From Pseudochrobactrum saccharolyticum (GTDB taxonomy: Bacteria; Pseudomonadota; Alphaproteobacteria; Rhizobiales; Rhizobiaceae), in the NCBI RefSeq assembly GCF_008801715.1, contig NZ_VZPG01000001.1:62001-126000 (forward strand): a stretch of DNA of 64,000 nucleotides, written 5' to 3'. The notes beneath the pieces are model-generated. The model searched no databases and had not been told where the DNA came from. It saw nothing but the letters and a program-made list of their open reading frames with translations. This document shows positions 1-64,000 of this stretch, in pieces (the stretch's first letter is position 1; every line of letters starts with the position of its first letter). A program made the translations under genes and the position numbers.

Positions 1-911
1 CCCAAAGCTGCCGCTGCCTCTGACTGGCCTTTGCTAACCCCTTTGATACCGCCGCGCACAGTCTCCGCGATGAAGGATGCCGTATAGAATGACAGCGCCA
101 GATAAAGCGCCAGAAACTCAGGCTTTACCTGTGTACCACCGGTCAGATTGAATGAGCCAAGTTTCGGAATATCAAAACTGACAGGCATTCCCGTGATGAA
201 AAATGCGAGTGCCGGCAATCCGATAATCAGTGCGAAAGCAACACGCCAGAACGGAAAAATCTGCCCCGTTTTTGCCTGACGCAAACGTGCCCAGCGATGA
301 ATGACAAAGGCTGCAATAACAGCGGCAACGAAAGCCGCAAATATAAGCCATGCATTCTCGCCCCAGATTATGGACGGAAAGAAAAACCCGCGCTTGTTCA
401 GATAAGTATCAAACGGCAAAGCATAGCTGCCGCGCACTTCCGGCAGAACCGACAATACGCCGAAATACCAGAAGAAAATCACGAGCAATGGCGGGATATT
501 ACGGAAAGTCTCGACATAAATGGTACAGATTTTGGCGATCAGCCAGTTTCCGGAGAGACGCCCGATACCAACCAGAAATCCGATAACCGAGGCTGTAATG
601 ATACCCAGTACAGCAACATAAAGCGTATTCAGAAGACCGACCACAAAGGCCCGTGCATAGTTGGAATCCGCATCATAACTAATCAGCGACTGGCTGACGT
701 CGAAACCTGCGCGACTTTTCAGGAAGTCAAAACCGGATGCAATGTTCAGCCTCTGCAAATTTGCGGCTGTATTTCCTATTATCCAATAAATCAAAGCAAA
801 AACTGAAATAAAAACAACCGCCTGATAAAATAATCCGCGCATTTTCGGATTATTCAGGAGGGAAACTTGTGTTTCCTGTCGCTTGCCGGTTACGGCGCTT
901 TGATCTGCCAT
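1..911 (-). CDS. aapQ: General L-amino acid ABC transporter permease AapQ (3' end outside window)
   Basis: Inner-membrane permease subunit of a polar amino-acid ABC importer; it would pair with an AapM permease, an AapP ATPase and the binding protein encoded just upstream. About 303 codons are inside the window, starting at an ATG (909-911) preceded by a GAGG ribosome site. The protein opens with a short cytoplasmic stretch and a hydrophobic segment near residues 28-48. It then has the long periplasmic insert typical of AapQ and several more membrane segments. The reading frame runs off the left edge inside the EAA loop (residues SEAAAALG), the contact site for the ATPase. Membership of the His/Glu/Gln permease family is clear. 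The Aap assignment rests on the neighbour aapJ and on the large insert. Confidence 0.88.
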   Translation of the reverse strand, partial: MADQSAVTGKRQETQVSLLNNPKMRGLFYQAVVFISVFALIYWIIGNTAANLQRLNIASGFDFLKSRAGFDVSQSLISYDADSNYARAFVVGLLNTLYVAVLGIITASVIGFLVGIGRLSGNWLIAKICTIYVETFRNIPPLLVIFFWYFGVLSVLPEVRGSYALPFDTYLNKRGFFFPSIIWGENAWLIFAAFVAAVIAAFVIHRWARLRQAKTGQIFPFWRVAFALIIGLPALAFFITGMPVSFDIPKLGSFNLTGGTQVKPEFLALYLALSFYTASFIAETVRGGIKGVSKGQSEAAAAL

Positions 912-1089
912 GCGCACCTCATGCTCTGCTGTCAGATATTTGACCAGATATTTGAAAAGCCCCCTGCGCCTTTTCACCTATAGCCGGATTATCAAAGTAT
1001 AAATTTCAGACAGGGATTTCGGCCATATCGGCAGGTACCTTAAATAGCGGTACAATCTTTCAGCTATCTTTTGTTTTTATTGCACGTCA

Positions 1090-1170
1090 AAAAGCGTTTC
1101 ATGCTCAAGCTATTTGCTTATACGCGTATCTGACCCGAAAACCGGTCCCCGCTTTTCGGATACGCTCCGG
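1090..1170. repeat. Dispersed palindromic element, family C (copy C1)
   Basis: Intergenic sequence between aapJ and aapQ. It carries the core hairpin of family C: a gcgtatc arm, a central ccgaaaaccgg block, a cgcttttcgg block and a gatacgc arm. A degenerate upstream part ends in tttgcttatacgcg. The same architecture occurs near 40.9, 47.6, 53.1, 62.0 and 63.6 kb. It resembles the intergenic mosaic elements of Rhizobiales in layout; no database comparison was made. Confidence 0.6.
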
Positions 1171-1220
1171 ACGGCACAAAATTACAATGTTTCAATTATA
1201 TTCAGGTACAGAAAGCTATC

Positions 1221-1243
1221 CTGCACCACATGATGTGGTGCAG
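1221..1243 (-). terminator. Intercistronic hairpin between aapJ and aapQ
   Basis: A perfect 11-bp inverted repeat (ctgcaccacat / atgtggtgcag) with a one-base centre lies 27 bp past the aapJ stop codon. No T-run follows on the minus strand. It therefore looks like an mRNA-stabilising or partly terminating hairpin rather than a full Rho-independent terminator. Confidence 0.6.
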
Positions 1244-1269
1244 GTGCTTATTCTGATTATACGCCGATA

Positions 1270-2301
1270 TTAGCGGATTGGTATACCATATTGCAGACCA
1301 CCTTTGGTCCACAGCGCATTAATACCGCGGGCAATTTTCAGAGGGCTTGTTGTGCCGATATTGCGTTCAAAAATCTCGCCGTAATTGCCGACATTTTTAA
1401 CAATCTTCACAACCCAGTCATTATCAAGACCCAGATCGATGCCGATCTTGGTTTCAGCTTCTGTTCCGAGAAGACGTTTGATTTCAGGTGAATCAGACTT
1501 CATCATCTCTTCAACATTAGCCTGCGTAATACCGGCTTCTTCCGCATTCAGAAGTGCGTTATGAACCCAGCGCGCCACATCGGCCCATTGTGCATCGCCC
1601 TGACGGACAACAATACCGAACGGCTCTTTGGAGATGATTTCCGGAAGAACGACGTGATCGTCAGGGTTGGAAAGCGCCAGACGTACACCGTAAAGGCTGG
1701 ACTGATCCGTTGTGTAAGCATCGCAACGGCCGCTGTCATAAGCAGCATTGGCCTCTTCGATTTTCTCAAAGACGACCGGATTATATTCCATCTTATTGGC
1801 CTTGAAATAATCGGCCATGTTCATTTCAGTTGTTGTACCTGCCTGAACGCAAATTGATGCGCCGGACAGCTGCAATGCTGATTTAATATCCGGAAGTTTC
1901 TTACTGTTGACCATAAAGCCCTGGCCATCATAGTAATTCACACCGGCAAATTCCAAACCGAGAGATGTATCACGGCTGATTGTCCAGGTTGTGTTGCGGA
2001 TAAGAATGTCGATTTCACCGGATTGCAGCGCAGTAAAGCGCTCTTTGGCATTCAGCGGTGTAAATTTAGCCTTGGTTTTGTCCCCGAAAATAGCCGATGC
2101 CACAGCACGGCAATAGTCAACATCGAAACCAGACCATTCCCCCTTATCATTCGGGGCGGCAAAACCCGGCAGACCCGTATTGGTGCCGCATTGTACAAAG
2201 CCTTTTTTCTTCACATCATCCAATGTGCCGGCAATTGCTGCAGAGGTTGTAACGGTCAAAGCAGCCACGCCGGCCAATTTGAGTAAAGTTGACTTTTTCA
2301 T
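1270..2301 (-). CDS. aapJ: General L-amino acid-binding periplasmic protein AapJ
   Basis: Periplasmic solute-binding protein (SBP family 3) of the Aap amino-acid importer; it delivers amino acids to the permease encoded downstream. I chose the start at 2301 (MKKSTLLKLAG, 343 residues) over an upstream ATG at 2346. It follows a GAGGGTGAG ribosome site by 6 bases and begins directly with a signal peptide that should be cut after ITSAAIAG-like residues near 24. The body has the family's usual features: CGTNTGLPGF near the N-terminus, GFDVDYCRAVA, and a long C-terminal part containing the EIFERNIG segment found in AapJ. Length matches the family (about 340). A strong hairpin follows the gene and probably keeps the binding protein in excess over the permeases. 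Confidence 0.92.
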   Translation of the reverse strand: MKKSTLLKLAGVAALTVTTSAAIAGTLDDVKKKGFVQCGTNTGLPGFAAPNDKGEWSGFDVDYCRAVASAIFGDKTKAKFTPLNAKERFTALQSGEIDILIRNTTWTISRDTSLGLEFAGVNYYDGQGFMVNSKKLPDIKSALQLSGASICVQAGTTTEMNMADYFKANKMEYNPVVFEKIEEANAAYDSGRCDAYTTDQSSLYGVRLALSNPDDHVVLPEIISKEPFGIVVRQGDAQWADVARWVHNALLNAEEAGITQANVEEMMKSDSPEIKRLLGTEAETKIGIDLGLDNDWVVKIVKNVGNYGEIFERNIGTTSPLKIARGINALWTKGGLQYGIPIR

Positions 2302-2588
2302 ATGATGCTCACCCTCATTATCGTTAAACTTATTATCAGCATTCAAAAATCAATTTCGGCATTCTGTCATATCCGGCAAAATCTGAACCGGATCTGCTTT
2401 TCGTTTTGACAGCCTGATATCCGGCTTTAACCGGTTTAGTTCAGCCTGTGATCCGCAAGGCGGAAACGGGATGCGTCTAAAACTGTGCCTATCGAAAGCT
2501 ATTATTTTCGACAGGTCAAGGGTCCAAACACGGAAAATTGTTCAGCCCGCTCCCCGAACACAGCTTGCCCTGCCTCAAAAACCTTAAC

Positions 2589-3446
2589 TTAAGCGCCTTG
2601 CAGCTTGATTCTTCTGCTGATTATATTTTTCAGTTCAGGAAATAGCTGCCCTTCCCCGAGACGGAACAGCAGACCCGATTGCGCCAGAAACCGCGCCAGA
2701 ATCAAGGTGGTAATCGTGCCAATAGCAAAGCCGGTCACCACATCACTCGGATAATGCGCCTGAACGAAAACACGACTTGAAGCAATCAGCGCCAGACCTG
2801 CATAGGCAAAGAACCGGTAACGCGGAAACCACAGCGCCAGCAGCGTGGCCAGCACAGCTGCCGTACAGGCGTGACCGGACGGAAAACTGACATAAGCATG
2901 GCTGAAATCAAACGGCTTGAAACCAAAAGGCCCTGCACTATCAATAAGAAACGGGCGCGGTCTGCCGACAAAATATTTGAGAATATTCACGATCAGTCCG
3001 GCACCCAGAATCGCAGAAATACCGAACAGGCTCTGACCGGCAATCGTGCCCAGACGATTATAATTTTGCAGAAGCTCAGGAATTTTAAGGCCATAGCCTT
3101 CCTGCCCGCGCAACCTGTGCCGTCTCACCAGACAGACCGCAATAATGACGGTGAATAATGCAACATAGGGAGCGGCCAATACGAGATTCGTCAGCGATTT
3201 CAGAATCTCTACAGGCAACCACTGCACGGAAACGGCAAGGCGGGACAAATCCCCGTCAAAAGGTAAAAGCAACCCCGCACCCGCAATCATAACCAGCAGA
3301 AACAGCGTCAGCTGATACGACCACAGATTGGTCGCGCTCTGATCTGCCCTGTCATATTCAGCCTGCTGCCCGGATTGCGCCTTACGCCGTGCCAGCCCCG
3401 CCTGAACAGAGGTTCTCAATTCTAAAAATTCATATTTTAAACTCAT
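2589..3446 (-). CDS. PAP2-family membrane phosphatase
   Basis: Integral-membrane acid phosphatase of the PAP2 superfamily, which hydrolyses phosphate from lipid phosphates such as phosphatidate, undecaprenyl diphosphate or lipid A. All three catalytic motifs are present: K-x6-RP (KYFVGRPRP, ending at residue 165), PSGH (residues 189-192) and SR-x5-H-x3-D (from residue 224, His231, Asp235). About six membrane helices surround them. The ATG at 3446, six bases after GAGAG, is preferred to a TTG at 3473, giving 285 residues. A basic cytoplasmic N-terminus of about 40 residues precedes the first helix. The substrate cannot be told from sequence; LpxE-type or UppP/BacA-type activity are the main options. 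It stands alone between aapJ and metC. Confidence 0.85.
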   Translation of the reverse strand: MSLKYEFLELRTSVQAGLARRKAQSGQQAEYDRADQSATNLWSYQLTLFLLVMIAGAGLLLPFDGDLSRLAVSVQWLPVEILKSLTNLVLAAPYVALFTVIIAVCLVRRHRLRGQEGYGLKIPELLQNYNRLGTIAGQSLFGISAILGAGLIVNILKYFVGRPRPFLIDSAGPFGFKPFDFSHAYVSFPSGHACTAAVLATLLALWFPRYRFFAYAGLALIASSRVFVQAHYPSDVVTGFAIGTITTLILARFLAQSGLLFRLGEGQLFPELKNIISRRIKLQGA

Positions 3447-3734
3447 AAAACTCTCACACCGCAACTGCTGCAATCAATAAAATTGTTCATCTCTTACTAT
3501 GCTGTAAATCCGTTTTACCGCTTCTCATAAAGAAAGCATAAGGTTTCAGGACAAAGCACAAAGATTATGCTCTAGTCGCAACTGTCATTTTCCGGCTTAT
3601 TGCAGAAAATGAAAAACGGCACTGTTAACACGCTGAAAACACAAATATTTTCAGAAAAAGCGATTCCGTTTCAGCACGAATAACGAAGACTCACACGAGA
3701 CAATACAGACTAACAGGCAGCAGGAGGCGTTTTT

Positions 3735-4913
3735 ATGGTCAAATCAGAAAAGGGTACGGGGGAATTAGGGATCAACACAATGCTTACCCATTGCGGGAAT
3801 GATCCTTATGCATATCACGGCTTTGTCAATCCGCCGGTTGTGCGCGCTTCGACTGTCCTGTTTCCGGATGCTGCGACCATGGCAACGGAAAACCAGAAAT
3901 ATACCTATGGCACGCATGGCACACCGACAACGGACGCTTTATGCAGTGCGATTGACGAGCTGGAAGGTTCCGCAGGCACTCTGCTCGTTCCGTCCGGTCT
4001 GGCTGCCGTTACCGTGCCGCTGCTGGCTTTCCTGAAAGCCGGCGATCACGTGCTGTTCGTTGATACGATTTATAATCCGACACGCCGCTTCGCAAATACA
4101 CTGCTGAAGCAATATGGTGTTGAGATCGAATATTATCCGCCACATATCGGTGCGGATATTGCCGGACTGATCCGCCCGAATACACGCGTCGTTTTCACAG
4201 AATCACCCGGCTCCAATACATTTGAAATTCAGGATATTCCGGCAATTGTCGAAGCCGCACATCAGCACGATATCGTCGTGATGATGGATAATACATGGGC
4301 AACGCCTCTTTATTTCAAAGCACTTGATTTTGGTGTGGACATTACAATTCATGCCGGAACGAAATATCCTTCAGGACATTCCGACATTCTGTTCGGCATG
4401 ATTTCCGCGAATGAAAAATGCTGGAAACAGCTGGAAAACGCCTATACCGCCCTTGGCATGTGCGTAAATTCCGATGATGCCTATCAAATTCTGCGCGGTC
4501 TGCGCAGCATGGGGCTCCGCCTTAACCATCACCAGCAAAGCGCTCTGACGATTGCCCGATGGCTGGAACAGCAGCCCCAGATTGCCCGCGTGCTGCATCC
4601 CGCGCTGGAAAGTCATCCGGATCACGCCTTGTGGAAACGTGATTTCAAAGGTGCCAGTGGTGTTTTCTCAGTGGTTCTCGCTTCAGGCGGCAAAGAAGAA
4701 GCCCATAAATTACTCGATACGCTAAAACTATTCGGCCTCGGCTATTCATGGGGCGGCTATGAAAGTCTGGCCGTGCATGTTCAACTCGGCGACCGGACAG
4801 TTGCAGCAAAGAGCTATGAAGGACCGGTGATCCGCCTGCAAATCGGGCTTGAAGATACGCAAGATCTGATTGACGATCTGCAACAGGGACTTCAGGCTGC
4901 ATTTGCAGTCTGA
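3735..4913 (+). CDS. metC: Cystathionine beta-lyase
   Basis: PLP-dependent enzyme of the Cys/Met metabolism family that cleaves cystathionine to homocysteine, pyruvate and ammonia in methionine synthesis. The protein is 392 residues, normal for the family. The Schiff-base lysine is Lys210 in the motif HAGTKYPSGHSDI. The phosphate and ring-stacking segments (YGTHGTPTTDAL, VPSGLAAV, MMDNTWATPLYF) are intact. The ATG follows a GGAGG site by 8 bases. A Rho-independent terminator follows at 4939-4976. In related Brucellaceae metC lies beside the aap genes as here. The family also contains cystathionine gamma-lyases, but the beta-lyase pattern and neighbourhood favour MetC. Confidence 0.92.
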   Translation: MVKSEKGTGELGINTMLTHCGNDPYAYHGFVNPPVVRASTVLFPDAATMATENQKYTYGTHGTPTTDALCSAIDELEGSAGTLLVPSGLAAVTVPLLAFLKAGDHVLFVDTIYNPTRRFANTLLKQYGVEIEYYPPHIGADIAGLIRPNTRVVFTESPGSNTFEIQDIPAIVEAAHQHDIVVMMDNTWATPLYFKALDFGVDITIHAGTKYPSGHSDILFGMISANEKCWKQLENAYTALGMCVNSDDAYQILRGLRSMGLRLNHHQQSALTIARWLEQQPQIARVLHPALESHPDHALWKRDFKGASGVFSVVLASGGKEEAHKLLDTLKLFGLGYSWGGYESLAVHVQLGDRTVAAKSYEGPVIRLQIGLEDTQDLIDDLQQGLQAAFAV

Positions 4914-4938
4914 TAATCTGTAAAATACGGAAGCTTCT

Positions 4939-4976
4939 AAAAGCGGAGACAAAACAGTGCTTTTGTCCCCGCTTTT
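4939..4976 (+). terminator. Rho-independent terminator after metC
   Basis: A 16-bp stem, aaaagcggagacaaaa pairing with ttttgtccccgctttt with one mismatch, and a six-base loop. It lies 26 bp past the metC stop. Confidence 0.8.
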
Positions 4977-5073
4977 ATAGTGTGACATTCATGCATTTTT
5001 GGTTGGAAGTGCCGTTTTGCCTCTTGCGCTCCTGCCTTGAAAATTCTAGACACATCTTATCCTTTGAGGATAG

Positions 5074-5150
5074 CGGAGCGTAGCGCAGCCTGGTAGCGCA
5101 CCTGATTTGGGATCAGGGGGTCGGAGGTTCGAATCCTCTCGCTCCGACCA
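5074..5150 (+). tRNA. tRNA-Pro (anticodon TGG)
   Basis: A complete 77-nt cloverleaf can be folded by hand. The acceptor arm is CGGAGCG with CGCTCCG, the D-arm GCGC/GCGC, and the anticodon stem CCTGA/TCAGG with loop TTTGGGA (anticodon TGG). The T-arm is GGAGG/CCTCT with TTCGAAT. The genomic 3' end is ACCA, with CCA encoded. Confidence 0.95.
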
Positions 5151-5248
5151 TGACAAATACTGAATATTATAGTGAAATTTGTCTCTCGTTTAACAGACCA
5201 GCAAATATAAGATTTGACGGTCGCTTTTGTGCCCTGAGGTATATGAAT

Positions 5249-5554
5249 ATGGTTGCCCGTATTTATCGTCCAGCCAAGACTGCCATGCAATCCGGTAAAG
5301 CCAAGACCGAAGCCTGGTTTCTTGAATATGAGCCTGAAGTAGCCCGTAAAATTGAACCGCTGATGGGTTATACTTCTTCCCGTGATATGAAAAGCCAGAT
5401 CCGCATGAGCTTCGAGAGCCTCGAAGAAGCGATCGCTTATGCGCAGAAATACGGCATTGCCTACCGGATTGAAGAGCCTAAAGAAGCCAAACGCCGTAAA
5501 GTGTCTTACACGGATAATTTCCGCTTTGACCGCCAGCAGCCTTGGACTCACTAA
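5249..5554 (+). CDS. NDUFS4-like NADH dehydrogenase (complex I) accessory subunit
   Basis: Small soluble protein of the ETC complex I NDUFS4 family, an accessory subunit thought to bind the peripheral arm of complex I in alphaproteobacteria and mitochondria. The chosen ATG (5249) is nine bases after GAGG and gives 101 residues. The open frame extends upstream into the tRNA, which is not credible as coding. Family hallmarks are visible: ARIYRPAKTAMQSG at the start, a WFLEYEPE segment, MGYTSSRDMKSQI in the middle, and a C-terminal block ending VSYTDNFRFDR and PWTH. It sits between two tRNA genes, away from any nuo operon, as is usual for this gene. The exact start could be the ATG at 5243. Confidence 0.88.
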   Translation: MVARIYRPAKTAMQSGKAKTEAWFLEYEPEVARKIEPLMGYTSSRDMKSQIRMSFESLEEAIAYAQKYGIAYRIEEPKEAKRRKVSYTDNFRFDRQQPWTH

Positions 5555-5578
5555 TTATATACCGCTTTCAGAATATGC

Positions 5579-5655
5579 GGTCCCGTAGCTCAGCTGGATA
5601 GAGCACCGGCCTTCTAAGCCGACGGTCACTGGTTCGAATCCAGTCGGGATCGCCA
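5579..5655 (+). tRNA. tRNA-Arg (anticodon TCT)
   Basis: A 77-nt cloverleaf: acceptor GGTCCCG/CGGGATC with one G-T pair, D-arm GCTC/GAGC, anticodon loop CTTCTAA (anticodon TCT), T-arm ACTGG/CCAGT with TTCGAAT, and an encoded GCCA end. The outermost anticodon-stem pair (27:43) is a C-A mismatch. Confidence 0.93.
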
Positions 5656-5992
5656 TTCACTCAGCCTTTTACATAAGATTTCAGATTGCAGACTTCCGGT
5701 ATTTTGTCCGGTTTAAGTCCCATCCCGCCTGCGTTGCGGTGATTCAAATTCGCAAATAACTGTCATTCACAACCAGAAGCTGCCCTTCCCCGAAGAAGAA
5801 TAAAAAGCTCATTTAAAGAATTAAGTTTCTTATCTTTTGAGCTGATATCTCATAATATTTCCGTTGTAACAAAAGCTGCGTGACTGACGCAGAAATCAGT
5901 TTCATTAGTATCTATAGAAAATGAAGCTGGCGTGCTAAAAGTAACTCCCGCGATTTCTCTCCTGCCGGACTTTCAATACTGAAGCACGAAAT
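5656..5992. other. Intergenic region, tRNA-Arg to GGDEF gene
   Basis: About 340 bp with no credible ORF or RNA fold. It probably holds the promoter of the downstream GGDEF gene. I see no repeat-family member or strong hairpin here. Confidence 0.4.
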
Positions 5993-6739
5993 ATGATTAA
6001 TTATTGGCGCATTCTATTCAAAGCATTAGCAACAGGTGCGCTGGCGCTTATATTTACCCTGATTATTACCAGTATTTTTGTCCCCATGATGGGAGGGCAA
6101 CTGGCCGGAGCCGGACTTATCATGACGATTGTCTGTCCGCTTGTGACCGCTATTCCGATGTCTGCATTGCACTATCTGAATACTGAACGCCTCAGGATTG
6201 CGCGAAATAAAGCTTTGGAAATTCAGGAGGAGCTTGAAAAAGCCAATGCGCTGCTCATCAAACATTCGCGCGAAGACAGTCTCACCGGCGTCCTGAACCG
6301 CTCTACTTTTTTTGACAAGCTCATCACTGCGAGCAACAGTCAGCAAACCGGCGGTCTGTTGTTTATCGATCTCGATCATTTCAAAACCATCAATGACACA
6401 TATGGCCACGCAACCGGCGATGCGGCGTTGCGCCGTATCGGCGCACTGCTCAATCGCCTGAGTCTGAGAAACGGCTTTGCCGGAAGATTGGGCGGTGAGG
6501 AGTTCGGCGTCTTCATCAACAGCGCGGATGTCAGCTTCATCTATCAATATGCAGAAAATATTCGTCGGGAAATAAGTATTCTGCGTATTGTCGCTTCCGA
6601 CAATAAAACTGTCAGCATCACTGCCAGTATTGGTGTCACTTTGTGCGAAGCCGGTTTCAATCTCGATCAGTCTTTACTGGAAGCAGATGAGAAAATGTAT
6701 ATTGCCAAGCGGCAGGGACGCAATCTGATTATTGCATAA
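5993..6739 (+). CDS. Membrane-anchored GGDEF diguanylate cyclase
   Basis: Likely makes the second messenger cyclic di-GMP from two GTP at the inner membrane. Two hydrophobic segments lie at about residues 10-30 and 38-60. A short helical linker (residues 65-92, rich in E, K and L) leads to a GGDEF domain of about 155 residues. The active-site loop is GGEEF (residues 167-171), and the metal-binding Asp126 lies in FIDLDHFK, followed by NDTYGH. The nine residues before GGEEF (LRNGFAGRL) lack the RxxD inhibitory site, so product inhibition of the usual kind is not expected. The protein is 248 residues with no sensor domain other than the two-helix membrane unit. It appears monocistronic. Confidence 0.9.
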   Translation: MINYWRILFKALATGALALIFTLIITSIFVPMMGGQLAGAGLIMTIVCPLVTAIPMSALHYLNTERLRIARNKALEIQEELEKANALLIKHSREDSLTGVLNRSTFFDKLITASNSQQTGGLLFIDLDHFKTINDTYGHATGDAALRRIGALLNRLSLRNGFAGRLGGEEFGVFINSADVSFIYQYAENIRREISILRIVASDNKTVSITASIGVTLCEAGFNLDQSLLEADEKMYIAKRQGRNLIIA

Positions 6740-6844
6740 TGCTTGATAGCAGCCTGTTTTCAGCATTTCATTCTGAAAAAAGACTTGCCTTGGCATAAAA
6801 CTCGAACTCTATTCCGAACATCATAACATAATAAGGTAATCTTA

Positions 6845-7231
6845 ATGGCTCAGGCAAATTCCTCATCCCGCCCTGTTATCCTGACCGGCCTCGGCGTTCT
6901 CGTCCTTGCAGCAGGTCTGTATCTGCAATTCGGCACCAGTTCTGTATCGCTTGCCGATCAGCAAAGATGCGAAAAAATCGTATCGGATACTTATGCTAAC
7001 AGCGCAGAAGCCAAGAATTCACTTCTGCCTAAATGCTCCGAGCCAGGCATGGTAGCAATGATGGACGCAAAAGCCGGGGGCTCTGATGCTACAACAGCAG
7101 CGGCCTCTATTGCATCAGCCAACCAGTCCGATATCGGTTCCAATGCCTTAAGCTTCGGCCTGATCGGTGCAGGTCTCGGCCTGCTCTTAGGCGGTATTGC
7201 CACGCTTCTGCGCCGCAAAAAATCAGCTTAA
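6845..7231 (+). CDS. Small bitopic membrane protein of unknown function
   Basis: No family recognised. The 128-residue protein has a hydrophobic segment near the N-terminus (about residues 10-30) and a second, very Gly/Leu-rich one near the C-terminus (about 102-121). It ends in a basic tail RRKKSA. The loop between them, presumably periplasmic, contains two cysteines (RCEKI and PKCSEPG) that could form a disulfide, and an Ala/Ser-rich stretch. The start ATG lies nine bases after AAGG. A clear terminator follows at 7246-7293, so it is probably transcribed alone. Confidence 0.7.
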   Translation: MAQANSSSRPVILTGLGVLVLAAGLYLQFGTSSVSLADQQRCEKIVSDTYANSAEAKNSLLPKCSEPGMVAMMDAKAGGSDATTAAASIASANQSDIGSNALSFGLIGAGLGLLLGGIATLLRRKKSA

Positions 7232-7245
7232 TCTGACAACAAAAA

Positions 7246-7293
7246 CAAGCGGAACAGACAAGCAAAGCTACTCTGCTCGTCTGTTCCGTTTTA
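7246..7293 (+). terminator. Rho-independent terminator
   Basis: Stem aagcggaacagac pairing with gtctgttccgtttt, with a long loop that can itself pair partly, ending in a T-run. It lies 15 bp after the stop of the upstream small membrane-protein gene. Confidence 0.75.
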
Positions 7294-7319
7294 TGACGCT
7301 GTATGGATGGGGGGCATCA

Positions 7320-7913
7320 ATGCGCATAATACTGACCGGTATGGCCATATTTGCATTATGGGCAACCAATGCCGTAGCCCAGACCTCAGCAAACTCATGC
7401 AGCGTGATTGAAGACCCTGCACAGCGGCTGGCCTGCTTTGACAAGCTTTTCCCAAAAACAAATCAGCCCTCACTATCTCAGAGCTGGCACATCTCTGAAG
7501 ACAGATCCCCTATTGATGACAGTGCGCAAATATCCGCTTTTCTGCTGCCCAGAGGCAGTGAAAATAAAATAGTCATGCTCGACTCGGTTGCTCTCGGGCT
7601 TCGCTGCCACAATTCCACAATTTCAGCAATTATTACGACCGGCACTTCAAGCGCGGCAGAAACCACCAAAGTCACTCACAGAACAGGCGATGAAGCCCCA
7701 CAAACCATGCTTTGGGAGCGCTCTGCGAACTTCATGTCCGTCGGCCTGTGGTCTGATGAAGAATCTGTGCCCTTCATAAAATAGCTGAAAAATAACAGTA
7801 TGCTATCGGTGCGCATCGACACTCCGCCTGTCGAGGTTATGTTTGATCTGGCTGATGTTGAAGATATTACTGCGAAAATTGCGAAAGCCTGCGAGCGGGA
7901 TATTTATCAATAG
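7320..7913 (+). pseudogene. VasI/TagO-like exported protein, interrupted by an in-frame TAG
   Basis: The first part (7320-7784, 154 codons) starts with a signal peptide (residues 1-20, ending NAVAQ) followed by CSVIEDPAQRLACFD. That Cys-x(8)-RLACFD pattern is typical of the VasI/TagO-like proteins known from type VI secretion loci. A TAG at 7782-7784 ends this part. Translation in the same frame stays open for another 42 codons to a TAG at 7911-7913. Those codons encode a segment ending in ITAKIAKACERDI, which looks like the missing end of the family: a beta-strand pair, then a helix with a conserved Cys. The simplest reading is a gene broken by one nonsense change. Readthrough or a sequencing error are alternatives. 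No other type VI gene is nearby. Confidence 0.6.
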
Positions 7914-7968
7914 AGTGCCGTGTGTCAGACTTGGCATGCAAAACTCGCTCTAACCATTTTAATTAGTC
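7911..7968 (-). repeat. Degenerate, truncated copy of the 103-bp family B element
   Basis: The sequence tagagtgccgtgtgtcagac and the following 23 bases match the reverse complement of the right half of the copies at 13685 and 34160, with several substitutions. The similarity fades after about 7968. It provides the terminal TAG of the VasI-like frame. Confidence 0.6.
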
Positions 7969-8038
7969 TCTGGTCCGGTTTCTGCTATTTTATAACACAA
8001 GAATCGCAGACAAATTCCAAGGCAAGGTTTCTGACAGA

Positions 8039-8596
8039 ATGACAACCGCACTCCTGATTATCGACGTTCAGAAGGCAATCATTGCCGGTAAAGCGTCAGC
8101 GCAACGAATGCCAGAACTTGAAGCCGCGCTGGATGAAACCGTATTCAGGCTTCAGGCGCTGAAGCAAAAGGCACATGATGCCAATATCCCTGTTTTTCTG
8201 ATCCAGCATGACGGCGCCAAAGGCCACAGACTTGAAAAGGATACTGCAGGCTGGGAATTGCGTCCGGAAATCGCGGCCACGGGCAATGATATCCTTGTTC
8301 ACAAGAAATATTCGGATTCATTTCTCGAAACAGAGCTGGCAGACCGGTTGAAAGACCATGGTGTCACGCATCTCATTACCGGCGGCTGCATGACACAATT
8401 CTGCGTTGATACGACAGTGAGACGTGCCATCTCACTGGGCTATGACGTGACCCTGCTTGCAGATGGTCATATGACGGGTGACTCCGACACTCTGCCCTAT
8501 ACAGATATTATGAAGCACCATAATGAAACACTGAATGGCTTTGGCACCGATGCTGCATCCGTAGCAGTTAAGCCCTCTGCTGAAATCAGCTTCTGA
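8039..8596 (+). CDS. Cysteine hydrolase of the isochorismatase family
   Basis: Cytoplasmic alpha/beta hydrolase of the isochorismatase/nicotinamidase superfamily, which cleaves amide or vinyl-ether bonds using a Cys-Asp-Lys triad. The triad is visible: Asp9 in LLIIDVQ, Lys90 in VHKKYSDSF, and the nucleophile Cys122 in TQFCVDTTVR. The protein is 185 residues, typical of the stand-alone enzymes. No substrate can be assigned; nicotinamidase-specific metal ligands are not obvious. The ATG at 8039 immediately follows tttctgacaga, with only a weak ribosome site. The neighbours are unrelated. Confidence 0.88.
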   Translation: MTTALLIIDVQKAIIAGKASAQRMPELEAALDETVFRLQALKQKAHDANIPVFLIQHDGAKGHRLEKDTAGWELRPEIAATGNDILVHKKYSDSFLETELADRLKDHGVTHLITGGCMTQFCVDTTVRRAISLGYDVTLLADGHMTGDSDTLPYTDIMKHHNETLNGFGTDAASVAVKPSAEISF

Positions 8597-8650
8597 ACAA
8601 AAACAAGCCGCCTGCCCGATCAAACAGACAAGCGGCCAATGGCATTACAC

Positions 8651-9487
8651 TCAGAAAACCAGTGAGACACCGGCAACAGGCCCGTGTTCGGTAACATTCC
8701 ACTTGAATCTGTGGCCGAGCACATCGCCGCCATCATAATCCTGATACAGCGCCCTGTAGCCGAAGCGCAGCAATGCCGGTTGATTAAAGATATGCGTGCG
8801 ATAGCCGAGATAGGCCTGTCCCTGCGCACTCAAATCTGCACCGGCACCGAAACCGCCGACATCCGCCTCAGCAAATAAATGCCAGCGATCCGTCAGATCC
8901 GCCTGAATACGCGCTCCGACGAACGGATCTGTCCATTTCAGTTTACGACGCTCAGACCAGCGATCCAGCATGAAATCGACTTTAAGCTGTGTCCAGCGCA
9001 GACCGGCAGTCGGCTCAATCGCAAACACCCGCTGCGTACCGAAAACAGTTTCGCCTTCCAGCGGTACTTCAACCGCACGGAAAAACGCACCGGCGGAGAG
9101 CGTTGTCATCGTAACATCTGCTCCCAAAGTCTGGTCATGGAATGATTCATCCTGACTGGTTTTGGTATATTGTCCGTCAAAATACACCCCATAGAGGCCG
9201 TTTGTGACTTCCACATTGCCCATGGCGCTGAAATCAAGATTCTCGAAAATATCCGAGAAAGGCACATCAATATTGGTACGGCGACCCATAATATTGGCAT
9301 GACCATCCAGAGAAGCCGCCCAGATATAAGGACTGACAATCACTTTCCAGCGTCGCTCATCAAATTTGGCAACGGGCTGCGGCGCCAGAATATCGGCCCC
9401 TAAAGCCTGCCCGCTGGCGATGCTTGCAGCACTTATACATGCGGCAAAGATAATATGTGCAGTACTGATTCCTGATAAACACTTCAT
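8651..9487 (-). CDS. Outer-membrane beta-barrel protein, function unknown
   Basis: An exported protein of 278 residues. The start at 9487 is preferred to an upstream codon at 9598 because it follows GAGGGG and opens with a signal peptide (cut near GQALGA, about residue 31). The rest alternates polar and hydrophobic or aromatic residues, as in transmembrane beta-strands. It contains repeated aromatic girdle motifs (VSPYIWAAS, GVYFDGQYT, FGYRALYQDYDGG) and ends in a terminal Phe (VSLVF), the classical outer-membrane insertion signature. Similar proteins are common as conserved hypotheticals in Proteobacteria. No substrate or partner is implied. It is transcribed divergently from the Ntn-hydrolase gene. 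Confidence 0.75.
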   Translation of the reverse strand: MKCLSGISTAHIIFAACISAASIASGQALGADILAPQPVAKFDERRWKVIVSPYIWAASLDGHANIMGRRTNIDVPFSDIFENLDFSAMGNVEVTNGLYGVYFDGQYTKTSQDESFHDQTLGADVTMTTLSAGAFFRAVEVPLEGETVFGTQRVFAIEPTAGLRWTQLKVDFMLDRWSERRKLKWTDPFVGARIQADLTDRWHLFAEADVGGFGAGADLSAQGQAYLGYRTHIFNQPALLRFGYRALYQDYDGGDVLGHRFKWNVTEHGPVAGVSLVF

Positions 9488-9671
9488 ATTTTTATCGCCC
9501 CTCAATAAGCAATGTCTGCAAAACGATATAACTGCACTGTCTATATTTACACTTTGAGAAATCACCAGAATAAGATCAAGATTAAACCAATTTTTCAATA
9601 GATTTCTTCATATCTGATTCACACAAAGCGTGATAAAAGTTTTTGTCCATTTCTCTGGAAGGAGCATCCTT

Positions 9672-10787
9672 TTGAAACCGAGTTTCCCGTACTTCCTTAA
9701 GAACAAATTTGTAAAATCAGCCACCGCCTTGACTGTTATTGCCGCTGTTTCAGCGCCCTATGCGGCAGCTGCCTGCACCAGCTTCCTGTTGCCGACAACA
9801 GACGGCAGCGGCATTTATGCCCGCACTATGGAATTCGGAATTGAGCTGCAGTCCAATGCTCTGGTTATTCCGCGCGCCTATACGCTGCACACAACCGGTG
9901 CCGACGGCAAAGCCGGCATGAGCTGGAAGGGTAAATATGCTGCCATCGGCATGAATGCCCTTGGTGAAACCACCCTTGTTGACGGTATGAATGAAAAAGG
10001 TCTTGCCGGCGGCGTTCTGTATTTCCCTGAATTTGCAGGCTATGCCGACGGCTCCAAGACCGACAAAGAAAAATCTCTGGCACCATGGGATGTTCTGAGC
10101 TGGGTTCTGACCAATTTCGCAACGGTTGAAGAAGTCAAAACCGCCATTCAGGATATGAGCGTCATTAATGTTGTTCAGCCACAAATGGGGTTTGCGCCAC
10201 CGCTGCATTATACAATTCATGATGCCAGCGGCGCTTCGATTGTGATTGAACCGGTTGATGGCAAGCTCAAAATTTACGACAATCCTGTCGGTGTTATGAC
10301 CAATTCGCCGTCTTTTGACTGGCATATGACCAATCTCAGAAACTTCCTGAAAATGTCGCCGCTCAATGCACCGGATCTCAAAATCGCCGGCACGACATTC
10401 TCACCGCTGGGTCAGGGATCAGGCTTGCTTGGCATTCCGGGTGACTCGACCCCGCCATCACGTTTTGTGCGCGCCGCGGCCTATGTGCAAACTGTTGAAA
10501 AACAGCCGAGCGGTGACGATGCTGTGCGTCTGACCGAGCACATTCTCAACAATTTCGATATTCCGAAAGGCTGGATTCAGACCGCAAAAGAGCTGAAAAT
10601 TCCGCTGGAATACACCCAGTGGTCAACGATTGCCGATCTGAAAAATCAAAAATACTATGTAAAAATGTATGATGATCAGGTTCTGCGCGGCATCGATATC
10701 AAAAGCTTTGATCTGGATGCAAAAGAGCTGAAAAAAGCACCTCTCAGCCCGAAGATCACACCACCTTCTGTTGAATTCGCCAAGTAA
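9672..10787 (+). CDS. Choloylglycine hydrolase / linear amide C-N hydrolase family protein
   Basis: Ntn-hydrolase of the bile-salt hydrolase/penicillin V acylase family. Members deconjugate bile salts, cleave penicillin V or hydrolyse acyl-homoserine lactones. I chose a TTG start at 9672, eight bases after GGAAGGAG, over a GTG at 9630 with no ribosome site; this gives 371 residues. A signal peptide ends in YAAAA just before Cys35, so export would expose the Cys as the N-terminal nucleophile. The conserved Arg follows in IYARTMEFG. Further family blocks are KGLAGGVLYFPEFAGY, VIEPVDGKLKIYDNP and VMTNSPSFDWH. Brucella has a choloylglycine hydrolase linked to bile resistance and virulence; equivalence here is inferred. 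A strong terminator follows. Confidence 0.88.
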   Translation: MKPSFPYFLKNKFVKSATALTVIAAVSAPYAAAACTSFLLPTTDGSGIYARTMEFGIELQSNALVIPRAYTLHTTGADGKAGMSWKGKYAAIGMNALGETTLVDGMNEKGLAGGVLYFPEFAGYADGSKTDKEKSLAPWDVLSWVLTNFATVEEVKTAIQDMSVINVVQPQMGFAPPLHYTIHDASGASIVIEPVDGKLKIYDNPVGVMTNSPSFDWHMTNLRNFLKMSPLNAPDLKIAGTTFSPLGQGSGLLGIPGDSTPPSRFVRAAAYVQTVEKQPSGDDAVRLTEHILNNFDIPKGWIQTAKELKIPLEYTQWSTIADLKNQKYYVKMYDDQVLRGIDIKSFDLDAKELKKAPLSPKITPPSVEFAK

Positions 10788-10792
10788 AAACA

Positions 10793-10824
10793 AAAAACCG
10801 GAGCTGAAAAGCTCCGGTTTTTTT
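10793..10824. terminator. Bidirectional Rho-independent terminator
   Basis: Perfect stem aaaaccggagc / gctccggtttt with a short loop, a T-run on the plus strand and an A-run on the left arm. It lies between convergent genes ending at 10787 and 10848 and can serve both. Confidence 0.9.
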
Positions 10825-10847
10825 ATCGGGTTCACTATGCATCAATC

Positions 10848-11414
10848 TCAATCGAGGACATAGCAGCTTTTCCCAGTACCGCGATCCGGATCACCGAATG
10901 TGCGGTTGTCACAGTTTACGCCGCCACGGAATACACGCTCAACAAAGCGATCCTGTGTGCCGTAACGTACGCGCTTGCGGCCGGAGAAATCACAATACTG
11001 ACCTTCGCGTGCGCAACGCTGCCATTCACGGTCATTGTCACGATCCCGTCCATAGCCGCCACGCCCGTCACGGTCACGACCATATCCGTCACGATCGCGT
11101 CCATAACCGCCGCGGTCACGTCCGTCATAACGAACAACATAAGAGCAGGTTTTGGCTCTGCCACGTGCAGGGTCGCCGAAAACAGAGTTCGAGCAACGCA
11201 CCTGCGGCTGATTAATAAAGCGCGATGTTGCCCGTCTTCCGCTGCCGTAAATTACTTCTGTCGGATAAGGAATGCGGCACACGCCCCCTTCAGAGGCACA
11301 TTGCCGTACTTCCTGAGCTGATGCTGTTCCGGTATCAACTGTGTAAGCACCGGCAACGACTGCCAGAAACAACACGGCGCGGGACAGATTTGTCGCAATC
11401 GACATTGTGCTCAT
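10848..11414 (-). CDS. Secreted protein with two four-cysteine domains joined by a Gly-Arg-Asp repeat linker
   Basis: Exported protein of 188 residues. The start at 11414 follows AGGAAGG; the frame extends further upstream without a ribosome site. A signal peptide ends near TASAQ. Two homologous domains of about 55 residues follow. Each has the order Cys, EG, Cys, YG, Cys, FGDP, G-K-Cys: the first starts at QCASEGGVCRIPYP and the second at RCAREGQYCDFSG. They are separated by a linker of about 30 residues built from imperfect GYGRDRD repeats. Similar single four-Cys domains occur as C-terminal modules on other secreted proteins and enzymes. Disulfide pairing within each domain is likely. No function is known to me. 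Confidence 0.75.
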   Translation of the reverse strand: MSTMSIATNLSRAVLFLAVVAGAYTVDTGTASAQEVRQCASEGGVCRIPYPTEVIYGSGRRATSRFINQPQVRCSNSVFGDPARGRAKTCSYVVRYDGRDRGGYGRDRDGYGRDRDGRGGYGRDRDNDREWQRCAREGQYCDFSGRKRVRYGTQDRFVERVFRGGVNCDNRTFGDPDRGTGKSCYVLD

Positions 11415-11668
11415 TTGAATTTCCTTCCTGTATGAGCTGATGCTCATGGTGAAGCCTTTAAAAAAACAGAGCAGATACAGTTTCCGGCCACCGAAGCAGT
11501 CTCACCAATATACGCTCGCAGTGCAGGTTCTAGAACACAGAAATTGAACAGGAAATGAACAATCTCATCACTCTCTGTTCCGTTTTGAAATGATTGTGCG
11601 ATTTCTTAAACCGGTAAGATTATTATGCTTTATGAGATTACATGCAGATATCAGGAGCACCGCCAGCT

Positions 11669-12001
11669 ATGAACCCCGTCTCACAGATTCTTATTTATGC
11701 TTTGGCTGCGGTTGCTGAAATTGCAGGGTGCTTTGCTTTCTGGGCATGGCTGAGACTGGATAAACCCGTATGGCTTTTGCTGCCGGGCATTGCATCCCTG
11801 ATCCTGTTTGCTGTGCTGCTCACATTTATTGATGCTGAGGCTGCAGGCCGTGCCTATGCGGCCTATGGCGGCATTTATATTATCGCCTCATTATTATGGC
11901 TGCGGCTGGCAGAGGATTTCTCGCCGGACAGATGGGACATTACCGGCGGTATGCTGGCACTCGCCGGTGCAGGCATCATCCTGTTTGGGCCACGCGGTTA
12001 A
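11669..12001 (+). CDS. YnfA/UPF0060 family small membrane protein
   Basis: Four-helix inner-membrane protein of the YnfA family, 110 residues from this start, close to the usual 108. YnfA is related to small multidrug resistance proteins, although its physiological substrate is unsettled. Family signatures are visible: [15 protein letters not shown] in helix 1, [12 protein letters not shown] in the middle and [18 protein letters not shown] at the end. The frame also starts at 11642; 11669 is chosen from family length, with CAGGAG upstream. The gene stands alone. Confidence 0.88.
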
Positions 12002-12149
12002 ATCGTCTACATTCGGGCAAGGAATAAATACGGACATAAAATAATCCGCTTTCTGAAGAACAGATATGTGATTGTCATAACAGACGATCCTCTCTGCGAT
12101 AATGACTCTGTTTCCATGATAGTAAATCCACAGACACAGGTCCTGCCCA

Positions 12150-12764
12150 ATGCAATCCATGAAAGAAATGAGCCGCTATCAGGCACGCCGACGCCTTGCC
12201 GTAGCGGTTATTATAGTTCTCCTGTTCCTTGCTTTGCTTTTCGTACGCTCTGCATGGCCGCGCGGTACTCATGAATATATTGAAGCCTTCGGCCTCGGTT
12301 TTATCATGGTGGCCATTCTCGGCCGCATGTGGTGCACATTATATATCGGCGGACACAAAGGCGCGCAGATCATTCGCACCGGCCCCTATTCCCTGAGCCG
12401 CAATCCGCTTTATGTTTTCAGCACAATCGGTGCATTCGGTATCGGCTGCCTCACCGGCAGTCTCGGTGTCGCGCTCCTGCTGGCAATCGCCTGCTACATC
12501 ACATTCCTGTTCGTTATTCTTGCCGAGGAAGGCTATCTCGAAAACACTTTCGGCCAGCCTTATCGCGATTATAAGCTTGAAGTGCCGCGCTTTTTCCCGC
12601 GTTTCTCCGGTTACAGAGATGTGGAAACCCTGACCATCCGTCCGAAAACGCTCTATAATACCTTCTTTGACGGGCTGGTGTTCTTTGTTGCATTTCCGTT
12701 TTTTGAAACGGTCGAGCATTTGCAGACCGCAGGATTTATTCCGATCCTTTTCTACACTTATTAA
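12150..12764 (+). CDS. Isoprenylcysteine carboxyl methyltransferase (ICMT)-like membrane protein
   Basis: Integral-membrane protein of 204 residues from the ICMT/PEMT-like methyltransferase group. Four or five hydrophobic segments are visible. The diagnostic C-terminal half has TGPYSLSRNPLYVF (cofactor-binding), then AEEGYLENTFGQPYRDYKLEVPRFFPRF, which contains the EE pair and the GxxYxxY arrangement of the family. The true substrate in bacteria is generally unknown, since protein prenylation is not expected. The ATG lies nine bases after AGG. The gene is followed by a hairpin terminator shared with the convergent DUF2171 gene. Confidence 0.8.
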   Translation: MQSMKEMSRYQARRRLAVAVIIVLLFLALLFVRSAWPRGTHEYIEAFGLGFIMVAILGRMWCTLYIGGHKGAQIIRTGPYSLSRNPLYVFSTIGAFGIGCLTGSLGVALLLAIACYITFLFVILAEEGYLENTFGQPYRDYKLEVPRFFPRFSGYRDVETLTIRPKTLYNTFFDGLVFFVAFPFFETVEHLQTAGFIPILFYTY

Positions 12765-12777
12765 ACATTGCAAAAAC

Positions 12778-12808
12778 AAAACCCGCCATTCAGGAAATGG
12801 CGGGTTTA
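12778..12808. terminator. Bidirectional terminator
   Basis: Stem aaacccgccatt / aatggcgggttt with a loop of about five bases, between convergent genes ending at 12764 and 12832. It has short A and T tracts on both sides. Confidence 0.8.
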
Positions 12809-12831
12809 ATTATCGGAGAACCGGAGCAGCT

Positions 12832-13086
12832 TCACATAGCGGCTTTACCGTCTTTCTCTTCCTCGAAGGTAATCGCAACATCAGCATTGGCTGAAAGGCG
12901 AACCTTGTTGCCTTCAATATCAGCAACCAGCCCCAGTGAAATATAATGATGGTGCTTATGATGTGCGCCGGCATCGTTTTTCGTGAGCTTGATACGGTCA
13001 CCTTCCACATGATCGACGATGCCAACGTGAACACCGTCTGCACCGATCACTTCAAAATGCTCTTTGATTTTTGCAGTATCTACCAT
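12832..13086 (-). CDS. DUF2171 family protein
   Basis: Small cytoplasmic protein of 84 residues from the start at 13086, which is nine bases after AGGAGAT; an in-frame codon at 13107 is rejected. It matches the DUF2171 pattern: an opening IKEHFEVIGADGVHVGIVDH block, a His-rich turn (AHHKHHHYI), and a closing beta-rich DIEGNKVRLSANADVAI. The fold resembles a PRC-barrel-like small beta protein. Members are often stress-linked, but no biochemical role is established. It is the only gene in its unit. Confidence 0.8.
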   Translation of the reverse strand: MVDTAKIKEHFEVIGADGVHVGIVDHVEGDRIKLTKNDAGAHHKHHHYISLGLVADIEGNKVRLSANADVAITFEEEKDGKAAM

Positions 13087-13182
13087 TGATTGTATCTCCT
13101 GTTTCAAAGCGGTTCAGAGAAAATACTCCGGTCTGACAATAACGCAGCAGCAGCATATTCGATGCAAATGATTGCAAATATT

Positions 13183-13638
13183 TTAGAGAGCCAGCTTCAT
13201 TCCGGCGTGACTGGCTTTAAAACCAAGCTGCTCATAAAAACGGATCGCATCTTTGCGCGAGACATCCGTGTGCAATTGCACCAGACCACAGCCTTTTTCC
13301 CTGCATTGACCGATTGCCCATTCCAGCATCTGCCTGCCCAAGCCCTGCCCGCGATAATCACGGGCAATCCGCACGCTTTCAATCTGCCCGCGCCACATCC
13401 CAAGCCTTGAAAGACCCGGAATAAAACTGAGCTGAAGACAACCGGCAACCTGCCCGTCAGCTTCGACAGTCAGCAAGAACTGGTTCTCGTCCCGCCCGAT
13501 TGCGGCAAAGGCATCCAGATAGGCTTTGTTCAGCGGAACGGACTGATCCTCACGCGCTGCCCCCAAAACATCATCGGCAAGCATGGCCACAATTTCAATG
13601 AGATCCCGCTCTTCGGCCCGCCGGAAAATATGTGCCAT
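13183..13638 (-). CDS. GNAT family N-acetyltransferase
   Basis: Acetyl-CoA-dependent acyltransferase of 151 residues with the GNAT core. The acetyl-CoA pyrophosphate loop is RDYRGQGLGRQML (the R/Q-x-x-G-x-G/A signature). It is preceded by the strand VAGCLQLSFIP and followed by CGLVQLHTDVSRKDAIRFYEQLGFK, the usual C-terminal motif B. It starts with FRRAEERDLIEIVAML, a typical GNAT N-terminus. The acceptor is unknown. It is transcribed alone; a family B repeat lies 47 bp upstream of its start. Confidence 0.9.
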   Translation of the reverse strand: MAHIFRRAEERDLIEIVAMLADDVLGAAREDQSVPLNKAYLDAFAAIGRDENQFLLTVEADGQVAGCLQLSFIPGLSRLGMWRGQIESVRIARDYRGQGLGRQMLEWAIGQCREKGCGLVQLHTDVSRKDAIRFYEQLGFKASHAGMKLAL

Positions 13639-13684
13639 ATCACTCCCTCAAGATAGTTTTCCATTCCTGTTGTGCGGGGAACAT

Positions 13685-13787
13685 AGAGCATAAGTCCTTA
13701 AACTTGGATCAGTTTAAGGTGAAATTATGCGCTAATTTTAAAGTGTTAGAGCATCCTTTGTGTGCCAAGTCTGGCACACGGCGCTCT
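13685..13787 (+). repeat. 103-bp dispersed palindromic element, family B (copy B1)
   Basis: Begins agagcataagtccttaaact and ends cacacggcgctct. Inside are the inverted repeats ccttaaacttggatcagtttaagg and tgtgccaagtctggcaca. Copy B2 at 34160-34262 is the same length and nearly identical. The length equals the size I recall for Bru-RS1 of Brucella; sequence identity was not checked. Confidence 0.85.
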
Positions 13788-13862
13788 AGCACACAGAAAG
13801 TCCTGCCCATCAAATATTTCAATCCGATGAGCAAGACCTATATCAGAGCGGAAACACAAATT

Positions 13863-14315
13863 TTATTTGATAACGTGCCAGTTGCCACCGACACCATCGC
13901 CTTCCATATCACCGGCTTTCTTGTCTTTAATATAGGTATAAACCGGCTTGCCGTTATAAGCCCACATGTCCTTACCGTCTGAAGCTTTCACCTTGGACCA
14001 TGGCGCAACCGCTTTGGTTTTGGCGGAGGCATGATAGGCCGGCCAGATTTTCAGACATGAGGCATCGCAATTGGACATGCCGCCGCTATCCTTATCGAAC
14101 GTATACAGCGTGTGCCCTTCTGCAGTGGTCAGAATTTTTCCGCCTGCCGCATCCATCATCATGCCCGGCCCGCCGGCAGCCTTATCCGTGCCATGCTGCA
14201 TTTTTGTCATGTCAGTTTTCGAGGCAGCGGCTGCGGTCTGTCCCGCAAAGACCGGCGCTGCTGACAATCCCAGAACGGTGCCGAGAACACTCAATGTCAA
14301 AACAAGCTTTTTCAT
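13863..14315 (-). CDS. Exported protein with secreted repeat (lipoprotein_15 / PF03640-type)
   Basis: Periplasmic protein of 150 residues with a signal peptide (MKKLVLTLSVLG to about VFAG, residue 25). A Met/Lys/Ala-rich spacer follows, then two copies of the short repeat typical of the COG4315 / secreted-repeat family: GGKILTTAEGHTLYTFDKD and, later, DGKDMWAYNGKPVYTYIKDK. The segment between holds NCDASCLKIWPAYHA, the conserved Cys-x3-Cys-x3-WP motif, which may form a disulfide. Members are widespread and often adjacent to redox or metal-related genes, but the role is unknown. No lipobox is visible, so a soluble periplasmic form is more likely than a lipoprotein. Confidence 0.82.
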   Translation of the reverse strand: MKKLVLTLSVLGTVLGLSAAPVFAGQTAAAASKTDMTKMQHGTDKAAGGPGMMMDAAGGKILTTAEGHTLYTFDKDSGGMSNCDASCLKIWPAYHASAKTKAVAPWSKVKASDGKDMWAYNGKPVYTYIKDKKAGDMEGDGVGGNWHVIK

Positions 14316-14614
14316 TTTGTTTCATACGCTCCATATTTTCCTCTGCACACAGGCCGTGTGTAATGGTCAGCTGCAGATGGCTGGTTAATCCGGCGCGGTC
14401 AGAAGCGGCCGCGCAAAAATGCTGCGCCTGCTTCGGGACTGTTTCTGGCCGATATTGTGCCGAAAATAAGTTATTTTACGCCGGACACAGAGAACAAAAG
14501 GTGAGCATAGTAACCAAATACGAAGATTCGCGCGGTAGCTTAATACAGGCAGATTCGAAATACTCAGCTTGGTTCAGTGCATCTGAATGCTGACCGATAT
14601 AAAGGCGCAGACAT
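14316..14614. other. Divergent intergenic region
   Basis: About 300 bp between the divergent genes starting at 14315 and 14615. It must hold both promoters. I see no repeat-family member. The open frame crossing it (14000-14593) has no family features and is read as a shadow. Confidence 0.4.
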
Positions 14615-15517
14615 ATGGCTCCGAGAAAAACCACTTCCCGCAAAAAGCGCCCGACGCGCGGCAAAAGCTCGGGTCAGTCCACGACGGCTGTTCTGACCGT
14701 TGGTGCAATTGTGGTGATTGGTGCTGCAGCACTCTGGGCGACATCGCAAAGCCGCAGCCCGTCTGCCAGCGTATCAGGCCTGTTCCGCACAGCGACCAAT
14801 AGTTCCGCATCCCGTTCCGGCTCGGCTGCAACAGCCAGTTCAGAACGCAGAACGGTGCAGCCTCAGAGCAGGAATGCGGAGACCGCCAGAAATACTGAAC
14901 CGGCTGTGACACCGCCGTCTCCGATACGCAGGCCGCCGTTGAATATCGGCCAGAGCGTTGCCAGTGAACAGAAGTCACCTCCGAAACAGGTTGCCGCTCT
15001 TGCGCCACGTCCGGATAGCAAACCGACAGCAGTTCAGATAACACCGCCAAAACCTGCACCGCAGAACACCATGCCCGCTTTGCCTCCGGTCGGAAAATCC
15101 GCACCGGATGACAACAGCCGCCATGCCAGCGGTGCATTCAAAGTGCCGAAAGCAATTATTGCCAGACAGGATCTGACCATTCACGAAAAAGCATGGGACA
15201 AGGCCAAGACTGTCGGCCGCGTCGAAAAAGGCCGCGAAATGCGCTCCTATGCCAAAGTCGGACGCTGGCACCGTGTTGTCGTACCATCCACCAATATTAT
15301 TGGCTGGGTGCAGGAAGATCAGCTGATTATCAAAAATCAACAAGCGCAGGCACGCTCATTCCGTGCAGTCTCCGTACCGCAAGCGTCTCAACATTCCGGT
15401 ATGACCACAGGGTCAATCCGCCCTGCCGCAGCACCAAACAATAGTGGCACCACAGCGAAAACACAGAATAGCAGACTGGTTGCGCCGGTTTATCCGCAAC
15501 AGCCGGTCGGCAAATAG
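14615..15517 (+). CDS. Membrane-anchored bacterial SH3-domain protein
   Basis: Protein of 300 residues: a very basic N-terminus (RKTTSRKKRPTRGK), one membrane helix at about residues 26-43, and a long Pro/Ser/Ala/Gln-rich low-complexity stretch of about 140 residues. A bacterial SH3 (SH3_3) domain follows at about residues 185-240, recognisable from IARQDLTIHEKAWDKAKTVG, then GRWHRVVVPS and IIGWVQEDQL. The C-terminus is again low-complexity. Such domains usually bind cell-wall peptides, so a periplasmic, envelope-linked role is inferred. Its stop is five bases from the hdaA stop on the other strand. The start has only a weak ribosome site. Confidence 0.8.
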   Translation: MAPRKTTSRKKRPTRGKSSGQSTTAVLTVGAIVVIGAAALWATSQSRSPSASVSGLFRTATNSSASRSGSAATASSERRTVQPQSRNAETARNTEPAVTPPSPIRRPPLNIGQSVASEQKSPPKQVAALAPRPDSKPTAVQITPPKPAPQNTMPALPPVGKSAPDDNSRHASGAFKVPKAIIARQDLTIHEKAWDKAKTVGRVEKGREMRSYAKVGRWHRVVVPSTNIIGWVQEDQLIIKNQQAQARSFRAVSVPQASQHSGMTTGSIRPAAAPNNSGTTAKTQNSRLVAPVYPQQPVGK

Positions 15518-15522
15518 AAAAA

Positions 15523-16251
15523 TCAGTTTTGAGATGAAGTGTCAGGCAATGCATCTGCCATTGCCTGCAAAGCCTGTATTGCCAGCGCTTTGGTAATCCG
15601 GCTTTTTTGTTGCAGAGCCATATGATCGAGCAGATCAACCAGCACAATCACACTGTCGAGCGAGCGCTCAACACGACTGACAATATAGCTGATAACCGCC
15701 GGATCAACACTGACCTGACGATCGGCGAACAGCTTGTAAATCACTGTGCTCAGCAGATAATCATCCGGCTCGGAAATATCGACAATTGTCACCGCTTTCA
15801 GGCGGGAGACCAGATCAGGCAGCGACACATTCCATTGCGACGGCTGTAATTGCGACGTCATCAGCAATGATGCCTGCGACTGACCGTTTTCGCAGCTGCC
15901 TGCGGTTTGGCGGATCGTGTTAATCAGATGGAACAGACCGGTTTCATCGAAAGCTTCTGCACCGATATCATCAATCAGCACCGGTCGCTGTGCAGCGATT
16001 TCCAGTGATTGTGCATCAATATCATGCGGATCGAGGATTGCCGCATCATTCTGGCTGCGCCAGATGGCGGCCAGATGCGTCTTGCCGGCTCCGGCTGGTC
16101 CGACAAGCAGCGCGACAGGCGACGGCCAGTCCGGCCAGCGATCAATCAGATCGACAGCCGCACGGTTCGATCCGGTGACAACCAGATCATCGCGCGTAAA
16201 GCCTGGCTCATGCTGAAGAATGAGCGGCATTTGTCGGTGCTCAGCAGACAT
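15523..16251 (-). CDS. hdaA: DnaA regulatory inactivator homologue HdaA
   Basis: DnaA-like AAA+ protein of 242 residues without the DnaA DNA-binding domain. In alphaproteobacteria HdaA acts with the sliding clamp to promote ATP hydrolysis by DnaA and so prevent over-initiation. The P-loop GPAGAGKT is at residues 51-58 and the Walker B region is RPVLIDDIGAEAFDE. A lid-like C-terminal helix bundle includes SYIVSRVERSLDSV, the sensor 2-type Arg motif. The N-terminus MPLILQHEPGF resembles the short clamp-binding segment (QxxLPL/F-like) of Hda. It lies downstream of the AI-2E permease gene, as in other Rhizobiales. Confidence 0.9.
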   Translation of the reverse strand: MSAEHRQMPLILQHEPGFTRDDLVVTGSNRAAVDLIDRWPDWPSPVALLVGPAGAGKTHLAAIWRSQNDAAILDPHDIDAQSLEIAAQRPVLIDDIGAEAFDETGLFHLINTIRQTAGSCENGQSQASLLMTSQLQPSQWNVSLPDLVSRLKAVTIVDISEPDDYLLSTVIYKLFADRQVSVDPAVISYIVSRVERSLDSVIVLVDLLDHMALQQKSRITKALAIQALQAMADALPDTSSQN

Positions 16252-16498
16252 AATTACCCAAAATTATTAGCCCGAATTCCGGCCTGCTTACAAATCATAC
16301 AAATTCATCACATGATTTCGGGGCGGGGTTCAAGCTGTTCCATCACAGAACCTGTCAAATCTTCAAAATACAGGTCAGAATGATGCAGTAACTGCTTTCC
16401 CCCCTTTAGAAAAGCACAACCGGCACGAATGCGCCGGTTGTCTGAGCTTATCCCCGTGACCCACAAGCCTGTGGACAAAGCTGTTGAAAACTTCGGGC

Positions 16499-17722
16499 TC
16501 AGTTTTCTCCGTTGCTGCTTTTATACATCGGCGATTCCAGATACCGCCCGATTGCAAAGCGTACCAGCACCCCGACTGCCGCCGCAGCAGGCACAGCAAT
16601 CAGCATCCCCGTGAAGCCAAGGAACGAACCGAAGGCAAAAAGTGCAAACATCAGCCATACCGGATGCAGGCCAACAGATTTGCCCACCAGTTTCGGTTGC
16701 AAAATATTGCCTTCAATAAACTGGCCTGCAAAGAACACACAGGCGACGATAACAACCATCACCCAATCCGGCCAGAACTGCACCAGCGCCACACCGATTG
16801 CCAGCACCAGACCGACAATCGAACCAATATAGGGAATGAAGCTGATAAGACCGGCGAACAAGCCGATCAGCAAGCCGAAATTCAAACCGGTAAGCGTCAG
16901 GCCGACAGCGTAAAATGTTCCGAGAATGAGACACAGCGTGCCCTGACCGCGGATAAAACCGGCAATCGCATCATTCATCTCACGGGCGATCTGGCGCACA
17001 GTTTTCACATGATCGCGCGGCACCCATGAATCAATCGTATTGACCATGCGGTCCCAGTCGAGAAGCATGTAGAACGCAACCACCGGTGTCACCACAAACA
17101 GACCGGCAATATCAATCAGCGACTTGCCGGAATTCCACAGCGATTGCAGCAAAGTGGTCAGAAAGCCGGCTCCCTGCTTGAGAAATCCGCTCAGATTATC
17201 TTTGATGACCGTGCTGTTAATGCCGAGATATTTCTGCAGCCATTCGGAATCCTGATGGGCGATCAGCGACTGGAGCTGCGTAAAATAACCCGGGAATTTC
17301 GAAATGAACTCGGCCAGCTGTGTGACCAGCACCGGCACGATGATGATAAGCCCCAGCACCAGCACAAAGACGAAGGTAATCAGGATAACCACGGTTGCTA
17401 CCAGACGCGACATCCCGAAACGCTCAAGCCGGTCGGCCACAGGGTCAAGAAAGTAAGCCAGAGCAAGTCCGGCTACAAATGGCAGCAAAATGGAACTGAA
17501 CACGGTCAGGAAAAGAACAAAAACAACCGTTGCAAACAGCCAGAAAAAAGCCTGTTTACGCACGGTTGCACCGAGTGCACTGACCTGCACATCCAGACGA
17601 ACTTCATTCTCAGTCGCGGGAATGATAACCTGTTGCGGCGTGGTTTTTACCAGCGCCTCCGACTTTGCCCGCGATGCACGGGGGGATGGCGATTTAGGTG
17701 GTGTAGTATCCGATTTGCTCAT
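16499..17722 (-). CDS. AI-2E family (PerM/YdiK-like) transporter
   Basis: Inner-membrane protein of 407 residues from the start at 17722; an upstream start at 17809 would lie inside a repeat. It has a cytoplasmic N-terminal tail rich in Pro, Ser and Lys, then about eight membrane helices in the AI-2E transporter arrangement. These include SILLPFVAGLALAYFLDP, a long amphipathic central domain, RGQGTLCLILGTFYA, and PYIGSIVGLVLAIGVA. The family includes the E. coli TqsA AI-2 exporter and proteins with other proposed roles. The adjacent purMN and hdaA genes are a conserved neighbourhood in Rhizobiales, though no functional link is known. The start codon is preceded only by GGCGG. Confidence 0.88.
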   Translation of the reverse strand: MSKSDTTPPKSPSPRASRAKSEALVKTTPQQVIIPATENEVRLDVQVSALGATVRKQAFFWLFATVVFVLFLTVFSSILLPFVAGLALAYFLDPVADRLERFGMSRLVATVVILITFVFVLVLGLIIIVPVLVTQLAEFISKFPGYFTQLQSLIAHQDSEWLQKYLGINSTVIKDNLSGFLKQGAGFLTTLLQSLWNSGKSLIDIAGLFVVTPVVAFYMLLDWDRMVNTIDSWVPRDHVKTVRQIAREMNDAIAGFIRGQGTLCLILGTFYAVGLTLTGLNFGLLIGLFAGLISFIPYIGSIVGLVLAIGVALVQFWPDWVMVVIVACVFFAGQFIEGNILQPKLVGKSVGLHPVWLMFALFAFGSFLGFTGMLIAVPAAAAVGVLVRFAIGRYLESPMYKSSNGEN

Positions 17723-17780
17723 ATAAAACCGCCATTGCTTAAAAAGTCTGAATATGTCGCATTTCAGCCTCCGGTCAAGA

Positions 17781-17920
17781 TAGAGCATTTCACAGTTAAG
17801 TTGGATCAACTTGACTTCTTGATTATGTCAAGCTGGATCAACTTGACGGCTGTGATAATGCAACCAAATAAAGAATCCAGAGCGAGCGCTATGATCCAAT
17901 CTGGACGTAAACCGCTCTAG
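17781..17920 (-). repeat. 105-bp-type palindromic element, family A (copy A1, expanded to 140 bp)
   Basis: Reverse-oriented relative of the copies at 47520 and 47793. Starts tagagcatttcacagttaag and ends acgtaaaccgctct. The segment aagttggatcaacttgac is present twice (second copy aagctggatcaacttgac), making it about 35 bp longer than the 105-bp copies. It lies in the spacer upstream of the AI-2E gene. Confidence 0.8.
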
Positions 17921-18137
17921 GACCTATCACACCTGCTTTCATTGCAGCGACAGAGTAAATTAACTGCGACATATGCTCTGCTCATCTCATAACATGGTGT
18001 TTATCAGTTAAAAATGACGAAAGATGCTTGCGGATAAAGCAATCTCGTGTCATTGCGCCTGCTTGAAGCATTAACCGCAGCCTGCCCTGCCGTTCTTCCA
18101 TCGGCCTTACGGCTGCGCTGTGTATCGGGAGCTACCA

Positions 18138-19238
18138 ATGCCACAGTCGAAAACCCCATCCCCTGCAGCCGCTGACGCGAAAAATGGCCTGACCTATGCC
18201 GATGCCGGTGTGGATATTGATGCGGGCAACAGCATGGTCGACAAGATCAAGCCTTTGGTGCGCTCCACGCGCCGTCCGGGTGCTGACGGGGAAATCGGCG
18301 GCTTCGGCGGATTGTTTGATCTGAAAGCCGCAGGCTTTAAAGATCCGGTTCTGGTAGCGGCCAATGACGGTGTCGGCACCAAGCTGAAAATCGCTATTGA
18401 TGCAGATCGTCACGACACAGTTGGTATTGATCTGGTTGCCATGTGCGTCAACGACCTCGTGGTACAGGGCGCAGAGCCGCTGTTCTTCCTCGATTATTTT
18501 GCCACCGGCAAACTCAATCCTGAACAGGGTGCAGCGATTGTTAAAGGCATTGCCGAAGGCTGTCTGCAATCCGGTTGTGCGCTGATCGGCGGTGAAACCG
18601 CTGAAATGCCTGGCATGTACCGCGACGGTGATTATGATCTCGCCGGTTTCGCGGTTGGCGCCGCAGAGCGCGGTCAGCTGCTGCCTGCCGGTGATCTGGA
18701 AGCCGGTGATGTTATTCTCGGCCTTGGTTCTTCCGGTGTTCATTCCAACGGTTTCTCGCTGGTTCGCCGCATTGTTGAACTGTCCGGCCTTGGCTGGCAG
18801 GATGCAGCACCTTTTGCTGCCGATAAGACATTGGGTGAAGCCCTGCTCACCCCGACCCGCATTTATGTGAAATCCCTGCTGTCGGCTATCCGCTCGACCG
18901 GCGCGATCAAAGCACTTGCACATATTACCGGCGGCGGCTTCCCTGACAATATTCCGCGCGTTCTGCCGGAAACACTGGCGGCTGAAATTGATCTGTCTGC
19001 GATTCCGGTTCCTGCCGTTTTCTCATGGCTGGCCAAAACCGGCGGTGTTGAAGCCCATGAAATGCTGCGTACCTTCAACTGCGGCGTTGGCATGATTGTT
19101 GTTGTCTCTGCTGACAAAGCGGAAACTGTTGCTCAGGCACTGAAAGCCGAAGGCGAAACTGTTGTCACACTCGGCCGCATGATTGCGCGTGAGGCAAAAG
19201 ATCAGGGCGTCGTTTATCAGGGCACACTTTCCCTATGA
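18138..19238 (+). CDS. purM: Phosphoribosylformylglycinamidine cyclo-ligase
   Basis: AIR synthetase, the fifth step of de novo purine synthesis: ATP-dependent ring closure of FGAM to AIR. The start at 18138 follows GGGAG by six bases; an upstream GTG at 18120 is less likely. The 366-residue protein carries the family blocks [15 protein letters not shown], a glycine-rich [49 protein letters not shown] and [10 protein letters not shown]. It overlaps purN by four bases (ATGA), so the two are co-transcribed and translationally coupled. The 415-bp gap upstream holds repeat A1 and presumably the purMN promoter. Confidence 0.96.
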
Positions 19239-19876
19239 GCCACGCGCCTTCAGCACCGCGCAAACGCGTGGTCATTTTTATCTCCGGCGGCGGCTCCAAT
19301 ATGGAGACGCTGATCCGCGCGGCACAGGCACCGGATTATCCGGCAGAAGTTGTTGCCGTCATCTCCGACAAGGCAGAAGCAGGCGGTCTGGCGAAAGCTC
19401 AGGCCGCAGGCATCAAGACCCATGTTTTTGTCCGCAAAGACTATGCTTCCAAAGAAGCGCATGAAGATGCAATTCTTGCACAACTGGCTGCAATAGCGCC
19501 GGATATAGTTTGCCTCGCAGGCTATATGCGCCTGCTATCCGGCCGGTTCATTGCGCCTTATGAAGGACGTATCCTCAATATTCACCCTTCCCTTCTGCCG
19601 CTGTTTCCGGGTCTGCACACACATCAGCGTGCGCTGGATGCCGGCATGAAACTTGCCGGATGCACCGTACATCTGGTGACAGAAGGCATGGATGAAGGTC
19701 CGATTGTTGCGCAGGCAGCGGTGGCCATTACTGAGGGTGACACGGCTGAAACGCTGGCAGCACGCGTATTGACCGCAGAGCATCAGCTCTATCCGCAGGC
19801 TCTGCGTAATTTCGCTATGGCTTCCGGTTCTGAAAAGCATGGCAATTCAGCAACACAGATACTCATTAGCGCGTGA
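19235..19876 (+). CDS. purN: Phosphoribosylglycinamide formyltransferase
   Basis: GAR transformylase, the third step of purine synthesis, using 10-formyl-tetrahydrofolate. The 213-residue protein has the fold's opening [18 protein letters not shown], the catalytic region [11 protein letters not shown], the motif [21 protein letters not shown] (Asn and His of the active site) and [11 protein letters not shown] containing the catalytic Asp. It starts inside the purM stop (ATGA overlap). About 230 bp of non-coding DNA follow, with a CtrA-type motif 16 bp past the stop. Confidence 0.96.
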
Positions 19877-19891
19877 TGAAATAACAAATTG

Positions 19892-19906
19892 TTAATTTCC
19901 TCTTAA
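19892..19906. promoter_or_regulatory. Candidate CtrA-binding site
   Basis: TTAA-N7-TTAA followed by C (ttaatttcctcttaac) is a full match to the alphaproteobacterial CtrA consensus. It lies 16 bp past purN and about 205 bp upstream of the DUF992 gene. Occupancy is inference. Confidence 0.5.
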
Positions 19907-20035
19907 CGTGCCACGATATTACCCTAAATAGCCACATATCACATTTGTGCTGCATGTTCAGCGATCAGATGATTCCCGTCATTATGGTTGCTTTTCAGGC
20001 AGAGACTTTGAGCGTTCACCCGCTTTAACTGTAGT

Positions 20036-20092
20036 TTAAACACGCATCTTTACCGAAAGCCATTTTACACTTTCATGGATGCGTCTAAAAAT
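20036..20092 (+). repeat. Hairpin element (family C variant) in the leader of the DUF992 gene
   Basis: acgcatc (20042-20048) pairs with gatgcgt (20078-20084), with an inner ccgaaag block opposite ctttca. It ends gcgtctaaaa. A close relative is at 32701. It ends about 18 bp before the start codon, just ahead of the AGAGGAAG ribosome site. Confidence 0.55.
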
Positions 20093-20109
20093 AAGAAGAG
20101 GAAGATATC

Positions 20110-20622
20110 ATGTCTCTCCGTAACTCTGTTGCACTTATGGCCCTTTTTGCCGCCGGTACTTTTGCTGTTTCAGCATCTGCTGCCGACATGGTTTCCTCCC
20201 GTAATGCCGTTGTTCAGCCACGTTCGGAAGTCGGCGTTCTGACCTGCGATTTCCAGCCGTCAATCGGTGTTATCATTGGCAGCCGTCAGGATCTGGATTG
20301 CGTATTCCAGCCTGCACAGCGCGGTGCACCTGCCGAGCGCTATAGCGGCCAGATCACCAAAATCGGTGTGGATATTGGCTTCTACAATGCCGGTCAGCTG
20401 GCATGGGCCGTTTGGGCACCAACCGTTCGCCCTGAAGGCGCACTGCGCGGCAGCTATGTCGGCGCGTCGGCCAATGCAACGATCGGTATCGGAGCAGGCA
20501 CCAATGTCCTGACTGGTGGCACATGGAAAAATATTTCTCTGCAGCCGATCTCCATTCAGGGTCAGAAGGGTCTGAATGCTGCTGTTGCACTTTCCAACTT
20601 CCGCCTGAAATACGAAGGCTAA
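20110..20622 (+). CDS. DUF992 family periplasmic protein
   Basis: Exported protein of 170 residues with a signal peptide ending SASAADM (about residue 25). The mature part matches the alphaproteobacterial DUF992 family: GVLTCDFQPSIGVIIGSRQ, then DCVFQP, YSGQITKIGVDIGF, WAVWAP and SYVGASANATIGIGAGTNVL with GG. The Gly-rich, beta-strand-rich composition and two conserved cysteines suggest a small beta-structured periplasmic protein. No function is established. A strong AGAGGAAG ribosome site precedes it and a strong terminator follows, consistent with a well-expressed single-gene transcript. The long leader contains a hairpin element and, further up, a CtrA-type motif. Confidence 0.88.
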   Translation: MSLRNSVALMALFAAGTFAVSASAADMVSSRNAVVQPRSEVGVLTCDFQPSIGVIIGSRQDLDCVFQPAQRGAPAERYSGQITKIGVDIGFYNAGQLAWAVWAPTVRPEGALRGSYVGASANATIGIGAGTNVLTGGTWKNISLQPISIQGQKGLNAAVALSNFRLKYEG

Positions 20623-20642
20623 TCTTAGCTTTGCTTTGAACA

Positions 20643-20675
20643 AAGCCCGCGCTGTCACCGGCGCGGGCTTTTTTG
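20643..20675. terminator. Rho-independent terminator after the DUF992 gene
   Basis: Perfect stem aagcccgcgc / gcgcgggctt followed by a T-run. It can also end transcription arriving from the convergent GNAT gene at 20688. Confidence 0.88.
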
Positions 20676-20687
20676 TTTCTGAAAATC

Positions 20688-21134
20688 TCAGGCTGTTTTA
20701 GGTCTTCTGATCTGAAAACCTGTTTTACTCTGCTCGAAGCCTGCATCCTGATAGAACTTCAGTGTTGACGATTGTTTCGAACCTGTCATCAACATGACTT
20801 TATAGCAGCCGGCCTGCCATGCAGCTTCAATTGCTCTGTGCAGAACTGCACTGCCATATCCCTGCTTACGATGATCTTCATGCGTCACAACATTCTCGAT
20901 CAGCGCATAGGGCATACCGTTACGCGTCAGATTTGGAATAACAACCAAAGTACATGATGCAACGAGAATGCTCTCCAGACAAACGACGAAAATATTGCTG
21001 TTGGGATAGGACTTCAACAACTCCCAGCGCGCAATGGCCTCCGGGAGCGGTATCTCTGCATTATCTGCTGCCAGATAACGGTAAAGCTTCTGTAAACAGG
21101 GTATATCGCTTTCAATAAGCGTTCTGATAAGCAC
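20688..21134 (-). CDS. GNAT family N-acetyltransferase
   Basis: Acetyltransferase of 148 residues with the acetyl-CoA loop DHRKQGYGSAVLHRAIEAA, preceded by the strand pair VASCTLVVIPNLTR and followed by CYKVMLMTGSKQSSTLKFYQDAGF, the standard motif B. The acceptor is unknown. Its start is 17 bp from the end of the molybdopterin oxidoreductase gene (21151), so the two may be co-transcribed on the minus strand, with the acetyltransferase second. Confidence 0.88.
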   Translation of the reverse strand: MLIRTLIESDIPCLQKLYRYLAADNAEIPLPEAIARWELLKSYPNSNIFVVCLESILVASCTLVVIPNLTRNGMPYALIENVVTHEDHRKQGYGSAVLHRAIEAAWQAGCYKVMLMTGSKQSSTLKFYQDAGFEQSKTGFQIRRPKTA

Positions 21135-21150
21135 AAATTTCCTCCGGCGG

Positions 21151-23307
21151 TCAGGCAGCCTTCACCGATTGCTCCATAAGAGGACGTATCCAGACTTTAA
21201 TATCGTGGAACGCCGTCCCGCCATGCGGTGCGGCCGCATCGGCACCGGTCAGAATATTGATCCCCTCGCCGCCTTCAAAAGATGAATTCGGGAACAGGCC
21301 TTCCGAAACCACAACACCGCGACGCAGTTTCTTGGCTCCGCTCACTTTATCATTGGCCTGCTGGATTTTAACATGCAGAACCAGCTCACCGCGCTGATTG
21401 CCGATCTGTACCCGTGCACCGTCTTCCAGCCCCAACTCTGCCGCATCATCGTCGCGGATCAGCAGTTGTGGCCGGATTTCCTTTGCCAGAGAGGTTGGTG
21501 TCTCCGCAAAGGTCGAGTTGAGGAAATTATGTGCCGGTGATGTGGTCAGCTTAAACGGGTGCTGCAGATCGGCCAGCTCATTGCTTGCCCAATAATCCGG
21601 AAATTCCGGCATGTCGGCAAAAGGCCCCTGAAGCCCCATAGCTTGCGGCGGGCGATCCGGTGACGTTTGTTTCTGCCAATCCACACGGAAGCGGAATTTA
21701 CCGTCCGGCCATGCGAAACCATCGAGATAATGAGACTTTTCAAAATCCGGCTGCTTATCAAGCCAGCGTTGCTCCCGCATGGTTTCAAAATCCGGCATAT
21801 TGCTTTTAGCCAGCAGATTATCGACCAGCTGACACGCAGGCAGATTGAAACCATCCAGATGACCAACACCTAAGCGATTGGCCAGTTCATTGATAACATA
21901 GATATTTTCGCGAGCCTCACCCGCTGCTTCAATCAGTTTGGCACCGAGCAAAACATGCTGCTGACCGCCGCCGCGATAAATATCATCATGCTCCAGAAAC
22001 ATCGTGGCAGGCAGCACGAGATCAGCCATTTTCGCCGTATCGGTCATGAAGTGCTCATGCACCACGGTAAACAGGTCTTCCCGCATAAAGCCCTGCCGCA
22101 CCAGACGCTGCTCCGGTGCAACATTGGCCGGATTGGTGTTCTGGATCAGCATTGCCATCACCGGAGGCCCGCCATAGAGCGCTTCTGCGTCACCGGTCAG
22201 CACACGGCCGATTTTCGACTGATCCAGCGATCTGACCGACGGATCGGCAAATGCGGAGCCTTCAATCTCCGACTTATCCATGCCGAAAATACCGGAATTG
22301 GAATGGAACGCGCCGCCGCCCTCCAATGTCCATGCACCGGTTACAGCCGCGATGCAGGAAGCGGCGTGCATATTCACCGCGCCATTGCGCTGGCGGGAAA
22401 AACCATAGCCCAGACGGAAATAAGTGCGTTTTGTCGTTCCCACCAGCTGAGCAAAAGCCTCAATATCCTCAACAGATACACCGGTGATCGCTTCCGCCCA
22501 TTGCGGTGTGCGGCTTTGCAGATGCTGCTCCAGTGCTTGAGGCGCATCCGTATAGCGGTTGAGATAATCCCAATCTGCCAGACCATCACGAAACAGCACA
22601 TGCATCACCGCACAGGCAAAGGCCCCATCTGTGCCAGGTTTCAGCACGATGCCGATATCCGCCTGCCGGATGGTCGCGGTTTCATAAACATCAATTGCCA
22701 CGATTTTCGCACCGCGCTCTTTACGGGCGCGTGCCGCATGGGTCATGACATTGACCTGCGTGGCGGCGGCATTGGTTCCCCAGATCACCACACAATCGGA
22801 CTTGGCGATCTCACGCGGATCAGGCCCGCGCAGAGCGCCGGTACCGGCCATATAGCCTGTCCATGCCAGATTGGTGCAGAAGCTGGAAAACATATTGGAA
22901 TATTTTTTGGCATAGCGCAGACGGTTGATAGAATCGCGCTGCACCAGCCCCATGGTTCCGGCGTAATAATTCGGCCAGATACTCTCGGAACCATATTGCT
23001 CTTCGGCTTTGAGAAATTTCTCTGCGGTCAGATCCAGTGCGTCAGCCCATGAGATTTCCTGCCACTGCCCGCTTCCCTTGGCACCCTTGCGGATCAGCGG
23101 TTTCAGCAGGCGTTCAGGATGATGAACGCGCTCGGCATAACGCGCGACCTTGGCGCAGATAACGCCAGCCGTATAGCTGTTATCCTTGGCACCGCGAATA
23201 CGCCCGATTGTATGGCTGTCCAGAATTTCAACATCGAGCGCGCAGGTGGAAGGGCAGTCATGCGGACAGGCCGAATGGCCGATTTGGGGTGCAACGCGCA
23301 ATGTCAT
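21151..23307 (-). CDS. Molybdopterin-dependent oxidoreductase, catalytic subunit
   Basis: Large cytoplasmic protein of 718 residues from the DMSO reductase/formate dehydrogenase superfamily. An N-terminal Fe4S4 site is formed by Cys14, Cys18, Cys22 and Cys51 (ACPHDCPSTCAL...VICAKV). Molybdopterin domains follow: EISWADALDLTAEKF, WGTNAAATQVN, TDGAFACAVMHVLF, a YGFSRQRNG segment and, near the end, the guanine-dinucleotide-binding LTTSPAHNFLNSTF and DGARVQIGNQRGEL. No signal peptide, iron-sulfur partner or membrane anchor gene is adjacent. It therefore resembles the stand-alone cytoplasmic members of the family, whose substrates are mostly unassigned. The Mo ligand was not determined. MoaD and MoaE, needed for the cofactor, are encoded at 33.4 kb. 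Confidence 0.88.
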   Translation of the reverse strand: MTLRVAPQIGHSACPHDCPSTCALDVEILDSHTIGRIRGAKDNSYTAGVICAKVARYAERVHHPERLLKPLIRKGAKGSGQWQEISWADALDLTAEKFLKAEEQYGSESIWPNYYAGTMGLVQRDSINRLRYAKKYSNMFSSFCTNLAWTGYMAGTGALRGPDPREIAKSDCVVIWGTNAAATQVNVMTHAARARKERGAKIVAIDVYETATIRQADIGIVLKPGTDGAFACAVMHVLFRDGLADWDYLNRYTDAPQALEQHLQSRTPQWAEAITGVSVEDIEAFAQLVGTTKRTYFRLGYGFSRQRNGAVNMHAASCIAAVTGAWTLEGGGAFHSNSGIFGMDKSEIEGSAFADPSVRSLDQSKIGRVLTGDAEALYGGPPVMAMLIQNTNPANVAPEQRLVRQGFMREDLFTVVHEHFMTDTAKMADLVLPATMFLEHDDIYRGGGQQHVLLGAKLIEAAGEARENIYVINELANRLGVGHLDGFNLPACQLVDNLLAKSNMPDFETMREQRWLDKQPDFEKSHYLDGFAWPDGKFRFRVDWQKQTSPDRPPQAMGLQGPFADMPEFPDYWASNELADLQHPFKLTTSPAHNFLNSTFAETPTSLAKEIRPQLLIRDDDAAELGLEDGARVQIGNQRGELVLHVKIQQANDKVSGAKKLRRGVVVSEGLFPNSSFEGGEGINILTGADAAAPHGGTAFHDIKVWIRPLMEQSVKAA

Positions 23308-23409
23308 GTAAAAATTCCTGAAGGAGTTATTTTAGCACCATACAAAAATATAACGGCTCCGACAGACGATAAATCAGCACAGCTTTATTTTTATCGGATA
23401 TCAGTCCTG

Positions 23410-24327
23410 TCAGACCAGACGCATCAGCACTGTGCCGCAGACAATCAGCAAAGCTCCGGCAAGACGTTTCAGGCTGATATGCTCCCGTAACAAAAAGAGA
23501 GAAAGGATCATACCGAACAGGATTGAGGTCTCGCGCAAGGCTGCAACCATCGCAACCGGTGCCATGGTCATTGCCCAGAGTGCCAGACCATAAGAGCCGA
23601 GCGTGCCTGCACCGCCGATCATAGCCAGATGGCCGCGCTGCCTGATATGCCCGACAAGCTCTCCACGATATTTCCATATCCCCCAGCTCACCACAGGGAT
23701 TGCGTTAAACAGGAATGCCCAGAGCGTATAGGATATCGCATTACCGGATACACGCACACCGATACCATCCACCAGCGTATATCCTGCAATGAATAAGGCA
23801 TTGACCAGAGCGATTATCACGGTTCGGGACGTGTTTTGCCCTGCCGCCGTTTTCTGGCGGCTGCCGAGAGCCCCTGCCGCCGTTTTCTGGCGGCTGCCGA
23901 GAGCCCCTGCCGCCGTTTTCCGGCGGCTGCCGAGTGCCATTGTTAAGACGCCGCAGGAAATAAACCCGATTGCCAGCCATTGTCCGGCACCGAGCACTTC
24001 ACCGATCAGCGGACCCGCAGCCATAGCAACCAGCAAAGGCGGCGTTCCGCGCATCAGCGGATAGGCCAGACTCATATCCCCGTTGCTGTAAGCGGCAGCA
24101 ACCATGAACAGGTAACAAACCTGAAAAATGGTTGATATAATCATATAAGGCCAGCTTGGAGCTAATGGCAGTGGTAGAAACGGGATCAGTACCAGTGCCA
24201 CCAGACCAGCAGCACCACAGACCAGAACGGCATTGAGATATTTATCTGTGCCGGATTTGACGATGACATTCCAGCTCGCATGCAGCAATGCGCCGAAAAG
24301 AACGATCAGAACGACAAAACCAGACAT
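23410..24327 (-). CDS. EamA/DMT family transporter with an in-frame 11-residue tandem repeat
   Basis: Inner-membrane transporter of 305 residues with ten predicted helices in two EamA halves. The first half opens FVVLIVLFGALLHASWNV and the second ends RLAGALLIVCGTVLMRLV. Substrates of such proteins are metabolites or drugs and cannot be named. Between helices 5 and 6 the loop carries an 11-residue unit (ALGSRQKTAAG and variants) repeated three times, encoded by a 33-bp DNA repeat. The repeat adds basic residues, and the loop would face the cytoplasm in the usual topology, so the reading frame survives. It lies just upstream of the oxidoreductase gene on the same strand, with a 102-bp gap, so co-transcription is possible. 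Confidence 0.87.
   Translation of the reverse strand: MSGFVVLIVLFGALLHASWNVIVKSGTDKYLNAVLVCGAAGLVALVLIPFLPLPLAPSWPYMIISTIFQVCYLFMVAAAYSNGDMSLAYPLMRGTPPLLVAMAAGPLIGEVLGAGQWLAIGFISCGVLTMALGSRRKTAAGALGSRQKTAAGALGSRQKTAAGQNTSRTVIIALVNALFIAGYTLVDGIGVRVSGNAISYTLWAFLFNAIPVVSWGIWKYRGELVGHIRQRGHLAMIGGAGTLGSYGLALWAMTMAPVAMVAALRETSILFGMILSLFLLREHISLKRLAGALLIVCGTVLMRLV
23841..23939 (+). repeat. Minisatellite, three tandem 33-bp units
   Basis: The first two units (23841-23873, 23874-23906) are identical; the third (23907-23939) differs at a few positions. Each unit begins ctgccgccgttttctggcgg, so it contains a small hairpin (gccgcc / ggcggc). The unit is a multiple of three and sits inside the EamA transporter gene. 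Confidence 0.92.
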
Positions 24328-24559
24328 AGCGCCGTTTTCTTTTCCCCGCGAAGGCGGTTACCACTTTTCCTGAAACTGCTGAGCGTCACCGGACTGTTAC
24401 ATAACCGGTCTAAAAGGCAGAATCAGATTGACTGCACATCCGGTATGCTGGTTATGGCATAATCCCGCTTGAACAGATATATGGCATTGACCATGACAAA
24501 GCGTCCTGCTTTGAATCCCGCCTGCAGCACCGCGCTTTCGAACACCGGAAATACTGAAT

Positions 24560-25444
24560 ATGAATTATCGCCACGCCTATCACGCCGGAAATTTTGCCGA
24601 TGTGTTCAAACATATCGTTCTGACCCGTGTGCTGCTCTATATGCAGCGCAAGGAAGCCGCCCTGCGCGTGATCGACACTCATGCAGGCATCGGCCGCTAT
24701 GACTTAAGTGGTGTGGAAGCCGGTAAAACACTGGAATGGCGCAGCGGTATCGAGCAGGTTCTTGACGCCAAAGCAGCAGGCTCCATTCCCGCAGCAGTGC
24801 TGGAACTGATTACGCCTTATCTCGATGTCATTGAACAGGAAAACAGCACCGTCAAAGGCAGCAGCCTGCGTTATTATCCGGGTTCACCATTACTGACACG
24901 AAAACTGATGCGCGCACAGGATCGCCTTTCGGCACTGGAACTGCATCCGCAGGATTTCAAAACACTGGCCGCTTTATTTGAAGGCGATTACCAGACCCGT
25001 GTCACCGAATTGAATGGCTGGCTGGCGCTGGGTGCACATCTGCCGCCCAAAGAGAAACGCGGTGTGGTGCTGGTTGATCCGCCATTTGAAATTGCCGGAG
25101 AATTTGACCGCCTCGTTGAAGGATTGATGAAGGCGCACCGCCGCTTTGCCACCGGCACCTATGCTTTGTGGTATCCCGTGAAAGACCGCCGCGAGGTCAA
25201 CCGCTTCATCGCTAATTTGAAAGAAACCGGCCTGCCAAAAATTCTGCGTCTGGAACTGGCTGTGCGTGCACCGTCGCAGGAACCGCGCTTTGACGGCACC
25301 GGCATGATTATCATCAATCCGCCTTATCTGCTGCAGGAAGAAATGACTAAAATCTCACCATGGCTGGCAACGCTTTTCGGAGAGAATAATCAGGGCAGCT
25401 ATAAGATTGAATGGATCAACGGCGAAGAGCGGACGAAAAAATAA
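24560..25444 (+). CDS. rlmJ: 23S rRNA (adenine(2030)-N6)-methyltransferase RlmJ
   Basis: SAM-dependent methyltransferase that modifies A2030 of 23S rRNA. The 294-residue protein has the diagnostic N-terminus MNYRHAYHAGNFADVFKH, the cofactor-binding segment VIDTHAGIGRYDL, the insert YPGSPLLTRKLMR, and the catalytic motif VDPPFE (a DPPY/F-type adenine N6 site). It ends with GTGMIIINPPYLLQEEM, also typical of RlmJ/YhiR. Length is close to E. coli RlmJ. It stands alone, divergent from the EamA transporter gene. Confidence 0.94.
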   Translation: MNYRHAYHAGNFADVFKHIVLTRVLLYMQRKEAALRVIDTHAGIGRYDLSGVEAGKTLEWRSGIEQVLDAKAAGSIPAAVLELITPYLDVIEQENSTVKGSSLRYYPGSPLLTRKLMRAQDRLSALELHPQDFKTLAALFEGDYQTRVTELNGWLALGAHLPPKEKRGVVLVDPPFEIAGEFDRLVEGLMKAHRRFATGTYALWYPVKDRREVNRFIANLKETGLPKILRLELAVRAPSQEPRFDGTGMIIINPPYLLQEEMTKISPWLATLFGENNQGSYKIEWINGEERTKK

Positions 25445-25548
25445 GTGCTCATTTGCCAATGATCACTCTCTTGTGCGTTGTTGAGGCTTGACCCGACACA
25501 GGAATATGGCAAAAACTTCGGTTAACAGTTTTCAATAAGGACAGATTC

Positions 25549-25986
25549 ATGTCATTACGCTCCGCTTTTGCTTTCGCGCTGCTTGCAGGTCTGTCAGCAG
25601 GATCTTTTTCTCAGGCTCAGGCCGCGGATTATATTGCAACTGCCCCTGCCGTGACTGATCCTGTCTGCCACGAACAAAGCGTCATCAACAGCGCGGTCGC
25701 ACAGTTCGACCGTCTTGTGCGCGGTGTGCCGGAAATGCCTGCTGTCAGCATCAATGCCGTCAGCAATGTCAGCGCAACACGTTATGACCCGAAAACCTAT
25801 CCGTCAGGTATTGAGCGCCATTATTGCCGCGCCACTGCCGTGCTCTCCAATGGCGAGAACCGTAATATCTGGTATATGGTGGAAGAAAGTCAGGGACTGG
25901 CATCCATGGGACGCAATGTCGAATCCTGTGTAGACGGTTTTGATAAGTGGTTTGTCTATGACGGCCGCTGCCGCGTGCTTCGCTGA
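25549..25986 (+). CDS. Conserved exported protein, function unknown
   Basis: Protein of 145 residues with a signal peptide ending SQAQAAD (about residue 26). The mature part contains four cysteines (in DPVCHEQS, RHYCRATA, VESCVDGF and GRCRVL) that could give two disulfides. It is rich in aromatic residues (IWYMVEESQG, DKWFVYDG). I do not recognise a named domain. Only seven bases separate its stop from the RNase T2 start, so the two are probably one transcript and may act in the same compartment. It has a GGACAG ribosome site nine bases before the ATG. Confidence 0.75.
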   Translation: MSLRSAFAFALLAGLSAGSFSQAQAADYIATAPAVTDPVCHEQSVINSAVAQFDRLVRGVPEMPAVSINAVSNVSATRYDPKTYPSGIERHYCRATAVLSNGENRNIWYMVEESQGLASMGRNVESCVDGFDKWFVYDGRCRVLR

Positions 25987-25993
25987 TCCGCAT

Positions 25994-26842
25994 ATGTCAC
26001 GCATCCGATTGAAAGCACACAGCCCGTTTGCACCCAGCAAAACGGGCTGTTTTTCTGTTGCTGCGGCTTTGCTTGCCTCTGCTCTCGCCTTTACTTCACC
26101 GGCATCAGCGCAATCCCTCAGTGACAAGCTGATGCAGAGCATGGGCAACGATCTGCGCAAACTCAACCCTTTGAACAATCAGGACAGACCGGTTTTAAAG
26201 CCGGAAAACAAAATCCCGCAGCGTACATTACCTAAGCCGCAGGATGCGCCATCACCATCCGGCAATGCGAATTTTGACTTCTATGTCCTGTCGCTCAGCT
26301 GGTCGCCAAGCTATTGCGCTGATAATGGCAACCGCTCCAATGCCCGCCAACAATGCGGCACCGGCCGCAATTACGGTTTCATCGTTCATGGTCTGTGGCC
26401 GCAATATGATCGTGGTTTTCCTGAAAGCTGCGATCACCGGCAGGCCAATGACACGGTGCCACGGGATATCGTCTCATCCCTGTCTGACATTATGCCCTCA
26501 GCCGGTCTGATGCGTCATGAATGGCGCAAACATGGCACCTGCGTGGGGATCAGTCAGCGCGATTATTTCTCCACGCTGGGCAAAGCCTATCAGGCTGTGA
26601 CTGTTCCGCCTGCCTTGCGCAATGTCGCAAGCCCGCGCAATGTTGATCCGCAGCTTGTTGAAAAGGCATTCATTGCCGCAAATCCGGGTTTGACCGGAGA
26701 TGCAATTGCCGTGACCTGCAATCGCAGGCGTCTTCAGGAGGTGCGTATCTGTATGGATAAAGGCCTCAAATTCCGTTCATGCGGCGAAGTGGATCGTAAT
26801 TCCTGCCGCAGCCGTTCCGTTACTCTGCTTCCTAACCGTTGA
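25994..26842 (+). CDS. Ribonuclease T2 family protein
   Basis: Secreted or periplasmic endoribonuclease of the T2 family. Both catalytic boxes are intact: CAS I FIVHGLWPQY (His132) and CAS II HEWRKHGTC (residues 175-183, with Glu176 and His180). A signal peptide ends TSPASAQ, and about 50 residues of Pro/Asn-rich linker precede the enzyme domain, which opens FDFYVLSLSWSPSYC. Several cysteines suggest disulfides, as in E. coli RNase I. The start at 25994 follows the upstream stop; the frame extends further upstream, overlapping the previous gene, which I reject. Length is 282 residues. Nutritional RNA scavenging is the usual suggestion for bacterial members. Confidence 0.92.
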   Translation: MSRIRLKAHSPFAPSKTGCFSVAAALLASALAFTSPASAQSLSDKLMQSMGNDLRKLNPLNNQDRPVLKPENKIPQRTLPKPQDAPSPSGNANFDFYVLSLSWSPSYCADNGNRSNARQQCGTGRNYGFIVHGLWPQYDRGFPESCDHRQANDTVPRDIVSSLSDIMPSAGLMRHEWRKHGTCVGISQRDYFSTLGKAYQAVTVPPALRNVASPRNVDPQLVEKAFIAANPGLTGDAIAVTCNRRRLQEVRICMDKGLKFRSCGEVDRNSCRSRSVTLLPNR

Positions 26843-26863
26843 TCTCTTATCTCAGGTTCCAAC

Positions 26864-27466
26864 ATGCACAAACTTTACACATCCCCTTCCTCACCTTTCA
26901 GCGCCAAAGTGCGTCTTGCAGCGCAATATGCCGGTATTGAACTGGAAAAACATATTGTCGTGACCAGCGAAGAACCGGCAGAACTGATTGCCGCCAATCC
27001 GCTCGGCAAAATTCCGACGCTGGTTACACCGGAAGGTAAAACTGTTTTCGACAGCCGCGTCATCACCCAGTATCTCAACCGCATTTCCGGCAACAAGCTG
27101 TTTCCGCGCAATGCTGAGAAGCGTCTGGATGCTGAAAAATTTGAAGCAATTGCAGATGGTCTTGCCGATGTGCTGGTAGCGCATGTCTATGAACGCCGTA
27201 TGCGCCCTGAAGAAATCGTGCATCAACCGGTGCTGGACTGGTACTGGAAAAAGGCAGAACGCACGCTCGATCTGCTAAATGAAACAGCGCCGCGTATCGG
27301 CACCAAAATCCATGGCGGGCACATCGCTATTGCCGCAACGCTCGGCTATCTCAATTTGCGCTTCGGCAATGGCTGGGAACGCGGCCGTCCGAAACTGAAA
27401 CGCTGGGTCAAGCGCTTTGCCGAAGTGCATCCGGAACTGGCGGCACAATTGCCGAAAGCTGCGTAA
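26864..27466 (+). CDS. Glutathione S-transferase family protein
   Basis: Cytosolic GST-like protein of 200 residues. The N-terminal thioredoxin-fold domain begins HKLYTSPSSPFSAKVRLAAQ and has NPLGKIPTLVTPEGKTVFDS, with the cis-Pro and the glutathione gamma-glutamyl-binding DS pair. The all-helical C-terminal domain follows, including IAIAATLGYLNLRFG. The pattern is closest to the YibF-like group, in which no catalytic role is settled. It lies 21 bp after the RNase T2 gene and before a strong terminator, so it may be the last gene of that transcript. Confidence 0.9.
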   Translation: MHKLYTSPSSPFSAKVRLAAQYAGIELEKHIVVTSEEPAELIAANPLGKIPTLVTPEGKTVFDSRVITQYLNRISGNKLFPRNAEKRLDAEKFEAIADGLADVLVAHVYERRMRPEEIVHQPVLDWYWKKAERTLDLLNETAPRIGTKIHGGHIAIAATLGYLNLRFGNGWERGRPKLKRWVKRFAEVHPELAAQLPKAA

Positions 27467-27472
27467 AAAACA

Positions 27473-27504
27473 AAAAAAGCCGGGAATTGCTTCCCGGCTT
27501 TTTT
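27473..27504. terminator. Bidirectional Rho-independent terminator
   Basis: Perfect stem aaaaaagccgggaa / ttcccggctttttt with a four-base loop, between the convergent GST and Omp genes. Confidence 0.92.
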
Positions 27505-27537
27505 ATCAGGCATGATCTCAACTAAATGAGATATTCC

Positions 27538-28188
27538 TTAGAACTTGTAGCCAACACCCAGACGGATATCGTGGGTCTGCAGACCACCGTCGTTGACAGT
27601 GCCGCTATCCAGCTGGAAGTCTTTCTTGCCGAAATCGGAATAACGGTATTCCAGACGGGCAGTTACATTCTGTGTCAGGAAGGTTTCAGCACCGGCACCG
27701 GCTGTCCAGCCAACGCGGAACTTATCCTGCGATGAGGTTGCATCGGAGAATTTAACCTGCGTACCGGCAACACCGGCTGTCACATAAGGCATAACCGGCC
27801 CCATATCGACACCAAGACGGCCGCGCAGCGAGCCTTCAAAACCGCTCTTCGCAGTCAGACCGAGCTCTTCTTTCTTAGCCCAGTTGTAACCGGCATCACC
27901 TTCCACACCGTAAACGATATTGTCGTTCTGGAAGTTCCAACCGGCATAACCGCCGAATTTGGCATTATTGTCTTTCAGATCACCAACATAGTTGTCAGTT
28001 TTGAATTTGTTAATGCCGTAGCCAAGATACAGACCGGTATAGCCGCCTGCCCAGCTGCTCTGAGGAGCAACATCTACAACCGGTGCCGGCTCATATGTCT
28101 GCGGTTGAATCGCATCTGCGGCAAAAGCTGTGGCCGAAAGCGGCAACAACGCAACAGAAGCAAGTGCCAGAGATTTGATAGTGCGCAT
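27538..28188 (-). CDS. Omp25/Omp31-family outer-membrane protein (paralogue 1)
   Basis: Small outer-membrane beta-barrel of 216 residues of the Brucella Omp25/Omp31 family. A signal peptide ends TAFAAD. Family blocks follow: [87 protein letters not shown] and a C-terminus [11 protein letters not shown] with terminal Phe. Omp25/31 proteins are abundant, bind the outer membrane and peptidoglycan-linked structures, and include heme-binding and virulence-linked members in Brucella. It is 445 bp from a same-length paralogue, on the same strand. Confidence 0.92.
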
Positions 28189-28481
28189 ACGCCTTGTCCT
28201 TATAAATTTCTAAACTGTTGTACAGCGAAGCCTCCAGACCTGACCTGTAACGGCTGAGCTGAACGCGATACGCCCCGTCTTCCTTCCGATCCATTTCTGT
28301 GCGGGAGAAAGAAGATTGCTTAACAAGGCAAAAGATGACGCTGAATTACGGCAGCAGAAATGCCGTAGCATGGAAAAAAACCGGCCTTATTATGGCTGAA
28401 ACATGTCAGTCAAAACCACTGCCGAACAGACCGAAACCACCACAACTATTTGATAATAAATTTATATCTTGTTTTTCTTAT

Positions 28482-28514
28482 AAAAAAGAAGGCCGGAAAA
28501 TTCCGGCCTTCTTT
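28482..28514 (-). terminator. Rho-independent terminator for Omp paralogue 2
   Basis: Perfect stem aaagaaggccggaa / ttccggccttcttt, two-base loop, T-run on the minus strand. It lies about 120 bp past the stop at 28634 and separates the two Omp genes into independent transcripts. Confidence 0.85.
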
Positions 28515-28633
28515 ACCGCCTCTTAACCGCATCCCGACATTCGTCTTTTTTATCGCTGAGGATAGGCGTCATTATTTATCCGAATCCGCTCAGCCAAACG
28601 CGCTAAGGCGAATCTGTGAAAAATGCGTGGTTT

Positions 28634-29284
28634 TCAGAATTTATAGCCAACACCCAAACGGATATCGTGGCTCTGCAATTTTGCTGATGGCACAGCAACA
28701 TTACCCAATATGAGATCCTTCTTGCCAAAGTCAGAATAGCGATATTCAAGACGCGCACTGACATTTTGTGTCAGCATGGTTTCGGCTCCGACACCGGCAG
28801 TCCAACCAAGACGAAATTTCTTACTGGAATCTGCATCATTGCTGTAACGCACCTGCGTACCGGCAACACCAGCAGTTACATAAGGCATGACTGCGCCCAT
28901 ATCATAGCCAAGACGGGCACGCAGAGAGCCGTCAAATCCGCTGCGGGCACTCAGACCATCTTTGGTTTTCTTTGCACCATTGTAACCGGCATCACCTTCC
29001 ACACCATAAACGATATTGTCGTTCTGGAAGTTCCAGCCCGCATAGCCGCCAAGCTTCACATTGTTATTTTTCAGATTACCGGCAGCGGATTTGTTTTTGA
29101 AATTATTTGCACCGGCACCAAGATAAATACCGATATAACCACCCTCCCAGGTTTTCTGCGGTGGTGTCTGCACAACCGGAGCAGGAACGTCTGGCTGCGC
29201 ACGAACAATATCAGCTGCCAAAGCCGGTACAGCAAATGAAAGAGCCGAGGCTGAAACCAGCGCCAGAGTTTTAAAATGTTTCAT
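28634..29284 (-). CDS. Omp25/Omp31-family outer-membrane protein (paralogue 2)
   Basis: 216-residue barrel from the start at 29284, five bases after AAGGAA; an in-frame codon at 29347 is rejected. The signal peptide ends VPALAAD. It aligns along its whole length with the protein at 27538-28188 and has the same last 11 residues ([11 protein letters not shown]). It shares the blocks [33 protein letters not shown] and [15 protein letters not shown]. Differences concentrate in predicted surface loops (NFKNKSAAGNL against [11 protein letters not shown]). The pair looks like a tandem duplication with separate promoters and terminators, which allows independent regulation. Confidence 0.92.
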   Translation of the reverse strand: MKHFKTLALVSASALSFAVPALAADIVRAQPDVPAPVVQTPPQKTWEGGYIGIYLGAGANNFKNKSAAGNLKNNNVKLGGYAGWNFQNDNIVYGVEGDAGYNGAKKTKDGLSARSGFDGSLRARLGYDMGAVMPYVTAGVAGTQVRYSNDADSSKKFRLGWTAGVGAETMLTQNVSARLEYRYSDFGKKDLILGNVAVPSAKLQSHDIRLGVGYKF

Positions 29285-29708
29285 AAAATTTCCTTGCAAT
29301 ATTCCAATTTTAAAAATGAGAACCGGATTGCCAAAAACATATTTCAATCCGGCATTATTCCCCTGTCATATCCGACAGGAGAGTCTTGGCTTAAATGCAC
29401 AAAAACGACCAGAAAACGGCAGAAAAGCAGCAGAAAAACGAACCGAAACCAATGATGCAACGAGGCAACATTTTCTTAAATATTAAATAGTTACCGTATT
29501 TTTTGAATAGTATTGCAAGCTGCAAAAACTTCAGCCTTAAAAACAAGCCGCAGCCTATCTTCTACAGATTTTTTGTCAGGCATTTTTCCTTCACGCTAAA
29601 ACAGGTTATTCCATGATACTATGCGATCATATTTGCTGATTTGCATGCACATGAAGTCAGAATCATTTCACCCGCCGGATGTGCCATAACCAAAGGAGCC
29701 TGCCCCCG
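29285..29708. other. Divergent intergenic region (Omp paralogue 2 / SDR gene)
   Basis: About 420 bp, AT-rich in its middle. It should contain the promoters of both flanking genes. No repeat-family member, RNA fold or ORF is convincing. Confidence 0.4.
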
Positions 29709-30491
29709 ATGACTGCCAAGCGGACTATGTCTGAAGTTTTACCCGTCACCCTGATTACCGGCGGCGCAAAGCGTATTGGCAGCCATATAACTGAGGATCT
29801 GGCTACACGCGGCTATCCGGTTATCATTCATTGTAACCGCTCCGCCACACAAGCAGAAGCATTGGTGCAACGCATCCGCGATGAAGGCGGCAAAGCCGCT
29901 ATTGTGACCGCAGACCTGTCGGACAATGCACAGGTAGCCACGCTGATGGACAAAGCGGCAGCGCATTTCGGCCCCGTGGAGCTGCTGGTCAATAATGCTT
30001 CCGTTTTTGAAGACGACCGTATCGGCACCCTCACCCACGATCTGTGGGATCGTCATTTTGCCGTACATCTGAAAGCGCCGGTCTTTCTGGCGCAGGCTAT
30101 GGCCGAGGCTTTACCGGAAGATAAACAGGGGCTGATCGTCAATATTACCGACCAGCGCGTATGGAAGCTCAATCCGCAATTCATTTCCTATACCCTGTCC
30201 AAAACCGCATTATGGACAGCCACACGCACTTTGGCACAGGCGCTTGCACCGGCAATCCGCGTCAATGCAATCGGCCCCGGTCCGACATTGCCGAGCGAGA
30301 GACAGCATATTGAAGATTTCGAAAAGCAGGTTGATGCAGTGCTGCTAAAAAAAGCACCGCTGCTCGATGAATTTGCCGCGACGATTGACTATCTGTGGAG
30401 AACACGGTCCGTCACAGGGCAAATGATTGCGCTGGACGGCGGACAACATCTGGCATGGGAAACGCCGGATATTGCAGGTATTTCGGAATGA
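29709..30491 (+). CDS. SDR family oxidoreductase, FolM/pteridine reductase-like
   Basis: NAD(P)H-dependent short-chain reductase of 260 residues. The start at 29709 lies ten bases after AAGGAG. The cofactor loop is [12 protein letters not shown], whose Arg is typical of NADPH-dependent pteridine reductases. The NNAS motif follows ([12 protein letters not shown]). The active site reads [21 protein letters not shown]: Tyr and Lys are present, and Asp replaces the usual Ser, as in FolM and PTR1. This points to reduction of dihydromonapterin or dihydrofolate. It overlaps uvrC by four bases, so the two are translationally coupled, although no functional link is evident. Confidence 0.87.
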
Positions 30492-32584
30492 CACAAAGCA
30501 TAAACGGCAATGATATTACCCATCCGGACATGGAGCCGGATGAGGATGTCTTACTGACAGATGATGCCGGAGATGACGAAGACAACTTCCCCGAAGAGGC
30601 AAGCTCTGCATCTGCGCTGGCCAGCAATATCCGCTGGGATTCCGCGCTGGATGAGTTTGACGCATCAACCCAGAATTTGAGCGGGCCGGATGTCATCAAT
30701 GCTTTTGTGAAAAAACTGCCGAACAATCCCGGCGTATACCGCATGTTCAACCGTGAGGGTGACGTGCTCTATGTCGGCAAAGCCAAAAGCCTGAAGAAGC
30801 GTGTCAGCAATTATGCCCGCGGTCAGGGACACAGCAACCGCATTGCCCGCATGATCCGCGAAACGGCAACTATGGAATTTGTCGTTACCCGCACGGAAAC
30901 AGAAGCACTGCTGCTGGAAGCGAATCTCATCAAACGCTTACGTCCGCGTTTTAATGTTCTGCTTCGGGATGATAAATCCTTTCCCTATATTCTGATTTCC
31001 GGCGATACCCGTGCACCCGGTATTTTCAAACATCGCGGCGCGCGCTCCCGTAAAGGCGAATATTACGGTCCTTTTGCCTCTGCAGGCGCTGTCACACGCA
31101 CGATTAATGTGCTGGAGCGTGCCTTTCTTTTGCGCAGCTGCGCCGACTCGATGTTTGAGAGCCGCACGCGCCCTTGTCTGCTGCATCAGATCAAGCGCTG
31201 TTCCGGTCCCTGCACCCATGAAATCAGCGATGCAGATTATTCAGAGCTGGTACGAGAAGCAAAATCCTTTCTCTCCGGCCGCAGCAAAGCCGTGCAGCAG
31301 CAGATGCGTGATGCAATGAGTGCCGCCGCTGAAGAGCTGGATTTTGAACGCGCCGCTATTTTCCGCGACCGGTTGTCGGCTTTGTCCCATATCCAGTCCC
31401 ATCAGGGTATCAATCCGCAAACTGTGGATGAGGCTGATGTTTTTGCCATTCATCAGGAAGGCGGACTGGCCTGTATTCAGGTCTTTTTCTTCCGCACCGG
31501 TCAGAACTGGGGCAATCGCGCCTATTTTCCGAAGGCTGACCCATCCCTGTCGGCTGCGGAAGTGCTTGGCGCTTTCATCACCCAGTTTTACGATAACAAG
31601 CCCTGCCCGCAACTGATCCTGCTGTCTGAAACGGTGGAAGAACAGGAACTGCTGGGCGACGCCCTGTCGGCTTCTGCAGGACGCCGTGTGACGCTCAATG
31701 TGCCGCAGCGCGGTGAAAAGAAAGACCTCGTCGATCACGCTATGACCAATGCCCGCGAAACCTTGGGACGCAGGCTGGCCGAAACCTCATCACAGGCGCG
31801 CCTTTTGAAAGCTATGGCCGAGACTTTCGAACTGCCGCGCATTCCGCGCCGTATTGAGGTTTACGATAACTCCCACATCATGGGCACCAATGCTGTTGGC
31901 GGCATGATTGTCGCCGGACAGGACGGTTTCATCAAAAACCAGTATCGCAAATTCAATATCCGCTCCACGGAGATCACCCCGGGCGACGACTTCGGAATGA
32001 TGCGCGAGGTGATTGAGCGCCGTTTTGGCAGGCTGATAAAAGATCATATGAAAGAGTTGGAGACACAGGCGCCTCAAGTACCTGCAGACAGTGAAACGGA
32101 TGCAGACGACATTACGGATGACGGTTTCCCTGCGTGGCCTGATGTTATTCTGATTGATGGCGGTCAGGGACAAGTCGGTGTAGTTCGTGATATTCTCACG
32201 CAGCTGGGTATCAATGATAAAGTCATATCCATCGGTATCGCCAAAGGTGTAGACCGCGATGCGGGACGTGAGCGTTTTTTCGTCAGCGGCAAACCGGCTT
32301 TCACATTACCGCCGCGCGATCCGGTACTCTATTTCATTCAGCGTATGCGCGATGAAGCACACCGTTTCGCTATCGGCACCCATCGGGCAAAGCGCAAAAA
32401 AGAAATGGTCAAAAGTCCGCTGGATGAAATTGCCGGTATCGGCCCTTCCCGCAAGCGTGCTTTGCTGCATGAATTCGGCACGGCAAAAGCAGTTGCAGGC
32501 GCAGCATTGACAGATCTCATGCAGGTTGAAGGCATCTCGGAAGCACTGGCGCAGACCATTTATGACCACTTCCGCGATCAATAA
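30488..32584 (+). CDS. uvrC: Excinuclease ABC subunit C
   Basis: Nuclease subunit of nucleotide excision repair; it makes both incisions at lesions marked by UvrAB. The ATG at 30488 (ATGA overlap with the SDR gene) gives 698 residues; the longer frame from 30395 lies inside the SDR gene. An acidic, low-complexity N-terminus of about 70 residues ([16 protein letters not shown]) precedes the GIY-YIG nuclease domain ([23 protein letters not shown]). A UVR motif ([15 protein letters not shown]), the RNase H-like domain ([22 protein letters not shown]) and C-terminal helix-hairpin-helix motifs ([27 protein letters not shown]) follow. Confidence 0.96.
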
Positions 32585-32700
32585 TGGGTTATCTGACGCA
32601 ATATGCACATAATAAGCCTTAAAAAGCCGGTCTGAGTGTTGCTTTTTACCCTATTGCGGGATTGATGGTAACCAGCTGACAATGATTTGTCGTGTAGCGT

Positions 32701-32755
32701 AAAACACATCCCGAAAGTGGTGAAACTATTTTCGGACAAGATGTGCGTCTAAAGA
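32701..32755 (+). repeat. Hairpin element, family C variant
   Basis: acacatc pairs with gatgtg, with inner ccgaaa opposite tttcgg, and ends gcgtctaaag. It is closely similar to the element at 20036 and sits in the 250-bp uvrC-pgsA spacer, so these two genes need not be one operon. Confidence 0.55.
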
Positions 32756-32835
32756 TTTTCATGAGCCGTAAGGCTTACTTCTCCAGTCGTGGGTTTCCCG
32801 CTCACGCTTATCCAGAATACGGGTTTTAGGGGACT

Positions 32836-33414
32836 ATGAGTAAACACACATTATCACTGCCCAACATCCTTACTTACGCACGTATCGTTGCTGTGCCACT
32901 TGTGGTTCTGTGCTTTTTCCTTGAAGGCCATCTGAAGAGCAGTGACACCGCAAGATGGTGGGCGCTCGGCCTGTTCGCTGCCGCCAGCATCACGGATTTC
33001 TTCGACGGCTATCTGGCACGTATGTGGAAACAGACATCCAGCATCGGCCGTATGCTTGACCCGATTGCTGATAAGCTGCTGGTCTCCGCAATTCTGCTGC
33101 TGCTGGCCGCCGACGGTACCATTGCCGGCTGGACGCTCTGGGCTGCCATTATCATCCTCTGCCGTGAAATTCTGGTTTCCGGTTTGCGTGAATATCTGGC
33201 GGATCTGAAAGTCAGTGTGCCGGTTTCGCAGCTGGCAAAATGGAAAACCACTATTCAGATGATTGCGCTGGCTTTTCTGCTTGCCGGCCCTGCCGGTGAC
33301 AAAATCCTGCCTTATACAACGGAAACAGGGCTGATCCTGCTGTGGATTTCAGCAATTCTGACACTTTATACCGGTTGGGACTATTTCCGTGCCGGTATCA
33401 AACACATGATCTGA
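32836..33414 (+). CDS. pgsA: CDP-diacylglycerol-glycerol-3-phosphate 3-phosphatidyltransferase
   Basis: Inner-membrane enzyme that makes phosphatidylglycerol phosphate, the committed step to phosphatidylglycerol and cardiolipin. The 192-residue protein has the CDP-alcohol phosphotransferase signature DG-x2-AR-x8-G-x3-D-x3-D in FFDGYLARMWKQTSSIGRML followed by DPIADK. It opens with LSLPNILTYARIVAVPLVVL, a typical PgsA start, and has about five to six membrane helices. The ATG follows GGGGA. Its TGA overlaps the moaD ATG by one base (TGATG), so moaD and moaE are expressed with it. Confidence 0.95.
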   Translation: MSKHTLSLPNILTYARIVAVPLVVLCFFLEGHLKSSDTARWWALGLFAAASITDFFDGYLARMWKQTSSIGRMLDPIADKLLVSAILLLLAADGTIAGWTLWAAIIILCREILVSGLREYLADLKVSVPVSQLAKWKTTIQMIALAFLLAGPAGDKILPYTTETGLILLWISAILTLYTGWDYFRAGIKHMI

Positions 33415-33680
33415 TGGCCGTTATGACAGTCAAACTGGTATATTTTGCATGGGTACGGGAGCAGATCGGCAAATCTGACGAGAGTCTCGATCTGCCTCAG
33501 ACTGTCAAAACTGTATCTGACCTGCTGAGCCATCTTTCCGGCATTGATGAGAATTATGCACATGCTTTGCGCTTTTCCGATGTGATCCGCGTGGCGATCA
33601 ATCAGGAACATGTGGAGCATGACACGCCGATTGCCGGTGCGCATGAGATTGCCTTGTTCCCGCCAATGACCGGAGGCTGA
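33414..33680 (+). CDS. moaD: Molybdopterin synthase sulfur carrier subunit
   Basis: Ubiquitin-fold small subunit of molybdopterin synthase, 88 residues. Its C-terminal Gly-Gly (PPMTGG) is thiocarboxylated and donates sulfur to cyclic pyranopterin monophosphate. The VKLVYFAWVREQIGKSDE start and ETPIAGAHEIALFPP-like end fit MoaD. The ATG at 33414 overlaps the pgsA stop; a second ATG at 33423 is possible. moaE begins four bases after its stop. Confidence 0.93.
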   Translation: MAVMTVKLVYFAWVREQIGKSDESLDLPQTVKTVSDLLSHLSGIDENYAHALRFSDVIRVAINQEHVEHDTPIAGAHEIALFPPMTGG

Positions 33681-33684
33681 GGCA

Positions 33685-34161
33685 ATGCAGCCGACTATTC
33701 TTGTCTCGCAAGATGACTTTGATGCGGCTGTCCTTACTGCCCGTATGACTGAAGGGCGCACAGATATCGGCGCGGTTGTCAGTTTTACCGGCTTTTGCCG
33801 TGATGAGAATAAAACACTTCAGGCGCTGGAACTTGAACATTATCCGGGCATGGCAGAAGCGCAGCTGGCGCGTATTGCTGCCGATGCCGTGCAACGCTGG
33901 CCGCTACAGGGCGTTACCATTGTTCATCGCAGCGGTCTCATCAAAGCCGGTGAGCAGATTGTGTTTGTTGCCACAGCCAGCAAGCACAGACAGGCCGCCT
34001 TTGAAGCCGCAGAATTTCTGATGGATTATCTCAAGAGCGATGCGCCTTTCTGGAAGAAAGAACATCTGATCACCCCTGCTCCCAAGAATGGCGATCCGCA
34101 GTCGGGCTGGGTCAAAGCCAAAGCCAGCGACGAAGACATGAAGAAGCGCTGGCAGGATTAG
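33685..34161 (+). CDS. moaE: Molybdopterin synthase catalytic subunit
   Basis: Large subunit of molybdopterin synthase, 158 residues, which dimerises and binds two MoaD tails to insert two sulfurs into the precursor. Recognisable blocks are GAVVSFTGFCRDENK, LELEHYPGMAEAQL, HRSGLIKAGEQIV, FVATASKHRQAAFEA, and the active-site LKSDAPFWKKE containing the catalytic lysines. The cofactor is needed by the oxidoreductase at 21-23 kb, among other enzymes. Its TAG stop codon is formed by the first bases of a family B repeat. Confidence 0.95.
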   Translation: MQPTILVSQDDFDAAVLTARMTEGRTDIGAVVSFTGFCRDENKTLQALELEHYPGMAEAQLARIAADAVQRWPLQGVTIVHRSGLIKAGEQIVFVATASKHRQAAFEAAEFLMDYLKSDAPFWKKEHLITPAPKNGDPQSGWVKAKASDEDMKKRWQD

Positions 34162-34262
34162 AGCATAATCCCTTAAACTTGGATCAGTTTAAGGAAAAGT
34201 TATGCTCTAATTTTAAAGTATTAGAGCGACCTTTGTGTGCCAAGTCTGGCACACGGCGCTCT
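34160..34262 (+). repeat. 103-bp dispersed palindromic element, family B (copy B2)
   Basis: Nearly identical to B1 at 13685-13787 and exactly the same length. Begins agagcataatcccttaaact and ends cacacggcgct with ct. It starts within the moaE stop codon. Confidence 0.88.
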
Positions 34263-34728
34263 AAGACAACTCAGCTTTGCCTGAGTCAAAATCCCGTTTG
34301 AATATTTTACAATCCTGTGAAATTATTTGCACTGACTTGCATTGCCATAAGTAAACCATAAAATCAGGGCAGTAGCTGATACAGCATATTTATATGATTC
34401 AACTCGTGTTTTATCCGGATTTGATCCTATAGTCCGGAGAGCACTTACGACTCATGGATATGCATTGATTCCAGAATTACCGGTTTAAATCACCGGTGAG
34501 CATTTTTTAGTCGTCCGGCAATTTCATTATCCAAAACAGATCAAAGAAGATTCCCGACAGCTAAACAATGAAGAAAACCACATAACAACACGTGTTAAGG
34601 TTAAAACTTAACGTAAATTATGTGTTTAGTCATTTGGCGTTAATATACCGCCGGTTAAAATGTCAGCTCAGACAACTTCTGGAAAACGGAGAGAGTCTAA
34701 ACTGGCAGTGCAACAAACAGGACAGAAT
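34263..34728. other. Intergenic region, moaE to the YbaY/META gene
   Basis: AT-rich non-coding stretch. One hairpin with a T-run, accggt (34479-34484) / accggt (34492-34497) then tttttt to 34508, looks like a weak terminator. Near 34600 the palindrome gttaaaacttaac could be a regulator site. No ORF is convincing. Confidence 0.4.
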
Positions 34729-35523
34729 ATGTTGATTGGTAAAGCGCGCATCATTGCTGCATCCCTGATAGGACTGGCCGTCTTAGGCGGCAGCGCAATG
34801 ATCCTTTCCTCAACCATGCCGACGCAGAGTATCGCATCTGAAAAAACAATACGTGGCACTGTCATGTATCGCGAGCGGATTGCCCTGCCTCCGGAGGCCA
34901 CGTTGAATGTGCAGTTGCTGGATGTTTCACTCGCTGATGCGCCGGCACAGGTAATTGCCGAACAGCAGCTCAGCAATATTCCATCCGCGCCAATTCCGTT
35001 TGAACTGAAATTCGATTCTTCCAAACTCGTTGCAAAGCATACCTATGCCTTGCAGGCACGTATCAGCGCCGGTGATACTCTGTGGTTTATCAATGACACA
35101 CGCCATGAGTTCAATCCGGAAAAATTTGACAGCGCCTATGAAATCCGCGTTGTCAATGTGCGCAAAAATACCAACCTGCAAACACCGCTGACACTGGAAA
35201 ATCATGAATGGCTCACAGAGGATATCCGTGGTGCCGGTGTAATTGACTTTGCCCAGACAACCCTGTCAATTTCTCCGAGCGGCGAAGTGTCCGGTTCGGG
35301 CGGTTGCAACCGTTATTTCGGCAAGGCAACCATTACCGGTGAAGCGCTGAATTTCGGTACCATCGGCTCCACATTCATGCAGTGTCCGCCTGCCCTGATG
35401 GATCAGGAAACCAAATTTCTCGATGTACTGAAACAGACCCGTCAGTTCAGCATTAATAACGGCAAACTCTATCTGCTGGGAGATAACGGGCTGGAGCTTG
35501 CCCGTCTCGCCAATAACAGCTGA
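34729..35523 (+). CDS. Envelope protein with YbaY-like and META/HslJ domains
   Basis: Protein of 264 residues from the start at 34729 (AGGA seven bases upstream); an in-frame ATG at 34660 would add 23 residues. A signal-anchor or signal peptide spans about residues 5-28. The first domain (about 35-145) resembles the YbaY/type III chaperone-like beta-sandwich: IRGTVMYRERIALPPEATL, VQLLDVSLADAPAQVIAEQ. The second (about 155-260) is a META/HslJ domain: NHEWLTEDI, then SPSGEVSGSGGCNRYFG and FMQCPPALMDQETKFLDVL. Both domains occur in envelope stress or heat-shock-linked lipoproteins. No lipobox was found. The gene is followed by a terminator. Confidence 0.82.
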   Translation: MLIGKARIIAASLIGLAVLGGSAMILSSTMPTQSIASEKTIRGTVMYRERIALPPEATLNVQLLDVSLADAPAQVIAEQQLSNIPSAPIPFELKFDSSKLVAKHTYALQARISAGDTLWFINDTRHEFNPEKFDSAYEIRVVNVRKNTNLQTPLTLENHEWLTEDIRGAGVIDFAQTTLSISPSGEVSGSGGCNRYFGKATITGEALNFGTIGSTFMQCPPALMDQETKFLDVLKQTRQFSINNGKLYLLGDNGLELARLANNS

Positions 35524-35543
35524 TTTGTCTGATCTTTGAATTG

Positions 35544-35579
35544 AAACGGGCACGCTTTCAAAAGCGTACCCGTTTTTTT
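35544..35579 (+). terminator. Terminator after the YbaY/META gene
   Basis: Stem aaacgggcacgctt / aagcgtacccgttt with one mismatch, four-base loop and a T-run. Confidence 0.85.
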
Positions 35580-35593
35580 ACATCTCTGCATAT

Positions 35594-35626
35594 AAAAAAA
35601 GCGCCGCATTGCTGCAGCGCTTTTTT
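35594..35626 (-). terminator. Terminator after ndk
   Basis: Stem aaaaaagcgccgc / gcagcgctttttt with one mismatch, giving a T-run on the minus strand 20 bp past the ndk stop. Confidence 0.75.
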
Positions 35627-35645
35627 AAATCAAAGACTAAATAAA

Positions 35646-36068
35646 TTAGCCAACGATTTCTGTCGAAGAGAACCAGTAGGTGATTTCCTGAGCAGCTGTT
35701 TCAGGAGCATCGGAACCGTGTACCGAGTTTTCACCGATCGACAGAGCGAAGGTTTTACGGATTGTACCTTCAGCAGCATCTGCCGGATTGGTTGCGCCCA
35801 TAACTTCGCGGTTTTTCAGGATTGCGTTTTCGCCTTCCAGAACCTGAACGATTGTCGGGCCGGAAGTCATGGTTTCAACCAGCTCACCGAAGAAAGGACG
35901 TGCTGCATGCACTGCATAGAAGCCTTCAGCTTCGCGCTTGCTCATCCATACGCGCTTGGAAGCAACAACACGCAGACCAGCTTCTTCGAGCTTGGCGGTG
36001 ATTGCACCGGTCAGGTTGCGCTTGGTTGCATCTGGCTTGATCATGGAAAAGGTACGTTCGATGGCCAT
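35646..36068 (-). CDS. ndk: Nucleoside diphosphate kinase
   Basis: Transfers the gamma-phosphate between nucleoside tri- and diphosphates through a phospho-histidine, balancing NTP and dNTP pools. The 140-residue protein is of standard length and carries [52 protein letters not shown], and the active-site block [17 protein letters not shown] containing the catalytic His near residue 117. The ATG follows AGGACA. It is a single-gene unit bounded by its own terminator. Confidence 0.97.
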
Positions 36069-36423
36069 TTTTGTCCTGTATATATTTAGAGGAAAGGTGC
36101 CGTTCTATACCCTCACAGCCTTTTACAGTCAAATAAGATCATTAAACCTGGTGTAAAATGCTGCTGAAAGTGCGGTGAAAACGCGCCCCATTCTGTTTCT
36201 GTTTACTCAGTCCTGTCTCATCGTGCTGAGCATCATTTTAGCTGCGCCGCCATACATAGCTTTCACATAATACAATGGAATGACAAGACACTGATAATAA
36301 AGTGATTTAGCCTGCTATAAGTGCAAAGACAGGTTATAGTTAACAACGCTCATGACAATAACAGCGATTCTGTGTTGCACGGGCTGTCTTTTGCTGTTTT
36401 TGGTTTTTGATGAGAGCTTGATG

Positions 36424-36936
36424 ATGAAGCAACATTTTCTGATGCTTGCTGCCTATAATGGCTGGGCCAATAAACAGCTTTTCGACGCGGTTGCGGCTTT
36501 GACTGAAAGTGAATACCGGCAGGATGCAGGCCTGCATTACAAATCTGTCCATGCCACGCTTAATCACCTGCTAGGCAATGACCGCCTGTGGATGAAGCGC
36601 TTTACCGGTGAAGGCGATCACCCGAAAACACCTGATGCCATTCTTTATCTGGCTTTGTCTGACCTGCGCGCTGCCCGCCTGCAGGAGGATACGCGTATTC
36701 TGGAATGGCTGGAGGGACTTTCTCCTGCCGAGGTTTCAGGGCGTTTTGTGTTTCTCAACATGAGCGACATGCGCACCATCAGTCAGCGGCTTGCCCCTGC
36801 CCTTGCCCATATATTCAACCATCAGACCCATTATCGCGGGCAGGTTCATGCAGCACTCACCATGCTGAAACATACGGCACCGGAACTGGATATGATGATT
36901 TTCCAGAAATCGGAATCCGGCCGCCGCTTCGTCTAA
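36424..36936 (+). CDS. DinB family metal-binding protein
   Basis: Four-helix-bundle protein of the DinB/YfiT-like family, 170 residues from this ATG. An adjacent ATG at 36421 is equally possible, and an in-frame ATG at 36352 is rejected. It starts MKQHFLMLAAYNGWANKQLF, the classic family N-terminus. Likely metal ligands are His48 in LNHLLGNDRLW and the His cluster HIFNHQTHYRGQVH (about residues 130-143). Some members are thiol-dependent transferases; others are damage-inducible with no known activity. It lies 77 bp before the ABC-F gene and could be co-transcribed. Confidence 0.88.
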   Translation: MKQHFLMLAAYNGWANKQLFDAVAALTESEYRQDAGLHYKSVHATLNHLLGNDRLWMKRFTGEGDHPKTPDAILYLALSDLRAARLQEDTRILEWLEGLSPAEVSGRFVFLNMSDMRTISQRLAPALAHIFNHQTHYRGQVHAALTMLKHTAPELDMMIFQKSESGRRFV

Positions 36937-37013
36937 TATTTCCGTCCCAGCACAAGCATAACCGGACGTTTTTGCCTCTTGCACAATTGCAATATCCCGT
37001 GCAAAACCGCTCT

Positions 37014-38921
37014 ATGTTGATCCTTAATGATATAACCGTCCGCATGGTCGGACGCGTCCTCATCGACCATGGCAGTGCAACACTGCCATCTGGTTCAAAG
37101 ACCGGTTTTGTCGGGCGTAACGGCACCGGCAAGTCGACCCTGTTCAAGGTGATTACCGGTGAATTGTCGTCGGATACCGGCGATATTTCCATCCCGAAAA
37201 ACACCCGTATCGGTCAGGTGGCGCAGGAAGCACCAGGCACAGAAGAGTCTCTGATAGAGATTGTTCTGAAAGCGGATAAAGAACGCCTTGCCTTGTTGCA
37301 GGAAGCCGAAACGGCGACTGATCCGGCACGTATCTCCGAAATTCATATCCGCCTTGCCGATATTGAATCCCATTCAGCGGAAGCGCGTGCCAGCGCCATT
37401 CTCTCCGGCCTGGGTTTTGATGCGGAAGCGCAATTGCGCCCTGCCTCGTCCTTCTCCGGTGGCTGGCGTATGCGTGTGGCTTTGGCGGCTGTGCTGTTTG
37501 CCCAGCCTGATCTGCTGCTGCTTGACGAACCAACCAACTATCTCGACCTTGAAGGCGTGTTGTGGCTGATCGACTATATCAAGCGCTACCCATATACTGT
37601 CATCATCATCAGCCATGACCGCGATCTGCTGAACTCGGCAACCAGTTCTATTCTGCATCTGGAAAATAAGAAGCTGACTTTCTGGAAGGGTAATTACGAC
37701 CAGTTTGAACGTCAGCGCGCCGAAATGCTGGAATTGCAGCAGAAGCAGCGTGTGAAGCAGGAAGCCCATCGCAAGCATATGGAATCCTTTGTAGAGCGGT
37801 TCCGCGCCAAGGCTTCCAAGGCACGTCAGGCACAGTCCCGCTTAAAGGCCCTGCAAAAACTGAAGCCGATAGCCGCGCATTATGATGAGCATGTGCAGCC
37901 ATTCCGCTTTCCTGAAGCGGAAAAAGCGGCAGCATCGCCAATCATCGCGCTGGAAAATGCCGATGTCGGTTATGAAACCGGCAAACCTATCCTGCGCAAT
38001 CTTTCACTGCGTATTGATAATGATGACCGAATTGCCCTGCTCGGCTCCAATGGTAACGGTAAGTCCACTCTGGCAAAGCTGATCTCCGGACGGCTGAAAC
38101 CGGAAGGCGGTACACTGACCCTTTCACCAGCGCTGAAGGTTGCCTTCTTCGCCCAGCATCAACTGGATGATCTGGTGCCGGAAGACAATGCCATTGAGCA
38201 TGTGCGCAAGCTGATGCCGGATGCACCGGAGGCCAAAGTGCGTGCCCGTGTCGCCCAGATGGGGCTGGCAACGGAAAAGATGCTGACCAAGGCTAAAGAG
38301 CTTTCCGGTGGTGAAAAAGCACGTTTGCTGATGGGGCTTGCGACCTTCCATGGTCCGAACCTGCTGATCCTCGATGAGCCGACCAACCATCTGGATATCG
38401 ACAGCCGTGAAGAGCTGGTTCACGCGCTGAATGATTTCAAAGGCGCTGTGATCCTCATCGCCCATGATCGTCATCTCATCGAAGCAACCATGGATCGGCT
38501 GTGGCTGGTGCGTAACGGCACGGTCAAACCTTATGACGGCGATCTGGATGATTACCGTTCTCTGGTTCTGAGCGATAAAAGCACGCCAAACAGCACCACA
38601 GAGCTTGTGCAAGATATTGCACCGGTCGATGAAGGGCCGAAACTCAGCAAAGCAGATCAGCGTAAACAAGCTGCGCAGAAGCGTGAACAGCTTAAACCGC
38701 TGCAGAAAAAGATTAATGATTCCGAGTCTTTAATGCAAAAACTGCAGAAAGAGATTCAGGCACTGAAAGGCAAACTGGAAGATCCTGAACTTTATACCAA
38801 GGATGCCCAGAAAGCCGTACAGTTCAATATTGATCTGAAGTCCGCTGAAACCAAACTGGCAGACGTTGAAGAAAAATGGCTGACCTATTCTGCGGAATAT
38901 GAAGAGGCAATGGCTGATTAA
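37014..38921 (+). CDS. ABC-F family ATPase (Uup/YheS-like)
   Basis: Soluble protein of 635 residues with two ABC ATPase domains and no membrane region, so it belongs to the ribosome-associated ABC-F group rather than to transporters. Domain 1 has Walker A GRNGTGKST (from residue 34), signature SSFSGGWRMRVALA and Walker B LLLLDEPTNYLDLEG. Domain 2 has GSNGNGKST, KELSGGEKARLLMG and LLILDEPTNHLDIDS. Between them is the interdomain linker rich in Lys, Gln and Arg (QQKQRVKQEAHRKHMESFVE). The C-terminus (about 560-635) is a charged coiled coil of the Uup type. The start at 37014 is chosen because the preceding in-frame codons lie inside the DinB gene. Confidence 0.93.
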   Translation: MLILNDITVRMVGRVLIDHGSATLPSGSKTGFVGRNGTGKSTLFKVITGELSSDTGDISIPKNTRIGQVAQEAPGTEESLIEIVLKADKERLALLQEAETATDPARISEIHIRLADIESHSAEARASAILSGLGFDAEAQLRPASSFSGGWRMRVALAAVLFAQPDLLLLDEPTNYLDLEGVLWLIDYIKRYPYTVIIISHDRDLLNSATSSILHLENKKLTFWKGNYDQFERQRAEMLELQQKQRVKQEAHRKHMESFVERFRAKASKARQAQSRLKALQKLKPIAAHYDEHVQPFRFPEAEKAAASPIIALENADVGYETGKPILRNLSLRIDNDDRIALLGSNGNGKSTLAKLISGRLKPEGGTLTLSPALKVAFFAQHQLDDLVPEDNAIEHVRKLMPDAPEAKVRARVAQMGLATEKMLTKAKELSGGEKARLLMGLATFHGPNLLILDEPTNHLDIDSREELVHALNDFKGAVILIAHDRHLIEATMDRLWLVRNGTVKPYDGDLDDYRSLVLSDKSTPNSTTELVQDIAPVDEGPKLSKADQRKQAAQKREQLKPLQKKINDSESLMQKLQKEIQALKGKLEDPELYTKDAQKAVQFNIDLKSAETKLADVEEKWLTYSAEYEEAMAD

Positions 38922-38943
38922 CAGCACATCTGAGCCATAAAGA

Positions 38944-38980
38944 TTAAGCCCGCCGGTTCTGTGAAACGGCGGGCTTAATT
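38944..38980. terminator. Bidirectional terminator
   Basis: Stem taagcccgccg / cggcgggctta between convergent genes ending at 38921 and 38991. Confidence 0.8.
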
Positions 38981-38990
38981 ATTGGACAAT

Positions 38991-39545
38991 TTAGGCTTTC
39001 TGCCGTCTGCGTGTACGCATAAATCCGTAGAGACCGGCCACCATAATCACCACACCCATCATGGTGATATTCTCGTCAACCGGAGGTGCGCCACGGCGCA
39101 AAACCAGATCGGCTTTTATCAGCGACAAGCCGTCTTCCACCGCCCGCACGCTGAATTCATACGTGCCCGCTTGCAGAGTTTCCATGTCCTTGGCGCTTTG
39201 ACGAATGACAGCACCGCTTTGTGGCAGATCGCGCTGTTCATTACCGCTTTTCGGGCTGTAGCTGAGGCGCTCCGCCAATACCGGCACACCATCACGTGAC
39301 ACTGCCAGATTAAGTACCGATGGCTTTTGTCCGCTGGTTACGCCCTGCATTGGTTGCGCATCAACAAAAATACGCAATGGCGCATCTTCAGGCTTCAATT
39401 GTACTTTCGCAGACTGATAACCGCCCTCGCGCTGATAGAGCACCCATGTGCCGATTTCCTCGCCGCCAAAATGACGCTGCGCCCACGGCCAGATCACACC
39501 GGTCGCCAAACCAACGAGAAACAGCAGAATACAAAAAATACGCAT
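38991..39545 (-). CDS. Predicted membrane protein of unknown function, downstream of holC
   Basis: Protein of 184 residues with an N-terminal hydrophobic segment (MRIFCILLFLVGLATGVIWP), a beta-rich periplasmic domain of about 130 residues, and a C-terminal membrane helix (ITMMGVVIMVAGLYGF) followed by a basic RTRRRQKA tail. No family is assigned. Within the soluble part, GTYEFSVRAVEDGLSL has the look of an immunoglobulin-like or cupredoxin-like strand pair. Its ATG shares one base with the holC TGA (TGATG), so it is translationally coupled to holC. Confidence 0.75.
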   Translation of the reverse strand: MRIFCILLFLVGLATGVIWPWAQRHFGGEEIGTWVLYQREGGYQSAKVQLKPEDAPLRIFVDAQPMQGVTSGQKPSVLNLAVSRDGVPVLAERLSYSPKSGNEQRDLPQSGAVIRQSAKDMETLQAGTYEFSVRAVEDGLSLIKADLVLRRGAPPVDENITMMGVVIMVAGLYGFMRTRRRQKA

Positions 39546-39994
39546 CAGGCTTTTTTCTCCCAGCGGCGGTCTGCATTTTGCTGCCAATAGGTCAGCTGAT
39601 GTCCTGCGGCTTTCAGGCTCTTCCATTGCCCTCGCGCTTTGGTCAGCTGGGCAGCGTCGTGTCCGTCAAACATAACCACCAGACGATCATAGTTCTCAGC
39701 ACCGGCGATTTCCGCGCCTTCCACAACAAAACGCACTGTTGCGCCGTTCAGATTATCCGTGGTGGTTGTGAGCAAGGCGGGCTGATGTTCTGCATTGGGC
39801 TGTACATCTGTGCCATGGGCAAGAAATGAGGCATTGCTCCATGTCCACAGCAAGCGGTCGAGTTCATCGCGGCGCTCTTCCGATGTCATCTGAATTGTCA
39901 CGCGCCAGCCCCGCTCTAACGAGCGGTCAACCAGCCCCGGCAAAGCTTCATCCAAAACGGATTCAGTCAGATGATAAAACAGAATTTCCGCCAT
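39545..39994 (-). CDS. holC: DNA polymerase III subunit chi
   Basis: Clamp-loader accessory subunit that links the replisome to single-strand-binding protein. The 149-residue protein begins AEILFYHLTESVLDEALPGLV and contains the block RRDELDRLLWTWSNASFLAHG, then VRFVVEGAEIAGAENYDRLVVMFDG, which are the standard HolC segments. Length matches the family (about 147). In several alphaproteobacteria holC follows pepA; here a further membrane-protein gene lies between them on the same strand, with 128 bp before holC. Confidence 0.93.
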   Translation of the reverse strand: MAEILFYHLTESVLDEALPGLVDRSLERGWRVTIQMTSEERRDELDRLLWTWSNASFLAHGTDVQPNAEHQPALLTTTTDNLNGATVRFVVEGAEIAGAENYDRLVVMFDGHDAAQLTKARGQWKSLKAAGHQLTYWQQNADRRWEKKA

Positions 39995-40122
39995 CAGCCA
40001 ATGCAGGGAACCGCGCCCCTTACCTCTCGCATCTCATATATACCGGATAACAGCTTAAACCAGAAACAAAACGGCCTGTCGATCAGACAGGCTGCCTCAT
40101 ACAGAAAAACCGGAGATTATAA

Positions 40123-40728
40123 TCAGGCGGTTGCAGAACGGGGTGCCTGTTGCGGCGCAGTGATGCTGCGCACACCAAGGCACAACAGCGTAAAATAGCT
40201 CAGGCTTTCCAGTGCTTCTTCCAGAAACTCGTTAAAGGCAAGCCCGTGCATTTTCTCAAAAACCTCGCCGAGAGCGATGAGTGCCGCTGCCAGATAAAAA
40301 GGCCATGCTTTACGGCTGAAAACAAAGGTCAATACAGGGCGCACATAATCTGAATGGCGGAAAACATAAATAGCGGCGAAAGCGATGACGATAATTGCCT
40401 CATGCCAGCGGAATGCATGGGATTTAATGTAATTGCTCACCGGTCCTGTCGGCTCGATTTCAAATTCACGGAAGAAGAAAATCCACATCAGTACGGACAT
40501 ACCGATTGCAAACATTCGCGCAGGCCCCTCACTGCGCAGGCCGCCGATGAAAAACGCGATTGCGGCAAGACCGAGATAAACCAGTTGCAAATTCTCGAGC
40601 AATCCGGCCTCTCCCATTTCGACGACAAGATTGTCAAAATCCGTCACGAAGAAAAAGAACAGAACATTTAATAAAAGCAGTACCAGCATTGCACTGATGA
40701 AACTGCGCGAAGCATAAGATGGAAACAC
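40123..40728 (-). CDS. Polytopic membrane protein (ENxQ...RE family, copy 1)
   Basis: Inner-membrane protein of 201 residues with about six hydrophobic segments and no recognised domain. Charged residues conserved with the partial protein at 63635 are embedded in or near membrane helices: ENLQ in LLENLQLVYLGL, and REFEIEP after WIFFF. HAFRWHEAIIV and GEVFEKMHG add further polar residues in helices, which suggests a buried catalytic or binding site. It is transcribed toward holC, 128 bp away, and starts 17 bp after a weak GAAAC region. The function is unknown. Confidence 0.7.
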   Translation of the reverse strand: MFPSYASRSFISAMLVLLLLNVLFFFFVTDFDNLVVEMGEAGLLENLQLVYLGLAAIAFFIGGLRSEGPARMFAIGMSVLMWIFFFREFEIEPTGPVSNYIKSHAFRWHEAIIVIAFAAIYVFRHSDYVRPVLTFVFSRKAWPFYLAAALIALGEVFEKMHGLAFNEFLEEALESLSYFTLLCLGVRSITAPQQAPRSATA

Positions 40729-40892
40729 AATTTTATCCGGAATAAATAGCCAGCCCGTCCTTCAGGGGTGCCAAAACCGGCGGACACAGCATCTCAATGA
40801 ACATTTTGTGACATCTTAACAAGTTCTTGTTGCTGCGCACAATTAAAATTCATATTGCGCCGGTCAATTTTTATTGAGGTATTTATTTCCGC

Positions 40893-40996
40893 CGGAGTGT
40901 ATCGCGTTTAAGTGAGGCCACAGCGCTCGCTCTGTCTCCTTGTTTTTACGCATGTCGCCGAAAACCGGTGTCTGCCTTTCCGCGACATGCTTTAAA
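40893..40996 (+). repeat. Dispersed palindromic element, family C (full-length copy)
   Basis: Left part ggagtgtatcgcgtttaagt through agcgctcgctct, linker tgtttttacgcat, then the hairpin gcatgtcgccgaaaaccgg ... cgcgacatgc. It has the same two-part layout as 53058-53160 and the reverse complement of 47625-47729. Confidence 0.65.
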
Positions 40997-41000
40997 ATAC

Positions 41001-41028
41001 AAAAAAGCCGGTGCGAACACCGGCTTTT
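41001..41028 (-). terminator. Terminator after pepA
   Basis: Perfect stem aaaagccggtg / caccggctttt with a short loop and a T-run on the minus strand, 28 bp past the pepA stop. Confidence 0.88.
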
Positions 41029-41055
41029 CCAATCATGTGGCAGGATAACTGCTTA

Positions 41056-42543
41056 TCAGCCTTCGTAATGATCGCGAACGAGGCGATCCAGAACACGGAC
41101 ACCAAAGCCCGAACCCCAGGATTCATTATACTCGCTGGCAGGTGAATCCATCGCAGTACCGGCAATATCCAGATGCGCCCAAGGTGTATCACCGACAAAA
41201 CGCTTCAGGAACTGAGCCGCAGTGATCGAACCGGCTGGACGACCGGCCGAGTTACGCATATCTGCGAATTTGGAATCGATGATCTTGTCATATTCCTTGG
41301 TGAGCGGCATACGCCACAGTTTTTCACCGCTGGTCTGACCGGCATCAAACAGCTGCTCTGCCAGTTCATCATCATTGGAGAACAAACCCGCATGCTGAGT
41401 GCCGAGAGCGATTACAATCGCACCGGTCAGCGTCGCCAGATTGATCATGAAGCGCGGCTTATGGGTTTTCGCAGTGTAATATAGTGCATCAGCCAGAACC
41501 AGACGGCCTTCCGCATCGGTATTGATCACTTCAATCGTCTGACCGGACATGGTGGTGACGATATCACCCGGACGCTGTGCATTGCCATCCGGCATATTTT
41601 CCACAAGACCGATCACGCCGATAACATTGGCCTTGGCTTTACGACCGGCAAGAGCGCGCATCAGACCGGTAACAGCAGCTGCACCGCCCATGTCACCCTT
41701 CATATCTTCCATACCAAGCGCAGGCTTGATGGAGATACCGCCGGTATCGAACACAACGCCCTTACCGACAAAAGCAACCGGTTTGTCTTTTGCTTTGCCA
41801 CCGTTCCATTCCATAACAACCAGACGCGGCGGACGGACAGAACCCTGAGCAACGCCGAGCAGCGAGCCCATGCCGAGCTTTTTCATTTCTTTTTCGGTGA
41901 GAATGGTGATTTTAACACCAAGTTTCTCAAGCTTTTCTGCTTCCGCAGCAAATTCAACCGGGCCGAGCACATTTGCAGGCTCATTGACCAGATCGCGCGC
42001 CAGCAGCACACCTTCACCAATTTCAGCCGCAGCTTCGTAAGCTTTTTCCGCACCGGCAGCATCAGCAACCTGAATGGTCAGCTTAACATCTTTAGCCTCA
42101 GCCTTATCATCGCTTTTCTTGGTTTTGTACTTGTCAAAACGATAAGCGCGCAGCTGTGCGCCCAGAGCAAAATCCGCAGCCGCTTCAGCCGAAATTTCCA
42201 GACCGTCAATTGCGAGAATTGCATTGGCTTCAGCGGATTTGCCGATTTTAGCGAATGCCGCGCCGCCGATTTTCAGCCAGTCATCATTTTTCAGCTTGGC
42301 AGGATCGCCGATACCAACCAGAACCAGACGCTCTGCGCCTGCACCGTCAGCAAGGTAAGTTTCAAGCGTTGCACCAAGTTTGCCCTTGAAACCGGCTTTG
42401 GTAATCAGGCCGGAAACGAAACCTTCGCCGCCAACATGATTTGCCTGTGCGGCAACCGAACCGTCTTTGCTCACGGGTACAATCACGACATCTTTCAGCT
42501 TTTCTGAAAAATTCGAGAACTTGATGACTGGATTTTTGGACAT
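41056..42543 (-). CDS. pepA: Leucyl aminopeptidase
   Basis: Hexameric, two-metal cytosolic aminopeptidase of the M17 family, 495 residues. The start at 42543 follows GGAG by seven bases; the longer frame to 42588 lacks a site. The metal and catalytic blocks are complete: [20 protein letters not shown] (Lys and Asp ligands), [30 protein letters not shown] (the family signature with Asp, Glu and Arg) and [13 protein letters not shown]. coli PepA also binds DNA in Xer recombination; no evidence here either way. It is divergent from lptF, a conserved arrangement. Confidence 0.96.
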
Positions 42544-42823
42544 AATAACTCCAATAGGTAAAAACAGAGTCGCATAACTCAAATGCATTTTGTGGCTCTA
42601 TCAAGACCAAACCACAAGCCATAAATTACCGTCTCTGACGAATAAGTGTTTTGTTAACCTAATTTCTTTGTCTATTTTTAGCCAAGACCCGATTATGATA
42701 AACACGGATTATATGACAAGCGTTTGCGTGCCGTCTTTAAACGATTATAAGATGTCAGCAAATTTGTATAACCGGCAGATAATAACAGGTTCAGCCCTAA
42801 GGTTCAGGATGTAAATTCAGCAT

Positions 42824-44029
42824 ATGAAACTGATCGAGCGATACATCCTGCGCCGCGTAGGAATAATGTTTCTGGCCGTGTTCTGCGCGGCCATCGGCAT
42901 TACGTGGACAGTGCAGGTATTGCAGCGCATCAACTTCCTGACTTCCAGCGGCCAGTCTCTGGCAACAGCCATCCAGTTTTTCTCGCTGTTTATTCCCTCC
43001 GTCATCCCTCTGGTGATGCCGTTTGCACTGGTGATTGCCATCACGCAGACACTCTCCACCATGAATCAGGATTCGGAGCTGGTGGTCATCAATGCCTCCG
43101 GCAGCCCGCGCACGGCCGTAATCCGGCCGGTATTGCTGTTTGCTGCCATGCTTGCGGTTATCTCATTTCTGATTGCCAATTTCGTTGACCCCTATGCACG
43201 CTATAATATGCGTTCCATGCTGGCCAATGCGAGCGCAGATCTGATCAATGTGGTTGTACAGGAAGGCAGCTTCCGCAAATTATCCGACAATCTCTATGTG
43301 CAGATTGCCGAGCGTAAATCAGATGGCAGTATCGGCGGCATGTTCATCGCCGATTCCCGTGATGCCAATACGGATCTGGTTTATTATGCACTGGACGGTG
43401 CTATCGCCAATAATAACGGCAATGACGTTCTGCTGATGAATAATGGTGAGATTCAGCGCCGTGATGTAAAAACCGGCAGCGTTTCCATTATTAAATTTGA
43501 TCAATATGCATTTGACCTGAGCCAGTTCACAGATACAGGCGGCGATATGGTTCTTTATGCCAAAGACCGTCACCTGTCCTATCTCATCAATCCGGACAAG
43601 AATGACCCGATTTTTCAGACCAGACCGCTGCAATATCGCGCGGAACTGCATAAACGCCTGACAAACTGGCTTTATCCTTTCGTTTTCGCCATGATTGCTC
43701 TGGTTCTGGCTGGCGACGCGCGTTCCCATCGTGAAGCGCGAGTTTCCGCTTCTTTCTCGGCGATTTCGCTTTCGCTGATCGTCTATTGGGCAGGATATTT
43801 TGTGTCTGACCGCGCCGAGAAGAATCTGAGCTATGTGCCGGTCATGTATCTTATTCCGCTCGGTGTCATTGCGGTCTGCCTCTATGCATTGTTCAGCGGA
43901 CGCTCACTCAGCCTGCCGACCTCATGGTCAGACAAGATTCAGGACATAACCGAACAATTAATAGCCCGCCTGCGCCCGCTTTATGAGCGTTTTGCCGGCA
44001 AGAAAAATACATCAGGAGGTCAGTCATGA
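42824..44029 (+). CDS. lptF: LPS export ABC transporter permease LptF
   Basis: Inner-membrane permease of the LptB2FG complex, which extracts lipopolysaccharide and feeds it to the periplasmic Lpt bridge. The 401-residue protein begins MKLIERYILRRVGIMF, typical of LptF. It has three N-terminal helices, a periplasmic beta-jellyroll (about residues 130-265) and three C-terminal helices (WLYPFVFAMIALVLAGDARS to the end). The block FIPSVIPLVMPFALVIAI is characteristic of the YjgP/YjgQ family. It overlaps lptG by four bases (ATGA). Divergent pepA lies 280 bp away. Confidence 0.95.
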   Translation: MKLIERYILRRVGIMFLAVFCAAIGITWTVQVLQRINFLTSSGQSLATAIQFFSLFIPSVIPLVMPFALVIAITQTLSTMNQDSELVVINASGSPRTAVIRPVLLFAAMLAVISFLIANFVDPYARYNMRSMLANASADLINVVVQEGSFRKLSDNLYVQIAERKSDGSIGGMFIADSRDANTDLVYYALDGAIANNNGNDVLLMNNGEIQRRDVKTGSVSIIKFDQYAFDLSQFTDTGGDMVLYAKDRHLSYLINPDKNDPIFQTRPLQYRAELHKRLTNWLYPFVFAMIALVLAGDARSHREARVSASFSAISLSLIVYWAGYFVSDRAEKNLSYVPVMYLIPLGVIAVCLYALFSGRSLSLPTSWSDKIQDITEQLIARLRPLYERFAGKKNTSGGQS

Positions 44030-45114
44030 TCGGCTGGACGCTCGGACGCTATTTTTTCATGCGCTATGTGCAGACCACGCTGTATTTTCTGCTGGGTATT
44101 TTCGCATTGTCGCTGCTGCTCGATTTTACGGAAAATGCCAGCAAGCTCTCCACCCTCCCCGATTATTCGGCATGGGCGGCACTCGGGCTTTCAGCGATGC
44201 GCATTCCCTTCATCATGCAGCAGGTTATTCCGTTTGTAGCGCTGTTCTCGGCTATGGCCACGCTGATTTCGCTGAACCGCCGCTATGAACTGGTGGTTGC
44301 GCGTTCAGTCGGTGTTTCCGCATGGCAGTTTCTGCTGCCTGCCTGTCTTGGTGCCTTCCTGTTCGGCCTCATCACCATTTTCATCATTAATCCGCTTGCG
44401 GCTTATGGCTTTGAAAAATCGCTGGAAATCAGCACGCGCTGGCAAAACGGCAATGTTAATCAGGTTACAGCGCTGCGCGATCCGTGGCTGCGCCAGAAAT
44501 TTGATGAACAGGAAACCATTATCGGCGCCAAGGGCATTCTCGCACAGGGAACGCATCTGAGCGATGTCAGCTTCTTCGTCTTCAATGAAGACAAGACAAT
44601 CAAAGAGCGTTTTGACGCCCGTGATGCAAAGCTGGAAGACGGTTACTGGAACCTGACCAATGTGACCCATATTGTCGAAGGTCAGGAACCTAAAGAACTT
44701 TTATCCACAAAGATTCCGACCCAGTTAAAACCGGAATTTCTCGAAGAAAAACTTTCTTCGCCCGACACGATTCCATTCGTGCAATTGCCCCGCAAGATTG
44801 AAGTCGCCCGCTCTTTCGGCTTTTCGGCCACCGCTTTTGACATGCAGTTCCAGTCTTTGCTGGCTTTGCCTGCTCTTTTGATGGCCATGACGCTGATTGC
44901 TGCAACAGTCTCATTAAAATTTGTGCGTTCCGGCCAGTCCGGAGCAATGATTCTGGGTGGCATCATTGCCGGGTTCGTGCTTTATGTCGTAACTGTACTT
45001 GCCAAAGCCTTTGGCACGGCAGGATTCGTGCCGCCATTTGTAGCGGCATGGGTACCGGTATTGATTGCAACATTTTTTGGAATCTCCTTTTTGCTCCATA
45101 AGGAGGATGGTTAG
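44026..45114 (+). CDS. lptG: LPS export ABC transporter permease LptG
   Basis: Second permease of LptB2FG, 362 residues. It opens GWTLGRYFFMRYVQTTLYF and shows the six-helix plus jellyroll plan of the family, with PFIMQQVIPFVALFSAMATL in helix 2-3 and LALPALLMAMTLIAATVSLKF in the second membrane bundle. The ATG overlaps the lptF stop, preceded by CAGGAGG. Its TAG stop overlaps the GTG start of lptD by one base. The three genes form one translationally coupled unit covering inner- and outer-membrane steps of LPS export. Confidence 0.95.
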   Translation: MIGWTLGRYFFMRYVQTTLYFLLGIFALSLLLDFTENASKLSTLPDYSAWAALGLSAMRIPFIMQQVIPFVALFSAMATLISLNRRYELVVARSVGVSAWQFLLPACLGAFLFGLITIFIINPLAAYGFEKSLEISTRWQNGNVNQVTALRDPWLRQKFDEQETIIGAKGILAQGTHLSDVSFFVFNEDKTIKERFDARDAKLEDGYWNLTNVTHIVEGQEPKELLSTKIPTQLKPEFLEEKLSSPDTIPFVQLPRKIEVARSFGFSATAFDMQFQSLLALPALLMAMTLIAATVSLKFVRSGQSGAMILGGIIAGFVLYVVTVLAKAFGTAGFVPPFVAAWVPVLIATFFGISFLLHKEDG

Positions 45115-47459
45115 TGGGATTGAGTAGCTCCCGCACGGTAGTATCTGAGTACTTCACGCGTCTTGCACGCGGGACAGCTCTGGCGTGCATTTTTTCCACC
45201 TCTGTGATCATTTCCATGTCTTCCGTGGCTTACAGTCAGGAAGCAGCGCCTTCTGACGACTTCGGCAGCCAGTATCAGACCAATCCTGATGCCAAGATGC
45301 TGTTGCAAGCGGACAATCTGGTTGTCGACCGCGATCAGAATACAGTTACCGCAGCGGGCAATGTTCAGATTGAATATGACGGTAACCGTCTGGTTGCGCG
45401 TCAGGTTGTCTACAACCAAAAAACCAAGCGCATGGTTGCGAAGGGTAATGTCGAGATTCTCGAAAAAGACGGCAACCGCATCTATTCTGATGAAATTGAT
45501 GTGACCGATGATTTCCGCGATGGCTTTGTAAACGGCCTGCGCGTTGAAACCGTCGATGACACACGTTTTGCAGCGGAAAGTGCTGAACGCAGTCTCGGTG
45601 AAATCACCACATTTAACAATGGTGTTTACACCGCCTGCCGTGCCTGTGAAAAAGATCCGAGCAAGCCGGTTCTCTGGCAGGTTAAAGCCAAGAAAATTAT
45701 CTGGAACGGCACCAAGAAAACTGTCCGCTTTGAAGGCGGCCGTTTTGAAATGTTCGGCAAATCGCTTTTTGCCCTGCCTGCTTTCGAAATTGCTGACCCG
45801 ACCATCAAGCGCAAGAGCGGCTTCCTGTTCCCGAGCTTCCTCTATAAAGACGAGCTGGGTTTCGGTATGCGGGTGGGCTATTTCTGGAATCTGGCTCCGA
45901 ATTATGACATCACCACTTATGGTACAGGCCTGACAAAACAGGGCTTCTTAAGTGAAACCGAATGGCGTCACCGTCTTGAAAACGGCTCTTATAATATCCG
46001 CGTAGCGGGTATTTATCAGGCGAAGCCGGGAGAGTTCGGCTCCACAACGGTTGATGCGCAAGAGCGTTTCCGCGGCATGGTTGCCTCCAAAGGTGATTTC
46101 AAAATCAATCCGCGCTGGAGCTTCGGCTGGGATGTTATCGCCCAGACCGACAAGAATTTTAGCCGCACCTATAAGATCGGTGGCTATAGCGATGAATCGC
46201 TGACATCCAATGTCTATTTGCGCGGTATATCCGGTCGCAATCATCTGGATATTAACTTTTACAAGTTCAAAGTTCAGGAAGATGTGCTGAACGGCAGCCG
46301 ATATGCGGTAGATACAAAACAACCTTGGGTACTGCCAAGTGTTGACTATCTCTATACTGTTCCGGAATCTGTCTATGGCGGCGAACTGACCATTACCAGC
46401 AATCTGCAGGGCATTTATCGCGAAACATCTGATACTATTTATCAGAATAACGCTGCCCGCTTCCTGAATGGCATGAAGGGCACCAGTGCGCGCCTGACCA
46501 CAGAAGCAGAATGGAAGCGGACTTTCATTACTGAACAGGGTCTGGTCATTACCCCTCTCCTCGCTCTGCGTGGTGATGCGATCGGTATTGATACCAATGA
46601 CACTTTCGGTACTGTGAATGAAATCCGTTCGCAGGCTTTCCGTGGCATGGCAACTGCCGGCCTGGAAGTTCGCTGGCCGATCCTGTTCTCATCAACCAGC
46701 ATGACACAGGTGCTGGAGCCGACAGCGCAGATTTTTGTTCGTAATGACGAGCCTTATGCCGGCCGTCTGCCGAACGAAGATGCACAGAGCTTTGTCTTTG
46801 ATGCGACCAGTCTATTCCAGCGCGACAAGTTCTCCGGTTACGACCGTGTTGAAGGCGGTACTCGCGCCAATCTTGGTCTGCGCTATTCCGGCAATATGAA
46901 TAATGGCTGGTCCATCCATGGTCTTGCCGGTCAGTCCTTCCAGCTAGGTGGCCTGAACTCCTTTGCCGAAAGCGACTTTGCCGGTGCCGGTGCGGATTCC
47001 GGTCTTGAAGGCAAGCGTTCTGACTATGTTGCAATGCTTGGCATGTCCAACAATTCCGGCCTCGCTTTTGCTGCACGCGGACGCTTTGACAAAGACAGCT
47101 TCGATGTCAAACGCGGTGAAGTGGAAGCCAGCCATAGCGGCCAGATTGTTAAGGCTTCGGTTAAATATGCTTATATTGCCAAGCAGCCGGATTATGGCTA
47201 CGCGAATGATCGTCAGGAAGTCAGTCTGAGTGCTTCAACACGTTTCAAAGAAAACTGGCGTGTGTTTGGCTCCGGCACCTATGATATCGTATCAGAAACT
47301 CTGGTGCGTGCTCAGTCCGGTCTGGCCTATGATGATGAGTGTTTCACCTATTCGATGGCCTATATTCAGACACGCAGTCCGGGTCAGGATAAGATTTCCC
47401 ATTCGGTCGGCTTCAATATTTCCTTCCGTACATTGGGCGATCTGGGCAGTTCATTCTAA
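45114..47459 (+). CDS. lptD: LPS-assembly outer-membrane protein LptD
   Basis: Outer-membrane translocon for LPS, 781 residues. The start is GTG at 45114, overlapping the lptG stop (TAGTG), with an AAGGAGGA ribosome site six bases upstream. A signal peptide (about 1-42) precedes an OstA/jellyroll domain: LLQADNLVVDRDQNTVTAAG, NVQIEYDGNRLVARQVVYNQ. A 26-strand barrel of the Imp/OstA C-terminal type follows, with KSGFLFPSFLYKDELGFGMR marking its first strands, and it ends GDLGSSF with terminal Phe. Paired cysteines (TACRACEKD and DECFTYS) may give the inter-domain disulfide known for LptD. The surA-like gene lies downstream across a repeat-filled 750-bp gap. Confidence 0.95.
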   Translation: MGLSSSRTVVSEYFTRLARGTALACIFSTSVIISMSSVAYSQEAAPSDDFGSQYQTNPDAKMLLQADNLVVDRDQNTVTAAGNVQIEYDGNRLVARQVVYNQKTKRMVAKGNVEILEKDGNRIYSDEIDVTDDFRDGFVNGLRVETVDDTRFAAESAERSLGEITTFNNGVYTACRACEKDPSKPVLWQVKAKKIIWNGTKKTVRFEGGRFEMFGKSLFALPAFEIADPTIKRKSGFLFPSFLYKDELGFGMRVGYFWNLAPNYDITTYGTGLTKQGFLSETEWRHRLENGSYNIRVAGIYQAKPGEFGSTTVDAQERFRGMVASKGDFKINPRWSFGWDVIAQTDKNFSRTYKIGGYSDESLTSNVYLRGISGRNHLDINFYKFKVQEDVLNGSRYAVDTKQPWVLPSVDYLYTVPESVYGGELTITSNLQGIYRETSDTIYQNNAARFLNGMKGTSARLTTEAEWKRTFITEQGLVITPLLALRGDAIGIDTNDTFGTVNEIRSQAFRGMATAGLEVRWPILFSSTSMTQVLEPTAQIFVRNDEPYAGRLPNEDAQSFVFDATSLFQRDKFSGYDRVEGGTRANLGLRYSGNMNNGWSIHGLAGQSFQLGGLNSFAESDFAGAGADSGLEGKRSDYVAMLGMSNNSGLAFAARGRFDKDSFDVKRGEVEASHSGQIVKASVKYAYIAKQPDYGYANDRQEVSLSASTRFKENWRVFGSGTYDIVSETLVRAQSGLAYDDECFTYSMAYIQTRSPGQDKISHSVGFNISFRTLGDLGSSF

Positions 47460-47519
47460 GCTCATTTGACAATCAGAAATTATATTACGGCCTGCTTTAT
47501 GCGAGCCGTAATTTTATCC

Positions 47520-47624
47520 AGAGCGGTTTACGTTCAGATTGGATCATAGCGCTCGCTCTAAATTCTTTATTTGGTCGCATTATCACGGGCGTCAAGTTGA
47601 TCCAACTTGACTGTGAAATGCTCC
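47520..47624 (+). repeat. 105-bp palindromic element, family A (copy A2)
   Basis: Starts agagcggtttacgttcagat and ends tgactgtgaaatgctcc. It contains the inverted repeat caagttgatccaacttg. Nearly identical in sequence and length to copy A3, 168 bp further on in the same orientation. Confidence 0.9.
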
Positions 47625-47729
47625 AGAGCATGTCACGGTAAAGCGGGCACCGGTTTTCCGATAACGACATGCGTGAAAACAAAGAGATCGAGCGGTTCTA
47701 CCGGCTCAATATTAACAGGAACCGCTCTG
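47625..47729 (-). repeat. Dispersed palindromic element, family C (full-length, inverted)
   Basis: Directly abuts copy A2. Reverse-complemented it reads agagcggttcctgttaatat ... gaaccgctc, a linker tttgttttcacgcatgtcg, the hairpin with ccggtgcc, and finishes gacatgctct. The same order occurs at 53058-53160. Confidence 0.75.
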
Positions 47730-47792
47730 AATCTGCATTTTGCACGCAGATTATTTCGCAAACGCATCATAAAATCGTACGATTTACACTCT

Positions 47793-47897
47793 AGAGCGGT
47801 TTACGTCCAGATTAGATCATAGCGTTCGCTCTAGATTCTTTATTTGGTCGCATTATCACGGGCGTCAAGTTGATCCAACTTGACTGTGAAATGCTCT
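47793..47897 (+). repeat. 105-bp palindromic element, family A (copy A3)
   Basis: Direct repeat of A2: agagcggtttacgtccagat to tgactgtgaaatgctct, differing at only a few bases. A2, the inverted family C element, about 63 bp of unassigned sequence and A3 together fill 47520-47897 of the lptD-surA spacer. The rest of the spacer (47898-48209) shows nothing clear beyond a probable promoter. Confidence 0.9.
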
Positions 47898-48209
47898 AAT
47901 CCTCATTCGGAACGCATCTGTATATCGGAATACAGCAATGCAAACAGGGGATAATGGCAGCAATCACACAGGCTTTGACTGTGGAGAATAAAGATTGTCT
48001 GCGTAGTTTTAGATAAGAGCGGGTATAAACGGGGTCGAAATTCGCTGTTTTCATGCATTCTTAAACAGATGAGAGATTGTTTCACTGCAACTGCTCATCT
48101 ATACAAGAATGAAAATCCTGACAGGATGTGACAACAGAAGTCATTTTATCTATTACTTCTTCCTATCAGGAGACGATCACGTCCTGAGGCACGGAACGGG
48201 AAACCAGGT

Positions 48210-49184
48210 ATGAAATTTGCTACTATGAGCATGAATTTTAATAAACGCATTCTGGCTGCTGTGTTTGCCGGTACTGTTGCAATGACGGCTTTGAGTGTGA
48301 CGGAATTTACCGGCACTGCCAAAGCTGCCGAAATTAAAGTGATCGTCAACAGCAACCCGATTACCAATGTGGACATTGCGAACCGCGCTGCCTTCCTTAA
48401 ATTGCAGCGCCGCGGCGGCAATCTCAACAAGCAGGCTCAGGATGAGCTGGTTGAAGAAATGCTCAAGCGTGTGGAAATGAAATCACGCGGCATTGTCGTT
48501 TCGGATCAGGAAATTGAAACTGCCTATGCAGGCTTTGCCTCGCGTAACAAAATGAGCGTTGCGCAACTTAACCAGCTGATGAATCAGGCCGGTATCACGC
48601 CGAAGCATTTTAAAACCTTTATCATGGTGCAGATGGGCTGGAGCCGTGCGATTGGTGCCCGCTTCCGCTCCGAAGGCATGATGAGCGAGCAGGATGCTGT
48701 TCAGCGCATGCTGAAGGATGGCGGTAAAAAGCCTTCAACCAGTGAATATACATTGCAGCAGGTGATTTTCGTTGTACCTGCCGCCAGCCGCTCGGCAGGC
48801 ACGATGGCGAAACGCCGCTCCGAAGCCAATGCTCTGCGCAACCGCTTCTCCAGCTGTGAAACAACACGTTCCCAAACCAAGGGCATGCTGGATGTGACCG
48901 TGCGTGATCTCGGCAAGCATCTGGAACTGCAATTACCGCCGGAATGGTCAAAACAGTTGAAAGCAACAGCTGTAGGCCGTCCGACAGCGGTTCAGGATAC
49001 TGATAAAGGCGTTGAATTCCTCGCCGTCTGTGCCAAGCGCACTGTATCGGATGACCGCGTTGCACAGCTGACCTTCTCCATGGAAGGTACCGGCAGCAAT
49101 GCAGATCAGGAAAAGAAAGCTGAAGAAATCAGCAAGAAATATGTCAAAGAACTGCGCGAAAAAGCGAAAATCGTTAATCGCTAA
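48210..49184 (+). CDS. SurA-like periplasmic chaperone / peptidyl-prolyl isomerase
   Basis: Exported protein of 324 residues, likely a chaperone for outer-membrane proteins such as LptD, whose gene precedes it. The signal peptide ends GTAKAAE (about residue 40). A SurA N-terminal domain follows: IKVIVNSNPITNVDIANRAA, a helical EELVEEMLKRVEMKSRGIVV-like stretch, QAGITPKHFKTFI. The later part (about 175-290) is only distantly parvulin-like: SEYTLQQVIFVVPAAS, then DLGKHLELQLPPEW. Isomerase activity is therefore uncertain. The start could also be the ATG at 48225 or 48231. It is followed by pdxA and rsmA, the classical surA-pdxA-rsmA order. Confidence 0.85.
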   Translation: MKFATMSMNFNKRILAAVFAGTVAMTALSVTEFTGTAKAAEIKVIVNSNPITNVDIANRAAFLKLQRRGGNLNKQAQDELVEEMLKRVEMKSRGIVVSDQEIETAYAGFASRNKMSVAQLNQLMNQAGITPKHFKTFIMVQMGWSRAIGARFRSEGMMSEQDAVQRMLKDGGKKPSTSEYTLQQVIFVVPAASRSAGTMAKRRSEANALRNRFSSCETTRSQTKGMLDVTVRDLGKHLELQLPPEWSKQLKATAVGRPTAVQDTDKGVEFLAVCAKRTVSDDRVAQLTFSMEGTGSNADQEKKAEEISKKYVKELREKAKIVNR

Positions 49185-49193
49185 ACCTGAAAA

Positions 49194-49221
49194 AGCCACG
49201 CAGAGATTATTCTGCGTGGCT
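49194..49221 (+). terminator. Hairpin after the surA-like gene
   Basis: Stem agccacgcag / ctgcgtggct with an eight-base loop and no long T-run. It lies 60 bp upstream of pdxA, so it may attenuate rather than stop transcription. Confidence 0.5.
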
Positions 49222-49281
49222 GATCTCATTTAAGTATTTTTCTGTTTACGGCCTCATTACACAGCAGAACCGGAGCATAAA

Positions 49282-50325
49282 ATGGTTTTTCCGCAGCATG
49301 GAGAGGCTTCCATAGCACCGGTTGCTCTGAGCATCGGCGACCCGTCCGGTATCGGACCGGATATTGCCCTCACCGCATGGGCGCAGCGGGAAAAGCATGC
49401 GCTGCCTCCGTTTTTTATCCTTGCCGACCCGTCCTTGCTGACAGCAAGAGCCAGACAGCTTGGTCTTGATATCCCTTTCAGCATCTGCCAGCCGCCTGAA
49501 GCAACACAGCGCTTTTGCCATTATCTGCCTGTTGTACCTCTGGCCAACCGCCTGACTGACAAGCCGGGCGTGCCGCAGACCGCCAATGCCGCCGGTATTA
49601 TCGAAGCGATTGAACGCGCCACACATTATGTGCTCGATGGTCAGGCCAGTGCAGTCACAACCTGCCCTATCGCCAAGAAACCGCTTTACGAAGCCGGTTT
49701 TGGTTTTCCGGGGCATACGGAATTTCTTGCCCATCTGGCTTCCCGCCATCTCGGGGTTGAAGTGCGCCCTGTCATGATGCTCGCAGGCCCGCAATTGCGC
49801 GCTGTGCCGGTGACAATTCATATTCCGCTGCATAAAGTGCCGGAAGCTCTGACAACAGCTGCGATCATTGAAACCATCCGTATTACCGATCATGATCTGC
49901 GCACGCGCTTTGGCATAAAAAATCCGCGCATTGCAGTCTCCGGCCTCAACCCGCATGCAGGTGAAGGCGGAGCGCTCGGCCATGAAGATGATGCTGTCAT
50001 CCGCCCTGCTATTGAACAGCTTAAAAGCGAGGGTATCAATATTCGCGGCCCGCTGCCTGCGGATACAATGTTCCACAAACAGGCGCTGACAACCTATGAT
50101 ACGGCAATCTGCATGTATCACGATCAGGCACTAATTCCTGCCAAAGCGCTGGCCTTTGATGAAACGGTCAATGTAACACTCGGCCTGCCTTTCATCCGCA
50201 CCTCTCCCGACCACGGCACAGCTTTTGACATTGCAGGACGCGGCATTGCCCGACCGGACAGCCTGATCGCCGCGCTTAAACTGGCCGCAGAACTGGCACA
50301 TAATCATAAACGGACACAAGACTGA
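49282..50325 (+). CDS. pdxA: 4-hydroxythreonine-4-phosphate dehydrogenase
   Basis: NAD-dependent, metal-requiring enzyme of the DXP-dependent vitamin B6 pathway, 347 residues. Recognised blocks are [20 protein letters not shown] near the N-terminus, [36 protein letters not shown] (metal-ligand His), [16 protein letters not shown] (metal-ligand His) and [20 protein letters not shown] (third His). The rsmA ATG follows its TGA directly. The gene order with the surA-like gene and rsmA is the same as in many Proteobacteria. Confidence 0.96.
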
Positions 50326-51153
50326 ATGAGCATTGATAATCTGCCGCCACTGCGTGATGTGATTGAACGTCACGAACTGAATGCCAAAAAATCCCTCGGC
50401 CAGAACTTCCTGCTCGATCTCAACCTGACATCCAAAATTGCCCGACAGGCCGGTGACCTACAGGATCAGCCGGTGATTGAGGTCGGCCCCGGCCCCGGAG
50501 GTCTGACACGCGCTATTCTGGCTCAGGGCGGCATTGTCACGGCAATCGAACGTGATGAGCGCTGCCTGCCAGCGCTGGAGGAAATCGCTGCGGAATATCC
50601 GGGGCGTTTACGTGTCATTTCCGGTGATGCTTTGCAGCAGGATTTTAAGGCGCTGTTTCCTGATCCGGCCAAAAAGCCGAAAATCATCGCCAACTTGCCT
50701 TATAATGTCGGCACGCAATTGCTGATCGGCTGGCTGCTGAGTGAGCCATGGCCGCCTTTTTACAGCTCGATGACCCTGATGTTCCAGAAGGAAGTTGCCG
50801 AGCGCATTGTTGCCCGTGCCGGTGATGATGCCTATGGCCGTCTTGGTGTCCTGGCCGGATGGCGTACGCAGTCTAAAATTGCTTTTGATCTGCCGCCGCA
50901 GGCTTTCACACCGCCGCCGAAAGTCACGTCTGCCGTTGTGCATATGATCCCGCGGGAAGAGCCGCTGGTCTGCCCGCCGCAGCTTCTGGAGCGGGTAACA
51001 CAAGCGGCATTCGGGCAGCGCCGCAAGATGCTGCGCCAAAGCCTCAAGCCGCTTGGTGGTGAAACCCTGCTCAATAAAGCAGGCATTGATCCGACGCGCC
51101 GTGCAGAGACACTGAGTGTCGAAGAATTTGTGCATCTGGCAAACCAGCTCTGA
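50326..51153 (+). CDS. rsmA: 16S rRNA (adenine(1518)/(1519)-N6)-dimethyltransferase
   Basis: KsgA methyltransferase that dimethylates two adjacent adenines near the 3' end of 16S rRNA during small-subunit maturation. The 275-residue protein has [16 protein letters not shown], the SAM site [16 protein letters not shown], the catalytic [11 protein letters not shown] (NLPY at 123-126), [11 protein letters not shown] and [14 protein letters not shown]. It starts directly at the pdxA stop codon and ends just before a strong terminator shared with the convergent gmk gene. Confidence 0.97.
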
Positions 51154-51158
51154 GATAT

Positions 51159-51188
51159 AAAAAAACCGCCTTACGGCGGTTTTTCTTT
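51159..51188. terminator. Bidirectional terminator
   Basis: Stem aaaaaccgcc / ggcggttttt with a four-base loop, A-run and T-run, between convergent rsmA and gmk. Confidence 0.92.
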
Positions 51189-51205
51189 TCAGACTTATTG
51201 AGAAA

Positions 51206-51865
51206 TTAAGAAGGCTGCTCTTCCAGCAAACCGTTCACGAATTCAAACAGACCCGGACGACGGTCGCGGCGCAGACGCTCAGCCATGACAATGGACTTCA
51301 CAGCGGCATAGGACTGGTTCAGATCTTCATTGATAACAATGTAATCATATTTGCTCCATTTCTGGATTTCAAAACGCGCATTGTTCAGACGTGTTTCAAT
51401 CACTTCAGGCGTATCTTCCGCACGGCGGTTCAGGCGCATCTGAAGTTCTTTCATGGTCGGCGGCAGAATAAAGATCGATACGACATCGGCCGGCATTTTG
51501 GCCTGAAGCTGTTCCGCGCCCTGCCAGTCAATGTCAAACAACATGTCACGACCGTCTGCCAAGGCGTTTTCCGCAGTCTCACGCAGTGTTCCGTAATAAT
51601 TGCCATGCACCTCTGCCCATTCAATCAGGGCATCGCTGTCACGCAGACGCTCGAATTCACGCACGCTTTTAAAATGATAGTGAACGCCCTCAATCTCGCT
51701 GGCGCGGCGCTGACGGGTTGTCACGCTGACGGACAGGGAAAGATCCATATCGCGGTCTTCCAGCAACAAACGTGCAATCGTTGACTTACCCGCGCCTGAC
51801 GGCGAAGAAATGACCAACATAAGGCCGCGTCGTGCGACAGCATTTTCCACGAAGGAGATGGCCAT
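51206..51865 (-). CDS. gmk: Guanylate kinase
   Basis: Phosphorylates GMP to GDP, an essential nucleotide-metabolism step. The 219-residue protein has the P-loop SPSGAGKS (residues 21-28), the GMP-binding segments [18 protein letters not shown] and [16 protein letters not shown], the lid-domain [13 protein letters not shown] and [12 protein letters not shown]. It is on the minus strand after yicC, the usual yicC-gmk order, with a 165-bp gap. Confidence 0.97.
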
Positions 51866-52030
51866 AATCTATTCTGCTCCAGATTCTCTATTCACTGCTA
51901 TGTCTGATATCATTGCGCCGCAATGATGTCTCTTTTGTTCTCTCTTTTCACAGCAATTGCGGCGTTTTTTAGTTATTAAAGCATTACCTGATCTTCACTA
52001 TACGCGGAGCGGAAACGCTTGCAATCTTTA

Positions 52031-52960
52031 CTATTCGAGGTTCTGTACCTGCTCGCGGAACTGATCGACAACCGCTTTCAGCTCAAGACCGATTGCAGTA
52101 ATGCTGGCCGCATTGGATTTTGAACACAGCGTATTGGTTTCGCGATTGAATTCCTGCGACAGAAAATCGAGCTTACGCCCCGCAGGGCCGCCGTCGCTGA
52201 GCAATTTATGCGCCGCAGCCACATGCATATCCAGCCGGTCAAGTTCCTCCTGAATATCCGCTTTGGTGGCAAGAAATGCTGCTTCCATATGCAGACGCTG
52301 TTCGTCCAGCACGATCGCCGCACTGCGATTGCTGTTCATAGCATCCAGCAGCAATGCCACCTGCCCCGCAAGGCGTTCACGGATCGCCTCAGCACTGCGC
52401 GACGTATCCTGACGCGCCTGCACTGCCAGTTCCGCAATCCGGTCAACATGGCTGCCAAGCAGATCGGACAGGCGCTTACCCTCCTGCAAACGCATCAGTT
52501 TCAGCGCATCCAGTGCTTCATCAAAGGATGACAGCAATACGGCTTTCAAAGCCGCTTTACCTGCATCGTCGCTCAAGGTCTGCGGCGGCTCCAGAATACC
52601 GCGTAAATTCAGCACGGCATCCACACTGGCAGGTGCCAGACCATATTGGTTTTGCAACTGCTGCGCTGTCTGCATAACTTTGCTCAGCAAAGCCTCATTG
52701 ATAACCAGCGCTGTCTGCGCCTCCGGCTCTTCAATTGTCAGGCTGACCTGAAACGATCCGCGGGCAAAAATGCGCCCCAAAGCCGTGCGCAATTGCAGTT
52801 CAAGATCATCAAAACCGTTCGGAATACGAAAGCGGGCATCAAGCCCTTTACCGTTCACACAACGAATTTCCCAGCTGATCCGTGTCTGCGCATTCTCATC
52901 CGCCCCCGACATGAATGTCGCTGTGTGGCGGGCGAAACCGGTCATGCTCTGTACTGTCAT
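52031..52960 (-). CDS. YicC family protein (endoribonuclease)
   Basis: Conserved protein of 309 residues of the YicC/YloC family. E. coli YicC has been reported as an endoribonuclease. Diagnostic ends are MTVQSMTGFARHTATF at the start and DFLSQEFNRETNTLCSKSN near the C-terminus. The middle includes WEIRCVNGKGLDARFRIP and GSFQVSLTIEE. The ATG follows a short leader after mltG (209-bp gap). The same-strand order mltG-yicC-gmk is standard in Rhizobiales. Confidence 0.94.
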   Translation of the reverse strand: MTVQSMTGFARHTATFMSGADENAQTRISWEIRCVNGKGLDARFRIPNGFDDLELQLRTALGRIFARGSFQVSLTIEEPEAQTALVINEALLSKVMQTAQQLQNQYGLAPASVDAVLNLRGILEPPQTLSDDAGKAALKAVLLSSFDEALDALKLMRLQEGKRLSDLLGSHVDRIAELAVQARQDTSRSAEAIRERLAGQVALLLDAMNSNRSAAIVLDEQRLHMEAAFLATKADIQEELDRLDMHVAAAHKLLSDGGPAGRKLDFLSQEFNRETNTLCSKSNAASITAIGLELKAVVDQFREQVQNLE

Positions 52961-53057
52961 CTTAAAACCCGTTATCTGCGCCGTTTATCTTTGAAAGCGG
53001 CTTTTGCAAAAATGCCGTCCGGATGGCCGGACGGCATCATATTTTATCTGTATATTT

Positions 53058-53160
53058 AGAGCGGTCCAGTTAATGTTAAATCGCTGGAGCCGCTCTATCT
53101 ATTTGTTTCTACGCGTATCTTATCCGAAAACCGCTTCACACTTTTCGGGATACGCTTTAA
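53058..53160 (+). repeat. Dispersed palindromic element, family C (full-length)
   Basis: First hairpin agagcggtccagttaatgtt ... ggagccgctct, linker atttgtttctacgcg, second hairpin gcgtatcttatccgaaaacc ... tttcgggatacgc. It lies between yicC and mltG and ends within ten bases of the mltG stop. Confidence 0.75.
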
Positions 53161-53169
53161 TTACAAGCT

Positions 53170-54597
53170 TTACGGAGCCGGCGTTGGTGCAGTGCCATTT
53201 GTTCCTGCCGCCGGATTTTCCTTGCGCTGACGCTCAACCTCACGCCATTTACGCACATTTTCATTGTGCTCTTTCAGCGTTGCCGCGAAGACATGGCCAC
53301 CGGTACCGTCTGCCACGAAATACAGGTCCTGAGTATCCAGCGGATTAGCAACAGCCTCCAGAGCATCGCGTCCCGGATTGGCAATCGGTGTCGGCGGCAG
53401 GCCTTTGATAATATAGGTATTATAGGCAGTTTCTTTTTCGATATCCGACTTATAGATCGGGCGGTCTGCAGGTTTGCCGCGTCCGCCGAAAATACCGTAA
53501 ATAATTGTCGGATCGGATTGCAGGCGCATACCGGTATTCAGACGATTTACGAAAACCGAAGCCACATGCGGACGCTCGGATGCCACGCCGGTTTCCTTCT
53601 CAACGATGGAAGCCAATGTCACAAATTCGTTCTTGTCTTTGACCGGAAGACCGTCACGGCGTTTGGCCCAGACTTCATCCACCAGTTTGCTCTGCGCGGT
53701 TTTCAGGCGATTGACCACTTCCTCACGCGGTGTGCCGCGAGTGAAGCTCAGCGTATCTGCTACCAGACTGCCTTCAACCGGCAGTTCTTTCGGCAGGTCG
53801 CCGGAAAGCAATTCGCTATTGGCAATTCGGTCGAAAATCTGCTGGACGGTCAGGCCTTCAGGAATGGTCACTGAATGCATCAGCGACTTACCTTCAACAA
53901 AGATATTCATAATATCACGCATGGATGCACGGGCAGGAATGGCATATTCACCGGCCTTCATGCTCTTTTCCAGACCATAAGCGCGTGCGCCATAGCGGAA
54001 AATCCGCGCATCGGTAATCAGGTCTGCGCGTTCCAGCTGATCGGAAATTTCAATGATGCCGCTGCCGCGCTTCACAAAGAATGTCGAATCCTGTGACAGC
54101 GGCCCTTCAGTCGTGAACTGAACCTTGCCGAAATAGAACAAGGCACCCATGCCGATCACCAGAAAGACCAGCATAGACAGCATGAAATTGGCAAAAACCA
54201 CAATCTGGCTGCGGGCATGGCGCGAACGCTTGCGCTTTTTCGGCGGCGGCGGTGTGCCCGGTTCAGGACGCAGTGCTTCGCTTGCCGATTTCAGAACCAA
54301 AGGCCCTGTTGCCGGTTCAGCCGCATCCGGTGCCGCAGTTTTTTCAGCTTGTACGGCAGCTTGCGGCTGGGCTGGTGCCGATGGTGACACCGGAGCTGAA
54401 GCAGGCGCAGCTGGTGCTGCGGCGATTTCCGGAGAAACCGGTGCAACAATTGCATTTTCATCGGAGGTAACAGGCTTATGCGCGCTCGCAGAAGCAGCGC
54501 TCCCCGCATGAGATGGTGACGCACTATTCTGAACAGCGCTATCAGAAACGGCAGGCTGACCAGCAGATTTATTTTCAGATGATTGGTCTGACGTCAC
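53170..54597 (-). CDS. mltG: Endolytic murein transglycosylase MltG
   Basis: Inner-membrane lytic transglycosylase that cuts nascent glycan strands and sets their length. I place the start at the GTG 54597, seven bases after GGAG; a TTG at 54615 has no site. The 475-residue protein has an unusually long cytoplasmic N-terminus of about 130 residues, rich in Ala, Pro and Ser and ending in KKRKRSRHAR. A membrane helix (about 132-156), a LysM-like region and the YceG catalytic domain follow. The catalytic Glu (about residue 333) is in LASIVEKETGVASERPHVA. Other family blocks are VTIPEGLTVQQIFDRIA, LQSDPTIIYGI and GLPPTPIANPGRDAL. It follows fabF on the same strand. Confidence 0.93.
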   Translation of the reverse strand: MTSDQSSENKSAGQPAVSDSAVQNSASPSHAGSAASASAHKPVTSDENAIVAPVSPEIAAAPAAPASAPVSPSAPAQPQAAVQAEKTAAPDAAEPATGPLVLKSASEALRPEPGTPPPPKKRKRSRHARSQIVVFANFMLSMLVFLVIGMGALFYFGKVQFTTEGPLSQDSTFFVKRGSGIIEISDQLERADLITDARIFRYGARAYGLEKSMKAGEYAIPARASMRDIMNIFVEGKSLMHSVTIPEGLTVQQIFDRIANSELLSGDLPKELPVEGSLVADTLSFTRGTPREEVVNRLKTAQSKLVDEVWAKRRDGLPVKDKNEFVTLASIVEKETGVASERPHVASVFVNRLNTGMRLQSDPTIIYGIFGGRGKPADRPIYKSDIEKETAYNTYIIKGLPPTPIANPGRDALEAVANPLDTQDLYFVADGTGGHVFAATLKEHNENVRKWREVERQRKENPAAGTNGTAPTPAP

Positions 54598-54844
54598 ACT
54601 TACACTCCGGTTCAACTCGACCCGATGGCAATGAAAACCAAGGGCCTGAGCCGATTAATCTGTATTTTTAGTTTCTTCACTCAATGGGCACAATAATTGC
54701 GGCAAAAGCACGAATGTCGCAACCCGTGAACAAAGCTTTCGACAGAAAGAATCCATATTTAAGAGAGTATTTTGATCTGAAATACGGATTGCCTGCGTCT
54801 GCTGTTCAAAAACGGCCTCACCCGTCGCGGTACAGGCTCTTAAT

Positions 54845-54876
54845 AAAAGGCCGCCTTCACTGAAAGCGGCCTTTTC
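54845..54876 (-). terminator. Terminator after fabF
   Basis: Stem aaaaggccgc / gcggcctttt with an inner loop, 24 bp past the fabF stop and about 250 bp upstream of mltG. mltG probably has its own promoter in the remaining gap. Confidence 0.75.
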
Positions 54877-54899
54877 ACTCCATCAGCTAAAATGCTGTA

Positions 54900-56162
54900 T
54901 CAGGCCTGATAGCGGCGCAGGATCAGCGAAGCATTGGTGCCGCCGAAGCCGAACGAGTTCGACACAGCAACATCAATCTGACGAGCGCGTGGCTTATGCG
55001 GCACCAGATCGATCTTGGTGCTGACCGACGGATTGTCGAGATTGAGTGTAGCAGGCGCAATATTATCGCGGATTGCCAGTGTCGAGAAAATCGCTTCTGC
55101 CGCCCCCGCTGCACCGAGCAGGTGACCGATCGAGGATTTGGTCGAAGACATAGAAATCTTCGAGGCTGAATCTCCGACAACGCGTTCAACTGCTGCCAGC
55201 TCGAGCGTATCAGCCATGGTCGATGTGCCGTGAGCATTGATATAATCAACGGCATCCGGTGTGATTTTGGCGCTGCGTAACGCGGCTTCCATGCAGCGCT
55301 GTGCGCCTTCACCGTTCTCGCTTGGTGCAGTGATGTGATAAGCATCGCCGGACATGCCGTAGCCGATCACTTCCGCATAGATTTTCGCACCGCGTGCCAG
55401 CGCATGTTCCAGCTCTTCGAGAACCACAACGCCTGCACCTTCACCCATAACGAAACCGTCGCGGTCTTCATCATATGGGCGCGATGCCGCTGTCGGATCA
55501 TCATTCCGCTTGGTGGAGAGCGCTTTACAGGCAGCAAAACCGGCCAGAGAAATACGGCTGACCGGCGATTCTGTACCACCGGCAACCATTACATCGGCAT
55601 CGCCGAAAGCAATCATACGGGCAGCATCACCAATAGCATGTGTACCGGTTGCGCAGGCTGTGACCACGGAGTGGTTCGGGCCGCGCAGCTTGTGCTTGAT
55701 TGAAACATGGCCGGAAGCCAGATTGATCAGGCGACCCGGAATGAAGAAAGGCGAAATACGGCGTGGACCTTTGTCGCGCAGCGTATAACCGGCTTCAACA
55801 ATACCTTCGATACCGCCGATACCGGAACCGATCAGCACGCCGGTGCGGATCTGGTCTTCATCGCTTTCCGGATGCCAGTTCGCATCATCCAGTGCCTGAT
55901 CGGCAGCACCGACCGCATAGACGATGAAAGGATCAACTTTGCGCTGTTCCTTCGGTTCCATATAGAGATCAGCGTTGAATGTGCCGTCCGTGCCATCGCC
56001 GACAGGAATACGGCAGGCAATCTGACAGGCAAGGTCGTCAACTTCGAATTCGGTCACGCGGCGCGCTGCGCTTTGGCCGGCGAGCAAACGCTTCCAGGTT
56101 TCTTCAACACCATTTGCCAAAGGTGACACCAGGCCAAGACCGGTAACGACGACTCTTCTCAT
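54900..56162 (-). CDS. fabF: Beta-ketoacyl-ACP synthase II
   Basis: Elongating condensing enzyme of fatty-acid synthesis (420 residues). The start at 56162 follows GGAAGGAT; a longer frame to 56264 is rejected. The Cys-His-His triad is Cys170 in SVVTACATGTHAIGDAA, His in INAHGTSTMADTLEL and His in TKSSIGHLLGAAGA. The Gly-rich C-terminus NSFGFGGTNASLIL completes the thiolase fold. It is the third gene of the fabG-acpP-fabF series, with its own spacer and hairpins on both sides. Confidence 0.96.
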   Translation of the reverse strand: MRRVVVTGLGLVSPLANGVEETWKRLLAGQSAARRVTEFEVDDLACQIACRIPVGDGTDGTFNADLYMEPKEQRKVDPFIVYAVGAADQALDDANWHPESDEDQIRTGVLIGSGIGGIEGIVEAGYTLRDKGPRRISPFFIPGRLINLASGHVSIKHKLRGPNHSVVTACATGTHAIGDAARMIAFGDADVMVAGGTESPVSRISLAGFAACKALSTKRNDDPTAASRPYDEDRDGFVMGEGAGVVVLEELEHALARGAKIYAEVIGYGMSGDAYHITAPSENGEGAQRCMEAALRSAKITPDAVDYINAHGTSTMADTLELAAVERVVGDSASKISMSSTKSSIGHLLGAAGAAEAIFSTLAIRDNIAPATLNLDNPSVSTKIDLVPHKPRARQIDVAVSNSFGFGGTNASLILRRYQA

Positions 56163-56470
56163 ATGTATCCTTCCCTGCACCTGACCCTGTTTCTCGCTGG
56201 TCTTCGCCAACGGCAGGCGGCACAGATTAATCAACCGCGTAATATCTCGACCGGAATCGATCAAGGGTTAGAATTACGCAGAATTAATAGATTGTTACAG
56301 CGCTTTTGTGGAGTGGTTAATTACAGATCCGCAAACAGAACTGTCTGACCGGCATAAAGGCAGTAAAAACATTGCCTGAGCCTTATTCAAATATTTTCCG
56401 CGCTTCAAACGATAAGGGCCGGAAGATATGATCTTCCGGCCCGATATCTGCCTGCCGATTATACAAATAA
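56163..56470 (-). other. acpP-fabF spacer
   Basis: About 308 bp of non-coding DNA. It contains the acpP terminator (56416-56442) and, toward fabF, an AT-rich stretch that is probably the fabF promoter and leader. Confidence 0.45.
56416..56442 (-). terminator. Hairpin terminator after acpP
   Basis: Perfect 12-bp stem gggccggaagat / atcttccggccc with a three-base loop, followed on the minus strand by ttatcgttt. It would let the abundant acpP message end before fabF. Confidence 0.75.
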
Positions 56471-56707
56471 TCAGGCAGAAGCTTTATCGATGAATTTAAC
56501 AGCGTCGCCGACCGTCAGGATGGTTTCAGCTGCATCATCAGGAATTTCTACGCCGAATTCTTCTTCGAAAGCCATTACCAGCTCAACTGTGTCCAGGCTG
56601 TCTGCGCCCAGATCATCAATGAAGCTTGCGCCTTCAGTTACTTTATCGGCATCTACGCCCAGATGTTCAACAACGATTTTCTTGACGCGTTCTGCGGTGT
56701 CGCTCAT
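56471..56707 (-). CDS. acpP: Acyl carrier protein
   Basis: Small acidic carrier (78 residues) that holds growing acyl chains on a 4'-phosphopantetheine arm. The arm attaches to Ser37 in [15 protein letters not shown], the invariant DSL motif. The four-helix acidic composition and full length match the family. A 450-bp non-coding region separates it from fabG upstream, so it probably has its own strong promoter, and a strong hairpin follows it. Confidence 0.98.
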
Positions 56708-57160
56708 GTCGGACCTCGACCTGTTAATACCATAGCCTTGGTAGCGGCATGGCTGATTGTAATCAAGTGTTAAGATAACTCACCATTGCAACATTCATCA
56801 CAATGAAAAGCATCCTGTGGATATTCCTACTGCATAATGCCTGAAACAGAAATGCATTTCAGACGCATTATACAATATATTTCAGTTGCAGCGATTTAAC
56901 TGCTGCGCCGTTGAAGCGCAATCATATTTTATCTCTGCAGCCGCCACGAAGCATAAAACATGCAGCGTAGCAATATTCGGGGCATTATCACGGTTCTGCT
57001 GTTTGGCAAAGTCCATTTTAACAAGCAACCACAGCGAAACAGAGCAAAAACCGTTAAAACAACAGAAAAAAGAGCTTTATTGCTGTATTATCAGCTTTTT
57101 AAAGTTCTTTTATTCATCATTATTCCGGCCGGAACCGTTCAGAAACCGGCCGGATCTTCA
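56708..57160 (-). other. fabG-acpP spacer with likely acpP promoter
   Basis: About 450 bp, AT-rich, with no convincing ORF. A hairpin with arms tccggccgg / ccggccgga (57124-57154) close to the fabG stop is a plausible fabG terminator without a good T-run. The rest probably holds the acpP promoter and leader. Confidence 0.45.
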
Positions 57161-57898
57161 TCAGATCATGGCCATACCGCCATTTACGTGCAGGGTCTGG
57201 CCTGTCACATAAGCGGCTTCATTACTTGCCAGATAGACAACGGCCGATGCAATTTCAGCACCCTGCCCCATGCGCTTCATCGGGATAGCCGACATGATTG
57301 TGTCTTTTTGCTTCTCATTGAGCTTGTCGGTCATAGCCGACTCAATAAAGCCCGGAGCAACGCAGTTCACAGTCACATTGCGCGAAGCAATTTCCTGAGC
57401 CAGCGATTTGGAGAAGCCGATAATACCGGCCTTAGAAGCGCAATAGTTTGCCTGTCCCGGATTACCGGTTACGCCGACGATGGATGTAATATTGATAATA
57501 CGGCCAAAACGGCGGCGCATCATCGGATGGGTCAGCTCGCGGGTCAGGCCGAATACGGAAGTCAGGTTCACTTCGATCACCGCATCCCAGTCTGCATCGC
57601 TCATACGTACAAACAGACCATCACGGGTAATACCGGCATTATTGACCAGAATATCGACGCCTTCGAGCTGCTTTTCCACAGCCTGACCAAGCGCCTTCAC
57701 TTCTTCACGGTCGGAAAGGTTCGCAGGGAAGATATAAGCGCGTTCGCCCAGCTCTTTGGCCAGCGCTTCCAGCTTTTCAACGCGGGTGCCGTGCAGAGCA
57801 ACAATAGCGCCCTGTGCATGCAGCGCGCGTGCTACTTCTTCACCGATACCGCCGGTTGCACCGGTTACGAGAGCCTTACGGCCAGTCAGATCAAACAT
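57161..57898 (-). CDS. fabG: 3-oxoacyl-ACP reductase
   Basis: NADPH-dependent reductase of the fatty-acid elongation cycle, an SDR of 245 residues from the start at 57898 (AGAGGA upstream). The cofactor loop is TGATGGIGEEVA, followed by NNAG (LVNNAGITRDGL). The catalytic triad is Ser139, Tyr152 and Lys156 in INITSIVGVTGNPGQANYCA and SKAG. The C-terminus YVTGQTLHVNGGMAMI is typical. fabD lies 107 bp upstream on the same strand. Confidence 0.97.
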   Translation of the reverse strand: MFDLTGRKALVTGATGGIGEEVARALHAQGAIVALHGTRVEKLEALAKELGERAYIFPANLSDREEVKALGQAVEKQLEGVDILVNNAGITRDGLFVRMSDADWDAVIEVNLTSVFGLTRELTHPMMRRRFGRIINITSIVGVTGNPGQANYCASKAGIIGFSKSLAQEIASRNVTVNCVAPGFIESAMTDKLNEKQKDTIMSAIPMKRMGQGAEIASAVVYLASNEAAYVTGQTLHVNGGMAMI

Positions 57899-58004
57899 GA
57901 AATCCTCTTGAATCTGATACGCGGACAATCTTCGTCCGCTTTATAACATTATTTTCAGCGCTTCAAAATCTGAGCGATTACGCCAGCAGCGTCTGCATCT
58001 TAAG

Positions 58005-58949
58005 TTATGCAAGCAGAGCTTGCAGGACAGCATCAATCTCTTCAGCAGTGCCGACAGTCACACCGGTTACATCTTTGGAGATGCGGCGTGCCAAGCCGGT
58101 CAGCACCTTGCCGGAACCGATTTCATAAAGCGTTGTCACGCCGTGGCCTGCGAACCATTCAACGGTCTCGCGCCAGCGCACCTGACCTGTGACCTGCTCA
58201 ACCAGCAGATCAGCAATTTCGATAGGATCCTTAACCGGAGCAACGCGCACATTGGCGATTACCGGCACAACAGGTGCCTGCTTATTAACAGTTGCCAGCG
58301 CTTCACGCATGGCATTGGCAGCAGGCGCCATCAGGCTGGAATGGAATGGTGCGGAGACCGGCAGCATGATTGCGCGTTTTGCACCGCGCTCTGAAGCCAG
58401 CTTTGCAGCCAGCTCAACAGCCGCTTTGGAACCGGAAATAACCAGCTGACCGCCGCCATTATCATTAGCGATCTGGCAAGAACCTTCTGCGGAAGCATGT
58501 TCACAGATTGCAAAAACATCAGCATGTTCAAGTCCGATGATTGCAGCCATGGCGCCTTCACCGACCGGCACGGCAGCCTGCATTGCATTGCCGCGGATAC
58601 GCAGCAAGCGGGCAGTATCGGAAATGGAGAATGTACCGGCAGCGCACAGAGCCGAATATTCGCCGAGCGAATGACCGGCAACATAAGCGACTTTATCCTG
58701 CAGCTTCAGTCCCTGTGACTCCAGCACCCGCATAACAGCCATTGAAACTGCCATCAGCGCAGGCTGGGCATTTGCTGTCAACGTCAGCTGGTCTTCCGGC
58801 CCTTCAAACATCAGGGTTGAGAGTTTTTCACCGAGCGCATCATCAACTTCTTCGAAAACAGCGCGCGCTTCCGGATAGGTTTCAGCCAAAGCCTTGCCCA
58901 TACCGACAGCCTGACTGCCCTGTCCCGGAAATGTAAATGCTACAGTCAT
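58005..58949 (-). CDS. fabD: Malonyl-CoA:ACP transacylase
   Basis: Loads malonyl groups onto acyl carrier protein for fatty-acid elongation. The 314-residue protein starts TVAFTFPGQGSQAVGMGKAL, with the catalytic Ser94 in AGHSLGEYSAL and the catalytic His in VSAPFHSSLMAPAA. The ATG at 58949 follows AGAGG; the frame upstream to 58994 is rejected. It is the first gene of the fabD-fabG unit and is divergent from rpsF. Confidence 0.97.
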   Translation of the reverse strand: MTVAFTFPGQGSQAVGMGKALAETYPEARAVFEEVDDALGEKLSTLMFEGPEDQLTLTANAQPALMAVSMAVMRVLESQGLKLQDKVAYVAGHSLGEYSALCAAGTFSISDTARLLRIRGNAMQAAVPVGEGAMAAIIGLEHADVFAICEHASAEGSCQIANDNGGGQLVISGSKAAVELAAKLASERGAKRAIMLPVSAPFHSSLMAPAANAMREALATVNKQAPVVPVIANVRVAPVKDPIEIADLLVEQVTGQVRWRETVEWFAGHGVTTLYEIGSGKVLTGLARRISKDVTGVTVGTAEEIDAVLQALLA

Positions 58950-59403
58950 TAAAGCCTCTTTATTTTGTATCTGTGTTTGGCGATCCGCACACATATATAT
59001 TATATTGCCTCTGCGGATACGATAAAATTATCTATAACTGCAACGCCCTGTGCCTTTCAGCCGCTTTCAAGTCAAGTCTTCGCGCCTGAAAACCCGTATA
59101 CGCCGCTGCGATAACCCGTGTTTTTGCCTGCATAAGCGGCACAACACGCATAGCTTTGCTTTTGCCGGTTGCAAAATTTTCAAAAAGCCACTAATAGGCA
59201 CTCGTCATTGTCCGGCATCAGCTGGGGGCTGAACGGAGGCCGGATTTAAATATCCGGAGAAATTCTAGCGATTTCAACCTCCCGTGTCTCCGCTCTCGAT
59301 CGTCTCGACCCGCGTCCTTTCTTCTCCGTTTTACGGATATAGACAAGTCGCAGAGGCTTAGCCGTTGATCCGGATGGTGGTTTTTTGAAGAAAGGCAAAG
59401 ACA
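58950..59403. other. Divergent fabD/rpsF promoter region and rpsF leader
   Basis: About 454 bp. The right part (about 59220-59403) is pyrimidine-rich with several short inverted repeats, including atttaaat flanked by ccgga blocks near 59240 and cggat blocks near 59336 and 59369. It looks like a structured leader for rpsF-rpsR, which in many bacteria is autoregulated by the S6:S18 complex. That is inference. No ORF is convincing. Confidence 0.4.
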
Positions 59404-59829
59404 ATGGCTCTTTATGAACATGTGATCCTTGCCCGACAGGATATCTCGCAGCAGCAGGTTGACGCACTGGTAGAACAGTACAAGGGCGTTCTTGAAGCTA
59501 ACGGTGGTAAAGTCGGGAAAATCGAAAGCTGGGGACTGCGTCCTCTGACTTATCGTATCAAAAAGAACCGTAAAGCTTACTACACACTGGTAAACATCGA
59601 TGCTCCTGCTGCTGCAGTTGCTGAAATGGAACGCCAGATGCGTATTAACGAAGACGTTCTCCGCTTCATGACCATTCGTGTTGAAGAACACGAAGAAGGC
59701 CAGTCAGCAATGCTGAGCCGTCGTGATGACCGTCGTGAACGTGAAGACCGTTTCGGCCGTGATGACGATCGTCCACGCCGTCCGCGTCGTCCACGCGACA
59801 ACGAATCTGCCGGTGAAGGAGAAGAATAA
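59404..59829 (+). CDS. rpsF: 30S ribosomal protein S6
   Basis: Small-subunit protein that forms a heterodimer with S18 on the platform. The 141-residue protein opens [20 protein letters not shown] and has [20 protein letters not shown] and [20 protein letters not shown] highly charged C-terminal tail (about residues 105-141, rich in Arg, Asp and Glu) is usual in alphaproteobacteria. The ATG follows AAAGGCAAAGACA. Its TAA overlaps the rpsR ATG by one base. Confidence 0.97.
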
Positions 59830-60077
59830 TGGTTGATATCAATCAGATCCCGACCCGTCGTCCGTTCCATCGTCGTCGTAAGACCTGCCCATTCACAGGT
59901 CCTAACGCACCGAAGATCGATTACAAGGACATCAAACTCCTGCAGCGTTACATTTCTGAACGCGGCAAGATCGTTCCTTCCCGCATTACAGCTGTAAGCC
60001 AGAAGAAACAGCGCGAACTCGCAAAAGCGATCAAGCGTGCACGTTTCCTCGGCCTGCTGCCATATGTTGTGAAATAA
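59829..60077 (+). CDS. rpsR: 30S ribosomal protein S18
   Basis: Partner of S6, 82 residues, very basic. The core [20 protein letters not shown] followed by [20 protein letters not shown] is the S18 signature. The ATG overlaps the rpsF stop (TAATG), preceded by GAAGGAGAAGA, so translation is coupled. A GC-rich hairpin follows the stop. Confidence 0.97.
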
Positions 60078-60088
60078 GATTTTTGATT

Positions 60089-60110
60089 CGGGGTGTGTCC
60101 GCACACCCCG
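60089..60110 (+). terminator. Hairpin after rpsR
   Basis: Perfect stem cggggtgtg / cacaccccg with a four-base loop and a poor T-tract (gttcatttct). It probably attenuates readthrough into the DUF2232 gene rather than ending it. Confidence 0.55.
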
Positions 60111-60248
60111 GTTCATTTCTGATGCACCGGGGCATTAAAAACCGGAATAAATGATTTAGTGGCCGCAAGGTCAGGTTGGGAACAGAGCGCTGAAGCGATC
60201 GTTCTCTAACTGCAACCGGAAACTTCCGGGCAGGACAGCAGGATTAAG

Positions 60249-61208
60249 ATGAATTACAATAGCAAACATATCGGAACCGGTGTTCTTGCGGGGCTTGCAG
60301 CCGCGCTGCTGGCGTCCGGCGTGCTGGTTCAATCCGGCCTTGCTATGGTTCTCTATGTCCTCACCCCTCTTCCTATTTTTATCGCCGCACTTGGCTGGGG
60401 CACTGCCGCAGGCCTGATTGCCGCTGCGACAGCGAGCATTGCCGTTGCGATTTTCGCCGCGCCTATGGTTGCGGTTCTGATTGCCCTCACCAGTTTCATC
60501 CCTGCTGCAACCGGCGCTTATCTTGCTGGTCTTGCGCGACCTGCTCAGGAACTGGGCGGCCCTAAAGATGCACTGGTTTGGTATCCGCTGCCGGACATTA
60601 TGTTCCGCCTCGCACTTCTGATTTCTGTCAGCTTCATCATCGTCGGCTCGATTATCGGCTATGGCGAAGAAATGGTGCGTGAACTGACCGGTGCGATGAT
60701 CGCAAGCCTGCAGGCTTCTGATCCGCAGTTCAATGCAAGCGACGATTTCCGTGAAATGCTGCAGCAGTTTCTGCTGTTCGGTCTGCCTGCCATTCAGGCT
60801 GCAACCAGCCTGATGTTCCTGACCGCTAATTTCTATCTCGCGCTGCGCATCACTGAACGCTCCGGCGTGCTGCGCCGCCCGCGCGATAACTGGCCTGCAA
60901 CATTGCGCATGCCGCGCCCTGCTCTGCTGGTTTTTGCACTGACCTTTGCCGGCTCCATGTTCCTGTCCGGCCCTGCAAGCATGATCGCCACCACTTTTGC
61001 TGGTGCGCTTGCTGCGGGCTTTATCATGGCCGGTCTGGCAATTATTCACTGGCGGACACGCGGTGCCACATGGCGTCCGTTTGCCCTGTGGCTTGCCTAT
61101 TTCCTGCTCATCATCTTCGCATTCTCTGCACTGATCTTTCTGGTATTCGGCCTGCTCGATACATCGCGCGGCGCTCCGCTCTCCAAAGATCCGTCCCAGA
61201 ATTCATAA
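60249..61208 (+). CDS. DUF2232 family membrane protein
   Basis: Inner-membrane protein of 319 residues with about eight hydrophobic segments. The family is conserved between rpsR and rplI in alphaproteobacteria, as here. The N-terminal half has LAAALLASGVLVQSGLAM and TPLPIFIAALGWGTAAGLIA; the C-terminal half has LRMPRPALLVFALTFAGSMF and MAGLAIIHWRTRG. Related YybS-type proteins have been suggested as vitamin or substrate-binding membrane components, but the function is unproven. The rplI ATG is 43 bp downstream, so the genes are co-transcribed. Confidence 0.88.
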   Translation: MNYNSKHIGTGVLAGLAAALLASGVLVQSGLAMVLYVLTPLPIFIAALGWGTAAGLIAAATASIAVAIFAAPMVAVLIALTSFIPAATGAYLAGLARPAQELGGPKDALVWYPLPDIMFRLALLISVSFIIVGSIIGYGEEMVRELTGAMIASLQASDPQFNASDDFREMLQQFLLFGLPAIQAATSLMFLTANFYLALRITERSGVLRRPRDNWPATLRMPRPALLVFALTFAGSMFLSGPASMIATTFAGALAAGFIMAGLAIIHWRTRGATWRPFALWLAYFLLIIFAFSALIFLVFGLLDTSRGAPLSKDPSQNS

Positions 61209-61250
61209 CCATAAACACATTCAGAACTTAAACACTCAAGGAATAGTCCA

Positions 61251-61820
61251 ATGAAAGTTATCCTGCTTGAACGCATCAGCCGCCTCGGTCAGATGGGCGA
61301 TACTGTTACTGTAAAAGACGGCTTTGCCCGTAACTTCCTGCTCCCGCAGGGCAAGGCACTGCGTGCCAACGAAGCCAACATGGCTCGTTTTGAATCCCAG
61401 CGCGCTCAGCTCGAAGCCCGTGATCTGGAACGCAAAACCGAAGCACAGGCCGTTGCTGACAAGCTGGACGGCAAGAGCTTCATCGTTGTTCGCTCGGCTG
61501 GTGAAACCGGTCAGCTGTACGGTTCGGTTTCGACACGTGACGTTGCTGATGTTGTAACTGCTGAAGGCTTCTCGCTGAACCGCAACCAGGTTGACCTGAA
61601 CCACGCGATCAAGACAATCGGTATTCACACAATCTCGATCGTTCTGCACCCGGAAGTATCGGCCACAATCACCATCAATATCGCACGTACAGCTGACGAA
61701 GCTCTGCGTCAGGAAAAAGGTGAAGATCTGTCGACTGCTGCTGCTATCTACGGCATCGAAGAAGAGCCTCTGGCTGAAGAAGTTTTCGACGAAGACTTCG
61801 ATGGCGAAGAAAACGCATAA
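61251..61820 (+). CDS. rplI: 50S ribosomal protein L9
   Basis: Large-subunit protein with two globular domains on a long helix. The N-terminal signature is [20 protein letters not shown] followed by [17 protein letters not shown]. The C-terminal domain contains [20 protein letters not shown]. At 189 residues it exceeds the roughly 149 of E. coli because of an acidic tail ([20 protein letters not shown] and beyond), as in other Rhizobiales. The ATG follows AAGGAAT. A strong terminator follows. Confidence 0.97.
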
Positions 61821-61852
61821 TCAGCGTTTTCCTACAGATTTCGTATCTGAAA

Positions 61853-61884
61853 GGCTGCACCGGACATCCGGTGCAGCTTTTTTA
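61853..61884 (+). terminator. Rho-independent terminator after rplI
   Basis: Perfect stem gctgcaccgga / tccggtgcagc with a two-base loop and a seven-T run. Confidence 0.93.
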
Positions 61885-61982
61885 TTGCCCGTTTATTTAT
61901 GAAACCATCACGCGAAAATGATTACACTCTCCGTAATTATTTCTGCCCCGCTCTTTCCAGAACAATAAAACCGGCTATTCTT

Positions 61983-62071
61983 AAAGCGCTGTACCGTGTT
62001 TAGCTCTTTGTATTGACGCATTATCCAGCGAAAAACCGCTTTGCACTTTTTCTGGAAATGCTCGAAAGGCG
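61983..62071 (+). repeat. Dispersed palindromic element, family C (degenerate)
   Basis: aaagcgctgtaccgtgttta, then ctctttgtattgacgca, then a hairpin with ccagcgaaaaaccg opposite ctttttctgg. It has the order of the full-length copies with decayed arms, and lies in the rplI-cfa spacer. Confidence 0.55.
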
Positions 62072-62142
62072 GATACAGGCGCGGAAACCCGCCGCTTCAT
62101 CCGCCGCTCAACCGGTTCTGCAAGATCGGAGGAGGATGAGAC

Positions 62143-63432
62143 ATGAGTAGCATGCTGCATTCGGTTCTGAACAAGCTGATCTCAAGCGGCGATCTTAAAG
62201 TACAATTTGCCGATGGCACGACACACACTTACGGCAACGGCACTGCGCCGCGTGTCACGCTTGCCTTTCACAATAAAGCGGCGGAAAGAGCGATCGCTCT
62301 TGATCCGGAACTGAAGCTTGGCGAATGTTTCATGGACGGGGATATCAGTTTTCCGGAAGGCGATATTTACAGCTTTCTCCGGCTGGTCTTTGAGAATACC
62401 GGCCCTACGGCGGCAAAAGAGCCGTGGATGCGTATCCTAACCAGATTACGCAAAATTTTCAGACCATTACAGCAAATGAACACGCTGGCACGCTCTTCCA
62501 GAAATGTGCAACGGCACTATGATCTGAGTGGCGAACTGTATGATCTGTTTCTTGATCCCGACAAGCAATATTCCTGCGCCTATTTTGAAACGCCGCAGAC
62601 CAGCCTTGCGGAAGCACAACTGGCAAAGAAGCGGCATATTGCGGCCAAGCTGCAAATCAAACCCGAGGATAAATTACTGGATATCGGCTGCGGCTGGGGC
62701 GGATTAGGTCTGTATTTTGCAGAATTTCTTGATGCTGATGTTACCGGTGTAACCCTGTCTCAGGAGCAGTTCCAGATTGCCAATCAACGGGCAAAAGCGC
62801 GCGGGCTGAATCAACAGGCACAGTTTTTGTTGCAGGATTATCGCGAGTTGAACCAGCAATTCGACCGGATCAGCTCTGTCGGCATGTTTGAACATGTAGG
62901 AGTTACCCATTATGCCGAATTTTTTCAGCAGGTTGCGCGGCTGTTAAAACCGGATGGTTCCATGCTGCTGCACTCTATCGGCCGCAGTGACGAGCCTTCC
63001 GTCACCAATCCGTTCATCCGTAAATATATTTTCCCCGGCGGCTATATCCCCTCCCTCTCGGAAGTCCTGCCGCATATTGAAAATGCGGGACTGATTATAA
63101 CGGATATCGAAATTCTCCGCCTGCATTATGCGGAAACGCTCAAAGCATGGCGTGAAGCTTTCATGGCGAACCGCGATAAAGCAAAAGCCATTTATGATGA
63201 GCGTTTTTGCCGGATGTGGGAGTTTTATCTGGCAGGCTCGGAATCCGCCTTCCGCTGGCAGAATATGATGGTGTTTCAGATACAGCTTGCACACAGACAG
63301 GACGCTGTGCCGCTAACCCGTAATTATATTGAGCAAGAGGAAAAGCGGCTTAAGCGACTGGAAATGCGCAAATTCAAAGCCTGTAATGACAGTAGCAGCG
63401 AGAAAGCCAGCCCGAAACATCTGGTTTATTAA
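62143..63432 (+). CDS. Cyclopropane-fatty-acyl-phospholipid synthase family methyltransferase
   Basis: Membrane-associated SAM-dependent enzyme of 429 residues that adds a methylene bridge to unsaturated acyl chains of phospholipids, altering membrane stability. The N-terminal lipid-binding domain has RVTLAFHNKAAERAIALDPE and LGECFMDGDISFPEGDIYSF. The catalytic domain starts near residue 120 with VQRHYDLSGELYDLFLDPD and YSCAYFET. The SAM site is LDIGCGWGG (179-187), then SVGMFEHVG and KYIFPGGYIPSLSEV, and a C-terminal EFYLAGSESAFRWQNMMVFQ. All family blocks are intact. The ATG follows GGAGGA. It is monocistronic after the rplI terminator. Confidence 0.93.
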   Translation: MSSMLHSVLNKLISSGDLKVQFADGTTHTYGNGTAPRVTLAFHNKAAERAIALDPELKLGECFMDGDISFPEGDIYSFLRLVFENTGPTAAKEPWMRILTRLRKIFRPLQQMNTLARSSRNVQRHYDLSGELYDLFLDPDKQYSCAYFETPQTSLAEAQLAKKRHIAAKLQIKPEDKLLDIGCGWGGLGLYFAEFLDADVTGVTLSQEQFQIANQRAKARGLNQQAQFLLQDYRELNQQFDRISSVGMFEHVGVTHYAEFFQQVARLLKPDGSMLLHSIGRSDEPSVTNPFIRKYIFPGGYIPSLSEVLPHIENAGLIITDIEILRLHYAETLKAWREAFMANRDKAKAIYDERFCRMWEFYLAGSESAFRWQNMMVFQIQLAHRQDAVPLTRNYIEQEEKRLKRLEMRKFKACNDSSSEKASPKHLVY

Positions 63433-63529
63433 AGCGCGGGTCAACGGGCTGCAGTTTTGTGACAAATTGACGACACTCTGTTACTCATAAAGTTTTTATC
63501 AAGAGATTGTGAAGTTCCGGCGATTGCAC

Positions 63530-63614
63530 CGCTGGTGCGCTTCAGACATTTATCTGTTTGCTTTTACGCGCTCTTTTACCTGAAACCTGCATCGCATCTT
63601 TCGGAGCGCTGTTG
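63530..63614 (+). repeat. Dispersed palindromic element, family C (degenerate)
   Basis: Contains the linker tttgcttttacgcg and a hairpin with gcgctcttttacctgaaacc opposite tctttcggagcgc. It is about 20 bp upstream of the last gene in the window. Confidence 0.5.
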
Positions 63615-63634
63615 TTTCAAGGGATAAATATCTG

Positions 63635-64000
63635 ATGCCCAGCGTGCAAACCAAGCTGCACTCACGCCTGAATAAAACAACCCTGCTTGTCTTATCAGCA
63701 GGATTACTGGTTCTTCTCGCTTCCTATCCGCTGGCATTCATTCTCCCTGCATGGACATCGTGGGAAAACGGCCCTGTTGAAAATGCTCAGGCAATATTGC
63801 TATTTCTGGGTATGATACAGGCACTGATTTTTCAAAAATCCGGCAGTTCAGACTGGAAATGGTTCTGGCGCGGTGCGGCATTGATCTGGTTTATCTGCGC
63901 AGTTCGGGAATTGAGCTGGGGTGCGGTTTTCCTTGAGCCAATCAGCCTTTCCGAGCTTGGCCCTTTCTTCTCATCACGCCAGCTCTGGTACAAACCAGCC
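63635..64000 (+). CDS. Polytopic membrane protein (ENxQ...RE family, copy 2), cut by window end
   Basis: The first 122 codons of a membrane protein, starting at ATG 63635 after AAGGGAT. Three hydrophobic segments are visible (LLVLSAGLLVLLASYPLAFI, AILLFLGMIQALIF and ALIWFICAV). ENAQ before the second segment and REL after the third, followed by FLEPISL, align with ENLQ, REF and IEPTGP in the protein at 40123-40728. The two share spacing and helix placement, so they appear to be distant paralogues. The C-terminus lies outside the window and no function is known to me. Confidence 0.7.
   Translation, partial: MPSVQTKLHSRLNKTTLLVLSAGLLVLLASYPLAFILPAWTSWENGPVENAQAILLFLGMIQALIFQKSGSSDWKWFWRGAALIWFICAVRELSWGAVFLEPISLSELGPFFSSRQLWYKPA

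Follow-up and report, generated by a model that had tools for sequence, protein, structure and literature searches.

We read two genes in a 64,000-nucleotide stretch of the Pseudochrobactrum saccharolyticum genome (the window), here called A and B, as ancient paralogues in an uncatalogued family of small inner-membrane proteins, whose members would work as stand-alone enzymes at the periplasmic leaflet, with a lipid or isoprenoid of the envelope as substrate; we give this reading as a whole a probability of about 0.4. The family format is a six-helix protein of ∼200 amino acids, and both A and B have its membership features: ExxxxE, an RE pair ∼42 residues on, and EExxE opening the last helix (Table 1).

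Table 1. Coordinates of genes A and B, their conserved residues, and D-type relatives (positions refer to the window unless a locus is named; 37 is the number of diverse members aligned)
Feature	Position	Strand	Remarks
Gene A	40123..40728	minus	201 aa; GTG start; read as six membrane helices
A motif 1, E40-x-G-x-x-E45-N46-x-Q48	40585..40611	minus	start of helix 2; E40 and E45 in 37/37
A motif 2, R87-E88	40465..40470	minus	end of helix 3; 37/37
A residue E158	40255..40257	minus	end of helix 5; E in 50/54 rows of alignment A5
A motif 3, E170-E171-x-x-E174 (then Y178)	40207..40221	minus	start of helix 6; 37/37
Gene B	63635..64000	plus	first 122 of 222 aa within the window; 304 further bases beyond its end
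B motif 1, E44-N-G-x-x-E49-N50-x-Q52	63764..63790	plus	5/5 genus rows
B motif 2, R91-E92-L-S-W95-G96	63905..63922	plus	end of helix 3; G96 in 52/52, W95 in 49/52
D-type member	L052:946-2010
D-type member	L135:1156-2286
D-type member	L137:1444-2571

The pair was first picked out by a sequence-only reading, which placed both genes correctly without giving the strand of A and proposed retrieving the whole of B; the complete gene, from the same genome (L002:2636-3304), encodes 222 amino acids. A is present in all seven genomes of the genus and B in six, the genome lacking B being 61% complete. Close B proteins occur in named Pseudochrobactrum records (L068, L096, and L118); L013 is 95% identical to B, and L102 is the same protein as L013 over 219 amino acids. 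In one genome (G005, the sequence of L068), B is split by a frameshift while A is intact. This is Pseudochrobactrum asaccharolyticum DSM 25619 (L068:4918-5597), where B differs from that of a sister species by one gap in 681 aligned bases and is either broken or mis-sequenced. Within the genus, dN/dS was 0.037 to 0.092 for A (15 pairs from six genomes, first 190 codons, G002 omitted) and 0.084 to 0.134 for B (10 pairs from five genomes, first 216 codons, G002 and G005 omitted), with several pairs near saturation at synonymous sites; purifying selection acts on both genes. Single-protein searches of 18 genomes from other genera of the same bacterial family found neither A nor B; a family profile used later did match a member elsewhere in that bacterial family, in genome G867.

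The sequence-only reading had described A and B as distant paralogues of low overall identity, and so they appear. They are 21% identical in the multiple alignment, and BLASTP found nothing significant between them. In the profile-profile comparison that had been proposed as a check, an A-family profile (nine rows, without B) matched a B-family profile (52 rows, without A) at a probability of 97.6% and an E value of 3.3e-12 across 147 columns, in which every motif is aligned; two reversed controls gave 1.6 and 2.0, and five column-shuffled controls gave at most 1.1. The match was weaker when the B profile held only five genus-level rows (probability 74.4, E = 2.7e-5); the same five-row profile in the opposite direction, under a 50% match-column rule, gave 91.1 (E = 1e-6), with a reversed control of 0.1. 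A profile match this far above its controls shows that the homology is real, and it spans most of the protein. Convergence or chance likeness between unrelated helical proteins, for which the silence of BLASTP might be cited, is very improbable given the controlled profile match, the existence of sequences intermediate between A and B (for example, L020 and L128), and the identical order of motifs and helices in the two structural models.

An alignment of 37 diverse members has exactly seven invariant columns: E40, E45, R87, E88, E170, E171, and E174 (A numbering). How these sequences were collected matters for reading such counts. The 52 B-type rows (alignment A4, comprising 52 of 55 nonredundant ORFs; two truncated ORFs and L105 were omitted) were fetched with the DNA pattern WENGx[hydrophobic]ENxQ and then passed through the filter RE[LVTM][SANG], so that strongly kept B columns are unselected only outside those strings; beyond the genus, B motif 1 is invariant by selection, and R91 and E92 were filtered for. 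The unselected, strongly kept B columns include W95, G96, G109, P110, P157, E175, E193, E194, E197, and Y201, with E193, E194, E197, and Y201 invariant (52/52) and E175 kept in 48 of 52. In the 37-member alignment, 17 rows came from protein or profile searches outside the DNA-pattern fetch, and the same seven columns are invariant in them: motif 1 keeps E40 in 17, G42 in 15, E45 in 17, and Q48 in 16, and R87-E88, neither pattern-fetched nor filtered for in these rows, is kept in 17 of 17. Motif 3 is present in all 52 B-type rows, where it was unselected. Several A-like rows have D or a different residue at the position of E158.

These counts bear on the signature first proposed for the pair, which was ENxQ before one helix and RE plus EP after the next, at matching spacing. 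The sequences are as described (E45-N46-L-Q48 and R87-E88 in A, E49-N50-A-Q52 and R91-E92 in B), and the distance from ENxQ to RE is 42 residues in both; EP does not keep its spacing, since the step from R to E is 5 residues in A and 10 in B. Nor does EP belong to the signature: its glutamate falls below 80% conservation in the 52 B-type rows, of which 47 retain the proline. The suggestion that conserved charged residues lie at the membrane borders holds for E and R, which fall at helix ends on one side; the further step to a catalytic or transport site is a proposal. N and Q are kept less strictly than first supposed: G42 and Q48 are conserved at 90% or more among the 37 members, while N46 lies below. 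Two shared features had been overlooked, namely the extra glutamate five residues before that of ENxQ and the EExxE(xxxY) opening the last helix; EExxE is the strongest motif of the family.

In a tree of 43 rows, the B-types form one clade of 22 rows (support 100/99), while A groups with a Phyllobacterium protein (98/95) elsewhere in the tree, among other alphaproteobacterial rows; many branches are long, rooting was by midpoint, and 17 of the 40 forks stay open, leaving the finer order unsure. Their positions in separate deep clades mark A and B as old paralogues rather than the product of a recent duplication. B of the window's genus pairs with a Variovorax protein (85/66), which hints at transfer from Betaproteobacteria.

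We found no fixed gene partner at the 52 B-type and 20 A/C-type loci surveyed, which suggests that the protein is complete in itself. Neighbors were read for 52 of 67 focal B-type ORFs, 15 having been lost by the simple gene caller, and shared neighbor sets were mostly confined to one genus. Across families, ORFs that by eye resemble RND pumps, membrane fusion proteins, and UspA lie within four genes of five, four, and four loci, respectively; we rejected these as partners because their offsets vary and such genes are common. At the 20 A/C-type loci, six ORF families are each common to two loci, at differing offsets. A itself lies between ORFs read by eye as pepA and holC, near lptF, a gene order that we take to be standard in this group and do not count as evidence. 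Directly upstream of B, an ORF read by eye as a cyclopropane fatty acid synthase (62143-63432) is present at five of five genus loci; downstream of B, on the opposite strand, lies a 295-aa ORF without a name (L002:3427-4314).

Beyond the genus, the family is old and patchy. The A profile matched 10 of 249 genomes of the order, the source genome included. A class-wide profile search returned 3 of 385 genomes: the source genome, a true member (L020), and L021, which on reading is not a family member. A phylum-wide search gave rows in 19 of 398 genomes; all those at an E value of 3.9e-7 or better are, on reading, family or D-type proteins (the latter in L047), and among the weaker rows the only true one is the D-type protein of L052, the others being cytochrome-b-like, transporter-like, PAP2-like, or GGDEF-like by eye, or without a plausible gene. 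The DNA pattern WENGx[hydrophobic]ENxQ, run against genomes of 84,980 species, found 76 matches in 74 stretches, of which 68 are family members (67 retained by the filter, and L128, which it had failed to retain); the other 8 are not members. Viral contigs scanned with B itself and with the A profile yielded no relatives, and the WENG pattern picked out seven viral stretches with no family member among them. In plasmid records, A matched once, in Phyllobacterium; neither the B relative L102 nor a C-type relative matched any. The C-type relatives, retrieved with the same family profile, are three proteins from Orbus, Pseudaminobacter, and Rhodobacter genomes that keep ExxxxE, RE, and EExxE. In Orbus hercynius (L177:4317-4967), an ORF with a DEGxxE motif adjoins the C-type gene, perhaps making a tandem C-type pair besides its B-type gene. 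Tandem B-type pairs occur in two Massilia species (L079:6303-7659 and L084:6429-7827). Copy number was counted in 13 genomes, three of which proved to be chance pattern matches without a family match; 7 of the 10 holders carry two copies, three of them preselected as two-copy, leaving 4 of 7 unselected holders.

By title, the 68 pattern-matched members belong to Pseudomonadota, Gastranaerophilales, and Bacillota. Where looked up, the Bacillota holders are of the class Negativicutes (Sporomusaceae, Selenomonadaceae, Phascolarctobacterium, Propionispira, and Pectinatus), and Negativicutes have two membranes. The exceptions by title are L072, labeled only Bacillota, and L074, labeled Bacillus subtilis. 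The B protein in the latter record (JAHREI010000002.1, strain SK6B4) is that of G001, which belongs to the window's genus; the neighbors there match those of Pseudochrobactrum loci and the genome of the record has LpxC; its species label looks wrong. LpxC, a marker of lipid A, was present in all seven holder genomes tested, L072 and L074 included, and in neither of two nonholders. In a Bacillota sample, the family was found in 2 of 199 genomes (L155 and L156) and LpxC in 39, both holders being among the 39; L155 equals the Pectinatus protein of L064 over 213 aligned residues. A third row from this sample (L157) is another membrane protein, not of the family. The chance of both holders having LpxC, given 39 of 199, is ∼4%, so the link to two membranes rests mainly on taxon names, which are clumped. 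Among phyla with one-membrane members, the sample covered Bacillota; named holders are so far only among two-membrane bacteria.

AlphaFold2 gave a model of A with a mean pLDDT of 81.1 and a pTM of 0.76 from a 54-row alignment of mainly B-type sequences, whose dominance may make the model lean towards B; for L102, the close B relative, the values were 92.6 and 0.89. Both models read as six membrane helices with short helices before helix 2 and helix 5, and in both the conserved motifs share one side of the membrane: helices 2 and 6 begin with them, and helices 3 and 5 end with them. Averaged over the 52 B-type rows, with loop limits set by us, the other side carries 1.60 (N terminus), 2.52, 3.73, and 2.31 (C terminus) lysines plus arginines per loop, and the motif side 0.19, 0.92, and 0.44. 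These loop charges place the conserved charges outside, and suggest that the motif side is periplasmic, with both termini predicted to be cytoplasmic. The spacing in helix 2 (E45, Q48, and L52) and in helix 6 (E170, E174, and Y178) fits a single helix face for each set, and we infer that the charged residues meet as one site at the outer membrane interface.

On these features we base the proposed function. The six glutamates and the arginine, usually joined by an acid at the end of helix 5, would gather at the outer interface of the membrane and form a periplasm-facing site for metal binding or acid-base chemistry; such a site is suggested by six invariant Glu and one Arg with no invariant His, Lys, Ser, or Cys. 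The protein would then act alone, its substrate being a lipid or isoprenoid of the envelope. The libraries and PDB searched yielded neither a fold nor a family of enzymes that would point to a reaction, and the buried carboxylates could serve proton movement or structure alone. The patchy presence of the family and the frame-broken B in one species argue against an essential role.

A less probable proposal is that the proteins are transporters or sensors coupled to a divalent cation or protons, with the carboxylates binding the ion where the bundle opens to the periplasm. The density of acidic residues around a single arginine at one membrane face would fit, as would the Massilia tandem duplicates and the two copies in four of seven unselected holders. 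However, no invariant residue lies mid-membrane or on the cytoplasmic side, where a pathway is expected, and no transporter family recurs among the library matches: BPD_transp_2 (E = 3.2e-5) and the weak NCBIfam rows involve one member each. Slightly less likely still, the proteins could be noncatalytic, structural or regulatory, with salt bridges between the charges keeping the bundle together or a partner in place. The want of a partner gene or cofactor motif, the patchy presence, and the tandem copies all agree with such a role; seven strict charges amid ∼20% identity between distant clades, on the other hand, would seem to exceed what bundle stability usually needs. We thus rank an enzyme acting on an envelope lipid first, a cation transporter or sensor second, and a structural role third.

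Of low probability is an intramembrane glutamic protease like CPBP (Rce1) or PrsW, which would use the EExxE pair. A di-glutamate opening a membrane helix is common to CPBP and PrsW. The motifs of CPBP/Rce1 are EExxxR, FxxxH, and HxxxN, all of them absent here: the third position after EE is E, there is no invariant His, and the 18 Pfam families matched by the 52 B-type members include none of this kind. At the level of sequence, a protease of this kind appears mostly refuted.

Taken further, the envelope-lipid enzyme would stand for a widespread and old family at the periplasmic leaflet of two-membrane bacteria, with a new kind of site made of six or seven carboxylates and an arginine in a rhodopsin-like bundle, and with at least the clades A, B, and C; this extended version we hold to be doubtful. 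If the clade reading is true, one genome can hold more than one of A, B, and C, which may then differ in the envelope lipid they act on, and if the outer-membrane link holds, the family may mark an envelope step common to Proteobacteria and two-membrane Firmicutes. Because the residues to mutate are defined exactly and the membrane side is likely known, it offers a ready target for genetics, and its culturable hosts include Pelosinus, Delftia, Acidovorax, and relatives of Rhodobacter.

That the family had no name, as first supposed, agrees with our catalogue searches: it is without an entry in Pfam, NCBIfam, PHROGs, or PADLOC. A, the B fragment, L102, and another 26 proteins, either members or D-type relatives, fell below the curated Pfam cutoffs, as did A, the B fragment, L102, and 16 others in NCBIfam. 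For the 52 B-type members, the cutoff comparison covers the first and tallies cover the other 51: 18 Pfam families matched at an E value of 0.1, each in at most 3 of 52 (the BPD_transp_2 match is the best single row), and 13 NCBIfam families matched one member each (best E = 0.0021). With nine proteins (six family and three D-type), PHROGs gave one row that was not significant (E = 0.073), and PADLOC none at an E value of 0.1. Searches of the literature by family motif strings found no mention, and absence from print rests on such searches. As for known folds, Foldseek found nothing at an E value of 0.001 or better for either model against the PDB, nor for the B relative against viral models, and profile searches of PDB sequences gave two, one, and zero rows, all at an E value of 0.19 or worse.

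Among known systems, the best structural alignments are with microbial rhodopsins, which give the top VIA-align rows for both the A model (Z = 7.0, rmsd 4.3, 153 aligned) and the B-relative model (Z = 8.2, rmsd 4.2, 166 aligned). These Z values lie below the level that is informative for helical bundles with this tool, and possibly reflect just a common arrangement; absence from the VIA-align list does not exclude a family. The best Foldseek rhodopsin row has an E value of 0.57 (B relative), and our proteins read as having six membrane helices, not seven. Microbial rhodopsins also carry a retinal-binding lysine in the last helix, where our family has Glu and Tyr as its columns conserved at 80% and no Lys. 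For A, Foldseek ranks myomaker first (E = 0.55, probability 0.57; VIA Z = 6.2), and adiponectin receptor 1 reaches a VIA Z of 4.6 against the A model. Both are weak, and both are absent from the best 50 rows for the better B model. We take the two to represent the CREST superfamily, whose seven-helix fold gave weak rows only in Foldseek and VIA-align; CREST proteins have zinc-binding His residues, a feature unmatched among 37 members with no invariant His.

In its manner of working, the nearest comparison for the proposed enzyme may be UppP/BacA, the undecaprenyl-pyrophosphate phosphatase, an integral membrane enzyme whose periplasmic face has an Arg and a pair of glutamates. The likeness is in glutamates and Arg at that face and is one of working only: UppP/BacA has a Ser-containing signature, which is absent among the conserved columns of our family, and the Pfam rows of the 52 members include no family of that kind. 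Relatives by sequence outside the family are the D-type proteins, found via the family profile or from such a match, which are membrane proteins read as 355 to 377 amino acids long that carry EE[IL]SWFQ among other motifs and have no Pfam match. They have a helix 2-3 module in common with the B family (67 columns at an hhalign probability of 96.0 and an E value of 4.5e-9, against 0.3 and 0.4 for reversed controls) and match the A family more weakly (41.7, E = 2.7e-4); they differ in being longer, in having Glu in place of the Arg of RE, and in their other conserved motifs. In one genome (G759), two D-type copies adjoin each other on opposite strands. Small polytopic envelope proteins are well known as a kind; what A and B add to them is a family that has had no place in the catalogues used here.
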